Positions 1-64,000 of a DNA stretch of 64,000 nucleotides are shown here, piece by piece. The DNA is taken from contig OZ038456.1 in assembly GCA_964036195.1 (NCBI GenBank), positions 25,335,792 to 25,399,791 on the forward strand. Direction: 5' to 3'. The DNA comes from Sphaerolaimus hirsutus (taxonomy: Eukaryota > Nematoda > Chromadorea > Monhysterida > Sphaerolaimidae). Made by a program: the position numbers and the translations under genes. Within the stretch, counting starts at the first letter, position 1. Each line of letters begins with the position of its first letter. The notes below the pieces were generated by a model that was not told the origin of the DNA, ran no database searches, and saw only the letters and a program-made list of their open reading frames with translations.

Positions 1-63
1 TTGATGGGTCAATCGCTCAATCTGCACCACGTTCTGTTATAAGTGTGGCCAAATACATCTACG
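1..63 (+). other. possible exon end next to a palindromic repeat
   Basis: Frame 3 is open from the window edge and reads plausibly (SIAQSAPRSVISVAKYIYAG), up to the border of the GTCATGCAAAGTG-type repeat that starts near base 64. In gene B two exons also stop exactly at this repeat family. The piece is short, has no recognisable domain, and the open frame runs on into the repeat, so this is only a suggestion. Confidence 0.15.
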
Positions 64-235
64 CTGGTGATTCTGGGGGAGTCCCAGACATTGTAAAATG
101 CCTTGTAAAATGTCAAATGGCATGCAAAGTGTCTAAAGTCATGCAAAATGCCATGGAAATAGCAAATCTTAGCTATTTTGCTGGGCATTTTACATGAGTT
201 TTGACATTTGCATGAAATTTACATTTTACAGGGCA
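64..235. repeat. short foldback copy of the CAAATGTCATGCAAAGTG repeat family
   Basis: Starts near GGAGTCCCAGACATTG and consists of TGTAAAATG, TCAAATG and CATGCAAA words that fold back on the reverse complement (CATTTTACATGAGTTTTGAC). The same family forms introns 3 and 6 of gene B and the MULE-like element at 28751-29726. No target duplication could be assigned here. Confidence 0.6.
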
Positions 236-595
236 TCGTACTGAATCTAGGATTGGCACTAGAGCTTGCACTCGTCCTGCCAGTTTCAAAACGTGTGCTA
301 CTCACAGTTGTTGCAAGTGCGTCGTCAGAATTCATCACAAAAAATTTTATAAACGCAAGGCTCCACAAACAGACAAAAAGGTTTCTGTGTTCAGCATTTG
401 AACACATTTATGAATACTTATGTACCCAGTATTCCATGTGTAAGTGCAAGCGTGCAGTCACTTTTTTCATACACCGCTTTTCTACCATATACACCGTATA
501 CATGTTACGTTTATGCAAAAACGTAAGTATATTGTTGGCTGCAGGTGGTGCGGCCCATTTGAACATATGCACGTGTGAACGATCACAAGTTTTTG

Positions 596-743
596 TTACG
601 TTTTCTCTAGTACCCGGGTATTTTGGTCAGGAAAACGTAACAAAACGTAATGGTATTTTCGGAAAACGTAAACGTAAATGTAAGTATAAATACCCGAATA
701 ACCGGGTATTTCGGGTAAACGTAAATACGTTTTTCCAACTCTG
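596..743. mobile_element. right terminal part of a hAT-like element (CAGAGTTG family)
   Basis: Ends in GTAAATACGTTTTTCCAACTCTG, i.e. a CAGAGTTG terminal repeat read inwards, and is built from repeated AACGTAAA and TACCCGGGTA words. Nearly the same 150 bp ends the hAT at 3822-4650, where the 8-bp target copies are intact. No left terminus is visible before it, so this copy is truncated or starts outside the window. Confidence 0.7.
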
Positions 744-998
744 GTGCGCACTGACGTTGTCTTGTTCTAACTCCGAGCTTGAATTTTCTGCTTTGGTCAC
801 TGCTATCGTTGAACCGGTTTTTAGTTGTATACACATATAAACACATGGCACGTGAACTCTGTGCAGATTGGGGCATTTGCTTGTTCATCAGCAACGCAAA
901 GTACAGCCAGTGGTGCCACATTGTAAAATATCCACTTTGTATTGTGCCCCCCAGCAAAGTGCAGCGTCGCAGGCGCAGCAGTGTGCCAGTGTGCAGCC

Positions 999-1041
999 AT
1001 GGACCCGGCCGCGCCCCCTCGCAACCGAGCCCCTGCTGGCC
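999..1041 (+). CDS. gene A exon 1 candidate (start of F-box/LRR paralogue)
   Basis: The context GCAGCCATGGAC opens a short frame starting MDPAAPPRNRAPAG. Gene B has a matching short first exon starting MDPAVP at 55700, so I take this as the first exon of the paralogue whose F-box exon is at 6929. The normal donor seen in gene B (CTGCTGCAG then GTGCGT) is absent here. Instead, right after CCTGCTG, a copy of the GTCCCAAGCCCTGTAAAG repeat begins. The repeat either destroyed the donor or replaced it, but no donor in the right phase is evident. Confidence 0.4.
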
Positions 1042-1130
1042 GTCCCAAGCCCTGTAAAGTGTAAAGTAAAGTGTCAAATGTAAAGTCAAATGCAAAGTAA
1101 ACTGGCAATTGTCATGCAAAGTTCAGTTAT
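1042..1130. repeat. GTAAAGTGTCAAATG-family repeat at the end of gene A exon 1
   Basis: GTCCCAAGCCCTGTAAAGTG followed by TCAAATG and CATGCAAAG words; same start as the long inverted repeat of the element at 28751-29726. The right end is unclear. It abuts exon 1 of gene A, like the family members forming gene B introns 3 and 6. Confidence 0.55.
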
Positions 1131-1218
1131 AGTTTTTTCTTTTTTTGTTTGGTGGGTGGGTTGCCAGTTGTCACTGTCCCTGCATTGGGGCCGTGTCTGT
1201 AGTCGATAGTTTCAAATA

Positions 1219-1665
1219 CAGTGGTCCCCGGGTTAACGGTTCCCCCGGTTATAGGGTTCCCCGGGTTAATGGGTGGAATTTTGAAAAACGGGGACATGTG
1301 TGAACTAAATTCCCCGGATTGAAGGTTTCCCCGCATTCCCGGGTTATCGGGTGGGATTGATGAAAAAATAGCAGTTTTACATATAAAATGGCTTCAGTTA
1401 TCGGTTATTTGAAGCATTCAACGAACCCAAAGAAACCCGTCATGGTCGAGCATCGACAAATGTCCAGTAAATGGTGAAACGTTGCATTTCAATAGCATTT
1501 ACATTCACTAATCAGTGTTGTAAATGATGGTTCTTTTAATTAGGGCCTAGCTCCAGGCGCCAGCGTCATGGCGCTTCTACATCACGTCCCCCGGTTATCG
1601 GGTTCCCCGCATTACCGGGTACGTTTTCAGAAATTTCACTCCACCCGATAACCCGGGGATGACTG
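1219..1665. mobile_element. pogo/Tigger-like MITE, TA target site
   Basis: CAGTGGTCCCCGGGTTAACG at the left and GATAACCCGGGGATGACTG at the right, flanked by TA on both sides. Inside, CCCGGTTATCGGGTTCCCCG words repeat near both ends. A second copy (11055-11523) sits in the 9-12 kb tandem array, where the neighbouring array unit gives the empty site. It contains no long coding frame and must have moved with a transposase supplied in trans. Confidence 0.8.
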
Positions 1666-1889
1666 TAAGTTCATTTTCCATTCCGGATGGTCACCTTGAT
1701 GGTTTTACTGACCAAATCACATTTCGGTGCCACTGCCATCTGTGTATGTTTCAGTGAGCAACTTGAGGGTGATAAAAATGATATTTTACAAGTTTTTTTT
1801 GAAGTGTGCAGTCGTTGACGAATGTATATTTTATTGGAGGATTTTACACAGTACAGTATTGGCACGAAAAACAAGCCATGGGTCCCGAT

Positions 1890-2056
1890 TAGTGATGGAA
1901 AGAGCCAGAAAAAATGGCGCCAGGCGAATGGCATCATTCGGAAAGTGGGCGCCAAGGGCGCAACAGAAAAAGGGCGCCATTCAGAAAGTGGGCGCCAGGC
2001 GCCAAGGGAGCCACGGAATGAGGGCGCCAAGCGCCAAGGTCGCCATTGAATTTGAA
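1890..2056. mobile_element. GGCGCC-rich hAT-like element, left end
   Basis: Begins TAGTGATGGAAAGAGCCAG, like the TAGTGATGG ends of the elements at 47907, 51898 and 19294, followed by many GGCGCCAAGCGCC words. The expected CCATCACTA right end is missing, so the copy is 3'-truncated. Confidence 0.55.
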
Positions 2057-2161
2057 AAATAGGGTGCCAAAATTAATAAGCGGGCACAATAAGTGGACCC
2101 TGCAGTCTGCACATGCTAAAAAAACTTCTCCAGAACTGCAGTGCAGTGTTGCAAAAACGTA

Positions 2162-2580
2162 CCGTAAATGCTCTAATAATACAACAGTCGTACTATTTTT
2201 TCCAGCACATTTTTAGGTGTCGTACTATTGGAGATGTCGCATTATTAGAGAGTGTCGCATTATTGTTTTCGTCGAATCAACAACTTATCGGCCAGTGAAT
2301 AGTGGCGGTTGTGAGGCGGCTGGCGCCCTCGCGAACTGCCGAGCGACTCTTGTGAACTGCCGCCAGCCGCCGCTTTGTCCAAAAGCGCCGAATCCGCGGC
2401 TTCCGCAGATTGCCACATCGTTACGGCGCTTTTTCTTTTTATTTCTCAGGTGTCGCACTATTGATGAGTGTCGCATTATTGGAGAGTGTCGGATTATTTT
2501 CACACAACGTGCCCAAACCTGTCGCACTATTGGAGATGTCGTATTATTGGAGACCTGTCGTATTATTAGAGCATTTACGG
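2162..2580. mobile_element. TA-flanked MITE, CCGTAAATGCTCTAATAATA ends
   Basis: TA duplicated on both sides; the terminal inverted repeat CCGTAAATGCTCTAATAATA recurs as TATTATTAGAGCATTTACGG. Just inside are many copies of the word TCGCACTATTGGAGA. It split the CAGTGTTG terminus of the surrounding hAT only 18 bp from its end. Confidence 0.85.
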
Positions 2581-2759
2581 TATTTACGTTTACCCGAAAT
2601 ACCCGGGTATTTCAGTATTTTTATTTACGTTTGTTTTTTAAAAATACCCTTGTTTTGTTACGTATTCCTACTGAAAATATCTGGGTACCAGAAAATGTAA
2701 AACTTTAATCAATTTCCCACAAATATTTGACGATTCAGAGAAAGCGCTCAACACAACAC

Positions 2760-2850
2760 ATAAATGCATGGGAGAGGGGGAGTTATTCAAGGGGGAGGAG
2801 TTATTCTAGGGGGGAGTCTTATTCGAGGATATATGCTATGTATTTGCACA
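2760..2850. repeat. fragment of a CTTATTCGAGG element
   Basis: GGGGGAGTTATTCAAGGGGG and AGTCTTATTCGAGGATA match the right end of the element at 58854-59278. No left end is seen. Confidence 0.5.
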
Positions 2851-2886
2851 TTATACCTAGTCATGCTATTTACGTAAATATATGTA

Positions 2887-3303
2887 CCGTAAATTCCCTA
2901 ATTGGGTGCCAGGTCTCCAATAATGCATCCTCTCCAATAGTGTACCACCCTTGCGCACTTTGTGCGAGTATAATGTGCCACTCTCCAATAATGCGACGCC
3001 CCGAGAAAAAAAAGACGTAACGATGTGGCACTCTGCGGAAACTGCGGATTTGGTGCTTTCAGGCAAGACGGAGGGCAGTTCACAAGAGCCGCTGGGCAGT
3101 TCGCAAGGGTACTCTTTGATTTATGAGATTTATCGTTTTAAAATGTGATGCTCACATTTGAGTTATGTGTTGACATTAAAGTTTATGATTTGACGAAAAA
3201 TAAAATGCACCACTCTCCAATAATACACCATCTCCAATAGTGTGCCCCCTAAAAATGTGCTGAAAACAATAGTACACCCGGGACCCAATTAGAGAATTTA
3301 CAG
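2887..3303. mobile_element. TA-flanked MITE, CCGTAAATTCCCTAATTGGG ends
   Basis: Flanked by TA (2885-2886, 3304-3305). Left CCGTAAATTCCCTAATTGGG, right CCCAATTAGAGAATTTACAG. Subterminal word CTCCAATAATGC/GCATTATTGGAG repeated. A relative of the elements at 2162 and 28119. Confidence 0.8.
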
Positions 3304-3746
3304 TAAAAAGCATGAATCTCTTTGTGTTATGTACCTAAAATACCTACGTCCGGTTTTCCTCTATTCCACTCTTTGATACAAGTGTACAACTTTGATACAA
3401 CTTTGATTTATATTTTTTATATAAATGATTCATATCAATCAGTCACTTGCATTTGTCCATATTTTGCAAATTCTCACATTGTTTCTGTCCATCACTTGTC
3501 ATAATTTTAATTTTTTGTAAAAAACAACTTTGAAAACAAAAAAAGCTGCCTTTGCATACACTCAAATTTTTTGGCCAAACTCAAAATAACAACACATTAT
3601 GATGCGCCACTTTTGACACAGTGTCATAATTCCAGATGATATTTGCATCTACAATTGTTGTGCACCTGAAATTACTCCTTAGATTTATCGACTGTAACAA
3701 ATTGTAGAGAATTTTCAAATTTTTATGTTATGTTTTATTTTACGTA

Positions 3747-4850
3747 CCGTATTTCCTCGAAATACCCCCCCCCCTCAAAATACCCCCCCACCCCCTCAAA
3801 ATGGGCACTATGTATTTGTGGCAGAGTTGTACAAATACTGGTATTTTTGGAAAACGTAAACGTAAACGTAAATACCTTTTCCAAATCAAAAGTATAAATA
3901 CTAAAACGTAAGGTATTTTTAAAATACCAGGGAAAACGTAAAATAAAACGTAAACGTAAATATTACATTAAGCACTTCTGCTATCAGAGAATACAAAAAC
4001 ACAATGTTTTTTTTACAACATTATGGATGTTCATATGATCTCCATCGACTTTTTCTGCTTTAATACCTGTTTTTTTATATATTTAGAATGATGGGATCGG
4101 GATATTGAATTGGGATTGGAGTTGACATTTTGCGTCATTGTCAACTACTGGGCGTAGGGCCATAAGGTGCCAATTCCATAACAGGATAACTATAAAAATT
4201 TTGAGTGAGAAGTAATGGCAAGTTGAATGGCAAGTAAAAATTGAAAGAATAGTAAATTTGTAAGTGAAATGGCAATTTAAAAGACATGGTCAGTCATGAG
4301 AAAACACTAAAAATGTTTCTGACTTTTATTTGCATTTCAGTTCTCCCTCACAAAAATACTTTCCTTCAACTTTTACTTTTCACTTGCAAATTGGTGTTTG
4401 AGTTCTCCAATTGCGGAATTAGAACTCCTCAACATTAGAACATGTTGAACTCATCATAATACACTACATTTGTCAAACAATACGGTTCCGTGTAGCAAAT
4501 TTTTACGTTTTCTCTGGTACCCGGGTAATTGTGCCAGGAAAACGTAACAAAACGTAATGGTATTTTTGGAAAGCGTAAATGTAAATGTAAGTATAAATAC
4601 CCGAATAACCGGGTATTTCGTGTAAACGTAAATACGTTTTCGCAACTCTGATTTGTGGTCCGGGAAATGCATAACAGACGTTCAAAACACTTACTGTGTT
4701 ACGTTAGAACATTGTTTATACCATCTACATCATTATATAAGGCTGTAAAAACTTATAAATGGTGGTTATTGTTGCATTTTTCACTTTTTTCTCTTAAAAT
4801 TTCCACTCTGAAAAAAATAAACCCCCTGGGGCTATTTCGAGGAAATACGG
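3747..4850. mobile_element. TA-flanked element, CCGTATTTCCTCGAAATA ends
   Basis: Left CCGTATTTCCTCGAAATACC, right GCTATTTCGAGGAAATACGG, TA on both sides (3745-3746, 4851-4852). C-rich subterminal runs alternate with TCGAAATA. At least six relatives occur in the window. It carries a hAT at 3822-4650, so the order of insertion is hAT 2144, then this element, then hAT 3822. Confidence 0.85.
3822..4650. mobile_element. hAT element (CAGAGTTG family) with 8-bp TSD
   Basis: Left CAGAGTTGTACAAATACTGG, right TACGTTTTCGCAACTCTG. Target copy ATTTGTGG at 3814-3821 and 4651-4658. Inside both ends, AACGTAAACGTAAATACC words run in opposite orientations. No transposase frame. Confidence 0.9.
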
Positions 4851-5068
4851 TATTCCTTGGTATTTTCAAAATACCCTATGTATTAGTATTTATACTTTTC
4901 ATTTGGAAAAGGTATTTACGTTTACATTAACACATTTTCCAAAAATACCAGTATTTTAACAACACTGCTGCAGTGCACACATTCACTTATTTATTCACAT
5001 TCTCCAGAATCTAATAAACAAAGACTGAGACTATCAACGAATTCTTTTAACTAAATCATACTCACAAG

Positions 5069-5952
5069 CAGGGTTGGTTTTATAAAAATTCATTTTAGTA
5101 AAATTGTATAAAAATTGTATAAAAATTTTATTTTATTTTAATTTTATTCTTGTTTCATTTTATTTTATTTTATTTTATTCCCAAAAGTCATTAATAAAAT
5201 AAAATGACATCATTTTACAAAAAATTTACAAAAATTTTACAAAATTTTTACAAAAAATCGGAATCATGCATGCAAGGCCATAATTAGACCTTTACATGAA
5301 AAACCTGTGACAAATTTTCCCTTACTTATCAAAAGTTGCATGCTGTAGGTATTGTTAGCTAGCTGCAAGTGTAAAGTTACAATAATTGATAATAATGGTT
5401 TGCATTTTCAGTAGAAGGACTACTGGAGTGTGCTGGGCACATTTGTAAAATGTCATGCAAAGTGTCAATTGTCATGACAAATGTCATGCAAAGTGTAAAT
5501 TGTGTAAATAAATCTTGTGTTTTTGTATCCATAGTATGTTTTGTATCCAAATCTTATGTTTTTGTACCCAAATGTTCACATAAGATTTGGATTCAACAAC
5601 AATGTAATTTGGATACAAAACAAAAGATTCAGAAATAAAACATAAGATGTGGATACAATTTGCTTGACATTTTACATGACAATTTACACTTTACAAAGCT
5701 TGGAACTGTCCCCCAGATCCATGAATAAACACGTAGACACTCAAGCAATGAGAAAATTTTTTATAAAAAATATGAATTTTTATACAATTTTACAAAAATA
5801 CGAATTTTTATACAATTTTACAAAAATTTGAATTTTTATACAATTTTTATTTTTATTCTTGAATTTTCCATTTTATTTTATTTTATTTTTTTCTTAAATT
5901 TTCCATTTTATTCATTTTTTATATATTTTTTTCTGAGATTTTGCCAACCCTG
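5069..5952. mobile_element. hAT element, CAGGGTTGG ends, TTTTATTTTA words
   Basis: CAGGGTTGGTTTTATAAAAA at the left and TTTTGCCAACCCTG at the right; target copy CTCACAAG at 5061-5068 and 5953-5960. The termini are AAAATTTTACAAAAATT and TTTTATTTTATTTTA words. A GTCATGCAAAGTG-type repeat sits in the middle (about 5435-5706). Confidence 0.9.
5435..5706. repeat. nested copy of the GTCATGCAAAGTG / GTATCCAAATCTTATG foldback family
   Basis: Begins near CTGGGCACATTTGTAAAATG and ends near TTTACAAAGCTTGGAACTGTC. The centre has GTATCCAAATCTTATG and its complement CATAAGATTTGGATTC, the same centre as gene B intron 6 and the element at 28751-29726. Confidence 0.65.
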
Positions 5953-5960
5953 CTCACAAG

Positions 5961-6928
5961 TGACATTCAATCCAAACACAATGAAAATTGTCATTTGACA
6001 AAACAATGCATTTACTACAAAGTGATTTTTCCAATGCATCCAAAGCAGCAGGTGAAAATGGCATTTTTACGATTTGAAACCGTTGATTTACTAGTTTGCA
6101 ACTTTGACAGCTTATCAGTCATTTCAGCTTTTGATTTAGATACGTCGGATGTACTGCGTGATGAAAGACATTTTACTGTGGTTTGCAGCATGAAAATTGT
6201 GTTATTGAACAGTCTATAACATACTTTAGACAGAGAGAATTAATATGACAAAAACGTTTTTTCAATATCTCTTTCCAATCAAAAGTTATTGCACTTAGAA
6301 ACTTCCATCTTCATTCCATCCATAATAATTGCACATTACTCATTCACAGTTAGGCCAACTTTTCTCCCTAATAGAGCAAGGCCAAAACCTCAAATTTACA
6401 CACCAAATAGCCCCACCCAGTAGTATGCCTACCCCCATTTCAGAGTTGCTGGCAATGGATGCAAAACTGCAGCAAAAATTAATAAATGCCACATTTCCAT
6501 GTATGCATTGCCATATGCTGTTCATGCTTATAATGTTTCTCGCTGCACACAGAGCTCAGCGATGCAGGCAAGCAGTTGCCATGGTGAAAATTTTGTTAAA
6601 AAATGAACATAGGAGGTAGATATAGACTTTAAAGTGAGATACTGGGTGGCTACTGCCCAAAACAAGAAAAGTCTCAACTATTCTGAAATATGTACAAACT
6701 GAGTTAATATGTTTGTACACTAGGAATATATGCAGATTTGAACTTGAGGGGCGGTCATCCTGGGCATGTGTAGTTAACCCCCCAGGGTACCCATGTATAG
6801 TATCCTAATCTTTTGCATATCAACCATTTCGAAGTTCTGGCAACATTAATCACGCAGCGCAAAAAGTCTCAACAACTATTCTGCACGGTAGTGTATTTCC
6901 ACCGAATACAGTGCTGTGCCACCCGCAG
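5961..6928. other. probable intron 1 sequence of gene A, no gene recognised
   Basis: Contains a 95-bp fragment of the foldback family (about 6215-6310, AATATCTCTTTCCAATCAAA) and otherwise AT-rich unique DNA. A short open frame at 6329-6619 has no recognisable domain or exon signals. Confidence 0.4.
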
Positions 6929-7156
6929 CTGGTGGAGTCTCCCACGGACGTGCCGCACGTGCTGGAGGCGATTCTGCTGTCCGCGTGCCCCGGCCCCCAA
7001 CAGCTGTGCGCGCTGGTGGCGCCCCTGTGCTCGCGGCTCAGTGCGTTCGTGTACTCCAGGTCTGCCTTGTGGCACAAGCTGATAATTGATGGCAATGAAT
7101 ATTGCAATTTGAGAAAAGACATTGATGCATTGGGCCATTTGTTCCGGCAGCCTAAG
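6929..7156 (+). CDS. gene A exon 2, F-box domain
   Basis: A 228-bp exon in phase 0 between the acceptor CACCCGCAG and the donor AAG/GTTTGA. It reads LVESPTDVPHVLEAIL, then Cys/Pro/Leu-rich sequence, then FVYSRSALWHKLII, the pattern of an F-box (Pro-x-Val-Leu near the start, a Leu/Val/Cys core, and Leu-Trp before a hydrophobic strand). F-box domains recruit substrates to SCF ubiquitin ligases through SKP1. Gene B has an exon of exactly the same length and the same splice borders at 56432-56659, with clear protein similarity and many silent differences, which argues for past protein-coding constraint. The exon is intact, but the next exon of this gene is broken. Confidence 0.75.
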
Positions 7157-7437
7157 GTTTGATGGGGGGGGGGGGCATTTTCGAGTGTGTTACTATGAAA
7201 CGTGAAACGCCAGATAAATGTCAAGTGTCCCTGTAACGTTAGATTTCATACCCTTTACGTTGACACATTTCACACTGTCAGTCCTGGTCTAGAAACTCGT
7301 TCTGTAGGAAACTGCATAAAAAATGTGCTTCAAGTTATCATGAAAACGTCCTTGCAGTGTCCAAAGCAATTTTCAGCAGTTATCTTCGTGTCACTGATTG
7401 AAAGCTCACTTGTCATTGATTGTCATTGGAAACACAG

Positions 7438-7541
7438 GTGTGCACAGGGCTGTGGCATTTGTATTTTGCAAGATTATCGATCAAAACATGCAGTGCTGAA
7501 TTGTTTGTCAATCCGTTTTTTTAATTTGACCGAGCTGCACC
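7438..7541 (+). pseudogene. gene A exon 3, 5' part, frameshifted and split by a foldback element
   Basis: After the acceptor AACACAG it reads VCTGLWHLYFARLSIK and later NLTELH, matching gene B exon 3 (VCKSLWSLFLLNSPIK ... NVTELH), the start of the LRR region. Up to the shared CTGCACC it is 104 bp against 100 bp in gene B, i.e. one extra codon plus one base. The extra base is in a run of seven T (about 7516-7522) and causes an immediate stop. At 7542 the foldback element begins, with GCTGCACC duplicated. The rest of the exon is at 14462. Confidence 0.7.
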
Positions 7542-7584
7542 CACAGGGGATTTTGGGGTTAGCATTTTAAGGAGGGGGTTCCTC

Positions 7585-8322
7585 GGGCCAGGCTCATTAT
7601 GCACAGAAACCCGTTACGCACACGCGCCCGTTACGCACAGAATCAAAACCCGCCACGCACAGACGCCCGTTACGCACACAACTGGGCCCTGTCGGACAAG
7701 TCGGCCATCTGAGTTCAGGATTTTCATGTGTGTTGAAGTAGTTGACACCTGAAATTTCATCAACTGTTACAGCTGTTTTCTACATATTTTACATTCGCAA
7801 TCGTGAAAGTCAAATATGTAGAAAACAGATGTAACGGTTGGCAAAATTTCGGGTGTCAACTACTGCTATACATAGGGAATAGAATAGAAGAGAATGTGAA
7901 AAATCACATAAACTTTGTAATCACAGAAACTCGGCACACACATGGCATCAGCTATGTGCGGGCCGAGTTTCTGTGCGCACCGAGTTAACTTCTGTGCGTA
8001 ACGGGCTACTGTGCGTGACGAGTTTCTGTGCGCACCAAGTTAACTTCTGTGCGTAACGGGCTACTGTGCGTGCCGAGTTTCTGTGCGCACCGAGTTAACT
8101 TCTGTGTGTAACGGGCTACTGTGGGTGCCGAGTTTCTGTGCGCACCGAGTTAACTTCTGTGCGTAACGGGCTACTGTGCGTGCCGAGTTTCTGTGCGCAC
8201 CGAGTTAACTTCTGTGCGTAACGGGCTACTGTGCGTGCCGAGTTTCTATGCGCACCGAGTTAACTTCTGTGTGTAACGGGCTACTGTGCGTGCCGAGTTT
8301 CTGTGCGTACAGCTACAGGCTC
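7585..8322. mobile_element. insertion with GCACAGAAACCCGTTACGC ends in the foldback left arm
   Basis: Starts GGGCCAGGCTCATTATGCAC and ends in GTACAGCTACAGGCTC, interrupting the run that is intact in the right arm (complement of 14405-14440). Both ends consist of GTGCGTAACGGG/CCCGTTACGCAC words. Target copies look like GGGTTCCTC and GGGTCCTCC but are imperfect, so the borders are uncertain by a few bases. The left end resembles that of the element at 8807. Confidence 0.65.
7965..8312. repeat. 55-bp tandem array, about six copies
   Basis: The word GAGTTTCTGTGCGCACC recurs at 7965, 8020, 8075, 8130, 8185, 8240 and 8295, exactly 55 bp apart, with few substitutions. Each unit contains GTGCGTAACGGGCTACTG. 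It forms the right inverted end of the element at 7585-8322, so the terminal word has been amplified. Confidence 0.9.
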
Positions 8323-9127
8323 GGGTCCTCCCCCGAGCACGTGCTTATATTTCGGGAACCGCTTGGCGAAAATTGTTGATATTTGAATATAATATGGTTT
8401 CAGGTCGGGGCTCTCTCAGATTGCGACGAAATTTTTCTACGCGCCCCCAGACTGGAGATATGGGAGGCTATAAAAAGGTGGTCATTTGCGAAATTTTTGG
8501 CTGTCACTCAGAACATGCAAACTTTGCACATCAATAACTCGGTTATTTCTGGGCCGATTTGGATCGTTTAACACTTAAAATGATCGGGACAACCTGCAGC
8601 TTTCATATTTTTAGTCATTATAGTGATGTCTAATTCCCGTGTGCCGAATTGACCCAGTTTTTCAACACAAACAATAAATTTTTCTGAACATGCTATCATA
8701 TACTTTAGACAACGAGAATTCATATAAACAAAAATGAGTTCAATATCTCTTTCCAATCAAAAGTTATAGCGCTTCAAAGTTTTTCCTCCCATCTTCATAA
8801 ATAACGGGCCAGGCCTATTTCGCACATAAGCCTGTTTCGCACACGCATTAAACCCGTGTCGCGCAAACGCCCGTGTCACACAAAAATGATGCCTGTGCGA
8901 AACGGGCCTATGTGCGGAACAGGCGTATGTGCAAAACAGGCGTATGTGCGACACAGGCGTCTGTGCAAAACAGCTAGGTGTCTGTGCGTGTGAGTCGAGC
9001 GTGTGACCAGGCACCCCAACTTTACCCCCCCCCCAGCACCATTGGTTCCAGGTGGTGCAAGCTGGCTGTATAATCTGCAGACAATGCTACATATTGAATG
9101 ACGCAATGCGACAGGGTTTCAGTCTCA

Positions 9128-9202
9128 AAAGTCATGGAAAATGCCCTGCAAAATGGCAACTTGGTTGCCATTTTGCAGGGCATTTTCCATGACTTTTGAC
9201 CC
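9128..9202. repeat. near-perfect hairpin, arms of about 34 bp
   Basis: AAAAGTCATGGAAAATGCCC ... complement GGGCATTTTCCATGACTTTT around a short centre (CAACTTGGTTG). It borders the left edge of the tandem array; half of the same sequence borders the right edge near 12370. Confidence 0.8.
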
Positions 9203-9219
9203 TGTAAAATGTCATGCAA

Positions 9220-12200
9220 AGTGTGGAACAATGTTTGCAGAACAATGCAGCACAAGCATTTGTAACAACAACCCGAGTACCGGTACACGAAAACCAGGTA
9301 TTCAAGTTGGCTTTACCAACGCTAGTGCCGCGTTCTTCTGCAAACAATGCAACACTAGGGTTGGGAAACAGGAACCAAATTTTGGTACCCAAAACAGTTT
9401 TGGGTTAGTTTAGTTTACCAACACTAGTGCACGTTCCATGTTCTGGATGCACTAGCGTTGGTAAACTAAACTAAACCCGAAACTGTTTCGCATACCAAAG
9501 TTTGGTTCCGGCTCCCAACCCAAGTGCTACATTGTTTGAAGAACAATGCAGCACAAGCATTTGTAACGAGGACCCAAATACCGGTACATGAAAACCAGGT
9601 ATTCGGGTTGGCTTTACCAACGCTAGATCCGCGTTGTTCTGCAAACAATGCAACACTAGCATTGGGAAACCGGAACCGAACTTTGGTACCCGAAACAGTT
9701 TCGGGCTTAGTTAAGTTTACCAACTCTAGCACGCGTTCCATGTTCTGAATGCACTAGCATTGGTAAACTAAACTAAACCCAAAACTGTTTTGGGTACCGA
9801 AGTTCAGTTCCGGCTCCCAACCCTAGTGCCACATTGTTCGCGGAACAATGCGGCACAAGCGTTTATAACGGCGACCCAAATACCGGTACACGAAAACCAG
9901 GTATTCAAGTTGGCTTTACCAACACTAGTGCCGCGTTGTTCAGCAAACAATGCAACACTAGGGATGGGAAACAGGAACCAAACTTCGGTACCCAAAACAG
10001 TTTTGTGTTAGTTTAGGTTACCAACGCTTGTGCACGTTCCATGTTCTGGATGCACTAGCGTTGGTAAACTAAACTAAACCTGAAACTGTTCCGCATACTG
10101 AAGTTTGGATCCGGCTCCCAACCCTAGTGCTACATTGTTTGCAGAACAATGCAGCACAAGCATTTGTAATGAGGACCCGAATACCGGTACACGAAAACCA
10201 GGCAGTCGGGTTGGCTTTACCAATGCTAGATCCGCGTTGTTCTGCAAACAATGCGACACTAGCATTGGGAAACTGGAACAGAACTTTGGTACCTGAAATA
10301 GTTCCAGGCTTAGTTAAGTTTACCAACTCTATCGCGCATTCCATGTTCTGAATGCACTAGCATTGGTAAACTAAACTAAACCCAAAACTGTTTTGGGTAC
10401 CGAAGTTCAGTTCCGGCTCCCAACCCTAGTGCCGCATTGTTTGTGGAACAATGCGGCACAAGCGTTTATAACGACAACCCAAATACTGGTACACGAAAAC
10501 CAGGTATTCAAGTTGGCTTTACCAACACTAGTGCCGCGTTGTTCTGCAAACAATGCAACACTAGGGATGGGAAACAGGAACCAAACTTCAGTACCCAATT
10601 CAGTTTTGTGTTAGTTTAGGTTACCAACGCTTGTGCACGTTCCATGTTCTGGATGCACTAGCGTTGGTAAACTAAACTAAACCTGAAACTGTTCCGCATA
10701 CCGGCAAGCATTTGTAATGTGGACCCGAATACCGGTACACGAAAACCAGGTAGTTGGGTCGGCTTTACCAATGCTAGATCCGCGTTGTTCTGCAAACAAT
10801 GCGACACTAGCATTGGGAAACTGGAACAGAACTTTGGTACCTGAAACAGTTTTGGGCTTAGTTAAGTTTACCAACTCTATTGCGCATTCCATGTTCTGTA
10901 TGCACTAGCATTGGTAAACTAAACTAAACCCAAAACTGTTTTTGGTACCGAAGTTCAGTTCCGGCTCCCAACCCTAGTGCCGCATTGTTCGCGGAACAAT
11001 GCGGCACAAGCATTTGTAACAAAGACCCGAATACCGGTACATGAAAACCAGGTACAGTCGTCCCTGGGTTAACGGTTCCCCCGGTTATCGGGTTCCCCGG
11101 GTTACTGGGTGGAATTGTCAAAACCAGGGACACGTGTGAACAAAATTCCCGGGATTGAGGGTTTCCCCGCATTCCCGGGTTATCGGGTGGGATTTTGAGG
11201 ACATTCTGCATTTTCATATATAATGTGGCTTCAGTTATCGGGCATTTTAGCATTGAAGAACCATTTACTTAAAACATTTCCCAAGCGTGCAGGCCTGTAA
11301 ACGTGCAGCGTGCCTTAAATGCCATCATAAATTTACTTGTTACACATGGCACGATAATTGCATTTAAGAAGCCTCTTGTTCACGTATTAATGATGTAAAT
11401 GCTGGTAATGCCATGCACAGCCACCATGGCACTTATATAGTACATCCCCCGGTTATCGGGTTCCCCGCATTATGGGGTGAGATTTGAAAAAATTTACTCC
11501 ACCCGATAACCCGGGGATGACTGTATTTGGGTTGGGTTTACCAATGCTAGTGCCACGTTGTTCTGCAAACAATGTGGCACTAGGGTTGGGAAACAGGAAT
11601 TGAACTTTGGTACCCAAAAAAGCTTTGGGTTTAGTTTAGTTTACCAACTCTAATACACGTTCCATGTTCTGGATGCACTAGCATTGGTAAACTAAACTAA
11701 ACCTGAAACTGTTCCGCAAACTGAAGTTTGGATCCGGCTCCCAACCCTAGTGCTACATTGTTTGCAGAACAATGCAGCACAAGCATTTGTAATGAGGACC
11801 CGAATACCAGTACACAAAAACCAGGTAGTCGGGTCAGCTTTACCAATGCTAGATCCGCGTTGTTCTGCAAACAATGTGACACTAGCATTGGGAAACTGGA
11901 ACAGAACTTTGGTGCCTGAAACAGTTTCGGGCTTAGTTAAGTTTACCAACTCTATTGCGCATTCCATGTTCTGAATGCACTAGCATTGGTAAACTAAACT
12001 AAACCCAAAACTGTTTTTGGTACCGAAGTTCAGTTCCGGCTCCCAACCCTAGTGCTACATTGTTTGCAGAACAATGCAGCACAAGCATTTGTACGACCCG
12101 AATACCGGTACACGAAAACCAGGTATTTGGGTTGGGTTTACCAATGCTAGTGCCAAGTTGTTCTGCAAACAATGTGGCACTAGGGTTGGGAAACAGGAAT

Positions 12201-12360
12201 TGAACTTTGGTACCCAAAAAAGTTTTGGGTTTAGTTTAGTTTACCAACTCTAGTACACGTTCCAAATGCACTAGCATTGGTAAACTAAACTAAACCCAAA
12301 ACTTTTTCAGGTACCGAAGTTCGGTTTTTGTTTTCCCAACGCCAGTGTCGCGTTGTTTGC
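9220..12360. repeat. tandem array of ~301-bp monomers in ~603-bp dimers, each monomer palindromic
   Basis: The landmark GGCTCCCAACCC recurs about every 301-302 bp (9511, 9813, 10114, 10416 and on). Alternate monomers are more alike, giving a ~603-bp higher-order unit. Each monomer contains dyads: AACAATGCAGCAC against GTGCCGCGTTGTTCTGC, and CCAACACTAGTGC against GCACTAGCGTTGG. One unit near 10700 has a deletion, and one near 11055 is interrupted by a pogo-like MITE. Short open frames on both strands follow the repeat period and are not genes. Confidence 0.88.
11055..11523. mobile_element. pogo/Tigger-like MITE in the tandem array, TA target
   Basis: CAGTCGTCCCTGGGTTAACG to CCCGGGGATGACTG between TA dinucleotides. 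The interrupted array unit reads ACCAGG-TA-TTTGGG, intact at 12118-12130, so the empty site is present in the window. Same family as 1219-1665. Confidence 0.9.
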
Positions 12361-13319
12361 AGAATTGAGTTTCCATTTTGCAGGGCATTTTCCATGACTT
12401 TTGAGCATGTTAAATGTCAAATGTCATGCAAAGTGTCAAAATTCATGGAAAATTCCTTGCAAATGAAAAATCAGACAGCCGGCGCCACCTGGAACTCATT
12501 GTGCTGCAGGGAAGGGGGGGGCTAAAGTTGGGGTGCTAAAGCTAAAGTCGCCAGTCGGTGACACGCACATAGGCCTCTTTCGCACACACGCCTGTACCGC
12601 ACATATGCCTGTTCCGCACTTAGGCCTGTTTCGCACAGGCATAATTTTTGTGCGAAACGGGCGTTTGTGCGACACGGGTTTCATGCATGTGTGAAACAGG
12701 CGTTTGCGCGAAACAGGCGTATATGCAAAACAGTGCACCCTCATAAATAACCACATGATGAAATATGCATGCAAGTACAAAACTCCATCCGTATATTTTA
12801 TCAGATTTACAATACAAGAAAATAATGTGAACTGTTCAATGAAATTATCATTTTGAAAATGCATACAAATTAACTGTGACTAGAAACGATATCTCCCTGT
12901 TTTTCTGATCATTTTAAGTGTTCAATGGTAGAAATCAGCTGAAAAATGGTTGAGATATGGCGTTTTGTAGATGCATGCATTGTTCATCATGTGGTTATTT
13001 ATGCAGATGGGAGGAAAAACTTTCAAGCTCTATAACTTTTGATTGGAATGAGATATCGAACTCATTTTTGTTTTATATGAATTTTCGTTGTCTAAAGTAT
13101 AAGATAGCATGTTCAGAAAAATTTATTGTTCGTGTTGAAAAACCGGGTAAATTCGGCACACAGGATTTAGACATCACTATAATAACTAAAAATATGAAAT
13201 CTGCAGGTTGTCCCGATCATTTTAAGTGTTAAACGATCGAAATCGGCCCAGAAATAATCGAGTTATTGATGTGCAAATTTTGCATGTTCTGAGCGACAGC
13301 TGAAATTTTCACAAATGAC

Positions 13320-14256
13320 TAGTGATGTAAAGGCACCGGGGCACCGGTGCCCCGGTGCTGGGCACCGAAGGGCACCAGCACCGGTGCTGGTGCGGTGCCA
13401 TTGCAATCTTCAGGGGTGCCATGCCGGTGCCGGTGCCATTTTTCCAGAATAGCACCGGTGCCGGTGCGGTGCGGTGCCATTTTTTTGCCGGTGCCAAAGG
13501 TGCTAGCACCAGGGCCAAAGTAAAAAAGCACCGGGAAAAGCACCGGCCAAGGCTTCATGTGCTGTGCAATTTTGTCCATAGTATGTGCTTATTCATATTT
13601 CAAAAAACAGTGATATATTTACCCAACCGTCTTTGCCTATTTTGTAAACCTCCCATCAAATAAATATACCTACTGTGAAATCCATTATACCCCATACCTG
13701 ATCTGTTGAGCGAATCTAAAATTTTGTTGAATTTTAAATCATTTTTATATTTTATATTTATCTCACTTTTTTGTTCAAAATTTGTTGTCAGTTTATGACA
13801 GAGATAGTTCCATTCTCTGTACAGCAACGACTCCGATCAGTAGACAATAGTGGCTATGGACATTGTAGTGAATAATATATTTTATCTTTCATTTGTAATA
13901 ATTGTAATTGCTTCATAAAAGTGATCGCCACATCATTCTGATCATTTTAAGTGCTCAACCATCAAAATCGGTTGAAAATTCATGGAAATATGCACTTCCA
14001 AAGGTGAGACCACTGAGAAACTGCCCGATATTTACTTCAGAAATTCCAGCCCGGTGCGGTGCCTTTCGGTGCTAGCACCGGCAACCCGCCGGTGCTTTTC
14101 GGTGCCGGTGCCATTTTTTCCTAAAGGCACCGGTGCCGGTGCGGTGCGGTGCCATTTTGTGGCCGGTGCCCCAGGGTGCCAGGTGCCCTTTTCATGCGTT
14201 GGCAAAGGTGCCGGTGCGGTGCGGTGCCATTTTTCCCGGTGCCTTTAACATCACTA
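13320..14256. mobile_element. hAT element, TAGTGATGTAAAGGCACC ends, GGTGCC words
   Basis: Flanked by CAAATGAC at 13312-13319 and 14257-14264. Both ends are made of GCACCGGTGCCGGTGC in opposite orientations; the centre (13560-14040) is AT-rich without a transposase. Removing it restores the foldback right arm. Confidence 0.9.
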
Positions 14257-14461
14257 CAAATGACCACCTTTTTATAGACCCCAATATCTCCGGTCTGGGG
14301 GCTTGTAGAAAAATTTCGTCGCAATCTGAGAGAGCCCCGACCTGAAACCATATTATATCCAAATATCAACAATTTTCGCCGAGCGGTTCCCGAAATAGAA
14401 GCACGTGCTCGGGGGAGGACCCCCCCCTAAAATGTAACCCCAAAACCCCGGTGGCTGCACC

Positions 14462-14508
14462 TGTCAGAATGCAAAATTACCTAGAACATGTGGCTGTCGC
14501 TGGCCAGG
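14462..14508 (+). pseudogene. gene A exon 3, 3' part
   Basis: Directly after the second GCTGCACC, TGTCAGAATGCAAAATTACC continues the exon and ends TCGCTGGCCAGG, matching gene B (CTGGAAAAATGCC ... TCGCTGGCCTGG). It carries an in-frame TAG where gene B has sense codons, confirming loss of function. In gene B an introner-like intron starts exactly here; this copy lacks it and runs into unrelated sequence. Confidence 0.65.
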
Positions 14509-14657
14509 AAACTGATCGGGAGAGAAAAACACATCATCGATTTCTCATTGATGTTTACCAATGTTTTACCAGAGATTTTTTCCAGAGATTTTTGAATCTA
14601 CCAGAGATTTTTTCTTTGCTATCCGGCGCCTACAAACGGCGCTAGTAGCACTGTAAC

Positions 14658-16034
14658 CATAGCTGAAATCGAGGGTAGCATTTCAAGGGGGGGGGGGTCT
14701 GCCTGCCGGCACGTGTTTATATCTCGGGAACCGCTCGGTGAAAATTGTTGATTTTTTAATATAGTTAATATGGTTTCAGGTCGGGGCTAGTTACAAGTCC
14801 GAGAAAATTTCGCTACGATGCCCCAAACCGGAGATAGAGTGGGTCTATAAAAAGACGGTCATTTGTGACAATTTTGCGTGTCGCTCAGAACATGCAAACT
14901 TTGAACATCAATAACTCGACTATTTCTGGGCCGATTTTAGTAATTTCACTTTTAAAATGATGACAAATGCTTGGAGAGTTCATTTCTGAGGTCAAATAGG
15001 CGATACAATATTGTGTATATATCGATTTGGCCGGATTTCGAAATGCGAAATTTACGGGAAATTTTTCTTTTTGAACATGCTATCGTATACTCCTGATCAA
15101 GAGAAACTCAATGACACAAAAATAAGATCGATATCTCTTTCCGATCAAAAGTTATAGCGCTTCAAACTTTTCCCTCCCATCCACATAAATAACCACATGC
15201 ATGCAACTTCACAACTCCATATCTCGGCCATTTCTCTGCCTATTTGCACCAATGAACAGTTAAAATGATCAGAATGACATGGAGATATCGTTTTTATTCG
15301 CAGTCTATTTGTATGCATTTTCATTATGACAATATTATTCAAGAGTTCGTATAATTTTGTTGTATGGGAAATCTGGTGAAATATATGGATAATCTGGTAC
15401 TAAAAACGATATCTCCATGTCATTCTGATCATTTTAATTGTTCATTGGTGCAAATAGGCAGAGAAATGGCCGAGATATGGAGTTTTGAAGTTGCATGCAT
15501 GTGGTTATTTATGTGGATGGGAGGGACAAGTTTGAAGCGCTATAACTTTTGATCGGAAAGAGATATCGATCTCATTTTTGTGTCATTGAGTTTCTCTCGA
15601 TTAGGAGTATACGATAGCATGTTCAAAAAGAAAATTTTTTCCGTAAATTTCGCATTTCGAAACCTGGCCAAATCGATATATACACAATATTGTATCGCCT
15701 ATTTGACCTCAGAAATGAACTCTCCAAGCATTTGTCATCATTTTAAAAGTGAAATTACTAAAATCGGCCCAGAATTAGTCGAGTTATTGATGTTCAAAGT
15801 TTGCATGTTCTGAGCGACACGCAAAATTGTCACAAATAACCGTCTTTTTATAGACCCACTCTATCTCCGGTCTGGGGCACCGTAGCAAAATTTCCCCGGA
15901 CTTGTAACTAGCCCCGACCTGAAACCATATTATATTAAAAAATCAACAATTTTCACCGAGCGGTTCCCGAGATATAAACACGTGCCGGCAGGCAGACCCC
16001 CCCCCTCGAAATGCTACCCTCGATTTCAGCTATG
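14658..16034. mobile_element. 1.38-kb near-perfect hairpin element, 8-bp TSD
   Basis: Ends CATAGCTGAAATCGAGGGTA and its complement, with ACTGTAAC at 14650-14657 and 16035-16042. The arms, roughly 690 bp each, are almost identical inverted copies meeting near 15350. Large parts are homologous to the foldback at 7542-14453 (e.g. AACATGCAAACTTTGAACAT, TCAAAAGTTATAGCGCTTCA). Confidence 0.9.
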
Positions 16035-16042
16035 ACTGTAAC

Positions 16043-17784
16043 CTGCTAAATGACATTTCCAAATGCTAGGCATGGGAGGGGCCCATTGCAAGTAGTCTGC
16101 TGCTTATACATATGGAATACACAGTCTGAAGCTTATTGCCTATACCAGTCTACACCTGCATAGTTGGAGGTCACTGCACACATTCCAAAGATGATTTATT
16201 GTGTGCAGTGGAACCACACAATGTTCACCATAAACTTGTTGCAAGGTGGTCAGATTGAAATTCCACTACCAGTAGGAAATTGCGTGCACCATGTACTATA
16301 GCTGCATTTAGTCAAACCTACACTTAGACACATAAATTTAAATACTATGAATTCAGCTATTAAATAAGAATACAAAATGTTGCTTTTGGGTGCATTGACA
16401 TCAGCAATATGAGTGATGTTTGTTGCATTCCACTGCAAGTGCATCTATCTTATGGCAGTGAAATTGCTTTGATTAATGTGGCATTAATTCAACAAGTGTG
16501 AACCAGTTATTACAGGGTTTTAGTGCACCATAGCTTACTGAACATTACCTCACAAGTTTAAATGCTAGAACCACCATTCACTCCAATAGTATGTAAATGT
16601 GAAGTTATAATACATTTTACATAGGTCATGTTATTATTGCTAATGTTGTCACACTATTACAAAGTATATGGTAAGTTAAGTGGTTGGGCATCCATATAAA
16701 AAAGAAAATTGGGTGCAGAAATTATTATTGTGACATTCATTATATTATACTTCTGAATTTAGCTGAAAATTCTTCAAAGGAATTTTAAATACACATTTGG
16801 CTGGAAAGTCCAGCCAAATCATAGAGCTTCCCTGGGCATAACCAGGGTCAAGCCAAAACACTCTGCAGCCCTGGGAACAACCGGGGTATTGCACAGCTTT
16901 TTCTGAGGTTTTTTCCCTAACTGTAGCAATTTCTCCAGTCGTTTTTGTACATACAGTGCATTTTTGTCTTAAATTGAACAATCTTTCCTGTTTTTTCATA
17001 AACTTCCCTGCACCTAAATATGTTTTTTTTTTCCTGTGCAGTTCACTGCACTTCACACTGCAGTATTTATCCTTGTAGAGAAACAATTTTTGCTGAAAAT
17101 CGTTTTCCCACAAAGTGCACTGTATTGCTGCATTTATGTAAATAGTTGCACTGTAATATTTATTATTGAATTTCATCTTTTGAAAAACAACTTTACCTTA
17201 AAATCGTTTTTCTGTTAAGTTCACTGCATCTGAGTATTGCTTGATTGTATCTCCTAATAGAAGTACCAGGGTTTTTATATACATCCTTACCTGGTTTTAG
17301 CATAGTTTATATCCCAATTAGAATAATTTATCAGTCACATAAAATCTTAGGAATTTAATTGCATTTAAATACAAAATCACGCTCTAAATATTCGGTATTT
17401 GCATATATTTATAAGTATTTATCTCAATTGACCAGTACAGGCCACTGAATAGTGTATTTACATTTTATTTAGATCGGTTTTTCATGACCTATTTAACCCC
17501 CTGGAACTGAAATTTCTGCATTCATTTTTAAATAAATACCTTCTGTAATAAATGAAACCTTTTTGGTACACTGAAGTAACTCTAAACATACTGAAACACC
17601 AAGTAAATTTTTTATTTCCTGTTTCTTACTGAAAAAAGGTGGCGAGCTACCTTATTTTTCCAACTGATAATTAATTTTTGTGAGCTAATTGCAAGCAGTG
17701 AGCCGATAAACGCGACCCAAACTTTGTTGTTGTTTTTTCTTGCAATTAAATAGGTGCTGCAAAAGGATCAGCACACCCGGCAGA
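16043..17784. other. AT-rich region without recognised gene
   Basis: No gene can be supported. A 143-codon frame on the minus strand (16745-17176) overlaps locally repeated sequence (AAATCGTTTTTCTGTTAAGT-type units near 17090 and 17205) and shows no domain. Confidence 0.4.
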
Positions 17785-17994
17785 TCACAGCACCATGGCT
17801 CTATATCCTATTAGAGGGGTCAATTTGAAGGGTGGCTTGCTGACTCACAATCTGCCAGGCTCCATAAACAATACAACCCAATCGTGCTCGGAAATCCTGG
17901 TGGCTACACACTGGTTTATTGCTGATTCTCTAGAAATCTCTAGAAATTCTCTAGAATCTGTTGAAACAAGTTTGAGTTTTTAACCAGAGAAATA

Positions 17995-18465
17995 CCGTAT
18001 TACCTCCGATATAAGGCATCCCTCTAATATAAGGTACCCTCTAATATAAGGTATAAATTCTGGCTATTTTGAATGCAGCGAAATAAATATAAGGTACCCT
18101 CTAATATAAGGCATACCCCTAATATAGGGCACAGCTGGCTGCGTGCCAAAACGCGCAAAATCATAAAAACGGTACCAAACATGGCTGAAAATGATGAAAA
18201 TAGTGCCGAAGGGCGCTGCGATAACTCTTTGTCGACTTCTGCCATTTTGTAGTGATACATTAAATACCACCTATTTCGTACATTCCTATTTGAAAAAAAT
18301 GAATTGTATCGTTGTTCACTGTTGGAAAAAAATTCTTTAAAATCTGGTGAAAATAATTGAAGGTACCCTCCAATATAAGGTACCGTCTAATACAAGGCAT
18401 AACTTTTGGCTCGAAAAATCTGATGAAAACAATATAAGGTATACCTTACATTAGAGGTAATACGG
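17995..18465. mobile_element. TA-flanked MITE, CCGTATTACCTCCGATATAA ends
   Basis: Left CCGTATTACCTCCGATATAA, right ACATTAGAGGTAATACGG, TA on both sides. Subterminal words CTCTAATATAAGGTACC. The orthologous copy in the right arm is 31915-32394, so it was in place before the duplication. Confidence 0.82.
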
Positions 18466-18748
18466 TAATATGTTTTCAGTTAAGTCAACAGTAGTTAGGT
18501 AATTGAGTCTTTATTCTGGTGCCAGTCCCCCATGTAGAGTCAAAAGTCAAGAGTAAAGTAAAATGACAAATTAACAGTTAACAGTGAGTAAAGAATCAAG
18601 AGCAAAGCCAAAAAAATATAAAATGTCAAATGGAAAGTCAAGAGCAGAAAATGAAGTTACGAATAAAGCTAAAAGCCAAGATTGAAGTACCTACTTGTCC
18701 ACGTGTGGACTGGCGCCTAGTAAACTTCAGGAATTACCTCTTTAACAA

Positions 18749-19107
18749 CCGTATTTCCTCGAAAACCCCCCAGGGAATTTATTATTTCGCCAGCAAATTT
18801 TGAGGGGGTTAATTCGAGGTGGGGCTTATTCGAGGGGGGGGGGTTATTATTTCGCCAGAAATTTGTGGAATTCCACACACAGGGATGGCACAATTCAATA
18901 TAGTTAGAGAGATGTATAAGCGTTTATCGACATATGTATTTATGTACATAGACCCGGTAATACATGTCGTAATACAGCTCATTTGTTGTTGTTCACATGT
19001 GTTCTGCTTTACATGGTTCACAAATTGAAGTTTTGTCGTATTTATATATATTTTTACACTGAATTCGGGTGGGGGTTATTCGAGGGCGGTTTATTATTTT
19101 CCCTTGG
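18749..19107. mobile_element. CCGTATTTCCTCG element, truncated
   Basis: Starts CCGTATTTCCTCGAAAACCC, continues with GGTTATTCGAGG words and GTGTAAAAATATATATAAAT-type internal sequence also seen at 29737-29880, and stops at 19107. Its right-arm counterpart is 28643-30594. Confidence 0.7.
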
Positions 19108-19294
19108 CGCTTGGCGCCCTCTATCCGTGGCGCCCCTGGCGCCTGGCGCCCACTTTCCGAATGGCGCCATGGCGCTCTTGGCGCCTGGCGCCCTTTTTCT
19201 GTGGCGCCCTTGGCGCTTGGCGCCCACTTTCTGAATGGCGCCATGGCGCCCTTGGCGCCTGGCGCCATTTTTTCTGGCGCTTTTCCATCACTAC
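19108..19294. mobile_element. GGCGCC-rich hAT-like element end
   Basis: Series of TTGGCGCTTGGCGCC words ending GGCGCTTTTCCATCACTA. The other terminus is missing. Reverse complement of the organisation at 1890-2056. Confidence 0.6.
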
Positions 19295-19340
19295 ACACAA
19301 GAACCAAGAAAGTAGGACTTAAAAATACCAGTGAAAAAAG

Positions 19341-19912
19341 ATAAAATACAGAGCATAAAAATAGTGGGAAGATGCCGGAAAACTGAAAATCTAGCCAGAA
19401 AATGAAAAAATGGTCTGGAAAAATGGAAATTGATCTACCAGAAAAACGGAAATTGATCTAACCGGTAAATGGAAAAATGGTCTGGAAAAATGGAAACAAA
19501 AAGGGTAAAAAAATTTGCATCCGGAAAACGGAAAACAGAAAGGGTAAAAAATTCCTCCAGAAAACGGAAAACGGAAAGTGACACCCTAGTGGTGCCTAGG
19601 GTGTCAAAAAAAATTTTTTTACGGAAAACGGAAAGGTAAAATTTTTTCACTTTACGGAAAACGGAAAACGGAAAGGTAAAAAAAAATTTCTGCTGGAAAA
19701 CGGAAAGGTAAAAAAATTTCACTCAGTGGAAATCGGAAAGGTAAAAAAAAATTGTCGGCCGGAAAACGGAAAACGGAAAAATGAAATGCCAGAAAACGGA
19801 AAACGGAAAGCAAAATTTTCACAGAAACGGAAAAAAATAAAGTGAAATTAGCATGGTAATAGACAAATTTGCAGAAGGAAAACCTGCATGCAGGTTTGCC
19901 TGTTTGGCTTTG
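19341..19912. mobile_element. two facing GGAAAACGG hAT ends around one 8-bp target
   Basis: A terminus ending TGACACCCTA (to 19589) and one starting TAGGGTGTC (from 19598) are separated by just GTGGTGCC. Both sides consist of GGAAAACGGAAA words. The right-hand piece continues to CCTGCATGCAGGTTTGCC, like the interior of the complete element at 58137-58672, and is truncated there. Confidence 0.6.
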
Positions 19913-20432
19913 ATTGTGGTAGCTGTACATTCTGCAACTATGGATCATGCCTGTAACTTCACTTGTAGTTCAAGCTTAACTGAGCCAACAAAAAATCACC
20001 AAAAAGTAGCCATAGTGGCCATAGGAAAGGAAACACTACAACAATTTCACAGTCTAGAAGCAGTGGGAATCACTGATGACCCCTATGCAACATTGCAGAG
20101 GAGATGATAATAAATAGCATAAAATTCAACGACAACAACAATTGATACTATATTGACTGGCCGTATAAAGAGAGTATCAGTGACCTGCCCACGGGATAGG
20201 CAGAAGCCTTGGTGCGGTTTAAATCACTGATAAGAAGATTCAACAAAGATCCAAACTTATTTGAACAATACCGGAAAGTTTTGGACGACCAACGAGAAAA
20301 GGGAATAATTGAGATCTGTGATGACAAAACAGACATCAAGGGGATTCATTACCTGCCACACCAGCCAGTTATCACACCGGGCAAATCGACATCATGCAGA
20401 ATCATGTACGATGGGTTGGCAGGTATGCCCAG
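19913..20432 (+). pseudogene. BEL/Pao copy B, pol upstream part to reverse transcriptase (broken)
   Basis: Frames here match BEL copy A: around 20050-20090 (LEAVGITDDPYA), then LVRFKSLIRRFNKDPNLFEQ and VLDDQREKGIIEI leading to HYLPHQPVITPGK, the segment that opens BEL/Pao reverse transcriptases. At least two stops interrupt the frame near 20105-20200. The gene is cut at GMPS by the LTR element at 20433 and resumes at 25099 with FNECLFRGPI. The piece lacks gag and LTRs, so it is a fragment of a second, diverged BEL element. Confidence 0.75.
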
Positions 20433-20871
20433 TGTTGTGGGCACAGGCGCCTGAGCATTGGCAAACTTACGCCCGTCCCACAGGGAATTTACAAAGGGCT
20501 GATTTCACAGAAAAAGCAGCAGTGGGTCTGTTGACAGAGGCGATGTCAACCCCGGTGCTGTCAGCCAACAAAGGGTGAAAATCGTTTGTGTTGCAATGGT
20601 GCTATTGGTAGGCAAAACGTCGCCTCGCGACAATGGCTTCACAAATAAATTTGCATGTTCATTTCATGAGCTGATAGGGGGCGAGGGAAATGAGTTATGC
20701 GGGAAAACACAACTGAACTGAACTGAAATTGCGCACCTTATATATGTCGGCCGGCGCGTGCGCGTTGCGGGTGTCACCGCGGAGACCCGCCTCACTGCGC
20801 ACCAGTGGCGCGCAGTGCCGCGGGCAACCGGGGGACACTCGCGTGCAGACGCGCCTGCCGGGGGCGCAACA
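20433..20871 (-). repeat. 3' LTR (minus-strand orientation) of the gag-pro LTR element
   Basis: Starts TGTTGTGGGCAC, ends GGGGCGCAACA; 439 bp, almost identical to 24655-25094. On the minus strand a purine tract (TTGGAGGGGGG) lies just upstream of it, the expected polypurine tract. Target copy CCAG at 20429-20432 and 25095-25098. Confidence 0.9.
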
Positions 20872-21339
20872 CCCCCCTCCAAGCACGGGGCAGGAGTGCT
20901 AAAAAACAAAAAAACAAAACACACAAAATCATATGTAATTCAATGTCAGAACCTTCAAAACCCACAATTAAATAAAGTACCCTCGAGAAACCAAAATTGA
21001 ACTTCAAAATGCCAGAAATAATGGAAACCTAGTTGCACTGCAAAACTTTTTTACAAATGAAGGTGGGAATTAGTTAATTGTAAAAATACAAAACCCAAGG
21101 GCAAATGAAAACCCATTTCCAAATAAATAATTTGACCTGTTTCACATAAATAAATAAATGTTAGAATTGCAAGAGAAATGATACCTGTTTTCACATAAAT
21201 ATGCTAAAACACTACACACAAAAGAAATGTGCCCAAAATGCACCAATCTGACAAATCAAAAAACTTTTTCAAACAAAATTTCCACTCCTACAAAATTTCC
21301 ATGCTGCTTACTCCTTTGTCAGTTTCTTCAGGCTGGTCA
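20872..21339 (-). other. 3' non-coding part of the gag-pro LTR element
   Basis: Between the protease frame and the 3' LTR; A-rich on the plus strand, with no reverse transcriptase, RNase H or integrase on either strand. Confidence 0.6.
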
Positions 21340-22893
21340 TCACGATTGGTTGCTGCTTTCCATGCCAGTACTTTGGCCCAAAGGCATCAGCGAGCAGGCA
21401 GGCAAGGTGAGGTTGTGATGCGGCGGCGGCGACAGTGGGGGGTAATGCGGAAAATAGGGCACGAATATGCTTGGGTTCATGCCACACCTTGGGCGGGCTG
21501 TGTGGCAACAATTCACTGTCACTGAATTTGTGCGGGGAGGGACTGAGTTTGAGTGGTGGGCTTCTGGGAGCAGCAACAAGCGCTCAACGGCTGACGATAA
21601 CAGGTTGATGGAGCCACGCAGTGTGGCAAGCTCTTCGCTGTCCCCGTCTGGGTCTGGGGCCCCGTGTGTGGGTGTGGGCAGAAGGGGTTGCATGGCAATT
21701 CTTCGCGGGATGTCTGCGCATGTGGCCACACGTGTTGGCGCGAAATTTCGATTCCAAAAGATCATTTCTGTGAGTTTACATGACGTGTTTGTTTGGTGGG
21801 TGGCCGCCACTGTGCGGTTGGCGCTTATGGGGTTACGGCGTGTACCACGCTTTTTCACATCTGCATGAGCTCCCTTGTGACTGGTTGGATTTCGCCCTGG
21901 TGAGGACAAAACTGGGAAAACATAATGCACACTTGGGGCATGTTTTGGCTGCACGGCATTCAAAGGCACTGGCACATGAATGTTTGGCCTGGTAACCGTG
22001 CTTCTGAGCTTAGGGTGGTTCTGAGTAGTGGGGGAGGTGTGGTGTGCAGTTGTGATTTGCGCCTGGCTGTGGCGAACCAAGCTGACCCAGTCCATGTTTG
22101 CACTCTTGGCACTGGGCTGACAGGATGGGGGGCAAGGATGCTCTTTCAATCCCTGTGCTGTGGGAGTTTCTTGCTCTTCGACTGCTAGTGTGTGGGTCGC
22201 AGCGCCCAGTTTGGCTACTTTTGTCTGCGTGGGAATGTGGCAGTCTGTGCCTGTCTTGTCGTGTGTTCTCAGCACTTCCGCTTCTCGTTCATACTCTTTT
22301 GACAATCGTTTTAGTTCCTGGTGTGCCGTTTGGACTATTTGGAGGGGGCCCCATATCGCTGCTCGCCCGATTAGGAGTGGGTCTGCTGGGGGGAGGAACT
22401 CCATTAACTTTACAATGGCTGGCAGGGTGTCTGTTTGTTGTGCCCCATCTGGGGTTTTGTGCACCACTGTCATGTCATATAGTCTCAACCATTCAGCTTT
22501 GATGATGTTTCTGGGTGTGTGGATGTGGCTACCCACATAGGGTCTGAACTTTTCTCTTTCCTTATTGGGGTTCATGTTGGCTTCCGCCCATGCGCGCTCC
22601 AATGTGGAGTCCTCAATGAACAATCCAATGTTACACCCGGTGTCTATGTGGCCTGTGAGGGGTACACCATGAAAGGTGATGGTAGCCATTGGGTTGGGTG
22701 ACTCCATCATGTGTGCACATGTGTCTATTTTTGTGCTTGCAATCATGGGGACCCAGCCGTCCAGGTTGTTCTCATCCTCTGGGTTGTCACTGTTGTCCCA
22801 CAAATCATTTTCAACTTCATACTGTTCTTGTGTGTATCTACTGGACGGTGTTTCAGTAAACGGGATGCCCATTTCGGCACACTTTTGCTTCAT
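21340..22893 (-). CDS. protease (retropepsin-like) of a gag-pro-only LTR element
   Basis: A 517-codon frame on the minus strand. Around residues 80-90 it has GHIDTGCNIGLFIEDSTLE, a retropepsin active site (Asp-Thr-Gly in a hydrophobic context). About 95 residues later LLIGRAAIW resembles the Ile-Gly-Arg motif that closes retropepsin folds. The rest (residues 190-517) is Pro/Thr/His-rich without a recognised domain. No polymerase follows before the LTR. In the family a retropepsin cuts the Gag polyprotein in the particle. The frame is continuous with sequence upstream that holds the end of gag, so the ATG at 22893 is probably not the true start. Confidence 0.7.
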   Translation of the reverse strand: MKQKCAEMGIPFTETPSSRYTQEQYEVENDLWDNSDNPEDENNLDGWVPMIASTKIDTCAHMMESPNPMATITFHGVPLTGHIDTGCNIGLFIEDSTLERAWAEANMNPNKEREKFRPYVGSHIHTPRNIIKAEWLRLYDMTVVHKTPDGAQQTDTLPAIVKLMEFLPPADPLLIGRAAIWGPLQIVQTAHQELKRLSKEYEREAEVLRTHDKTGTDCHIPTQTKVAKLGAATHTLAVEEQETPTAQGLKEHPCPPSCQPSAKSANMDWVSLVRHSQAQITTAHHTSPTTQNHPKLRSTVTRPNIHVPVPLNAVQPKHAPSVHYVFPVLSSPGRNPTSHKGAHADVKKRGTRRNPISANRTVAATHQTNTSCKLTEMIFWNRNFAPTRVATCADIPRRIAMQPLLPTPTHGAPDPDGDSEELATLRGSINLLSSAVERLLLLPEAHHSNSVPPRTNSVTVNCCHTARPRCGMNPSIFVPYFPHYPPLSPPPHHNLTLPACSLMPLGQSTGMESSNQS

Positions 22894-23274
22894 GCTGGTT
22901 TTGGCCTCTTGTTCTGATTTTCCCCGTCTAGCGAGGGATTGTTTGATGTTGTTTGCTCTGTCAGTTTGGTATGCTGTGGAGTCTGGGTTTACATATCACT
23001 TGTTGGGGCCATGGGGCATGGGTTTTGGGTGCAGGTAGAAAGTACACCATGGTCCTTTATAGTTGTCAGGGTTGAAAGTGGCTCTAACGCCCTCTGTGTT
23101 ATTGTTCATGCTGTGCGTTTGTGGCTCTGATTGCCAGCTTGTGTTATACTGTGGTCGGGTCCGTTGGTTTTGTTGTTCTTCTCGGCGCTGTGTTCGGGCT
23201 CTGTCAGCCTCTTTGCGGGCAGCATCGATTTTGGTAATTGCTCTGTTCAGCGTGCAGCTGCCGTCTTGCCAGCG
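22894..23274 (-). pseudogene. gag C-terminus / gag-pro junction, broken
   Basis: In frames between the two long ORFs the minus strand encodes a basic Gln/Arg-rich stretch and then GPWCTFYLHPKPMPHGPNK, followed by a TGA. A Cys followed by spaced His residues recalls a degenerate zinc knuckle; the stop sits where its last Cys could be. A frame change near 23280 separates it from the gag ORF. It should be read as decayed coding sequence. Confidence 0.5.
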
Positions 23275-24495
23275 CTACCGCCACAAGTACCAGCAGCTGA
23301 CTGGGGCTAGTTTGGGTGCTTTGGTAAAAAATTTGTCGCCAATCATGCGCTGTCGATCATGATCCGACATTGTTTCACTGATGTGGTGGAAATTGGCGCA
23401 CAATCGCGTGTGGAATGAGGATGCTGTTTCACCAGTTTCGGGCTTCAAATTGTACCAGTCTGCTACTGAATGGACTGTATGGTCAGCCCGGTATGCTTCG
23501 ACTAGACTATCCATTACATACAGGATGTCATTGCGCTTATTCACGCGTATTGCGCGGTACTTGTTTTGCGTGTCACCTGTCAGGCACTGGATGAACACTG
23601 TGTTCCAGAAAAACTGCTGTTGGCACTCTGGGACACCCATGGCCTGCTGCATAATCATGTGCAGCCAGAACTTGAATGGGCCCGTTTGACTGTTTTCATC
23701 TCCGTCAAATTTTATTTGTTTGCTTGCGGTGGATGCCACGTGGCCTACTCCGATTTTGTCTCTGGGCACTCGGATTGTGCTCAACAACTGCAGTCCATCT
23801 TCTGGGACTATCACAAAACGCTCCATGTATTCGACCATTTGCAGGAGTAGGGGGTTCTGGGCAAGCATTGCCAATCGTTCTTCTGTGGACCAGGGATTGC
23901 TTTGTTGCTGCATTGAGCTTTGGGATACGCTGGCCAGTGTGTTATTGGCTATTATTCGTGTCAATTGCTCAATTCGTTTGTTTTGATCTATGATTAGCTG
24001 ATGTTGCTGGTCAAATTGTTGGTTGAAATGTGACGCCATTGCTGCCAAGTCTGACGTTTGGACTTTTTGTTTTGCAAATGGCGTGGGGGACAGGGATTCT
24101 TGTGATTGCTTGGAGGGATGGAGTAGGGGAGCATTCATTGCGGTGATGTTACCACTATCACTCTCATCCCCACTGCTATCCTCATCCATCTCTTCTGGGT
24201 TTTCTATGGTTATTGTTGACAGCTGCAATGACTCAAAGAATTTTTCCGCTAAGCGCAATAGCCGGCGGCTGAGGGTTGTGTTACTGTCCTTGCTGGCTAC
24301 AGTACCCTTGGGCCAGTCTGATTTTCGCAGTTTGTTTACTGACTCAATTGCATTTATGAGTGCCCTTCTGTTTCGGGAATCAGTCCAATCGGAAATTTTT
24401 TTGCTGAATTCATGCTCCTGATATGTTATCTGTGGGCGCAGTTTTGGGTTGGTGTGGTCGGCTGCTGACGGGCCATTGGGATCATTTTCAGACAT
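23275..24495 (-). CDS. Gag-like structural protein of the gag-pro LTR element
   Basis: A 406-codon minus-strand frame starting MSENDPNGPSAADHTN about 160 bp inside the 5' LTR. Residues about 150-185 (FNQQFDQQHQLIIDQNKRIE) look like a coiled coil. The following 200 residues (GPFKFWLHMIMQQAMG ... NTVFIQCLTGDTQNKYRAI ... VADWYNLKPETGETASSFHTRL) have the helical, Trp/Phe-rich look of retrotransposon capsid domains. The last residues depart from the pattern because of a frame change near 23280. Capsid proteins form the particle in which the RNA is copied. The precise family is not recognised. Confidence 0.65.
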   Translation of the reverse strand: MSENDPNGPSAADHTNPKLRPQITYQEHEFSKKISDWTDSRNRRALINAIESVNKLRKSDWPKGTVASKDSNTTLSRRLLRLAEKFFESLQLSTITIENPEEMDEDSSGDESDSGNITAMNAPLLHPSKQSQESLSPTPFAKQKVQTSDLAAMASHFNQQFDQQHQLIIDQNKRIEQLTRIIANNTLASVSQSSMQQQSNPWSTEERLAMLAQNPLLLQMVEYMERFVIVPEDGLQLLSTIRVPRDKIGVGHVASTASKQIKFDGDENSQTGPFKFWLHMIMQQAMGVPECQQQFFWNTVFIQCLTGDTQNKYRAIRVNKRNDILYVMDSLVEAYRADHTVHSVADWYNLKPETGETASSFHTRLCANFHHISETMSDHDRQRMIGDKFFTKAPKLAPVSCWYLWR

Positions 24496-24654
24496 TTTTG
24501 CTGTCTTTGGGTGCGTTTCGTGTAACGCGTCCCACTTGCCGCTTATGTGTGGGCGGGGAAAAGATGTGGGGCCGCCGATATTTGACTGATCGCTGGCGCT
24601 ACCACTTGAATTAATGTGGGAATGTTCACTGGGATTTATGCAGTGTGGTCACCA

Positions 24655-25094
24655 TGTTGTGGGCACAGGCGCCTGAGCATTGGCAAACTTACGCCCGTCC
24701 CACAGGGAATTTACAAAGGGCTGATTTCACAGAAAAAAACAGCAGTGGGTCTGTTGACAGAGGCGATGTCAACCCCGGTGCTGTCAGCCAACAAAGGGTG
24801 AAAATCGTTTGTGTTGCAATGGTGCTATTGGTAGGCAAAACGTCGCCTCGCGACAATGGCTTCACGAATAAATTTGCATGTTCATTTCATGAGCTGATAG
24901 GGGGCGAGGGAAATGAGTTATGCGGGAAAACACAACTGAACTGAACTGAAATTGCGCACCTTATATATGTCGGCCGGCGCGTGCGCGTTGCGGGTGTCAC
25001 CGCGGAGACCCGCCTCACTGCGCACCAGTGGCGCGCAGTGCCGCGGGCGACCGGGGGACACTCGCGTGCAGACGCGCCTGCCGGGGGCGCAACA
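24655..25094 (-). repeat. 5' LTR (minus-strand orientation) of the gag-pro LTR element
   Basis: 440 bp, TGTTGTGGGCAC ... GCAACA. On the minus strand the sequence after it begins TGGTGACCACACTG, a possible tRNA primer-binding site. It differs from 20433-20871 by a few bases, so the insertion is young. Confidence 0.9.
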
Positions 25095-25098
25095 CCAG

Positions 25099-25885
25099 TT
25101 TCAACGAGTGCCTTTTTAGAGGACCAATCACAACACCATTGGCACTGGGCCTACTCCTGAGGTTCGGGGCAGGCAATCTAGCATTAATTGCTGATATTGA
25201 AAAGGCATTTCTGCAAATAGGATTGCATGACCAAGCTAGAGACTACACACGATTTTTCTGGCTGAAAGATGCATCAAAACCAGTAACTGAAAATAACTTA
25301 ATAGTACTTTGTTTTAAACGCGTACTGTTTGGACTTGTCTGCAGCCCAGCAATTTTGGGAGCAGTCATAAAATACCATTTAAATGTGACAATAAACAACA
25401 TGAATGAATATGAAGAAAATGAAGGGGAACGAAACCAGTTGGCGATGATAATAAACAACATTTATGTCGATAACTTCATCATGAGTGTCACGAATGATGT
25501 TGAAGCTTTAGAACTATATTACAAAGTCAAAGCTTTATTTAACCAATGTTCTATGAACATGAGGGAATGGCTGTCAAACTCCAGATCAGTCATGAATGAA
25601 ATAGCAGAAAACGACAGGAGTCCAAAGGTGAATAAAATTGTCGCAGTAATGGGCATGAAATAAAATCACCAAATGGACATGCTGGCAATATCAACACCAA
25701 AATTGACAGCATCACAACACCAACCAGACGAAACTTGAATAAATTATTGGTGTCAGCATATGACCCAATTGGGTTCACAGCACCTGTTTCACTGACCCTG
25801 AAATCCCAGTTGTCAATGCTGCTCCAAGAGACAAAAACAACACAATGGGATGAGCCAATTGAAGATAAATACAGATTGGAAAAAC
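25099..25885 (+). pseudogene. BEL/Pao copy B, reverse transcriptase and following region
   Basis: Resumes the frame cut at 20432: FNECLFRGPI, then LIADIEKAFLQIGLHDQARD (first catalytic Asp of RT), then NNIYVDNFIMSV (YVDN in place of the usual YVDD). Stops occur at 25661 and nearby. A later frame (25735-25880) reads KLLVSAYDPIGFTAPVSL, matching the peptidase-A17/RNase H linker of copy A. It is cut off at about 25885 by GGAAAACGG-type sequence. Confidence 0.8.
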
Positions 25886-26204
25886 GATGGAAAAATGCCA
25901 GAAAACTGAAAATCGAGCCAGAAAATGGAAAAATGGCCTGGTAAAACGGGAACGGAAAGGTAAAAATTTTTCAGCCGGAAAACGGAAAAATGGGCCAGAA
26001 AAACGGAAACGGAAAGGTAAAAAATTTTCAGCTGCCAGAAAACGGAAAACGGAAAGGTAAAAATTTTTCGGCTGCCGGAAAACGGAAAACGGAAAGGTAA
26101 AATTTTTTCGGCTGCCGGAAAATGGAAAACGGAAAGGTAAAAAATTTTCCTGCGGAATCGCGGAAACGGAAAACGGAAACGGAAATTTGACACCCTAGCT
26201 GGTG
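25886..26204. mobile_element. GGAAAACGG hAT-like terminal region
   Basis: Repeats of CGGAAAACGGAAAGGTAAAA ending TTTGACACCCTA at 26204. The left terminus is not recognisable. Same family as 19341-19912 and 58137-58672. Confidence 0.6.
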
Positions 26205-27563
26205 CCCCTGTGGCTACATTCTGTAAATACCCCTGTGGCTACATCAGAGCAGTCAAAGGGGTCCCGCCAGGGGTGCATGTAGCAAACACCTGGGGGCAAT
26301 TCCACACCAGACCACTTGACCCAAGAATGCTTGGGGAGTGAGAAAAAATCGATGGAATCCAGATGTCAAAAAAAGCTCAATTATATTAGCCGGCCCTTTT
26401 ATTTCACATTAGAATACAGCCAATATTCATTACAATATCATATCATATGTGCCATACCCTAATTTACTGAATTAGAAAATTCCACAGGAAAAAAAATGTA
26501 TAGTGTAAACTCTAAAGTCTACGGCATAGTTGTAAAAACATTTTTAATTTACTCAATAAATACATATACTCGAGTACTGCATAAATACTTTTATGTTTCC
26601 TCCCAATAAAAATACCAGTACTCAGTTACTCGTGTACTTTTTGAAAGTACGCGAGCACAGAAAACATAATTGAGAAACCTTTGGGGGTGCATAAAAAGCA
26701 AAAACCATCCCAACAAATTGAAATTGTTGCAAAAGTGACAGCGGAAATGATATAAGTTGCGATGGGTAGGGAAAGTGAAGTGATGACTCACACCTTTACT
26801 TTTACGCATTTTAATGTCTTCCTAGATGCAACTCATAAAATGACCTGCTTTTACGTTTTCCCAGAGTAAAAATACTGCTATTTACGTGTTTACTCTAACG
26901 ATTGCAAACCCTCCGGGAAAAAGTATTAAAATTTTATAGTGTTTATTCTAAAATGACTTTTCGAATTTCAAATTTTTTCCAAAAATAGTTTTCGAATTAT
27001 CTAATTTAGTTTTTAAATTTTCGAATCGTTCGGATTACTTTTCGAATTTTTGTATCTTTTTTATTACTTTTTGAATTTTGTTTGCTTCCAATTATTGCAT
27101 TTTCGAATTTTTCTGGTGATTATTGAATACACGTGAATAAGCCTTCAAAGCTGTAAAACATGAAACATCTGTACATTCTTTATTCTGATGCTAAAAATAT
27201 ATTTATGTTAAATTAATGTTGTCTATTCTATTTTCAACCAAACATATGGAAAAAGATTCGAAAATTCTAAATCGTTTTCAATTTCTGAATTTTCGAATTT
27301 TTCTAGAAAAAATAGATGTTTTATGTGTTTTTTCTAGAGGTGAAGTAAAAATTCAAAAAGTCCAAAAAAATTCGGAAATTCAAAACCATTTTCGAATTTT
27401 CGTATCTTTTTTGCCATCGTTAGTATACTCACCTTTCACACAGTGTAATAGTAAAAAAAAATGTTTTCTGTATTCAGGGGTGAGTGAAAATATTTAAAAT
27501 ACTTTACATTTACTATTTAAAAATAAAATACGTTTACATTCACTTTGAAAAAAGTTCAGCACT
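26205..27563. other. degenerate repeat region (CGAATTTT words and hAT debris)
   Basis: 26525-26900 resembles the CAGTTGTTAAAACG-type hAT ends (CTCGAGTACTGCATAAATAC). 26930-27420 is a run of TTTTCGAATTTTC words in both orientations, another self-similar terminal type. No gene recognised. Confidence 0.45.
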
Positions 27564-27782
27564 TTGAAAAACTCTGGTCTACCGAGTATAGAGTATAGTG
27601 GCCATCAAATGAAAACCAAACCGATTGACATTTCTCAGATAACTGAGCGTCAGAAATTCAACATTGCGTCCATACTGGCCGCCATGTGCGGCTACTTCGA
27701 GCTGTTCATTGGCGTGTGCTTTATGAACCTTCTGTCACTTTTTGTGATCAAAATAAAGTCAATCATTTCTGGAAGCACATAG
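27564..27782 (+). CDS. 72-codon frame with a membrane segment, DEG/ENaC-like at best
   Basis: Reads ITERQKFNIASILAAMCGYF, then ELFIGVCFMNLLSLFVIKI, one clear hydrophobic helix near the C terminus followed by Lys and a stop. The spacing of Gly, Phe and Leu recalls the last membrane segment of DEG/ENaC sodium channels, but key residues of that family are not all present. The start is arbitrary; if real it is a last exon. It may be a captured gene piece. Confidence 0.25.
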   Translation: MKNSGLPSIEYSGHQMKTKPIDISQITERQKFNIASILAAMCGYFELFIGVCFMNLLSLFVIKIKSIISGST

Positions 27783-27816
27783 TGATTTAGTGATGCCTAT
27801 GTGAATCAATAGAATA

Positions 27817-28636
27817 CCGAATTTCTTCTAATAGGATGCCTCAAATATGAGAGCACCTCCATTAAAGGCAGGTTTTGGTACGTTGTTTTTACTCATGAAA
27901 ACAATATAATGTTAGGCAGAAACTATTTTGGGAGGGTGCCAAGATACATAAATATAAAGAAATTTATGATGAGAATGGTCGTTCTATTCAAATATTCCTA
28001 TTGAATTTCGAGATGATCATCCGATAAATATAAAAATATCACTCAAGTTTCATTAAAAATAGAATCACATTCAAATGAAAAAAATATTGGTGAAAAAATA
28101 AAATGGTAGCTTCAAATACCATAAATGCTCTATAAGTACGACCCCCTCCAATAAAGTGACTCCTCCAATAGTGCGACCCCCTTGGGCATGTTGTGTGAGT
28201 ATAATGCGACCCTCTCCAATAATGCGATCCAAAAAGAAAAACAAAAAACAAAAAAACAGACGTAAGAAAATGATGTCGCAATCTTCGGATGCCGCTAATT
28301 CGGTATCGTTGAACATCAACATATCGTTGAACCCGAGTATTAAGTATTTATCAAATTTTGTGGTTTCGTGGTGATTGTTACTTTTCAATATTGCTTTACA
28401 ATGCCAAGCTCATACTAGAGTTACATAACAGTTTAGTTGTTGAGTTGTTGAAAAATACAATGCAACCCCCTTCAATAAAGCGACCCCTCCAACAATGCGA
28501 CCCCCAAAAATGTGCTGAAAACAATAAAGCGACAGTCGCCTTAATAGAGCATTTACGGTAGAATGGCACCTCCAATAGAATCACAGGTAACAAGTTAACA
28601 AAAAATTTAACGGTGATTCCATTAGAAGAAATATGG
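27817..28636. mobile_element. TA-flanked element, CCGAATTTCTTCTAATAGG ends
   Basis: Left CCGAATTTCTTCTAATAGG, right CATTAGAAGAAATATGG, TA on both sides (27815-27816, 28637-28638). It contains the younger TA element 28119-28558. Confidence 0.7.
28119..28558. mobile_element. TA-flanked MITE, CCATAAATGCTCTATAAG ends
   Basis: TA at 28117-28118 and 28559-28560. Right end CTTAATAGAGCATTTACGG. Words CTCCAATAATGCGACC and CAATAGTGCGACCCCC repeat inwards. Sister of 2162-2580. Confidence 0.8.
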
Positions 28637-28750
28637 TAAATACCGTATTTCCTCAAATAAACCCCCTTGAATTGACCCCCCTCGAAATACCCCCAGGTCT
28701 GAAAATCATGGGGAAATAATAAACCGCCCTCGAAATACCCCCACCCGAAT

Positions 28751-29726
28751 GCGTTGTCCAATATCGTGCGGCTTTGCGTCATCACCATAGCCTAGTGCGC
28801 ACAGTCGTTCCTCCTTCCTATGGGGGCAGTCCCAAGCCCTGTAAAGTGTAAAGTAAAGTGCCAAATGTAAAGTCAAATGCCAAGTCAAATGTCAATTGTC
28901 ATGCAAAGTGTCAAATGTAAAGTAAAGTGTCAAATGTTATGCAAAGTGTCAAATGTAAAGTAAAATGTAAAGTCAAGTGTCAATTGTTCATCCTTATCTA
29001 ATTTTTTGTATCCAAATCTTATGTTTTGTATCCAAATTTTCTGTCAAAAGTACATTTATTTTATTTTTTATTTATTTTTTATTTATTTTTTTATTTTTAT
29101 TCTTTTTATAAAAAGTTTTTAATAAAAATAAACAAATTAAAAAAAAAATCAAATTTAAAAAAAAAATTTAAAATTAAAAAAATTAAAAAAATTTATATAA
29201 AAATTAAAAAAGTACTAAAAAATGAGATAAAAAAATAAAAAATTAAAAAATATAAAAAATTAAAAAATTAAAAAATAATACAAAAAAAATTATTAAAAAA
29301 TTATACAAAAATAATTTTTGACATAAGATTTGGATACAAGATTGGGATATGATTTTACTTTACATTTGACACTTAGCATGACATTTGATAATTTACTTTG
29401 CATTTGACTTGACATTTGACACTTGACTTTACACTTTACTTTACACTTGACACTTTGCATAACAATTGACATTTGACTTGGCATTTGACTTTACATGACA
29501 TTTGACAATTTACTTTGCATTTGACTTGACTTTTGACACTTGGCTTTACACTTTACTTTACATTTGACACTTTGCATGACAATTGACATTTGACTTGGCA
29601 TTTGACTTTACATTTGACACTTTACTTTACACTTTACAGGGTTTAGGACCACCCCCATAGGAAGGAGGAACGAGTGTGCGCACTAGGCTATGGTGATGAT
29701 GCGTAGCCGCACGATATGGACAAGCG
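28751..29726. mobile_element. MULE-like MITE with >100-bp inverted ends and 10-bp TSD
   Basis: Left GCGTTGTCCAATATCGTGCG, right complement CGCTTGTCCATATCGTGCGG. Inverted similarity runs through CCTAGTGCGCAC and CCTATGGGGGCAGTCCCAAG for over 100 bp. CCACCCGAAT is at 28741-28750 and 29727-29736; the empty site (CCCGAATTC in complement) is at about 19065. Inside are GTAAAGTGTCAAATG words, GTATCCAAATCTTATG around a T-rich/A-rich centre (29040-29310), and their complements. TIR length and TSD fit Mutator-like elements. Its inner part is the family found in gene B introns 3 and 6. Confidence 0.88.
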
Positions 29727-29882
29727 CCACCCGAATTCAGTGTAAAAAGATATATACGACAAAACTTCAATTTGTGAACCATGTGTTCACATGTGAAAAA
29801 CAACAAATGAGCTGTATTACGACATGTATTACCAGGTCTGTGTACATACATATGTCGATAAACGCTTATACATCTCTCTAAC

Positions 29883-30424
29883 GGGTTACTTACGCTATCC
29901 CCCCATGGACATTGTCCCCCTGGGTGGATAAAGTCCTCAAGGACTATATCCGCTGACTGGGAGTAAATAGTCCTCGCTGGTGAGGACTATATCCTCCTAT
30001 TGTATATGTAATAGTATATTGTATATGGACTATTGTATATGTAATGTAATTGGAATCACAGGGAATAGTACCTTACTGACAACTCGCTGCCAGCTAGGAG
30101 ACAACAAGCTGACAAGCAGTTGTTTACACTTGGCAGCGAGCTGGCAGCCTGCGGCAGCGAGCTGGCAGCGAGTTGTCAGCGTGCGGCAGCGAGCTGGCAG
30201 CTAGCTGCAAAAGGCTGCAGTGTAGTTGGCAGCGTGCTGTCAGCTTACTGAAAGCACCTATTTAATAAACACATTACAGCATTTAAAAAACATGTCAGCC
30301 AGCTGGCAGCGAGGTGCAAAAATGTTGTCAGCGAACTAGGCCTAATTTTTGCTGCTTGGCAAGCGAGCTAGCAGCGAGTTGTCAGCAAGGTACTATTCCC
30401 TGTGAATACCACTGACAGGGGCAC
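29883..30424. mobile_element. insertion with 9-bp TSD CTCTCTAAC
   Basis: GGGTTACTTACGCTATCCCC to GACAGGGGCAC between CTCTCTAAC at 29874-29882 and 30425-30433. The uninterrupted sequence is at 18897-18915 in complement. Contains small dyads (AGTCCTCAAGGACTATATCC) and the nested MITE 30057-30404. No clear terminal inverted repeat. Confidence 0.7.
30057..30404. mobile_element. MITE with CACAGGGAATAGTACCTT ends and GTTGTCAGCGAG words
   Basis: Inverted ends CACAGGGAATAGTACCTTAC and complement, flanked by AAT (30054-30056, 30405-30407). The interior repeats GGCAGCGAGTTGTCAGCG in both orientations. It shares CACAG ends, a 3-bp TSD and these words with the element at 47086-49023, suggesting one PIF/Harbinger-like family. 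Confidence 0.78.
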
Positions 30425-30763
30425 CTCTCTAACTACCCATATTGAATTGTGCCACCCCTGTGTGTGGAATTTCACATGTTTCTGGCGAAATAATAACCCC
30501 CCCCCCACCTCGAATTAACCCCACCTCGAATTAACCCCCTCAAAATTTGCTGGCGAAATAATAAATTCCCTGGGTTTTGTTCGAGGAAATACGGTTGTTA
30601 AAAAGGTAATTCCTGAAGTTTACCAGGCGCCAGTCCACACGTGGACAAGTACTTTTATCTTGGCTTTTAGCTTTATTCGTAACTTTCCTTTTCTGCTCTT
30701 GACTTTCCATTTGACATTTTATATTTTTTTGACTTTGCTCTTGATTCTTTACTTACTGTTAAC

Positions 30764-31795
30764 TAGGGTTGGGGAACCGAACCGAACCGAACCGAACTGA
30801 ACCGAGAACCGAGCACAATTTTGGAACCGAGAACCAAGAACCGGAACCGAAAAAAGTACCCGAACCGGAACCGAGAACCGGCACTTAGACCCGGAACCGA
30901 ACTAAAGAACCGAACAAACCGAAATTTTATACAATAATCGGCGGCCGCCCCCCCCCCTTCTCGGGTGAGAAAGGAAGATGCATGGAAATGTAACTTCCGG
31001 CATCAATTTTTAGGGTGATTTGTACAATTTTTTGTGCGCAAGCGCGCAATTCTTGCTTCACGCGACCGGTGATTTCATCTCACCGGTCGCGCAGCCTCAT
31101 GTGTTCACGATCCCGCCTAAAATGTGTATATGTATGTAAAATACATATACAGCAGTCTGTGGGGTCTGTGCCAGTGTGCACGTAAACCTGGTGCGCATGT
31201 AGGCTCATTTTCTTGCATTTTTCCATCACGCTGATATTTTAGAAATACATTGGTAATCGTACTGTTAATTCTCTATAAAATACAGTGAGCAGGGTGCCAG
31301 TCTCTCTATATGTACATGTATTTACATACATATCAGAGATTTTTGGCACCAATGCCAATGGTGCCAGCGCCATGATGCCATTTTGTCACCATGTAGGTAA
31401 ACTTTTAGGGCAGGTGGCTGAATCCCCCATTCACTGGGCTCAGTAAACAAACACACCATGCTCAAAAATCCTGGATATGTACCTGGCCCCCGCCATGACA
31501 CCATTCCGTCACTACAGGGGCAAAATTTTAGGGGGGGGTTGTTTTATGTTGTTTTTCCTTTGTTCAGCTTATTATTTTCTTATTCCCGATTTTTTCATTA
31601 CCCGATACCCGACTTTTTCATTACCCGGAACCGAAATTTTTGACAATTTGGACCGGAAAGAACCGATCGGAACCGAACTTAAGAACCGAACCAACAACCG
31701 GAACCGAAAATTTTGCGGAACCGAGAACCGAGAACCGAACCGAAATGTTTTAGAACCGAGAACCAGAACCGAAAGTTTTGAAATTCCCAACCCTA
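30764..31795. mobile_element. hAT element, TAGGGTTGGGGAACCG ends
   Basis: TSD CTGTTAAC at 30756-30763 and 31796-31803; the empty site is in the left arm (AACAGTTAACAGTG near 18575). Terminal zones of about 150 bp are GAACCGAGAACCGGAACC words in both orientations. The centre has no transposase; 31322-31540 includes GGTACCTGG-like unique sequence. Confidence 0.92.
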
Positions 31796-31914
31796 CTGTT
31801 AACTGTTAATTTGTCATTTTACTTTACTCTTGACTTTTGACTCTACATGGGGGACTGGCACCAGAATAAAGACTCAATTACCTAACTACCGTTGACTTAA
31901 CTGAATACATATTA

Positions 31915-32394
31915 CCGTATTACCTCTAATGTAAGGTATACCTTATATTATAGGTATACCTTTTCGTCAGATTTTTCGAGCCAAAGTTATGCCTTGTATT
32001 ATACGGTACCTTATATTGGAGGGTACCTTCAATTATTTTCACCAGATTTTTAAGAATTTTTTTCCAACAGTGAACAACGATACAATTCATTTTTTTCAAA
32101 TAGGAATGTACGAAATAGGTGGTATTTAATGTATCACTACAAAATGGCAGAAGTCGACAAAGAGTTATCGCAGCACCCTTCGGCACTATTTTCATCATTT
32201 TCAGCCATGTTTGGTACCGATTTTATGATTTTGCGCGTTTTGGCACGCAGCCAGCTGCGCCCTATATTAGGGGTATGCCTTATATTAGAGGGTACCTTAT
32301 ATTTATTTCGTTGCATTCCAAATAGCCAGAAGTTATACCTTATATTAGAGGGTACCTTATATTAGAGGGATGCCTTATATTGGAGGTAATACGG
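31915..32394. mobile_element. TA-flanked MITE, CCGTATTACCTCTAATG ends (right-arm copy)
   Basis: Left CCGTATTACCTCTAATGTAA, right TTGGAGGTAATACGG with TA on both sides. Collinear in mirror image with 17995-18465. Confidence 0.82.
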
Positions 32395-32772
32395 TATTTC
32401 TTGGGTTAAAAACTCAAACTTGTTTCAACAGATTCTAGAGAAATTCTTGAGATTTCTAGAGAATCAGCAATAAACCAGTGTGTCGCCACCAGGATTTCCG
32501 AGCACGATTGGGTTGTATTGTTTATGGAGCCTGGCAGATTGTGAGTCAGCAATGCACCCTTCAAATTGACCCCTCTAATAGGATATAGAGCAATGGTGCT
32601 ACTAGCGCCATTTGTAGGCGCCAGATAGCATTGAAAAAATCTATGGTAGATTCATATCTTTTTAAATAAACACCTGCCCACTCAGATCTGGCCCCCTATT
32701 TTTTATTTCACTTCGGACACCATATCTCCAGCTGTGTGGTGGGTGGAAAGCTCATAATTCAGTGGTATATAG

Positions 32773-32940
32773 GGGTAACCCCCCTCTACTGATCATGTAT
32801 GTAAGGGGCCGCGGCGACGCACTACAGAGTGGGTCACCATATACATTAAATATATTTTTGGTGTTTAATGTATTTATATGGTGACCCACTGCGTCGCCGC
32901 GGCCCCTTACATTCATGATTAGTAGACGGAGGTTACCCGA
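32773..32940. repeat. palindromic MITE, about 165 bp
   Basis: GTAAGGGGCCGCGGCGACGC on the left is answered by GCGTCGCCGCGGCCCCTTAC on the right, with an AT-rich loop (TATACATTAAATATATTTTT). Outer borders GGGTAACCCCCC/GGTTACCC. TSD not assigned. Confidence 0.75.
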
Positions 32941-32959
32941 ATATAAAAAGTATTAGCTT

Positions 32960-33110
32960 TCTACCACAGTTGTTAAAACGTATTTACAGAAAACAGAGTA
33001 CTGCGTAAATACGTTTACATTTCCTCCCAAAAAAATACCGGTACTCACTTACTCGCGTACTTTCAAAAAGTTTCGTTACTATCAAACGAAACTATCAAAC
33101 GGTAACAAAA
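32960..33110. repeat. hAT-end-like sequence (ACGTATTTACAG words)
   Basis: CAGTTGTTAAAACGTATTTA followed by AATACCGGTACTCAC and CTCGCGTACTTTC, like 26525-26900. No partner end seen. Confidence 0.4.
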
Positions 33111-33131
33111 CACAGCAGAAGACAAATATGG

Positions 33132-33905
33132 GTGCTGAACATGTTATGGGGGGCATATGTCGCCAGTACAGTCATGTACAACATCAAAATAACTGGAATA
33201 TCAAAGACTGCGCTAAAACAAATGACGGCTTCACAGATGAGACTGTACCGTCAGGTGGGGAATGTAGGGAAGCACATTTCAAACAAGCTGCTGGGGATGG
33301 ACTGGAATATCAGGACAATAAAATGCTGGTACAAATACACTGTTATCAGATATAATGACTACCTAAAATTGGACAAAGCTTCAGAAACAACAAAAATTGC
33401 AGCAAGAAAATGGGGTGAACAATGGGGGACTGCAGGGACAACGCGGAAAGATTCACCAGCCGGTCGGGTGATTTTGGCAAAAAGAGAGGTAAACCTTGAA
33501 AACTCAGAAACGCTTGGGAAAGACAAGATTCTAAATGCCTGTAAGCACTACAGGTGGGAGGTAGGACTGAAACCACAAACCAAAACAACCAGGAGTATAC
33601 AACGAGAAAACCAGGTAATACAGGAAATCACACCAATTTTGCCTGAAACGCTACAGGTAACAGAACATGGATGGTTCGCTGGGAGACATGGCTGGTTACC
33701 AAATACACAACAAATACACTTTAGGCATAATAAAACAAGACAATGGAATAACTGTTCACTGTGTGAGATGCTGGTGTGGTCATTCTGGATGACAATGTCC
33801 CATTATTTGGGACAGTGTCAACATCCTACAGTGACACTCTGGCGCACAGCCTGGGCTACATCAGTTAGTGAAGACTGCTGTAGGCGACGGTGTGGTAAAC
33901 AGGTT
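33132..33905 (+). pseudogene. C-terminal fragment of a LINE-like polyprotein
   Basis: An open frame reads VLNMLWGAYVASTVMYNIKI at the start, like the segment after the RT palm in non-LTR elements. Residues about 220-260 have CSLCEMLVWS ... MSHYLGQCQHPTVTLWRTAW, a Cys-x2-Cys ... His-x4-Cys knuckle followed by a Trp/Arg segment, common at LINE C termini. The catalytic RT motifs are absent, so only the tail survives. From about 33905 the sequence is that of a CCGTATTTCC element, so the frame's last 45 codons are not original. Clade not determinable. Confidence 0.55.
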
Positions 33906-34207
33906 TATACAGTGTACATCACAAACAACGATTTTGTACTAGGATTTGAAAAAATTTCTGGCGAAATAATAACCCCCCCCCCTCGAAATACCACCCCCCC
34001 CCCCCCTCTCGGGACCACTATGAAACAAAGTCAGGGTGAAAACTAATGTGTAGGCACAATATTTACCTGCTTCAAACACTATTTTAACCCAATAATGAGC
34101 AGAGAGAATTCTGGAGAAAATTTCTCAAAAAATGTAAAATTTCTCTTGCACAGATTACCATATTACCTCGAATTTCCCCCCCCCCCTTGAATTAACCCCC
34201 CCCCCCC
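33906..34207. repeat. CCGTATTTCC-element fragments with C-runs
   Basis: AACAACGATTTTGTACTAGG and TTCTGGCGAAATAATAACCC match 59695-59750; further CGAATT/C-run units follow up to the BEL 5' LTR. Confidence 0.6.
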
Positions 34208-34701
34208 TGTGCTGACCGTGGCAAAATGGATGGATAAAGAAATACAGAGATTTGATAATTAGGCTCATATTTGTCCATTTACCTATTTGCACTATTTTAC
34301 ATATCATGCACTACATTAATTTACCACGCAAATTATATTTCCTGCACTATATTATTTATCCATGGAGAATATTTAATCAGGAAAGTGTTCTATAAGTTGT
34401 TAATATGTTTATGTGGAATATTTAGGTTTAAAAGTCAAATAAGTTATTATTAGGTGTATTAACATGAAATTAGGCTCATTCAACTCGCCGTAATTTTCTG
34501 ATCATTATTATATATACATTTACATGGTTTACTTGTAAGTTGATAAAGTCAAATCTTGTAAATATATTTATGTGCTACGTACTTACTTAGGCCAGCGTCC
34601 TAATAGAGAAATGGTGCCCTGTGTGCAACTAGCATTTACTGTACGTGTTTAACAAAGCCCTTCGCGTAGACATAATTATTATAACCCTGCTTATTACCTT
34701 A
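34208..34701 (+). repeat. 5' LTR of BEL copy A (part confirmed by the 3' copy)
   Basis: TGTGCTGACCGTGGCAAAAT onwards matches 46630-47085 plus 49024-49064. By eye about nine differences in ~490 bp, so the element is fairly young. The LTR probably continues (CCCTGCTC words, AATAAA-like sites near 35337 and 35388), but the 3' copy is truncated and cannot confirm its end. Confidence 0.82.
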
Positions 34702-36734
34702 TATTTTTATTTACTTTGACATTTATAGTAAATACCCTGCTCAAATTATATCACAGTTATATTATAAACCCTGCTCAATTAATACACCTATTTACCTTGA
34801 ATAAGTCCTATTTTACCAGTTATTTAACCTACGTTTCCAGGAGGTGATTATTATTATTATTGTATTGAATATACCCTGCTCTATTTACATCATTAGGAAC
34901 ATTTGCACTACTATTTACAATTTCCAAACCCTATTATATTAGTTCCAATGTGCGTCAATGTTTCTGACAAATTGAAGCAAATTAGTAAATCGGCCGAGTT
35001 TGCTGACTTCGCGCCTCTCAAGATTAATAGTTTTTCTATTAGCCCAATTTGTACCTGGTATTTCTTTACCATAATTGTTTGAATGTATGCACGCGTAGAA
35101 TAAGCCAACTGTTTTGGCTAGATATATTTTATTATTGCATTTATGCCTTATTTGTGCATTTGAATTTAGGAAATTACTGTAGTCATGTTTTATACATAAT
35201 TTCCGTGTCCTAGCTACTTGGAAAGTTTTTACTCCAGTCTTATGACCCAGTCCCGACCCAGAAAATAAGCTAGTGATAGAAACTTCGACTAGGAAGCTCG
35301 CTAGGATTTGCGCTTTTGTTTTTGGCTGCATCTGATCAAATAAAGTACCTGAAACAATCTCGAAACCCCCTTTCAACACGCAACCACGAAATAAACTCAA
35401 CTTGGCTGTCGACAAGTGGATGTTTGGCTACAACGGGAAATCAAACCACTCTAAAGGCCGTTTCTCACTACGGTCTTGGAGTTGCCGGATTCGGTGGTAG
35501 AAAATGCTGACTTCGGTGGCTTCATCACATGGCGCAGCGAGCAGGGTGATTGCATGACATTGTGCTATCACCAAGCCGGAACAGACATTGTGCGGCAGTT
35601 GACAGAACTTCAAAAGTCCTGCTGAACATCAATTGGCCTTGGCTGAGCGTTGGCAGTTGATTTGCAGACAGCATTGTGCCAAAGTCACGGCACTCCTGTC
35701 TGCATCTTGGGAGCGGTTCTACGCTCACGCGCGGAGGACACTGGAGTTCTGACAGACCTGTCAGGATTTCAGGCAGCTTTCACAAGTGTTCTGGCAAGGT
35801 GCTAGACACTGGGCGGCACCGGCATTTGACATGGAGTCATTGTCGGACGGTGGTCAAACTTTCGCTGGACGTTCCTGGACATCCGGACGCCAGTGACCGC
35901 TCGCACGTCCTTCCTATGCCAAGGGAGGGTGACCTGACGGAGACAGGATCGCCACAGAGCCACGCTAGTCAAAGGGCTGTTTTTTGGGCATTTGCGGAGG
36001 TCCCTCGCTCCACTGGGTTAGGGTGGACTCATACCTCGTAGGGGTATCAGTGTACAAAGGGCTGTAGCTGACAGAGGGCTGTAGCTGACAGAGAGTGGAT
36101 TTGAAAACCAAGTATTAGGATACTTTGTAGCGTGTAGGGGCTTTGCGGAGCTCCCATCAAATATACATGCTGTGCCTGCTCGGTACCATCAGATCAGACA
36201 GCACAAAAGTGCCAGAATTCTGCATTGCACAGGTGCAACTGCAGAGCAGTGGGCAGAAATACTGTCCAGAATCAGAAAGTGCACCAGAGTGCACAGAAAC
36301 GTGTCAGGTGACACAGCAAGCGCAGCATACTGCGCACAACAGCACAGGAGCCGCTCAGGAAGCAAGTGGCCGGCGTGGTCATGGGCACACAGGCGTGCCA
36401 GAAAGAGCGCCAGAGCACTCAGAAAGTGTGTACGGACCCTTGTTGGGCGCACGCTGCTGGGCAAAGAATTGTCCAGGTGGATTTGACCGGTGTGTTGAAG
36501 TCAACGCGTGTAAACAATCACGCCAGGGGCTTTAGGAACACACCTGGTGCCAGTGCAGTAAAGGTCAACGCGTGAGAACACGTCAGGGGCCTGTAGGACT
36601 GCATTGGTATTGTGCGTGACACAACAAATCCGTGGTGCATAGAGAAGTGCACAAGAAGGCGCAGGGAAGCGTCACAAGCATCACAGGAGACACACTATAA
36701 AGAGAAACAGTGAAGGAAATTTTCATCAGCAAAA
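34702..36734 (+). other. BEL copy A: rest of 5' LTR and leader
   Basis: First 600-700 bp AT-rich with repeated TACCCTGCTC, probably LTR; an LTR/primer-site border might lie near 35400 (AACTTGGCTG). 35460-36734 is GC-richer leader with a duplicated GCTGTAGCTGACAGAG (about 36061-36093). Several short frames, none convincing. Confidence 0.5.
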
Positions 36735-38408
36735 ATGGTTTCACCAATGGGTCATATCAGGAAGACCCTGGGGCCAGCAAAGCACAGGGTGGACAGCAGA
36801 TTGTCAAGAGAATTTGCAAAATATGATCCAGAAACATATGCGGAGGCATCAAAGGATGAAAAGAGAACAGAAATGAGAAGAGTGATTGCATCTATCAAAC
36901 AGGAAGGTGCAAAATTGGAGAGTGCAATGGCTACAGTGAGAACTCAATTTGACGCATGGAGGGATATCGTCAAAGACATTGACGATTCCAATCAAATGGA
37001 ACAAGAACAAAAGTTGTACCAAGATTCATATGATGAATATGCAAATATGTCAGACTTGGTGACACAGAAAATTGCAGCCATGAATGTGTACATTGAAGAG
37101 TTGGAAGACATGATCCAGCAACTGAGCGGAAGTACCATGTATGAAGTCAATACAGCATTCATACAGCAGATGGCTGCTCAGATGGCTCTGACAGCTCAGG
37201 GAGCTGCTCCAGGAGCCAGTTCAACCAATGCAACCACAGCAAAAAGCGTCAAATTACAGAAACTGGAAGTTGAACAGTTTTCTGGGGAAATTGTCAAATT
37301 TCAATCATGGTGGCAAATGTTCGAATCCCACATTCACAATCGGGCAGATTTGGATGACATTTCCAAGTTCTCATATTTGAGGAGTTTACTGAAGGGCTCA
37401 GCATTCGGCATGATCAGTGGATTGAGTGTGACCGCAGAAAATTATGCACCCGCAATTGCAATGCTCAAGGAAAGATATGACCAGCCAGTTGTGGTCAGAA
37501 ACACGCTGATGAGCAATATCATGATGCTGCGACAGGCCAGGAATACCTGTCAGGATATGATAATTTTGTTTGATGCAATTGAAAGGCTGCTCCAGCAGTT
37601 GGAGTCACTGGGTGAAGCAGTGGAGCATCCAATGCTGTTGAGCCAGCTGCAACAGAAAGTTCCACCGGAGGTTCTCAGGGAGATCCAGAAGGAACAGGGA
37701 ACTGAGGAGGCCTTGACGGTGGAAAAGTTCAGAAAGCTGTTTGGCAAACAGCTAGCGCTCAGTGAGGCTGTACAGCACGCACAGCACACTGATGCACCAG
37801 TTCAGCAATCGCGCCAGGGATTCGGGAATAATCCACGCGCACAGCAATTCAATAATCGGTTCCAAGGCAATGGGAATCGATTCAGAGGGCCAGAGAACCC
37901 TAGGACCAGCACAGGGAGCATGTCTGTGATCCAGAATGGTCAGAGTGCACCTCAGGCTGGATTCATGAATCCTGGGAGGCCGTGTGTGTTCTGCAATGAC
38001 ACACAGCAATTACACTTCAATGATAAGTGTCCAAAGTTCAAAACTGCCAAAGAAAGGAGAATGATTTTGTCAAAGGCAGAGCAATGCCTGAGATGCCTGC
38101 AGAAAGGGCATTACATGGCTCAGTGTCAATTTACGAGAAATTGTTTCTATTGCAAGTCCAATAGGCACCACAGTGCAGTGTGCCCAGAGAAATTTGGAGA
38201 CAATGGCAATGGAAATGCTGGACGGCAAATTCCAGCATTCAGAGCAAATGGTCAACAGAATGGCCAACAATCAGCAAATAATGGCAGGAAGTCTGTGCCG
38301 ACGGCCGGTCGACCAGCACAGAGCCAGCAGAGAAAAGCCACAGTGAATTGTGTCACTGTGGAAGAAGCTGGACCAGAAATGGTAGAGACAGAAACCATAT
38401 CCAGCACA
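36735..38408 (+). CDS. gag: BEL copy A Gag (DUF1759 domain, zinc knuckles)
   Basis: An uninterrupted frame of about 558 codons from MVSPMGHIRKTLGP up to the hAT insertion. Residues about 55-135 are charged and probably coiled coil. From residue ~172 LQKLEVEQFSGEIVKFQSWW begins the DUF1759 capsid-type domain of BEL/Pao Gags, with FSYLRSLLKGSAFGMISGL following. Residues ~417-484 hold three zinc-knuckle units: CVFCNDTQQLHFNDKC, CLRCLQKGHYMAQC and CFYCKSNRHHSAVC. The protein would build the particle and bind RNA. The last 78 codons of the open frame after 38416 belong to the hAT. The reading frame resumes as protease at 39558. Confidence 0.88.
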
Positions 38409-38416
38409 GTGGTTAC

Positions 38417-39549
38417 TAGGGATGGCCAGCGATTTTTTTCAAGCGCTTTTTTTTTAAAAAAACACCGCTTTTTTAAAAAAAAAAGCGCTGGCAAAATTTG
38501 TTGTACTTGTGCACTAGGTATTTTGTATTTTTTTCGCGCGCGAGCACGCAATTTCACGTGCAAATTGCCATTGGTGGTTGTATTCATTAGTTTTGTGGCA
38601 TTTTTAGTGCCATTGCTTCTATCCCTCCATGGTATCATGTAATAATAAGTTGTGATATGTCAGTCTAGTATATAATATCCAGCCAATGTGCTCCCACATA
38701 CTTCTACAGAGTGTAACATCACTGTCATGCATTAGCCTTCTCTTACCACGTTATTCAAGCACTATTCCATGCCTAACTTCACTAGAAGTCATGAAACATA
38801 CACAAACAGCGATATACATAACGAGTCAACCAGGGACGTACGCAGGATTTTTGAGCGGGGGGGGGCGGATTGTATACGGAGCCCGGCGAACGGCGGGGGG
38901 CGGCGCCCCCCCCCCTAAAATTTGGCCTATAGTAAAGGAATGGAGCCATGGCGCTGGCGCCATTTGTAGGCGCCAGCGCCATGGCAGCATTGGCGTTGGC
39001 GTTGGCGCCAACGTCTACCATATAGGTATCTATTTATACCTATATATGGTACTGGGTCCGCTTTTGGCACTGTTGGACACTTTTCTAATGCAATTTGACA
39101 CCTGAAAATACATATTAAAGAATGGGGTAGGGATTTGCGCGCTTGCGCGCAAAAAAATTTTTAAATGCCCACAAGTTCGTCTCAGAAAAGTGCCATTTCT
39201 GGCAAATTTTTCTGTCCGGCCCGGGAACGGGTGGGGGCAGCTGCCCCCCCCCGCCCCCCCCCCTGCGTACGTCCTTGGAGTCAACATAAAATTGGATTTT
39301 TGTGGCAGAAATTAGGACTTATAATGCTATCTCATGATTACACAGCCATTCTATGGCTATATATCATCACAAGTACTACCACTTGTCTGATATACCTGTA
39401 TATATTGACTCAGAACCCTATTTGGGAACTTTTTAGGTACCGTCTTGACATTTTTTGAAAAAAAGCAAAAAAGCACGTTTTTTTTTAAAAAAAGCGCTTT
39501 TTTAAAAAAAAGCGAGGTCGTTAAAAAAAGGCGCTTTTTTCCATCCCTA
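38417..39549. mobile_element. hAT element in the BEL gag-pro frame, 8-bp TSD
   Basis: TAGGGATGGCCAGCG to TTTTTTCCATCCCTA with GTGGTTAC at 38409-38416 and 39550-39557. The terminal zones are AAAAAAAGCGCTTTTTTTAA words in both orientations. Element plus TSD is 1141 bp (1 mod 3), matching the frame difference between gag (frame 3) and protease (frame 1). A second hAT (38831-39277) is nested inside. No transposase. Confidence 0.95.
38831..39277. mobile_element. nested hAT, CAGGGACGTACGCAGG ends
   Basis: Ends CAGGGACGTACGCAGG / CCTGCGTACGTCCTTG, TSD GAGTCAAC at 38823-38830 and 39278-39285. Subterminal G-runs/C-runs; the centre has a GGCGCC palindrome (CATGGCGCTGGCGCC near 38948). Confidence 0.93.
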
Positions 39550-39557
39550 GTGGTTAC

Positions 39558-40400
39558 AGAACCAAATGCAAAGCAACAGGATATGTCAGTGAACCTGTCA
39601 GTAAACAGTAACATGTCAATGTTGATGACAGCCAGAACAGTGATTGAGGCTTCAGAAATGGATACTGAAATGGAGCCTGAACAACCACCACTACAGATTC
39701 AAGCGTTCCTGGACACAGGATCCCAGGGAACATATATGTCAGAAAAAGTGGCCAAGAAACTCAATTTGAAAAGTACAGGTGAACACCACATCCAGGTGTA
39801 CACATTCGGAAATGAAAAGCCGCACTAAAAAGTAGTACAGCAAGTGGAGTTCAGAATGCAGCTCAGAAATGGCCAGAAAGTTGATATGGTGGCTGATGTG
39901 GTCCCGACGTTGACCACAGAACAAGTCAAAGTGCCTGTGTCAGAACAGGACGAAAAATACCTGCAGAAGTACTTCCCAGATGAGAGTTACTTTGCAGACA
40001 GAATTCCCAAGGAAAAAGGGACAGAGTGCACGTTCAAGCCAGATATTATAGTGGGCTTGAATTATTTCTGGGACTTGATGTCCAGAAACACCAGCACCAC
40101 CAGACTTCCATCAGGATTGTATGTAATTCCATCGGAATTGGGATTACTGGTGGGTGGTGGGCAGCTGACAAGCAACAGAAATCAATGGACCACGGATGGC
40201 GCATATCCGGTGGTAGTCAATACAATTGTGCATCAAATTCAGAGAGAAAAGTGGTACGAGGAGGCACCATTGTCAATTGCTCCTGTACCAAATGTCAAAG
40301 ACATGGACAGACTGGACACCATTGGCATAATGGACCAGCCGGACCTCGTCGAGGATGATGAGGCCATCAAGCAATTCAATGAGTGTACAGAGAAACCCAG
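39558..40400 (+). pseudogene. BEL copy A protease and pol N-terminal region
   Basis: Continues gag: from VTEPNAKQQDMSVNL to the retropepsin motif AFLDTGSQGTYMSEKVAKK (active Asp codon at 39712-39714), the DUF1758-type protease of BEL/Pao elements. One in-frame TAA (39826-39828) interrupts it; the same frame then runs to about 40400 (IVGLNYFWDLM, LGLLVGGG). A one-base frameshift at about 40390-40410 moves the frame to RT. The protease would process the Gag-Pol polyprotein. Confidence 0.85.
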
Positions 40401-41960
40401 ATGGACGGTACTCTGTCAAGTTCATGTACAAACCAAATTTGCATGAACTCCCAGACAACAAAGCAATGGCGTTCAAGAGGTTCAGATACCTCACCAACAG
40501 GCTCAAAAGAGACCCAGAATTATTGGAGAAGATTCAGGCAATTATGAAAGCACAAGAGGAGCAAGGGGTGATTGAGAAAGTGCAAGAGGATATTATGGAT
40601 GGTAGAAAGTTCCATATTTTGCCTCATCAACCAGTGATAACGCCAGAGAAAACTACCACAAAGGTCAGAGAGGTATATGATGCCTCAGCAAAGCCGCCAG
40701 GCATGCCAAGCTTGAATGAGTGCATGTACCGCGGTCCAGTGATACTACCACAACTGGTAGGGATGCTGATGCAATTCCGATTGCATGGAATTGCACTGGT
40801 CGCAGACATAGAAAAAGCGTTTCTGCAGATTAGTCTGCAGGACAGTGACAGAGATGTGACAAGATTTCAGTGGTACAAGGATCCCATGAAACCATCCATG
40901 TAGGACAATATTCAGATTTACAGATTTGCCAGAGTGCCATTTGGCATAATCTGCAGCCCAGCGCTGCTGGCGCTGACAGTCAGATATCACCTGAATCAAA
41001 CTGGCACAGAAAATGCAAAGTTGATTGATGAAAATCTGTATGTGGATAATTTGATCCTCAGTGTGGATACAGAGCAGAAAGCAATCAAATTGTACCAGGA
41101 ATCCAAAGTGCTGTTCACAGAGGCACAGATGAATCTGAGAGAATGGAACAGCAATAACAAGAACTTTACTTGGCAATTGGCAGAGTCAGATGTAGCCAAG
41201 GAAATTGTCACAACAGTCCTAGGAATGAAATGGGACACAGAGAGCAACCAGATGTGGCTGAAAATGCCAAAGACAGTTCAGCAATCACAATTATCAGAAA
41301 CTGACCAGAAATTCAAACTTCCCATGAAAAAGACAGTTGCAAAGGTGACTGCAGGATGTTTTGCTCCAATGGGACTCATTGGTCCCGTCCTACTGCCAGC
41401 AAAGAGATTTTTGCAGACGTTATGGCATTCAGGACCAAGTGCCAAAGAGTGGGATACTCCCCTGTCTGAGGAACAGACAGCAATTTGGCAGCAATTGGAG
41501 ACAGAATTGCTTAAAGTTGGACAGATCAAGTTCAACAGAAATTTGAATTATCAGAGTGGTGCAGATGCACAACTGCACATTTTCGTTGATGCCTCAGCAA
41601 TGGCATACAGTGCAGTGGCATACATATGCCAGAAAATAGAGAATGACAGCGGCACGTCAAGCCTGCTGTATTCTAGATTGAGACTTGCTCCAAAGAAACC
41701 AGAAGTGACAATTCCACGGCTTGAATTGTTAGCAATGCTGATCGGCAGCAGAATGTCAAAGTTTATTCACAGAGAGCTCAAGGACGTCAAATTCGGTCAA
41801 ACAGTCGTATGGTCAGATTCAACCTGTTGTCTGAAGTGGCTGACCACCGCGAAGCCACTGGCATGTTTTGTCAAGAACAGATTGAATGAAATCAAGAAAA
41901 TTCAGAGTGAGACAGAAAACATGCATATCAGACACATCGCAGGACTGGATCAGACACATC
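40400..41960 (+). pseudogene. BEL copy A reverse transcriptase, A17 region and RNase H
   Basis: Frame 2. RT: FKRFRYLTNRLKRDPELLEK, HILPHQPVITPEK, VREVYDASAKPPGMPSLNE, ALVADIEKAFLQISLQD (catalytic Asp), FARVPFGIICSPALLALTV, and YVDN at about 41039-41050. A TAG at 40901-40903 is in frame. Peptidase-A17-type linker: VLGMKWDTESNQMWLKMP ... KVTAGCFAPMGLIGPVLLPA. RNase H: HIFVDASAMAYSAVAY, VTIPRLELLAMLIGSRM and VVWSDSTCCLKWL, giving the acidic set. The frame shifts near 41950. In life this copies element RNA into cDNA in the particle. BEL copy B also has YVDN rather than YVDD. Confidence 0.9.
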
Positions 41961-42165
41961 CCAGCTGACATGGCCACAAGAGGCATGAGCATGTCAGAGA
42001 TGGAAGGCAGCAACCTGTGGTGGAAGGGGCCAGAATGGCTAATGACTGGAGAATGGCCAGAGCCGAAAGTGGAGCCAGTCACGCCAGAAGTAATGGCAGA
42101 AATCAGAGAAAGAAGAGCTCAAGTTCCCAAAAGGCAGTCCAATTTACCTGGGTGCCACACAGCAA
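41955..42165 (+). pseudogene. BEL copy A RNase H / integrase linker
   Basis: In frame 3, IPADMATRGMSMSEMEGSNL and WWKGPEWLM follow directly, the conserved ADLATRG...LWWxGPxWL segment of BEL/Pao pol. A second frameshift near 42130-42165 returns the frame to 1. Confidence 0.85.
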
Positions 42166-44040
42166 GTGGTCAGTGACCCAGATGCCAGCAATGTACATGT
42201 TGACGAAAGCAAGCAAAGCAACCCATTAGGAATTGAGATTCAGAGATTCTCATCATTAACAAAATTACTGGATGCAACAGTATATGTGATGAGATTTGTG
42301 CGACAGATGCACAAAAAGCGCAGCAAAAATGACAGTCAGAATGTACTGTCAGAAATCATGGAAAGTATATGTAGTACAATGAAACCACAGGGAATTATCA
42401 GTATTGAAGAAAGAGAGATTGCATTGAAATATTGGATCAAAGTGACGCAACAGAATCATTACAAAGGAGTGGCAGAAATTCTGGCAACAGGCCACAGCAA
42501 AGGCAGCCAGAATGGCAAGAAAGTAGCTGCAGACCAGCAGTTGATCAAGTGGCTCAATGTGCAAATGCATCAGGATGGAATCCTAAAGTGCCACGGCAGA
42601 ATGGAGCATACTGACCCACAGGAGGTCACAGTGCCACTCACACTGTTGCCAGCAACGGCTACAGTGACTCAGCTGATTGTTTGAGATGACCAGCATGAGA
42701 AGTTGATGCACGCAGGAGTGCAACACATGTTAGCAGCAATCAGACAAAAGTACTGGATCACACAGGGCAGACGGGTAATCTATAATGTAACGAGAACCTG
42801 CCCAACCTGTCAGAAATTGTGAGCGAAGCCGTACCAGCTTCCACCAATGCCAGATTTACCAGAAACCAGAGTTCAGAGAGCCAGACCGTTCCAGTACACG
42901 GGCTTGGATTATCTGGGACCAGTTTGGTACAAAGTGGACAAAGATCACAGGAAAATGTGGATCTGTTTGTTCACATGTATGGTGACACGTGCAGTTCACC
43001 TGGAAAGTGTGCTGGACATGACAGCACAGGAATTCCTGAATGCAGTCAGGAGATTCATTGCCATGCGTGGAAAACCTGAGGCGGTGATTTCAGACAATGC
43101 GACACAATTCAAATTGACAGAGAAAGTGCTCAGCAAATGTACTGACAAGGCCATTAATACTGGGAACGAATGGTCAGAAATGGTCAAAAGTGGAGCAGTA
43201 CAGACATACTGCTCACAACAACAAATCCAGTGGAACATGACGACTCCTATGGCACCATGGCAAGGAGGAGTCTATGAGAGAATGGTGGGCATCACCAAGA
43301 AACATTTCAAGGCAGCTGTGGGGCACAGAATGTTAACCCTGCAAGAATTGTTGACACTTCTGCCAGAAGTTGAGGCAGTGATCAACAGCAGGCCAATCTC
43401 TTACATCTATGGTGATGTGAAGAGTCTCAGAGTGCTGACACCAAAGGACTTCCTGACAGGGGAAGGTCAGATTGGAGCACCACAGTTTGATACAGACAAG
43501 GATGGAGAATTTGTGCCCAGAATGGATAATGCAGCAAAATTACAGAAATATTGGGAGACAACCCAGCAAACTTTGGATAAGTTCTGGGACTTGTGGCATC
43601 AAGAGTACATCCCGAGCTTGAGGGAAAGGACTCAGGTGACGCACAAACATGGCAGATTGACAGCGACTCAAGAACCCAAAGTGAATGAAGTTGTGCTGAT
43701 TTATGAAGAGAACATGCCCAGAGGTGCATGGAAGATGGGTTGCATCAAGCAGTTAGAGCCCAGCAAAGATGGACAGATTCGCTCAGCAAAAGTCAGAACT
43801 GCCAACAGAAATGTGATCAGCAGACCACTCAATCAATTGTATCCGCTGGAAATCAATTCAAAGACAATGGATATCCCAGAGACAGCAGTGACAGTCAAAG
43901 TGGATTTACTGGACCCGGCAATTGTCCAAAAACATGTTAGAAATCAGAATTCAAATAGAGACCCTGTACCAGACCCTGCTCAGAGGAACTCAGCATCAGA
44001 TAGAGTCCTGAGGAGTACGACAGGGAAAGCTACAGCAACC
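42166..44040 (+). pseudogene. BEL copy A integrase with DUF5641-like C-terminus
   Basis: Frame 1. Upstream helical part to about 42680, TGA at 42682, then the His/Cys zinc domain (EKLMHAGVQHMLAAI ... TCPTCQKL), TGA at 42820, then an uninterrupted core: GLDYLGPVWYKVDK (Asp at 42907), AVISDNATQFKL (Asp at 43093) and GGVYERMVGITKKH (Glu at 43276), so the DDE triad is intact. The end, VNEVVLIYEENMPRGAWKMG, is the DUF5641 domain of BEL integrases. The enzyme joins cDNA to the genome. Apart from two stops the region is well preserved. Confidence 0.9.
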
Positions 44041-46587
44041 ACCAGCAGTCTGGTGATTGGAATGCTGTGCATGATGTTGATGCTGACAGGCGTGTCAGAG
44101 TCAGCAACGCTGAGAGAAGCCGGCAAGGCTTACAGCAAAGTATTTTCCAGAACATACGTTCTAGAAACCTCAACAGTAAGGCCACCATCATTGGCAGCGC
44201 ATCATGGATTGCCGCCTTTGCCTTCAGAATGGCCACCAAAATCTGTCAGAGAAATGCAAACTTATGAGAGATTCAAGGATGCAATCAAAGATCATCCTGT
44301 GGAGCAGGTGATCAATTCACAAAGCCAGAAATATCAGATTTGCACTAGTGGAAGACATGGACATGTGCTTACAGTTCCTGAAGAAGTGCAGTGCCATATC
44401 CCACCAAGGAATTTTGTCAAAGCAATGAAAGTTACGCTTTATGCACAGAGACAGATTCCACAGAAAGAGAAAGCATACAGATGCTACATCAGAATCAAAG
44501 AGATCATCACACACACCAGTTTCTGGGGAGCAAAAGGGATTACAGGCAATTTTGAGAAATACCAGCAAGTTGGCGTGGTAGCCTGTAACTATGCAAGAAT
44601 CCACAAGATGTTCAGAGGAACACCTTTGGTGGAAATGGAGCCCAGAGTGTGGACAACTAATCAAACCTTGAATGTGGAATATTCATGGTGTTGTCATGAC
44701 AAAGAAAATGCTGTCAGTAACTTCTACATGGAAGAGGGAACCGTGGCTTCACTTGATGGAAAGATTGTAATCAGCGACTTGCAAGATTTCAGCCAGTGCA
44801 GAGCCATGATGGGACATTGCAGAGATCACAATTATGGAATCACAGTATGGGATACGGAGAATTTTAAGCATCAATGTGCATATGAGAGAATTGGCAGATT
44901 CAAATCAGAAATATCTGGCCAGACAATTATTGTGTCAAAGTTGCAAGCAGCTTACTCTCACAGCAACAAGACAAAGAGGCCAATTGGCTCAGAATGTGTT
45001 CCTGGAGACACATACCACACCAATCAAGGAGGTGTATTCATCCAGTTTGACAGAAGAGAAGATGTACCTGTGGAATGGGCAATGCCAGGAAAAATAGTGG
45101 AGGCAAGAGAGTCGACAATCAGTGGAACGTTGTATGCCAGATTGGACGACAGAAACTCCAAGTTTCAATTCCTGCAACATGTAGTCAGAGAGATGACTCC
45201 GGCGCAATTTGCGATTGTATGGCATCAGTTATGTCAACTTCGCAAGAACCAACTGGACATGTTGACTCAGCTTTTCTGCATCGATCCAACATTGGGAATT
45301 TGAGCCATGCTGGGAAGACAGGATGTTCATGCAGAATGGGCTGGAGAAGCAATTATGTTTTGGGAATGCAAAGAAGTGCAGCCATACATAATTTATCAGA
45401 CAGGAAAAGTGGGAGAGACGTGTTACAAATATACACCAATGAGATTGGACAAAGACGGGCCCTTGTGGTTCAAGAGCCCAGGCAGCAGAGACCTGGTGGA
45501 AAAATCACCAGAAGAAGACTGCAGCCACACCACATTGCACCTGTACAAAAATGAACATGGACAGTGGAAGTCCGCACATGGAATGGTGCATGTTACAGAG
45601 ACGCCAATTGAAATGACATGGAAAGGACAGTGGCAGGCCTTCACGTTTGATGTGCCTCACCTGTTCACCAACATTGTCAACAGAGCGCCCAATTTCATGG
45701 ATGTCAGAGGCCAGATTCAGAGACTACAGAATTTAGAGCATGTGCAGAACCAGTTGATCGATTACACAGCAGATATGTCATTGGATCCCAGAGTGATCAG
45801 AAATTCAATAGAAGGCATTGGAGCTGGAATTGGACAGACAGCAGCAGGAATTGGCAAGGCATATGGTCACTACATATCTGGAGTGTCAAAAGGGTACACC
45901 AACTTTATGGGAGGAATGCTGAAAGGACCCTTTCAAGTGATCATCAACACAATCGCAATGCTGCTGGGGATCACAATCCTGATAGCTGGAATCATAGCTG
46001 CAGGATACCTGTGGTACAATTGGAGAATTGCCACAGGAAAGCCAGTGATTCCACCATGCGTGTACACATGCATATGGAAATGCATAGTGTGTCCGTTCAA
46101 GTGCATATGGCTATGCTTCAGAGCCATCAAATATACTGTCAAGAAATCAACTCAGAAAAAGACCAATTATCCACAGAGAAACGTGGGCAAGACAGAGTTG
46201 AGACCAGCAATCAAGAGGAGAGCCAGATCCAACTCTACACAGTCCGTCAGATTTGCCAGGAGAGCAGAAACAGAGGACAGAATGGCAAAGTCACTATCAG
46301 CATACGTTCAGCCAGATGAAAGTTCAGCTGATGAGGGACAAGTCAGAGCCAGGAACAGAGACAGTGTTCACATGCCTGATATTCGCAAATTCACCGCACG
46401 CGAATGCGCAGGAAGCGACACGGGCAACTACCTGCTTCATCATCAGGCTAGGTCGGCGTTGGCATCACCAGCAACAGGACCTGCGACTTCACGCATGCCC
46501 ATGACTTCGCGCCCGACCACGTTCACCACTGAAGCGACTGTGGAGACGCCACTCATCACATTGGCACCCACCACAACCAGCATGTAA
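44041..46587 (+). pseudogene. BEL copy A envelope-like glycoprotein region
   Basis: In the same frame as integrase, after its C-terminus: a signal-peptide-like stretch (LVIGMLCMMLMLTGVSES, about 44050-44105), then a Cys-rich ectodomain of about 600 residues, one TGA at 45301-45303, then a pre-membrane region, a clear membrane helix (about 45940-46010), a short tail rich in Cys and Trp, and a basic tail with Arg/Ser. Type I membrane proteins in this position are known from some BEL/Pao elements and may let them act as retroviruses. I do not recognise which viral glycoprotein family it comes from. There is no separate start by sequence alone, so a spliced mRNA is assumed. Confidence 0.7.
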
Positions 46588-46629
46588 CATTGCTGCAACA
46601 ACGGGGTGCAGCAACTCTTCCGCCCGGAG
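46588..46629 (+). other. BEL copy A short 3' non-coding segment
   Basis: Only 42 bp between the envelope stop and the 3' LTR, ending TTCCGCCCGGAG, a weak purine tract. Confidence 0.5.
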
Positions 46630-47425
46630 TGTGCTGACCGTGGCAAAATGGATGGATAAAGAAATACAGAGATTTGATAATTAGGCTCATATTGGTCCAT
46701 TTACCTTTTTGCACTATTTTACATTTCATGCACTACATTAATTTACCACGCAAATTATATTTCCTGCACTATATTATTTATCCATGGAGAATATTTAATC
46801 AGGAAAGTGTTCTATAAGTTGTTAATATGTTTATGTGGAATATTTAGGTTTAAAAGTCAAATAAGTTATTATTAGGTGTATTCACATGAAATTAGGCTCA
46901 TTCAACTTGCCATAATTTTCTGATCATTATTATATATACATTTACATGGTTTACTTGTAAGTTGATAAAGTCAAATCTTGTAAATATATTTATGTGCTAC
47001 ATACTTACTTAGGCCAGCGTCCTAATAGAGGAATGGTGCCCTGTGTGCAACTAGCATTTACTGTACGTGTTTAACAAAGCCCTTACACAGTGAAAGGTAG
47101 CTCTCTGACAACTCTCCTACAACTCGCTTCCAACTAGCTGACAACGATTTGTTTACTGTTGGCAGCGAGTTGGAACATAGTTGTCAGCGAGTGGCAGCGA
47201 GTTGGAACACAGTTGTCAGCGAGTGGCAGAAAGTTGGGGTGCATTATCCCAGCAGCTGCACAGCTGGCAGCGAGTTGTCAGCAAGTTGAATGTAATTTGC
47301 ACCACATGCACTTTATGGAAGTGTGTACAAATCGTTTTGACCCATAAAATGTATAATCAAACATGAGTGCAGAAAATGAATGAATCTGAGACATAAAATC
47401 AATGCATGAAAACGTTGCTATTGGG

Positions 47426-48224
47426 CAGAGTTGCGAAAGCGTATTTACGCTTACCCGAAATACCCGGGTAAATGGGTATTTATACTTACGCTTACGCTTA
47501 CGCTTTCATAAAATACCCGTACGCTTTTTTACGCTTTCCCGGCCAAAATACCCGGGTACTAAAAGCGTAAAAAAGCTGTTCACACAGTTTAGTTTTACGC
47601 ATTTGAAAAAGCGTAAAACCACAAAAAAGAGTGAACGAGACTACGTACCAAAAAAAGACTGCTTGCGTGCAGTAATTCATTGGATATAGTAGCACATGTA
47701 CAAATTGTGTCGCGATTTGAATGTTAATACTGTGTCATTGATCAACATCATGGTTTCAGATTAGAAATTTCATTGCTGAAACTGGATCACGACGACGATT
47801 TTATCGCCGTCGACAGCACTAACTCCACGTTATAAGTTGAGGATGACATAAGTGTTGCTGCCGATGAATAACGAAACAAAATATGAGGGCAGAATATACT
47901 AAGTGGTAGTGATGGAAAAGCGCCAGGAAAAATGGCGCCAAGCGCCAATGGCGCCATGGCGCTGGCGCCCTTTGGCGCCATTAAAGGGCACCAGCGCCAT
48001 GGCGCCATTCCATCACTACTAAGTGGACATCTGTGAGAGCTTGATTTGGAAAGCATTCACTGAGCAAAAAGCCTCTAAAAGATTTTTACGCTTACGCTTT
48101 TATTTACGCTTTCCTAGGTATTTTAAAAATACCTTACGCTTTCAGTATCCATACTCAAGATTTGGAAAGTGTATTTACGCTTACGCTTACGCTTTCCAAA
48201 AATACCGGTATTTTACCAACTCTG
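47426..48224. mobile_element. hAT element (CAGAGTTG family), AGCGTAAGCG words
   Basis: CAGAGTTGCGAAAGCG to TTTTACCAACTCTG, TSD CTATTGGG at 47418-47425 and 48225-48232. Same terminal plan as 3822-4650 but with AAGCGTAAGCG in place of AACGTAAACG. Contains the 112-bp hAT 47907-48018 and a small remnant frame (DDDFIAVDST near 47795). Confidence 0.92.
47907..48018. mobile_element. 112-bp hAT MITE, TAGTGATGG ends, GGCGCC words
   Basis: TAGTGATGGAAAAGCGCC to GCGCCATTCCATCACTA, TSD CTAAGTGG at 47899-47906 and 48019-48026. Nearly the whole element is GGCGCCATGGCGCTGGCGCC-type palindrome. Innermost of four nested insertions. Confidence 0.93.
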
Positions 48225-49064
48225 CTATTGGGTGGTGCACTTCTATTCCGCAAACAAACAAACTTTGGATACAATGCACCTACTATTGCATGGTGAGAAG
48301 TTATTTATGGTGTCTCAAACTATTCAAAACACACGTTGAAAAATGCTCTCACATTAAAAAAATGAAGGATCGAAATGTAGTAGATAGAAGCTAGCTATGT
48401 AGCTCACAATTCAAATGACAAAAAACGCGGGCGCGCGCCAGCCGCGCAGCCGGGCCGCTGGGCGTCTTTCAAGCATTCTGACATTTCAATTCAGATACAT
48501 GCTGGCTATTTTAAAATCTGTATTTTGCCAGTGGGAATATGAGATGGGCCACCATGTGAAGCATTTTTTATTGAACACCAATATAAAAAACGCACTGGGT
48601 CTGCACAACCTGTACCACTTGTGATGCCTGTAGTAATACAAACAGAAAAAAACGTGTACTGCAAAAATGCGTGCAGCGCCAACGGAAAGTCGGTAAAAAA
48701 AATAAAACGGACCTACGTAAATTTCTTTGGTTTCTATGCATTTTATGTTTCCTCATTGCCTCAATGTTTACCAATCTTTGCATTATATTGCATGTGTTTT
48801 ACCATAATATTTCATCACCACCTTGTGAAAAGTGTTTTGGGTCAAATGAAGGCTGGAAATGTGTATTTTGGCAGCGAGTTGTCAGCCAGCTACCACATGC
48901 ACCAAGTACATATGTCAGCAAGTTGTCAACAAGCTGCATTTGGTTTGTCAGTGAGCTGGCCCTATTTTTAGGCTTTGGCAAGCGAGTTGTCACCTAGTGA
49001 TCAGAGAGCTACCTTTCACTGTGTTAGCGTAGACATAATTATTATAACCCTGCTTATTACCTTA

Positions 49065-49885
49065 CATGTTTTAGTCATATAGTGCAGTCATTGCACCAAA
49101 ATGTATCTAGTACGAGTGATTTTCTCAGTGATTTTTTTCAAATTTAATATATATATATATATAAAATATAAATATATCACTCAGAATTTGGAAAAAAATA
49201 TAAATATATATAAATCACGGGTTATTTATATTTATTGTGATTTTCGAAATATAAATCACGGGGTTTTTTGAATGCTAACCATGAATAACTCTTTTCATAA
49301 AGAATACTTATTTGTAGAAAGAAAACACCTTTTTGTTGTTGGGGGTAAACAATCACAAACATTCACAATGCTCTCTTCTACATTTTCCAGAAATAAAAGG
49401 TAATTTTATTCGCTTTTCATGCTTTCCTGAAAAAAATACTCGCATTTACACTTTCTGCAGAAAAAAATTTTACTCTTATTTACTTGTGAGTAAAAGTAAC
49501 AAAATTTTACTTTACACTTTCTGTACTCGGGGGCGAGTAAAAATAATTACTTAACACATATGCATACTTTGAAAAATGTTTGGTATTTTTAACAACTCTG
49601 CAACAGAAGAGCTATACTCAGCGGATCGCGAAGTTGAATATAAATTACTTATGTTTTAGTTGATAATGCACCCATGATCGCAAAACTCAAAGAAAATTCA
49701 AAAATAAATTAGGCAAGGCAAAAATGGCAGAAATGTTATTTTTCTTTTTTTGTTATTTTTTGGAACAACTCTGATTTAAAAATGATGATGTCATGGACTC
49801 ATACAGCGGAGTGTTCTTTCTGAAAAATTCGTAGAGTGAGGTCCGGGGAGTTATAACTGTATGTATTTACATTGTCACGATCCAC
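49065..49885. other. AT-rich region with two hAT right ends
   Basis: TA-rich palindromes at 49140-49260; right termini GGTATTTTTAACAACTCTG (to about 49601) and TTTTTGGAACAACTCTG (near 49770) without visible left partners. No gene. Confidence 0.5.
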
Positions 49886-50035
49886 AGGGTGCATTCCCAT
49901 ACCCTGGAAAATGTCCCACAAAACCTCAAATGTCATCCAAAATAATCTGTAAAATGGGGATTTCTCATTTATTTTTCTTAAATAATGGTCATATGACATT
50001 TTACCAGGCATTCGACATGACTTTTTTAACTTTGA
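49886..50035. repeat. GTCAT...AAATGTC-type foldback copy
   Basis: CCCTGGAAAATGTCCCAC and later GACATTTTACCAGGCATTCG are diverged inverted ends of the family seen in gene B introns 3 and 6; it again lies directly before a possible exon. Confidence 0.45.
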
Positions 50036-50040
50036 CGTGC

Positions 50041-50328
50041 AATGATTGCTGCACCGGATTTGGTCGATTTCGCAACAATTTTTTGGCTGACGTCCAAACA
50101 GCGCGAATTCTTCTGGCACGATTCCAATTTTTTGGAAAAAGAAAATGCTGCAACTCGTTTCACTGGCCAGATACAGTGTCGGAAAATGGCTGCAAACTCT
50201 GGGGAACGCTTTTTTGTCTCGTGAAACACGAAAATGTCGTTCTATCTCTGGGATTCGGATGCAGCGAGTTAGGACTACTGGCTTTTGTTTATGCGGATGA
50301 AATGAACAAATTGGCACTATGCCAACGG
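50041..50328 (+). CDS. possible LRR-type exon
   Basis: Open frame in phase 0 up to the donor CGG/GTAAAG. Its last part (KHENVVLSLGFGCSEL then NKLALCQ) has leucine-repeat character. The opposite strand is also open, which lowers confidence. It could belong to gene A or to another family member on the plus strand. The upstream border overlaps the repeat at 49886-50035. Confidence 0.35.
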
Positions 50329-50824
50329 GTAAAGTGTTTTTCGATAGTTCACTGGTAATTTATATTGGTGCGCAATAGTTATAGTCCTAGATAATTCGCT
50401 CTTAGCATGTGTGAAAGATATGCACGTTTTTGGCGCAGTGCCAAAGTTTTGTTCCGCGTTTGGTTCTTCCTAAAAAATAGGCAGCAGATGATTTGTTAGG
50501 GATGGGGTGGTTAATCTGTATGCAAAATTGTTTCCTGAACACCCAAATCGGCCAGCTATCCATCTATATGTAGCGATTTCTGTGAAAAATTGACATGAAT
50601 TTCACTCAAAAGTGCCAATTATCACACGTTTTTGCTATGTTCACATTCAAAATCAGTATTTCTGTTGCTTTTTGCTTCTTTACCGCGAGTTTTGGCTATA
50701 TGTCTGATAATATACCTATTTTGAGCTATTTTACACCTATTTTTAAAGAATTTTCTCACTTTTCTTCTTCTACACCTTAAAAAGCCTATTTAAAAGTACC
50801 CCCAACCCCCAAAATATTTTTCAG

Positions 50825-51071
50825 CTAGCTATTCCTCCGGAGGAGCAATTTACTATCCATATGAACCCCCGTCATATGTGGTCCAAATCTACAAAAGCCA
50901 TTTTAAGCAAACGTGTCTAAACTTGACACTACTGCAGCTGCGTGTGACCTACTGCTACAATGACGAACTGTGCGCAGTTGAAACGGGACTGGTGTTCTCG
51001 TTTTGCCCGGCACTGAGGCATCCGCACCAGCCACAACAACTTGGGCACATTTCAATGTCAAAGAATCCAGG
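50825..51071 (+). CDS. possible LRR-type exon
   Basis: Between a good acceptor (ATTTTTCAG) and a consensus donor (GTGAGT, about 51075). The open frame reads YEPPSYVVQIYKSHFKQTCL, then NLTLLQLRVTYCYNDELC and ALRHPHQPQQLGHISM, resembling LRR units of F-box proteins. Its phase does not join directly to the 50328 donor, so another exon is needed or one of the two is wrong. Confidence 0.42.
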
Positions 51072-51494
51072 AACGTGTGAGTTTGTGTTTGATTTTGAAG
51101 GCTTGGAACCTCTTAAAAACCTATCTCGAGGATTTTCTAACCTTGGTGTATCTCAAGACTTCATTGTGTGTATTTTCCAAATTTTTGGGAATTTCGGTTT
51201 GAATTTCAATTAAATTGAATGGCACAAGGTACACAGATTTGTCTAGTTATTCCGAATGTTTTTTTGGAGATGCGAACTACAAATGCGGAGATGACAAATC
51301 TGTGAAATAATGAAAAAGTTAGGCGTAATTTCGAATTGTACAAATGGATATAAATTCCATACAAATTGGTATAACTCCGCGGGTAGGCCTAACGTCCTTT
51401 TCTTTACAGAGGTTTCTTGTAGATTTCTTTTTTCTACCTTTTTAGTTCTGCTTCCAAAAAACGTAACGTATAACTTCAAATTGCAATGTGTGAT

Positions 51495-51766
51495 TAGCGT
51501 TCCAAAAATCTCTGGAATATTTATATTTAAAAAATATAATTAAATATAAAAAATCTCTTATTTAATTATATTTTCTCCAGTTTTTCCCAGAGAGATTTAA
51601 TTATATTTTATTGATGAGAAAAAATATAATTTAATCTCTCATTGCTATTTATTTATATTTTCTCAGCATTTTTTCAGAGAGATTTAATTATATTTTATTT
51701 TGTGAGAGATTTTCTGAGATTATATTTAATTTTTTTTTTGAAAATCACCCATTTTTTGGAACGCTA
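51495..51766. mobile_element. hAT-like MITE, TAGCGTTCCAAAAA ends, AT-rich
   Basis: TAGCGTTCCAAAAA / TTTTTTGGAACGCTA, flanked by TGTGTGAT and TGTGCGAT (8 bp, one mismatch). The interior repeats GAGAGATTTAATTATATTTT words in both orientations. Confidence 0.78.
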
Positions 51767-51897
51767 TGTGCGATGCGCTTTCTAGTTATAATAAATCCAT
51801 CACATAAATATGAATTATCTGCAGGTTGAAAAATTTGCTCCTGCGTAGTGATGGAAAAAGCGGAACGACTTTGGCGCCAAGCATAGAAAGCCTGGGG

Positions 51898-52821
51898 TAG
51901 TGATCTAAAAGCGCCACGGCGCCGGCGCTTGGCGCTCGCGCCAAAGCAAATTGGCGCCTTTTTTCCTGTGGCGCGCTTGGCGCTGGGGTTTGGAAAAGCG
52001 CCATGGCGATATGGCGCTTGGCGCTATTTTTGCGCGGCACCAGGAACAAATAGGGTTGGAAAAAAAACGTTTTTTTTTAACTCGATGTTTTTTTAAAATA
52101 AAAAAACGTTTTTTTTAAAAGCTCCCAGATATATCCTTGTGTCAACATATATAGGTATATCAGACAGTGGTAATACTCTGTGATGTTATATATGACCACA
52201 TAATGTCTGTGGAGCCATGGGATAGCATCATAAGTTGTGATTTGTGTCAAAAATATCCATTTTTCGTTGAGATATCATTCGTATATCACCTTATAGTCGA
52301 ATGTTCGTGACTTCAGGTGAAGTTTGGCACAGATAAGTGACCAAACAAGGTTATAAAAGGAGGTTGTTACTTTAGGAGTGAAGTAACACACTGTGGAGGT
52401 ACATGGAGGTACATGGAAGCACATTAATTCAATATTATATACAACAGCAACATATGACGGCTTATTAACCCATGGTAGCACATAGAAATGGATGCTTTGA
52501 TACTAAAAGTGCCACAAAACCAATGAAAACAACCACAAATGTCAATTTGTGTGTGAAATTGCGCGCTTGCGCGCAAAATTTTTGCAAAATACCTAGTGCT
52601 TAGTACTAAAAATTTCGGCCGATGTTTTTTTTTTAAAAACATTTCGGACATCATGTTTTTTTTAAAAACAACGTTTAAAAAAATTATCGGCCAACCCTAG
52701 GAACAAAACGCCTGGCGCTTGGCGCCATTTTGCTCTGGCGCCATTGGCGCTTGGCGCTGAGGGTCGAAAAAGCGCCGTGGCGCGCCTGGCGCCTAAAGTG
52801 CTGGCGCTTTTCACATCACTA
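51898..52821. mobile_element. GGCGCC hAT element
   Basis: TAGTGATCTAAAAGCGCC to GGCGCTTTTCACATCACTA, target copies GCCTGGGG and GCCAGGGG (one mismatch). Encloses hAT 52051-52699. Confidence 0.78.
52051..52699. mobile_element. hAT element, TAGGGTTGG ends, AAAACGTTTTTTT words
   Basis: TAGGGTTGGAAAAAAAACG to TTATCGGCCAACCCTA, TSD GGAACAAA at 52043-52050 and 52700-52707. Related to 60198-60853 and to the ends of 38417-39549. Confidence 0.92.
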
Positions 52822-53616
52822 GCCAGGGGCCAGGCGTTTAGTTCTTGGTGTCGCGTAAAAAAATTGGCTCCAAGCGCCACAGAGCTTTTCATGGGTGTGG
52901 TGCCATAACATAATGGCGTCAAACGCCAAAAGCGCCATGGCGCTTTTCATTCACTGAGCCTACGCCAGTAAGAGATAACACGGCCAGTGTGAGTGCATCG
53001 CGCTTCTGTTCTTTTTTCGTGTCTACCTTCATCTGTGTGAAATGCCAGATAAATCTCTATCTCTATAATGTCATAAAATGTTTACTGCACAGACAGTACA
53101 ATACACCTTACAATGAAATTTACCATATCCCATCTGAATAAAACATCAATTTTGTTATTTTTCTGACTACAGTTGATTTTTTGTGCAATTTTTCATGCGA
53201 TTTTATTCATGAAAATATGGTAGCATTCTTTGTATAGTGTTCTGTCCGAGCAATTTCAAATGAAATTTCTCTGACATTGGAGCTTTTTCGTGGGAGCGTA
53301 GCCTAGGAAGTTTTGTACTGCTTATCAAATCTGAATTGTACCAATGAATGATTGGATTCTCCTTAGTTTTCGAGCTTTACGTTTCTTCCTTGAATACTGA
53401 TGTCGTTGAACTGTTTTTCATAGTTGTTTTATTCATAATAAATAAATACCGTATTTCCTCGAATTATCCCCCCTCGAATTACCCAGGCCTCCTCAAAACG
53501 GGCTGTCGAAATCATAACCCCCCCCCCCGAAATATCTCTCATCTGGAATCATGTACATCATGTATGCATGTACATTATGTATTTATTGCAGGTAATTGTC
53601 GTAGCTTCTACACATA

Positions 53617-54560
53617 CACTCCTGGGAAAAGGTCTTTGTCCCTCCGATTTTTTTGGTTCAATGGCGAACCACACATAAAATATGCATCACAGAGGGGTGC
53701 AACTGATACATAGGGGGGTCATGATGTCAACCCCCCACAGTAGAAATATGGCCTCCGTCCTGCATATATAATCACTATTTCTGCACCGTGAACGGAGTGC
53801 CGTCCGCGATTTTTTGTTGCTTTCTTTTACATTCCGATAAATGCGTGCATCCATGAGCTGACATGGTGCCAATATTTTGTTTTGTTCATTAATTCAAAAA
53901 TAAACACCATGTCGGGCCGATATTTGTCTGCCAATCGACGGCAGACGATTTTGAAGATATGATGCTAAATCAATGAGAGTGCAGAGTAACAAGCCCACTG
54001 CATATGCCATTTTGAATACAAATTTCGCAAAGTGATAAATATTTGAGGAGTGCATCGTTTTTTTCCACATCGCATCGCAGTCTTTTTCATCGTTTTAACA
54101 TGTTTTTTCTTTGTTTTCACATTTTCACAAAAGGGACAAAGACATTTTTCCACCTGAAATTTGACTTTGGATGGCTGTCAAACGAGCAGCAAGGCACCCA
54201 GAAAGCTAAAAATCGACATTTGCTATATACTCCGGTTACTTAACAGCTTGCACGCGTGGTTCCCGTTGGAAGTGTGCCAACGATGGTTAACACGTGCGAG
54301 TTTCATAAAAAGATCACAAAATTGATTGTTGTTATAATGTTATTCATTAACGTATTCACATCGATACATTTTTACATCTTTTTATGGAAATCGCATGATT
54401 TAACAATCATTGGCACGCTTCCAACACGATACATAAGTCAGTGCGAGGGCCGAGTATCATGTCTGCCGAGTATATATCCCGATACGGGTCGCATGTTAGC
54501 AGGGGAGACATTGATTTTTTTGTTCCCCACCAGGAGGACAAAGACCTTTTTCCAGGAGTG
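53617..54560. mobile_element. Tc1/mariner-like element remnant, TA target
   Basis: CACTCCTGGGAAAAGGTCTT and complement of CACTCCTGGAAAAAGGTC at the two ends, TA at 53615-53616 and 54561-54562. 944 bp, close to the size of simple Tc1/mariner elements, but no DDE transposase frame could be read, so probably decayed or deleted. Confidence 0.7.
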
Positions 54561-54648
54561 TATAATAGTTTCTATACCTATTTACATTGATATGTCCTAA
54601 TATAACCTATTTGGTAACATTTATTACAAGTTTTGGGTACGTAGAGGG

Positions 54649-55022
54649 CATAGGCGGCGCAAGGTCTCAATTTGCGCTTGTGACATTCACATGAGTCAAA
54701 ATTTCACCTTGTGACACCTTTTAATCAGAGCCCTTATGGGAAGTTGGCAGCCAGCCAAAAATTTCGAAATCGCTATCAATATAATAAAGATGCGCTACAC
54801 ATAGCTATATAACTGTGTAAATAGATAAAAATAGTGTTTACATAGGTGCAAAGTGCCAAAATGTGGCAAATTTCAGCGATTTTGAGCTAATTTTGAGATT
54901 TCACTCTTGTTTGTACAATACACGCTTGTGAATGTCACAATGTGACAGTAAAATTTCCGCTTGTGACACCAAAATTTCCGCTTGTGACATTCACAAGCGT
55001 ACAAGCACTTACGCCGCCTATG
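54649..55022. mobile_element. 374-bp MITE, CATAGGCGGC ends, 8-bp TSD
   Basis: CATAGGCGGCGCAAG to TTACGCCGCCTATG between GTAGAGGG (54641-54648, 55023-55030). Subterminal word CTTGTGACATTCAC repeats in both orientations. 8-bp TSD suggests hAT, though the CATAGGCGG end is unusual. Confidence 0.82.
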
Positions 55023-55189
55023 GTAGAGGGTCATTCTTTACTACGATCCTTCACGAAATTTTTCGACGAAATAATAAAAGAAACCCTCGAATAAGCCCCC
55101 CTCTAAATACCCCCCTCAAAATTTGCTGGCGAAATAATTAACCCCCTGTGGGTACTTCGAGGAAATACAGTAGATGGCATATGAACTTT

Positions 55190-55560
55190 TTAAGCGGGAA
55201 TTAGAGCTCAGCGTCGATTCGACGTGAAATGATGACGTGAAATGACGTCGTGAAATTAATTACACGAGTGTGGATCATGCTACGGGTCTACAATTTTCTA
55301 AGGATAATATATGAATCAATACCTTAATCGTGTCCAATACTGAGTGTTATCAGCCACAACTAGAGCGAATTGAAAAATTCAATTTTTATCATTTCACGTC
55401 ATCATCATTTCACGTCACAGTGTCAGGGAACAACTTGACATTTCACGTCAGACTTTTGCAAGCAATTAATTAATTACTCGTGTAATTAATTTCACGACAT
55501 CATTTCACGTCGTCATTTCACGTCGAATCGACGCTGAGCTCTAATTCCGGCTTTAAAGGT
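55190..55560. repeat. palindromic MITE with GACGTGAAATGA words
   Basis: GGAATTAGAGCTCAGCGTCG on the left and its complement on the right; between them TCACGTC/GACGTGA words repeat at several spacings. TSD not resolved. It ends about 140 bp upstream of the gene B start codon. Confidence 0.75.
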
Positions 55561-55699
55561 TGAAATATTTATTTGCTTGGTCCTCAGTACAATGCAATAC
55601 TGCTTACTACTACAATACTATTTTCTACAATCTCTACTATCTAGTGTGTCTATTGTGCTGTGCTGGGGAGGTTTTTCAGTGTCCGGCTGCCCTGCTGCC

Positions 55700-55744
55700 A
55701 TGGACCCTGCTGTGCCCTGTGCCGGGCAAAGTCGCCTGCTGCAG
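55700..55744 (+). CDS. gene B exon 1
   Basis: ATG in GCTGCCATGGACC, 15 codons, donor CAG/GTGCGT, phase 0. Gene A has a matching start at 999. Confidence 0.6.
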
Positions 55745-58700
55745 GTGCGTTCACTAAGCCACTTTGGTTTTGTGGTTGTGTGCTAAAATTGCCTATGTCA
55801 CTTGCTCAGGTGCTTTTTTCGAAGTTGGTTTACTCCAGCGAAATTATACCTTACAATGAAATGTACCGTATCCCATCTGAATAAAAGGACAAACCTAAAC
55901 AAATTTTCATCCTATTTATCAAATTGCTTTGGAAAAAAATGATGAAATTTATTATGTTTGTTCTTTTATTCAGATGGTAGATTTCATTGTAAGGTGTAAT
56001 GTCGCTGGAGCTGGAGTATATTATTTATGATGGCAACCCCTCTGGAAAAAGTTGAAATTTTTAAAGTGATATTTTCTAAGACGACTGTATTTAGAATTTT
56101 TTTCTGAAAGTAGTTTTTGGATATTTCTGAATTTTTATTCACCAAATTGTTGCATTTTCGAATTATTCGTTAAATGTTGTGCCCAGCGCCATTGTATAAG
56201 GTGGCGCCTGAAATGTACAAATGCTGTGATGAGACTAATTTTTGCCATATTCCAGTGTTTATCTGCTGGATTTGTTGTATTTGTTTGTTTGTTTGTTGTA
56301 TCTGCTGGATTTGTTTGAAGTATTTAGTTGCATCCTAAATTATATAAAGAATTGCATGTTATAATGTTTATTATAGTAAAGATCAGTTTTGAAAAAGTCT
56401 AGTCGCAAAATACGTCTTCTACCGTTCACAGCTGTTGGAGTCACCGACGAATGTGCCACACATCCTGGAGAAGATCCTGCTGTACGCGTGCCCCGCCCCC
56501 CAGTCACTGTGCAAAAATGTGGCGCCCTTGTGTTCTCAGCTGCGCAACTTCGTCTACTCACGGCCGAGACTGTGGCGTCAACTGATAATTTATGGTGATA
56601 AACGTCTCAATCTTGGAAGAGACATTAATGCATTGGCCCATTTATTTCTGCAGCCAAAGGTTTGGGAGGGGGTGAATTTTGCGAGTGTCTGAGTTTGCAA
56701 AGCGTTTATATTTATGACATCACCGAATTTTTTCGGAATACTCCCCCCTCGAATTGACCATCACCTCGAAATACCCCCAGGTCTGAGCGAGCTGAGGAAA
56801 AAAATACCCCCCCCCCTCAAAATACCCCCGTCTGGAATGATGTACATCATCTATGCAATATACCGTATTTCCTCGAAATACCCCCCCCCCTCGAAATACC
56901 CCCCCCTCGAAATACCCCCCCTCAAAATGGACACTATGAACTTATAAACCCCCCCCTCGAAATACCCCCCCCCCAAATTTAGTGTATAGAGAACGTAAAT
57001 AACAAAGGCTGCGGTTTGTCATCCGGGCAATGCAGAACACACGTTAAAAACGATGACTCTGTTATGTGAGAACAGTGTTTGTACGTCTACACACTTATAA
57101 ATGTCTTTAGAGTCTTACAAATGGCGATTTTTGTTGCATTTTTCGACGTCTGCGTACGTTTCAGACGACATTTTAGTACTGGGATTTCAAAAAATTTCTG
57201 GCGAAATAATAAACCCCCCCCCCCTCGAAATACCCCCCCCCCCTCGTTTAACCCCCCCTCAAAATTCTCACTCTGGAACAATAAACCCCCCGGGGGTATT
57301 TCGAGGAAATACGGTACATGATGTAAATATCAATAGCTGCCAGATTTCATCGCAGCTACAACCGTAATACCTCGAAATACCCCCCCCCCCCCTCGAAATA
57401 CCCCCTCAAAATGGGCACTACGAATTAATAGACCCCCTAAATTGAGTGTAAAGAGAACGTACATGACCGATACTGCAATTTGTGTTCTGTGTAGCAGTGT
57501 TGTTAAACTACTGGTATTTTTGGAAAACGTAAACTTAAAAGTAAATACCTTTTTCAAACTGAAAGTATAAATATTAATACATAAGGTATTTTGAAAATAC
57601 CAAGGAATACGTAAAAAAAACGTAAACGTAAAAAATTAAATATGTCACTCGGTGTCGATGGCTGCTCTCCTGAAGCATCTTGTATTTATATTTATCTGCT
57701 TCAAGTTCTGACTTTGTGCTGTCAACTGCCGCTGTGTCGTCGTCAGAATTCATCACCAAAATTATTTAAAAACGGCAAAATGGGTCTACTTCACGTGCTT
57801 GATTGGCGGCCCACGCACTAGTTGGCACACGTGTCAACTAGTCTGTATCAACGCAGATTTCGGTTTTGCGTGTTGCGAGCCATCCCCAAATGCACTTGCT
57901 GCAATGTTGAAAAAAATGTTGGAAAGTGCATTGGGAGATTGCCCTGCGACACGTGAAGCCCAAATCTGAGTTGACACATACCAGTTGAACTAGTGTGTGG
58001 GCCGCCATTACCGTATTTCTCCGTGTAAAGGACCCCCCGAGCACAACACCCGGGGTGTTACACAGCTGCATAGCACCCCGGGGTGCTATGCTAGGTTGCA
58101 AAAAATCCGTAAAAATGTACCATCATATGTAGGGACTAGGGTGTCAACAAAAACTTTTTGGCGGAAAACAGAAACGGAAACAGAAAAAAATTTACACTTG
58201 CCAGAAAACGGAAACGGAAAAAAATTTGCACCTGCCGGAAAACGGAAAATGGAAAAATGAAAGGCCGGAAAACGGAAACGGAAAAATTTGCTGAAATTAT
58301 GCCGGAAATGGAAAAAATTTGCTGAAATTTTGCCGGAAACGGAAAAAAAATTGCAGAAATTTATCCAGAAATCAAAAAATTTGCAGAAATCTTGCTAGAA
58401 ATAGAAATATATCACATAATTAAGAACCTGCATGCATGTTTACCAGTTTGGCTGAAACAGAAAACAGAGAATTGAGTCAGAAAATGGAAAAAAAGTTGGA
58501 AAAACAGACAATTGAGCCGGAAAACGGAAAAAAGGCGGAAAAACTGAAATTTTAGCCAGAAAACAGAAAATGAGCCAGAAAAACGGGAAAAAAATTTAGC
58601 AGCCGGAAAACGGAAATGGAAAAAAATTTGCCTGCAGAAACGGAAAATGGAAAACGGAAAGTTGACACCATAGTAGGGACATTCCTAGAAAATGGAAGCA

Positions 58701-61700
58701 CGCTGGCATTTGTACACTCGATATGTATTTACCAAAACCCTGTTGACCTAACACCTGGGTGCTATACAAGTTTTCAAAAATGGTTGCTGAAAAGCACCTC
58801 AATTTTGTATAACACCCGGGTGCTTTACACGGAGAAATACGGTAATGCATATACCGCAAATCCTCGAATAAGACCCCCCCCCCCTCAAATAACTCCCCCC
58901 CTTGAATAACCCCCCTGTTGGCGAGGTGGGGAAAAAATAACCCCCCCTCGAATAACCCCCCCTCTTGAATAACTTTCCCCTCCGGATGAAAAACTTTCCC
59001 CTCCGGATGAAAACTATACAATACAAAAATGCAAAAGAATATTATACAGCAGCAACAGCAGATACATTATGTGTATGCAGTGTACCTATACACATCTTTT
59101 TGTTGTTGTTGGAATGTTATATACCTGAATTATATTTTACAGAGTTTACAGACTGCACCCATACAATGAATGAAGTCCAAGTTTTATGAGGAAAAAATAA
59201 CTCCCCCTTGAATAACTGCCCCTCCAAAACGTCTGAGGAAAAAATAACCCCCCTGGGGTCTTATTCGAGGATTGAGGGTATTATTATAGCCAGTATTCCG
59301 TGTATAACTGCACTGCATGCGTGCAGTCATTTTCATGTCCTTTATTCTTTTTCTATACATTTTACACATTTGTAAAAATGTAACAATTTTGTTTGCTGCA
59401 GATGGTGCGGCTATTTTGAACGTGTGATAGATCAGAGTTTTTTTTACGTTTTCCCTAGTACCCGGGTATTTCGTTCGGGAATACGTAACAATACGTAAGG
59501 ATAAATACCAAAATACCCGGTTATTTCGGGTAAACGTAAATACGTTTTTGCAACACTGCTGTGTAGTGCAGAACACACGTGAAAACAATGTCGGAATCAC
59601 GTTAGAACAGTGTTTTTACCATCTACATATTAGTCTACACAAGCTTATACGTGTCAGTTATTGATGCGTTGTTCTACCCCAGGGTATGTCACAAACAACG
59701 ATTTTGTACTCGGGTTTCAAAAATTTTCTGGCGAAATAATAACCCCCCACGAAATACCCCCTCGTTTAACCTCCCGCCCTCTCTCGAGACCACTATGAGA
59801 CAATCACTCCCGGGGGGTATTTCGAGGAATTACGGTAGATTAGTTTATGTTGCTATTTATATTTATGTGCCCAAATAATACCCTGTTTGGACACATTTAT
59901 CAGCAGTTTTCGGTATGTTCACGCAAATTTTTTACTAAGCACCTTCACGAAAAAATAAACCCCCTCGATAATCCCAACCTCGTTTACTTAGACCCACCCC
60001 CTCAAAATTTTCACTCTGAGAAAATAACCCCCGGGAGTATTTCGAGGAAATTTCGAGCCATTTTGTGACCCTGTTTGCAAAATATAAAAATTTAAGCACC
60101 TCACGTATTTCACACTTTTTTCCAGAAATTTTTTCGCTCATTCAAACCTCACACTTACAATGTCCTCAAAAATTACACTCTCAATCTTTGTTTCAATTAG
60201 GGATAATCGGCGTTTTTTCAGACGTTTTAAAAAACGCAAGCATCAAAACCGTTTTTTTTTAAAACTTCAGCCGAAATTTTTGGTACTAAGCACTAGGTAT
60301 TTTGCAATTTTTGTGTGCAAGCGCGCAATTTAACAAACATATTACCATTGCTGGTGGTTTCCATTGCTTGTGAGGCATTTTTAGTGTAAAAGCTTCCATT
60401 TGTCCATGCTATTGTGTCATAATAAGCCGTGATATGTGAGTGTAGTATAGCCAATGTGCCCCCAGATAGTTATACTGTGTGAAACATCACTGCCAAAGTA
60501 ATTGTCTGCTCTTATAACCTTATTTAAGCACTATTCCATGCCCAACTTCACTTGAAGTCACACATGTTCAACAAAAGGCGATATACGGTAAGTAAGAAGT
60601 CGACACAAAACAGATATTTTTGACATAAAAAGCCACATAATGCTATCCCATGGCTCTACAGCCATTCAATGGCTACATAGAACATCACAAAGTACTGCCA
60701 GTTGTCTTATGTACCTGTATATGGGGACCCATAACCATATCTGGGACTTTTAGAAGAAAAAACGTTTTATTTAAAAGACACGTTTTTTATTTAAAAAACG
60801 TTGTTTTTTTAAAAATGGGGTCGTTGAAAAAAAACGTTTTTTTTCCATCCCTAGTTTCAATGATTGAATGTTCACACGATTGGATTTTTCCATGCAGGTG
60901 TGCAAAAGTCTGTGGTCTTTGTTTTTGTTGAATTCTCCAATCAAGGTAACCACTGTCATTTTTGCTAATCCACTTTCCAACGTGACTGAGCTGCACCTGG
61001 AAAAATGCCAAATTTCCAACTGGGAAATGTTGAGATCGCTGGCCTGGTGGCACTCCCAGACCCTGTAAAAAAACCCTGTTAAATGACAAATGTCATGCAA
61101 AGTGTCAAAAGTCGTGTAAAAATCCTTAAAATGTCAAACAAGCAGTAAACAGGATAAAAGTAAATTTGACATTTTACAGGGCGTTTTACATGACTTTTGA
61201 CGCTTTGCATAGCATTTGACATTTTACAGTTTTTTTTACAAAATCTGGGAGTGCCCCCTGGGCAACTCCAAATTTGCAAAAGATTGCACTGCATTATCCT
61301 GAGTATGAATGTCAAGAAAGGATTTTAAAAAAAGCCCCAGAGAGCGATCACTTTTGGCCAGGATTGAAAACTGCAGTTGTCAATGATACTCGCATGGATG
61401 CAGTATTGTTTGTGCTATTGCAAAGTAGCTCGCTGGAGGTTTTTGAAATTTCCGGACGGTATCCCCCGTTAGTTATTCTCTTGGGGTCGTTTTTTGGGTA
61501 TGCCCAGTGCTCATGTAGACCTGGTGCTCATGTATTGTAATTGTTACCCGCTGCTCATGCATACCCGGTGCTCATCTACACCTCCCCCTAATTGGGTGAG
61601 TGTTACATGAGCACATGTCAGGTGTGTGGGGGATGTGATAGAATGTGCATCAGTGCAGCACAGGGGAGGGAGTAGGTAGCAGCCGCAGGTCTACATGAAA

Positions 61701-61906
61701 AGATTATGGCTGGCAAACACAATGGACGCCAAAGCCTTTAAAAGGCAAATTTTTCATGTGCTCAGACAAAAACCATCTAAGCGATAAGTTTTTCTGTAAA
61801 TCCCTTGCACATTACATTACAGGTGTCATCACAAATTCTTCCAGTGATTTTTTTTAATTAAAATGTACATATAAATATATCACTCAGAATTTAGAAATAA
61901 AAATAC

Positions 61907-61955
<49 letters not shown>

Positions 61956-63312
61956 TATGTGTTTTTTATGCTAAGGGGTGCATATGAGCACCAGGTATCT
62001 CGACATGAGCACCAGGTTTACATGAGCACTGGTACAAGGTCAAGAAAACAATGGTTTCTAAAAAATTTAGACTTGACTTTTGTATGCTTTCCTCAGTATT
62101 TAAAAGTACCTTCTGCTTTAGTATAAAAAGTCAAAATTTTGAAAGCATATTTATGCTTATGTATTCACTTTCTAAAATACCAGTATTTTAACAACTCTGG
62201 TTACATGAGCAGAGGACCTCAACTGTTTTTATGCCACATGTGTTATCGGAATGGTGCTATTAGCAATATTTTGCATTGAAGTGATTTGGCACTGTGCCAT
62301 TGTCATGTGTTTGGTGCCCCTTTAGTTTGTGCCTTATGCGACCTAAAGAGCACCAATATAGACTGACTGTATATTTACTGAATGCCTTTACAGGATTCTC
62401 CAGACTCGCAGATGCGTGGCCGCGCTTGTTGAGAGACACTCGGGCACTCTGAGAGAAATTGTTCATCGCGCAGCCGCAGGTTTAAATGACAAATCAGTCA
62501 GGCAGCTGGCAACCTGCCAGCACTTGCAAAAGTTTGTGGCGTTTTGTGAAGGTGTGACAGCAGATGCTCTGGCCATTTTATCAGTTGGTTGCATTTTCAT
62601 TGTGTTGCAATCATTTTGTCCCAGCCCAACGTGTGCAATGTGCCGCAGGATGTGCGCGATACGCTGCAGCACTTGCAATTCCTTTCTGAAGTTTCTGAAA
62701 TTGGTTTGACAAGATTGATGCTGAAAGGAGCCCCATGGTGCCTCTCCCAGACCCTGTAAAAGACCCTGTACAGTGTAAAAAACCCTGTAAAGTGTAAAAG
62801 ATCCTGTAAAGTGTAAAAGATCCTGTAAAATGTCATTTGTCATGTAAAAGACCCTGTGAAGTGTCATGTGTCATGTAAAATACCCTGTTAAGTGTCAAAT
62901 GTCATGTAAAAGACCCTGTAAAGTGTCATGTGTATCCAAATCTTATTTTACTGTATCCAAATCTTATGTTTTTGTATCCAAATGTTACTTTTTGGCATTA
63001 CATTTGGATAAAAAACATAATATTTGGATACGATAAAAAATGTTTTTGATATGGCACTTTACAGGGTGTTTTACATGACACATGACACGTTACAGGGTCT
63101 TTTACATGACACATGACATTTTACAGGGTTATTTACACTTTACAGGGTCTTTTACAGGGTCTGGGAGTGCCCCCAGGCTGCAGCTCACAACACTCAATGT
63201 TCGTGGCAATTTTCATTGCGACGAGGTCATCGATGCGATTGTGCGCGGCGTGCCAGGCTTGCAGCACCTTACATTGGCGTATCTGGTGCCAGTTCCGCAA
63301 GTGGAGAAGTGA
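55700..63312 (+). CDS. gene B: F-box / leucine-rich-repeat protein, seven exons
   Basis: Exons 55700-55744, 56432-56659, 60898-61046, 61252-61458, 62394-62583, 62625-62737 and 63168-63312 add up to 1077 nt, i.e. 358 codons plus stop, and every junction is in phase (0, 0, 2, 2, 0, 2). The protein has a 15-residue start (MDPAVPCAGQSRLLQ), an F-box (codons 16-91) and then irregular LRR units to the C-terminus. Such proteins are substrate receptors of SCF ubiquitin ligases: the F-box binds SKP1 and the LRRs bind the target. Introns 1, 2 and 4 hold nested transposons; introns 3 and 6 are entirely a palindromic repeat. Extra or alternative exons in the 4.2-kb intron 2 cannot be excluded, and intron 5 (41 bp) is unusually short. 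Confidence 0.72.
55832..56014. repeat. palindromic MITE in gene B intron 1
   Basis: CTCCAGCGAAATTATACCTT and complement of CTCCAGCGACATTACACCTT frame a 180-bp dyad (TTACAATGAAAT, CCATCTGAATAAAA). A single half also occurs at 53105-53150. Confidence 0.7.
56432..56659 (+). CDS. gene B exon 2, F-box domain
   Basis: LLESPTNVPHILEKILLYAC ... FVYSRPRLWRQLIIYGDKRL; acceptor TTCACAG, donor AAG/GTTTGG, 228 bp, phase 0-0. Same length and borders as 6929-7156. F-box core with Leu-Trp close to the C-terminal strand. Confidence 0.82.
56735..56862. repeat. CCTCGAAATACCCC fragments
   Basis: C-run/TCGAAATA units without complete ends, directly before the complete element at 56863. Confidence 0.5.
56863..57314. 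mobile_element. CCGTATTTCCTCGAAATA element, complete, 452 bp
   Basis: CCGTATTTCCTCGAAATACC to GGTATTTCGAGGAAATACGG, TA on both sides. The undisturbed reference copy of this family in the window. Confidence 0.88.
58011..58842. mobile_element. TA-flanked element with 20-bp perfect ends
   Basis: CCGTATTTCTCCGTGTAAAG and exact complement, TA on both sides. Subterminal words ACACCCGGGTGCTATAC. Split by hAT 58137-58672. Confidence 0.9.
58137..58672. mobile_element. hAT element, TAGGGTGTC ends, GGAAAACGG words
   Basis: TAGGGTGTCAACAAAAAC to GAAAGTTGACACCATA, TSD GTAGGGAC at 58129-58136 and 58673-58680. The interior is almost only CGGAAAACGGAAA and GCCGGAAA words. Complete reference for the pieces at 19341 and 25886. 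Confidence 0.9.
58854..59278. mobile_element. TA-flanked element, CCTCGAATAAGACCCC ends
   Basis: CCGCAAATCCTCGAATAAGA and complement of CCCTCAATCCTCGAATAAGA, TA at both sides. TTGAATAACTCCCCC words inwards. Confidence 0.8.
59847..60197. repeat. CCGTATTTCC-family debris in gene B intron 2
   Basis: CCTCGATAATCCC, CACCCCCTCAAAATTTTCAC and TATTTCGAGGAAATTTCGAG without clear ends. Confidence 0.45.
60198..60853. mobile_element. hAT element, TAGGGATAATCGG ends, AAAACGTTTTTTT words
   Basis: TAGGGATAATCGGCG to TTTTTCCATCCCTA, TSD GTTTCAAT at 60190-60197 and 60854-60861. It ends 44 bp before gene B exon 3. Confidence 0.92.
60898..61046 (+). CDS. gene B exon 3, start of LRR region
   Basis: Acceptor CCATGCAG; reads VCKSLWSLFLLNSPIK, SNVTELHLEKCQISNW and EMLRSLA; ends CTGGCCTG in phase 2 before GTGGCACTCCCAG. 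The same exon in gene A is split by a 6.9-kb foldback. Confidence 0.75.
61047..61251 (+). other. gene B intron 3: introner-like palindromic repeat (205 bp)
   Basis: GTGGCACTCCCAGACCCTGT at the start, complement ending AAATCTGGGAG at the end; inside AAATGTCATGCAAAGTG words in both orientations. Donor GT and acceptor AG lie in the inverted ends. The last four bases of the terminal repeat (TGCC) begin the next exon. Confidence 0.75.
61252..61458 (+). CDS. gene B exon 4, LRR
   Basis: Continues in phase 2 with Cys-Ala-Pro-Trp-Ala-Thr-Pro, then NLQKIALHYPEYE, a normal LRR strand, WPGLKTAVVNDTRMDAVLF and LLQSSSLEVFEISG; donor ACG/GTATCC in phase 2. Confidence 0.7.
61459..62393 (+). other. gene B intron 4
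   Basis: Holds a repeat with CCAGTGCTCATGTAGACC words and complements (61500-61620, 61975-62035), a (TA)n run at about 61915-61950, and a hAT right end (TTTTAACAACTCTG, about 62190-62203). No coding signal. Confidence 0.6.
62394..62583 (+). CDS. gene B exon 5, LRR
   Basis: Acceptor CTTTACAG; completes the Arg codon split by intron 4, then CVAALVERHSGTLREIVH, LNDKSVRQLATCQHLQKF, GVTADALAILS: three typical LRR units of the F-box/LRR type. Donor TCA/GTTGGT, phase 0. Confidence 0.75.
62625..62737 (+). CDS. gene B exon 6, LRR
   Basis: After a 41-bp intron ending TTTTGTCCCAG: PNVCNVPQDVRDTLQHLQFL, then IGLTRLMLKGAP; ends CCCATG in phase 2 before GTGCCTCTCCCAG. An alternative acceptor at GTGCCGCAG (exon start 62649) would keep the frame. 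Confidence 0.68.
62738..63167 (+). other. gene B intron 6: introner-like palindromic repeat (430 bp)
   Basis: Begins GTGCCTCTCCCAGACCCTGT and ends TACAGGGTCTGGGAG. The whole intron is one long dyad of AAAGACCCTGTAAAGTG and TGTCATGTAAAA words around GTATCCAAATCTTATG/CATAATATTTGGATAC. The centre is the same as in the mobile element at 28751-29726 and the repeat at 5435-5706. Confidence 0.78.
63168..63312 (+). CDS. gene B exon 7, C-terminus
   Basis: Cys-Ala-Pro-Arg-Leu, then LQLTTLNVRGNFHCDEVIDA and GVPGLQHLTLAYLVPVPQ, ending VEK and TGA at 63310-63312. Last LRR unit; phase 2 entry matches exon 6. Confidence 0.75.
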
Positions 63313-64000
63313 GAAGTAAAATGGCAACAGCGAAGTGAAATGCACAGCGATTCACCAACGTGCTGACATGTAGTGCGAACATCGAAGCAACATGTAGACA
63401 AGGCATTGTCAACACTTTGTTTCCATCTGTCATTATGTTGTTTCGGCGCTGGGTTTGTGCGCGTCACAATTGCAGCATGCATTAACATGCTGTGGGACGA
63501 TGTTGTCTCCATGTTGAAAATTTTGTCAGCACGTTGGTAGAAATTTTGTCCCCATGTTGGCACTACTTGTCAGCAGGCTGTCTGTGAAAGTATACCCCGT
63601 GGTATACAAGCGTGGTAAACAAGGCGGGAACATCATTTTGTTTATCGCGCAGTATTAATTATTTGCGCGGTTTTGTTTACATTGGATCACGCTACCGCGA
63701 CACATTACGGGTTATGCTGGGTGTGCGCAACAGGGGTCAAATCATAAAGCGCGATACTTGAGTTTACTAACACGCAGTATTTGGGGCATATCGTGCGACA
63801 TACTTTTGTCATACCACGATGAAATTGTTTTTATCGGGTTAAGCGTGGTATAACTTCACAAAACCAGAGTAAAATCGTGGGTGGCGGAAGCGGTATTTTG
63901 TAAATGGTGGTAAGTGGTAAGAATAATGTAAATGATATTGTGAAGAGAAAAATAATTGCGGTATTTTCAGCTGGGGTATTTTCAGCTGGCGCCGACAAAA
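63313..64000. other. 3' flank of gene B, no gene recognised
   Basis: Contains two similar AT/GC-mixed stretches (CATGTTGAAAATTTTGTCAG, CACGTTGGTAGAAATTTTGT) and from about 63590 a GTGGTATACAAGCGTGGTAA dyad with a complement-like GCGTGGTATAAC near 63845. No clear polyadenylation signal. Confidence 0.4.

Follow-up and report, generated by a model that had tools for sequence, protein, structure and literature searches.

In maize, Ds and dSpm elements inserted into exons are spliced from pre-mRNA via sites at or near the element ends, in cases that are single mutant alleles and often imprecise. Introners that are DNA transposons were reportedly described by Huff and coworkers in 2016. The origin of new introns is an old question, and animals have very few known introners. 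In one survey (PMC9860276), introners are reported from 175 of 3,325 genomes and, among animals and land plants, from only two groups, both of them animals, and terminal inverted repeats (TIRs) are reported for 72 of 177 introner families. One family in the same survey, from Aureococcus, carries both splice sites and adds 12 bp, or four residues, to the transcript, with 4 bp coming from the element and 8 bp from the target site duplication (TSD).

Gene B, a predicted plus-strand gene of seven stop-free exons in the 64-kb stretch of DNA analyzed here (the window), has two predicted introns built from copies of a palindromic repeat. We consider it probable that these copies are introner-like MITEs that inserted into the exons of a metazoan gene and are removed as spliceosomal introns. 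The features of the gene are as follows, with a slash marking each splice border:

55700 to 55744, plus strand: gene B exon 1 (MDPAVPCAGQSRLLQ), with donor CAG/GTGCGT (score 4.88)
56432 to 56659, plus strand: gene B exon 2, 76 codons
60898 to 61046, plus strand: gene B exon 3, ending in phase 2 (..GCC TG/)
61046 to 61258, no strand assigned: hairpin MITE-like copy making up intron 3, 213 bp; arms K = 0.158
61047 to 61251, plus strand: predicted intron 3, GT..GAG; alternative donor 61065 (CCT/GTAAAA)
61252 to 61458, plus strand: gene B exon 4, first 9 nt TGCCCCCTG
62394 to 62583, plus strand: gene B exon 5
62584 to 62624, plus strand: predicted intron 5 of gene B, 41 nt, score −3.5, with a poor donor
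62625 to 62737, plus strand: gene B exon 6, ending in phase 2 (..CCA TG/)
62737 to 63174, no strand assigned: hairpin MITE-like copy making up intron 6, 438 bp; arms K = 0.10; central TATCCAAATCTTATG sub-palindrome
62738 to 63176, plus strand: preferred intron 6, ATG/GTGCCT ... CCCCCAG/G, which restores a TGG codon
63177 to 63312, plus strand: gene B exon 7, with stop TGA; its start would be 63168 with the acceptor of the initial annotation

As the initial annotation had proposed, introns 3 and 6 are complete copies of a palindromic repeat. Both belong end to end to one family, only the element lies between donor and acceptor and thus between exons 3 and 4 and exons 6 and 7, and in both introns the distance from element end to junction is 0–9 nt. 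The donors GTGGCACTCCCAG (61047) and GTGCCTCTCCCAG (62738), both in phase 2 in the gene B model, were found as claimed, CTGGGAG was located at 61245–61251 and 63161–63167, and TGCCCC follows both GGGAG ends. The copies have long foldback arms of tandem units, ∼90 nt in one and 125–165 nt in the other. At the left end of the intron 6 copy, 3 mismatches fall in the first 6 letters versus 9 in the other 119 (p = 0.012, for a division chosen after looking).

The family ends read approximately GGGGGCA(C/G)TCCCARACCCTGTAAA. Scanning the window with a 24-letter consensus, allowing up to 6 mismatches, recovered ten such ends (6 left and 4 right) versus none in each of 10 mononucleotide shuffles, and local BLAST with both copies identified additional arms and fragments in the window. 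With terminal inverted repeats, several copies, a short length, and no evident coding region, the family has the properties of a MITE or non-autonomous TIR DNA transposon. A one-base difference at the left ends of the intronic copies, said to place a GT at the exon border, is real (GGTGG versus GGGGG, with T in both introns), but it extends beyond the two introns, since T occupies that place in 3 of the 6 left ends and in none of the 4 right ends. This distribution of the T that makes the donor GT is a hint of selection and no proof of it.

Both insertions lie within a TGG codon at a CCWGG-like site (by eye, the flanks are CCTGG and CCTGG at intron 3 and CCATGG and CCCAGG at intron 6), and the empty sites, joined in silico, stay in frame. 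Beside other family copies, target duplications have no common length by eye. Could the elements have entered introns that already existed? MITEs commonly land in introns, and ordinary introns at both places might later have been nearly wholly replaced by them. We find this improbable: neither intron retains anything but element sequence, letters of the element end lie in both cases where the following exon begins, and two independent complete replacements would be needed, while local BLAST at E ≤ 0.01 detected no family match in intron 2 (4.2 kb) or intron 4 (0.9 kb).

The origin of the two copies can be examined by comparing their interiors with other members of the family, of which the closest in the window include:

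76 to 236, no strand assigned: family copy matching the interior of intron 3 best
28822 to 29656, no strand assigned: family copy matching the interior of intron 6 best
5440 to 5713, no strand assigned: family copy matching the interior of intron 6 second best

For intron 3, the interior score is 90 with the copy at 76–236, 80 with a copy near 12.4 kb, and 57 with intron 6; for intron 6, it is 124 with the 28.8-kb copy, 108 with the 5.4-kb copy, and 57 with intron 3. As both interiors are closer to copies outside gene B, two insertions are likelier than one copied intron, and from their sequences the copies look like members of different subfamilies that inserted independently. It is highly improbable that a single element-derived intron was copied along with its exons during duplication of an LRR unit. 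Both introns are in phase 2 and, by eye, close to where an LRR-like strand begins, and their left ends match at 87% over 31 nt, but their lengths differ (213 versus 438 bp), and we rejected a shared duplicated intron on the match scores (57 to each other versus 80–124 elsewhere).

The copy at 28822–29656 is the center of a larger palindrome (28751–29727) flanked, by eye, by the 9-bp direct repeat CACCCGAAT (28742–28750 and 29728–29736). Such an arrangement is known from Mutator-like elements. The family core may have been taken up there by an element with other ends or may have inserted in its middle.

To what extent do the element borders provide splice sites? We scored candidate sites with approximate weights. 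Of the 153 pairs tried for intron 6, 10 maintain the frame, and the top pairs tie at −0.46, joining donor 62738 to acceptor 63176 or to acceptor 63095, the latter of which would leave ∼80 nt of the element in the mRNA; the pair chosen in the initial annotation scores −6.17. Acceptor 63176 (CCCCCAG/G) scores 0.72, within the top 10% of AGs, and lies 9 nt past the end assigned earlier (63167). An intron ending there keeps the frame and gives the protein KGAP-W-LQLTTL, as without the insertion, so that the Cys-Ala-Pro proposed to be gained at both junctions is not needed at intron 6. At intron 3, it is one of the options.

For intron 3, combining donors from 61000–61129 with acceptors from 61170–61299 gave 50 GT-AG pairs, only 3 of which keep the frame. 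All three use acceptor 61251 (GGGAG/T), with donors 61065 (−6.84), 61047 (−7.11), and 61029 (−11.03). This acceptor scores −5.0, and in the window 75.5% of all AGs match or exceed it. The earlier proposal that both introns end at GGGAG was not confirmed. The place cognate to the intron 6 acceptor reads CCCCCTG/G (end 61260) and lacks an AG; a cut there would be non-canonical and give SLA-W-ATP. Splicing of intron 3 must therefore use the weak GGGAG or a non-canonical end, and if GGGAG is used, the first 9 nt of exon 4 consist of element end plus flank. The donors of introns 3 and 6 are of moderate quality, ranking in the top 24% and 16% of GTs, respectively. For intron 3 there are three options: the GGGAG end with exonization, a non-canonical end, or a dead gene.

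Both introns are predicted to form exceptionally stable RNA hairpins (z = −15.6 for intron 3, with 0 of 200 shuffles as stable, and z = −24.3 for intron 6, with 0 of 100). Splice-like motifs recur within them, with 4 GTAAA and 2 TTTACAG in intron 3 and 11 and 4, respectively, in intron 6. In the predicted folds, pairing of at least 80% was found for 9 of the 15 GTAAA motifs (2 of 4 in intron 3 and 7 of 11 in intron 6) and for every TTTACAG (2 of 2 and 4 of 4). The splice sites of intron 3 are themselves paired (donor, 8 of 9 letters; acceptor, 4 of 4), which weakens a simple role for the stem in hiding decoys; such pairing would be expected to hinder, not help, splicing. In the predicted fold of intron 6, these sites are more open (donor, 4 of 9 letters paired; acceptor 63176, 2 of 4).

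These features of intron 3 bring in the main alternative explanation, which is that gene B is a decaying paralogue in which MITEs hit an already dispensable gene or killed it, with no splicing at these places and with “intron 5” a frameshift. We regard this as unlikely, although it would account for the poor acceptor and the paired splice sites of intron 3 and for several further observations. The 41-nt intron 5 has, in addition to its poor donor, seven alternative frame-keeping splits that outscore the predicted one; it is the weak point of the gene model and may be the site of a frameshift. In either intron, retention of the copy would bring a TAA into frame once six whole codons had been read, an observation that we count for removal by splicing as well, and the family is common locally, as its ten ends in 64 kb attest. 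A decayed paralogue, gene A, also lies in the window:

6929 to 7156, plus strand: exon 2 of gene A (paralogue of gene B), with the same exon 2 borders as gene B

The exon 2 alignment (6926–7159) has 67% amino acid identity over 78 residues and a dN/dS of 0.34 over 76 codons. After this exon, an exon 3-like stretch (alignment 7388–7541) contains frame-breaking gaps and stops short of the intron 3 site, and to judge by its sequence, gene A is decayed.

Near the start of the window (999–1120), a start resembling gene B exon 1 (ATGGACCC...) gives way near 1035 to a left arm of the MITE family, and window BLAST detected no right arm close by. We considered this stretch as exon 1 of gene A carrying a third exon-border insertion and rejected it, since its alignment with exon 1 of gene B covers only 25 nt and, by eye, the phase misfits exon 2.

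Against decay of gene B stands its predicted coding sequence of 1067 nt, which is without stop or frameshift when the inserts and the question of intron 5 are set aside. Joined in frame, exons 3–7 have a 3-base periodicity of 4.13 versus a null mean of 0.88, a level reached by 0 of 2000 draws taken at random from parts of the window other than the known coding ones. Exons 4–7 together, which lie 3′ of the first insertion, retain this signal (p = 0.001, 1000 draws), as does exon 7 alone (p = 0.009), while exons 4, 5, and 6 taken singly are not significant (p = 0.15, 0.20, and 0.25). The in-frame join surpasses the shifted joins in periodicity at all 6 junctions of the three-way comparison, by a bare margin at intron 3 (5.80 versus 5.77 when shifted by one, and 0.33). 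The chance that exons 3–7 would all be open in a given frame is ∼1.4 × 10⁻⁵, a figure that is too low because the borders were picked after looking. Overall, with these signals and with exon 2 and its borders shared with gene A, the gene B model around both copies holds fairly well, and the precise, good acceptor at intron 6 likewise argues against decay.

The divergence of the arms also bears on this question. If the two arms of a copy matched when it inserted, ∼0.05–0.08 changes per site have since accumulated in each copy, which suggests enough time for lesions to arise in a dispensable gene. In simulations with substitutions only, a neutral coding sequence remained without stops in 11.9% of runs when d was 0.05 and in 1.9% when d was 0.10. 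With per-arm divergences of ∼0.05 and 0.08, a neutral coding sequence would thus be stop-free in roughly 2%–12% of cases, and presumably in fewer once indels are counted. Together, arm age and the stop-free coding sequence modestly favor a gene kept in use with the elements inside it.

Searches for relatives of gene B covered 7368 candidates, none of which was a homologue at E ≤ 1, and the PDB, where there was no match. In Pfam nothing rose above the cut-off, LRR_4 scoring 13.3 bits versus a cut-off of 27. When the two Cys-Ala-Pro insertions are removed, this sub-threshold match rises from 13.3 bits (residues 119–137) to 14.9 bits (residues 119–151) and spans the intron 3 site. No profile match places gene B above threshold among LRR or F-box-like protein genes; “LRR-like” is a descriptive label only. 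Exon 2 had 7 pattern matches in viral contigs, with no relative among them, and several other pattern scans of viral contigs gave 0 hits each. Genome contigs yielded one match, in a Lachnospiraceae MAG, judged by eye to be due to chance; blastn against a plasmid collection returned nothing useful, and tRNA and Rfam searches found none.

The DNA of the window is metazoan-like, as exemplified by a BEL/Pao-type element at ∼36.7–46.6 kb with several open frames and matches to Pao peptidase (E = 1.4 × 10⁻⁴²) and DUF5641. One of its frames has 95 matches, the first at 40% identity, with named sources that are mostly animals. By eye, retroelement-like frames also occur near 21.3–25.7 kb, and units of ACCGGTACACGAAAACCAGGTA, GCACTAGCGTTGGTAAAC, and variants recur in a long array over 9300–12300, with MITE fragments flanking it on both sides (9.1 and 12.4 kb). 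Frequent dispersed CTCGAAATACCCCCC / CCGTATTTCCTCGAAAT stretches at 53460–60100 appear by eye to be an abundant repeat; one pattern of this type had no hit in viral contigs.

If the copies in gene B are introner-like MITEs, how would they have become introns? We infer that two non-autonomous hairpin DNA transposon copies inserted independently into exons of the LRR-like gene, each interrupting a TGG codon where the sequence resembles CCWGG, and that both are spliced out. The donor would form at the left border, from the target TG followed by the G and T of the element end. The intron 6 acceptor would form at the right border, where the CCCCC of the element is followed by AG (CAG/G), leaving an uninterrupted TGG codon in the mRNA. 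At intron 3, the cut would fall either at a non-canonical end or at the weak GGGAG within the end of the element, in which case Cys-Ala-Pro is added to the protein in frame. The stem of the long RNA hairpin may draw the borders together and may conceal the splice-like decoys of the arms. Since the arms mirror each other, the element could potentially serve in both orientations.

Several points speak against this reading, namely, the poor intron 3 acceptor, the mediocre donors, the pairing of the intron 3 sites, intron 5, the negative homologue and Pfam searches, the nonsignificant periodicity of exons 4, 5, and 6 taken singly, the decay of gene A, and the imperfect target duplications. The strongest of them are the intron 3 acceptor, which is both bad and paired, and intron 5, which is doubtful. 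A more far-reaching scheme, which we put forward as speculation and consider doubtful, is that of an active metazoan introner family of long foldback MITEs. Here, the arm unit would supply a donor on one side (CT/GTAAAA) and, reverse-complemented, an acceptor on the other (TTTTACAG/), making an intron in either orientation. The stem would cover the inner decoys while the border sites are used, and some copies would restore the exon exactly while others add Cys-Ala-Pro or use a GT-TG end.

How does this locus compare with described systems? It resembles the maize Ds and dSpm cases in that an element in an exon is removed like an intron, a removal that is predicted here, and differs in having two apparently old copies in one gene. 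An introner-like origin, as first suggested, is the best-supported reading of these copies, which are complete, lie at or within 9 nt of the junctions, keep the frame, and have their nearest relatives elsewhere in the window; the mode of exonization suggested with it is not supported for intron 6 and is one of several options for intron 3. Nor is the addition of codons new, as had been thought, since codons derived from an introner plus TSD were already reported for Aureococcus (PMC9860276). Titles and abstracts in the part of the literature that was searched contained no description of the palindromic family itself. Like the DNA-transposon introners of Gozashti et al. (2022; PMC9860276), the copies in gene B are short, have inverted ends, are similar up to the junctions, and keep the frame, with predicted splice sites at, or shared between, the element end and the putatively duplicated target. 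Unlike those introners, they comprise two intronic copies seen in one gene, have long foldback arms of tandem units, and are predicted to be spliced. Similar to the introner elements of Amoebophrya (PMC7789003), they have terminal inverted repeats, direct repeats across the junctions (imperfect here), and a hairpin predicted to join the exon borders. However, the Amoebophrya elements are repeated non-canonical introns with inverted repeats of 8–20 nt and no family-specific repeat motif, whereas the arms here are ∼90 nt and 125–165 nt and most predicted sites are GT-AG. If spliced, the two copies would provide an animal-like case of two independent intron gains in one gene and would illustrate a way for a foldback element to meet the needs of both splice sites. 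Neither TIR introners nor codon-adding introners are new in kind, and the family most likely consists of introner-like MITEs in an animal, adding to a known kind.
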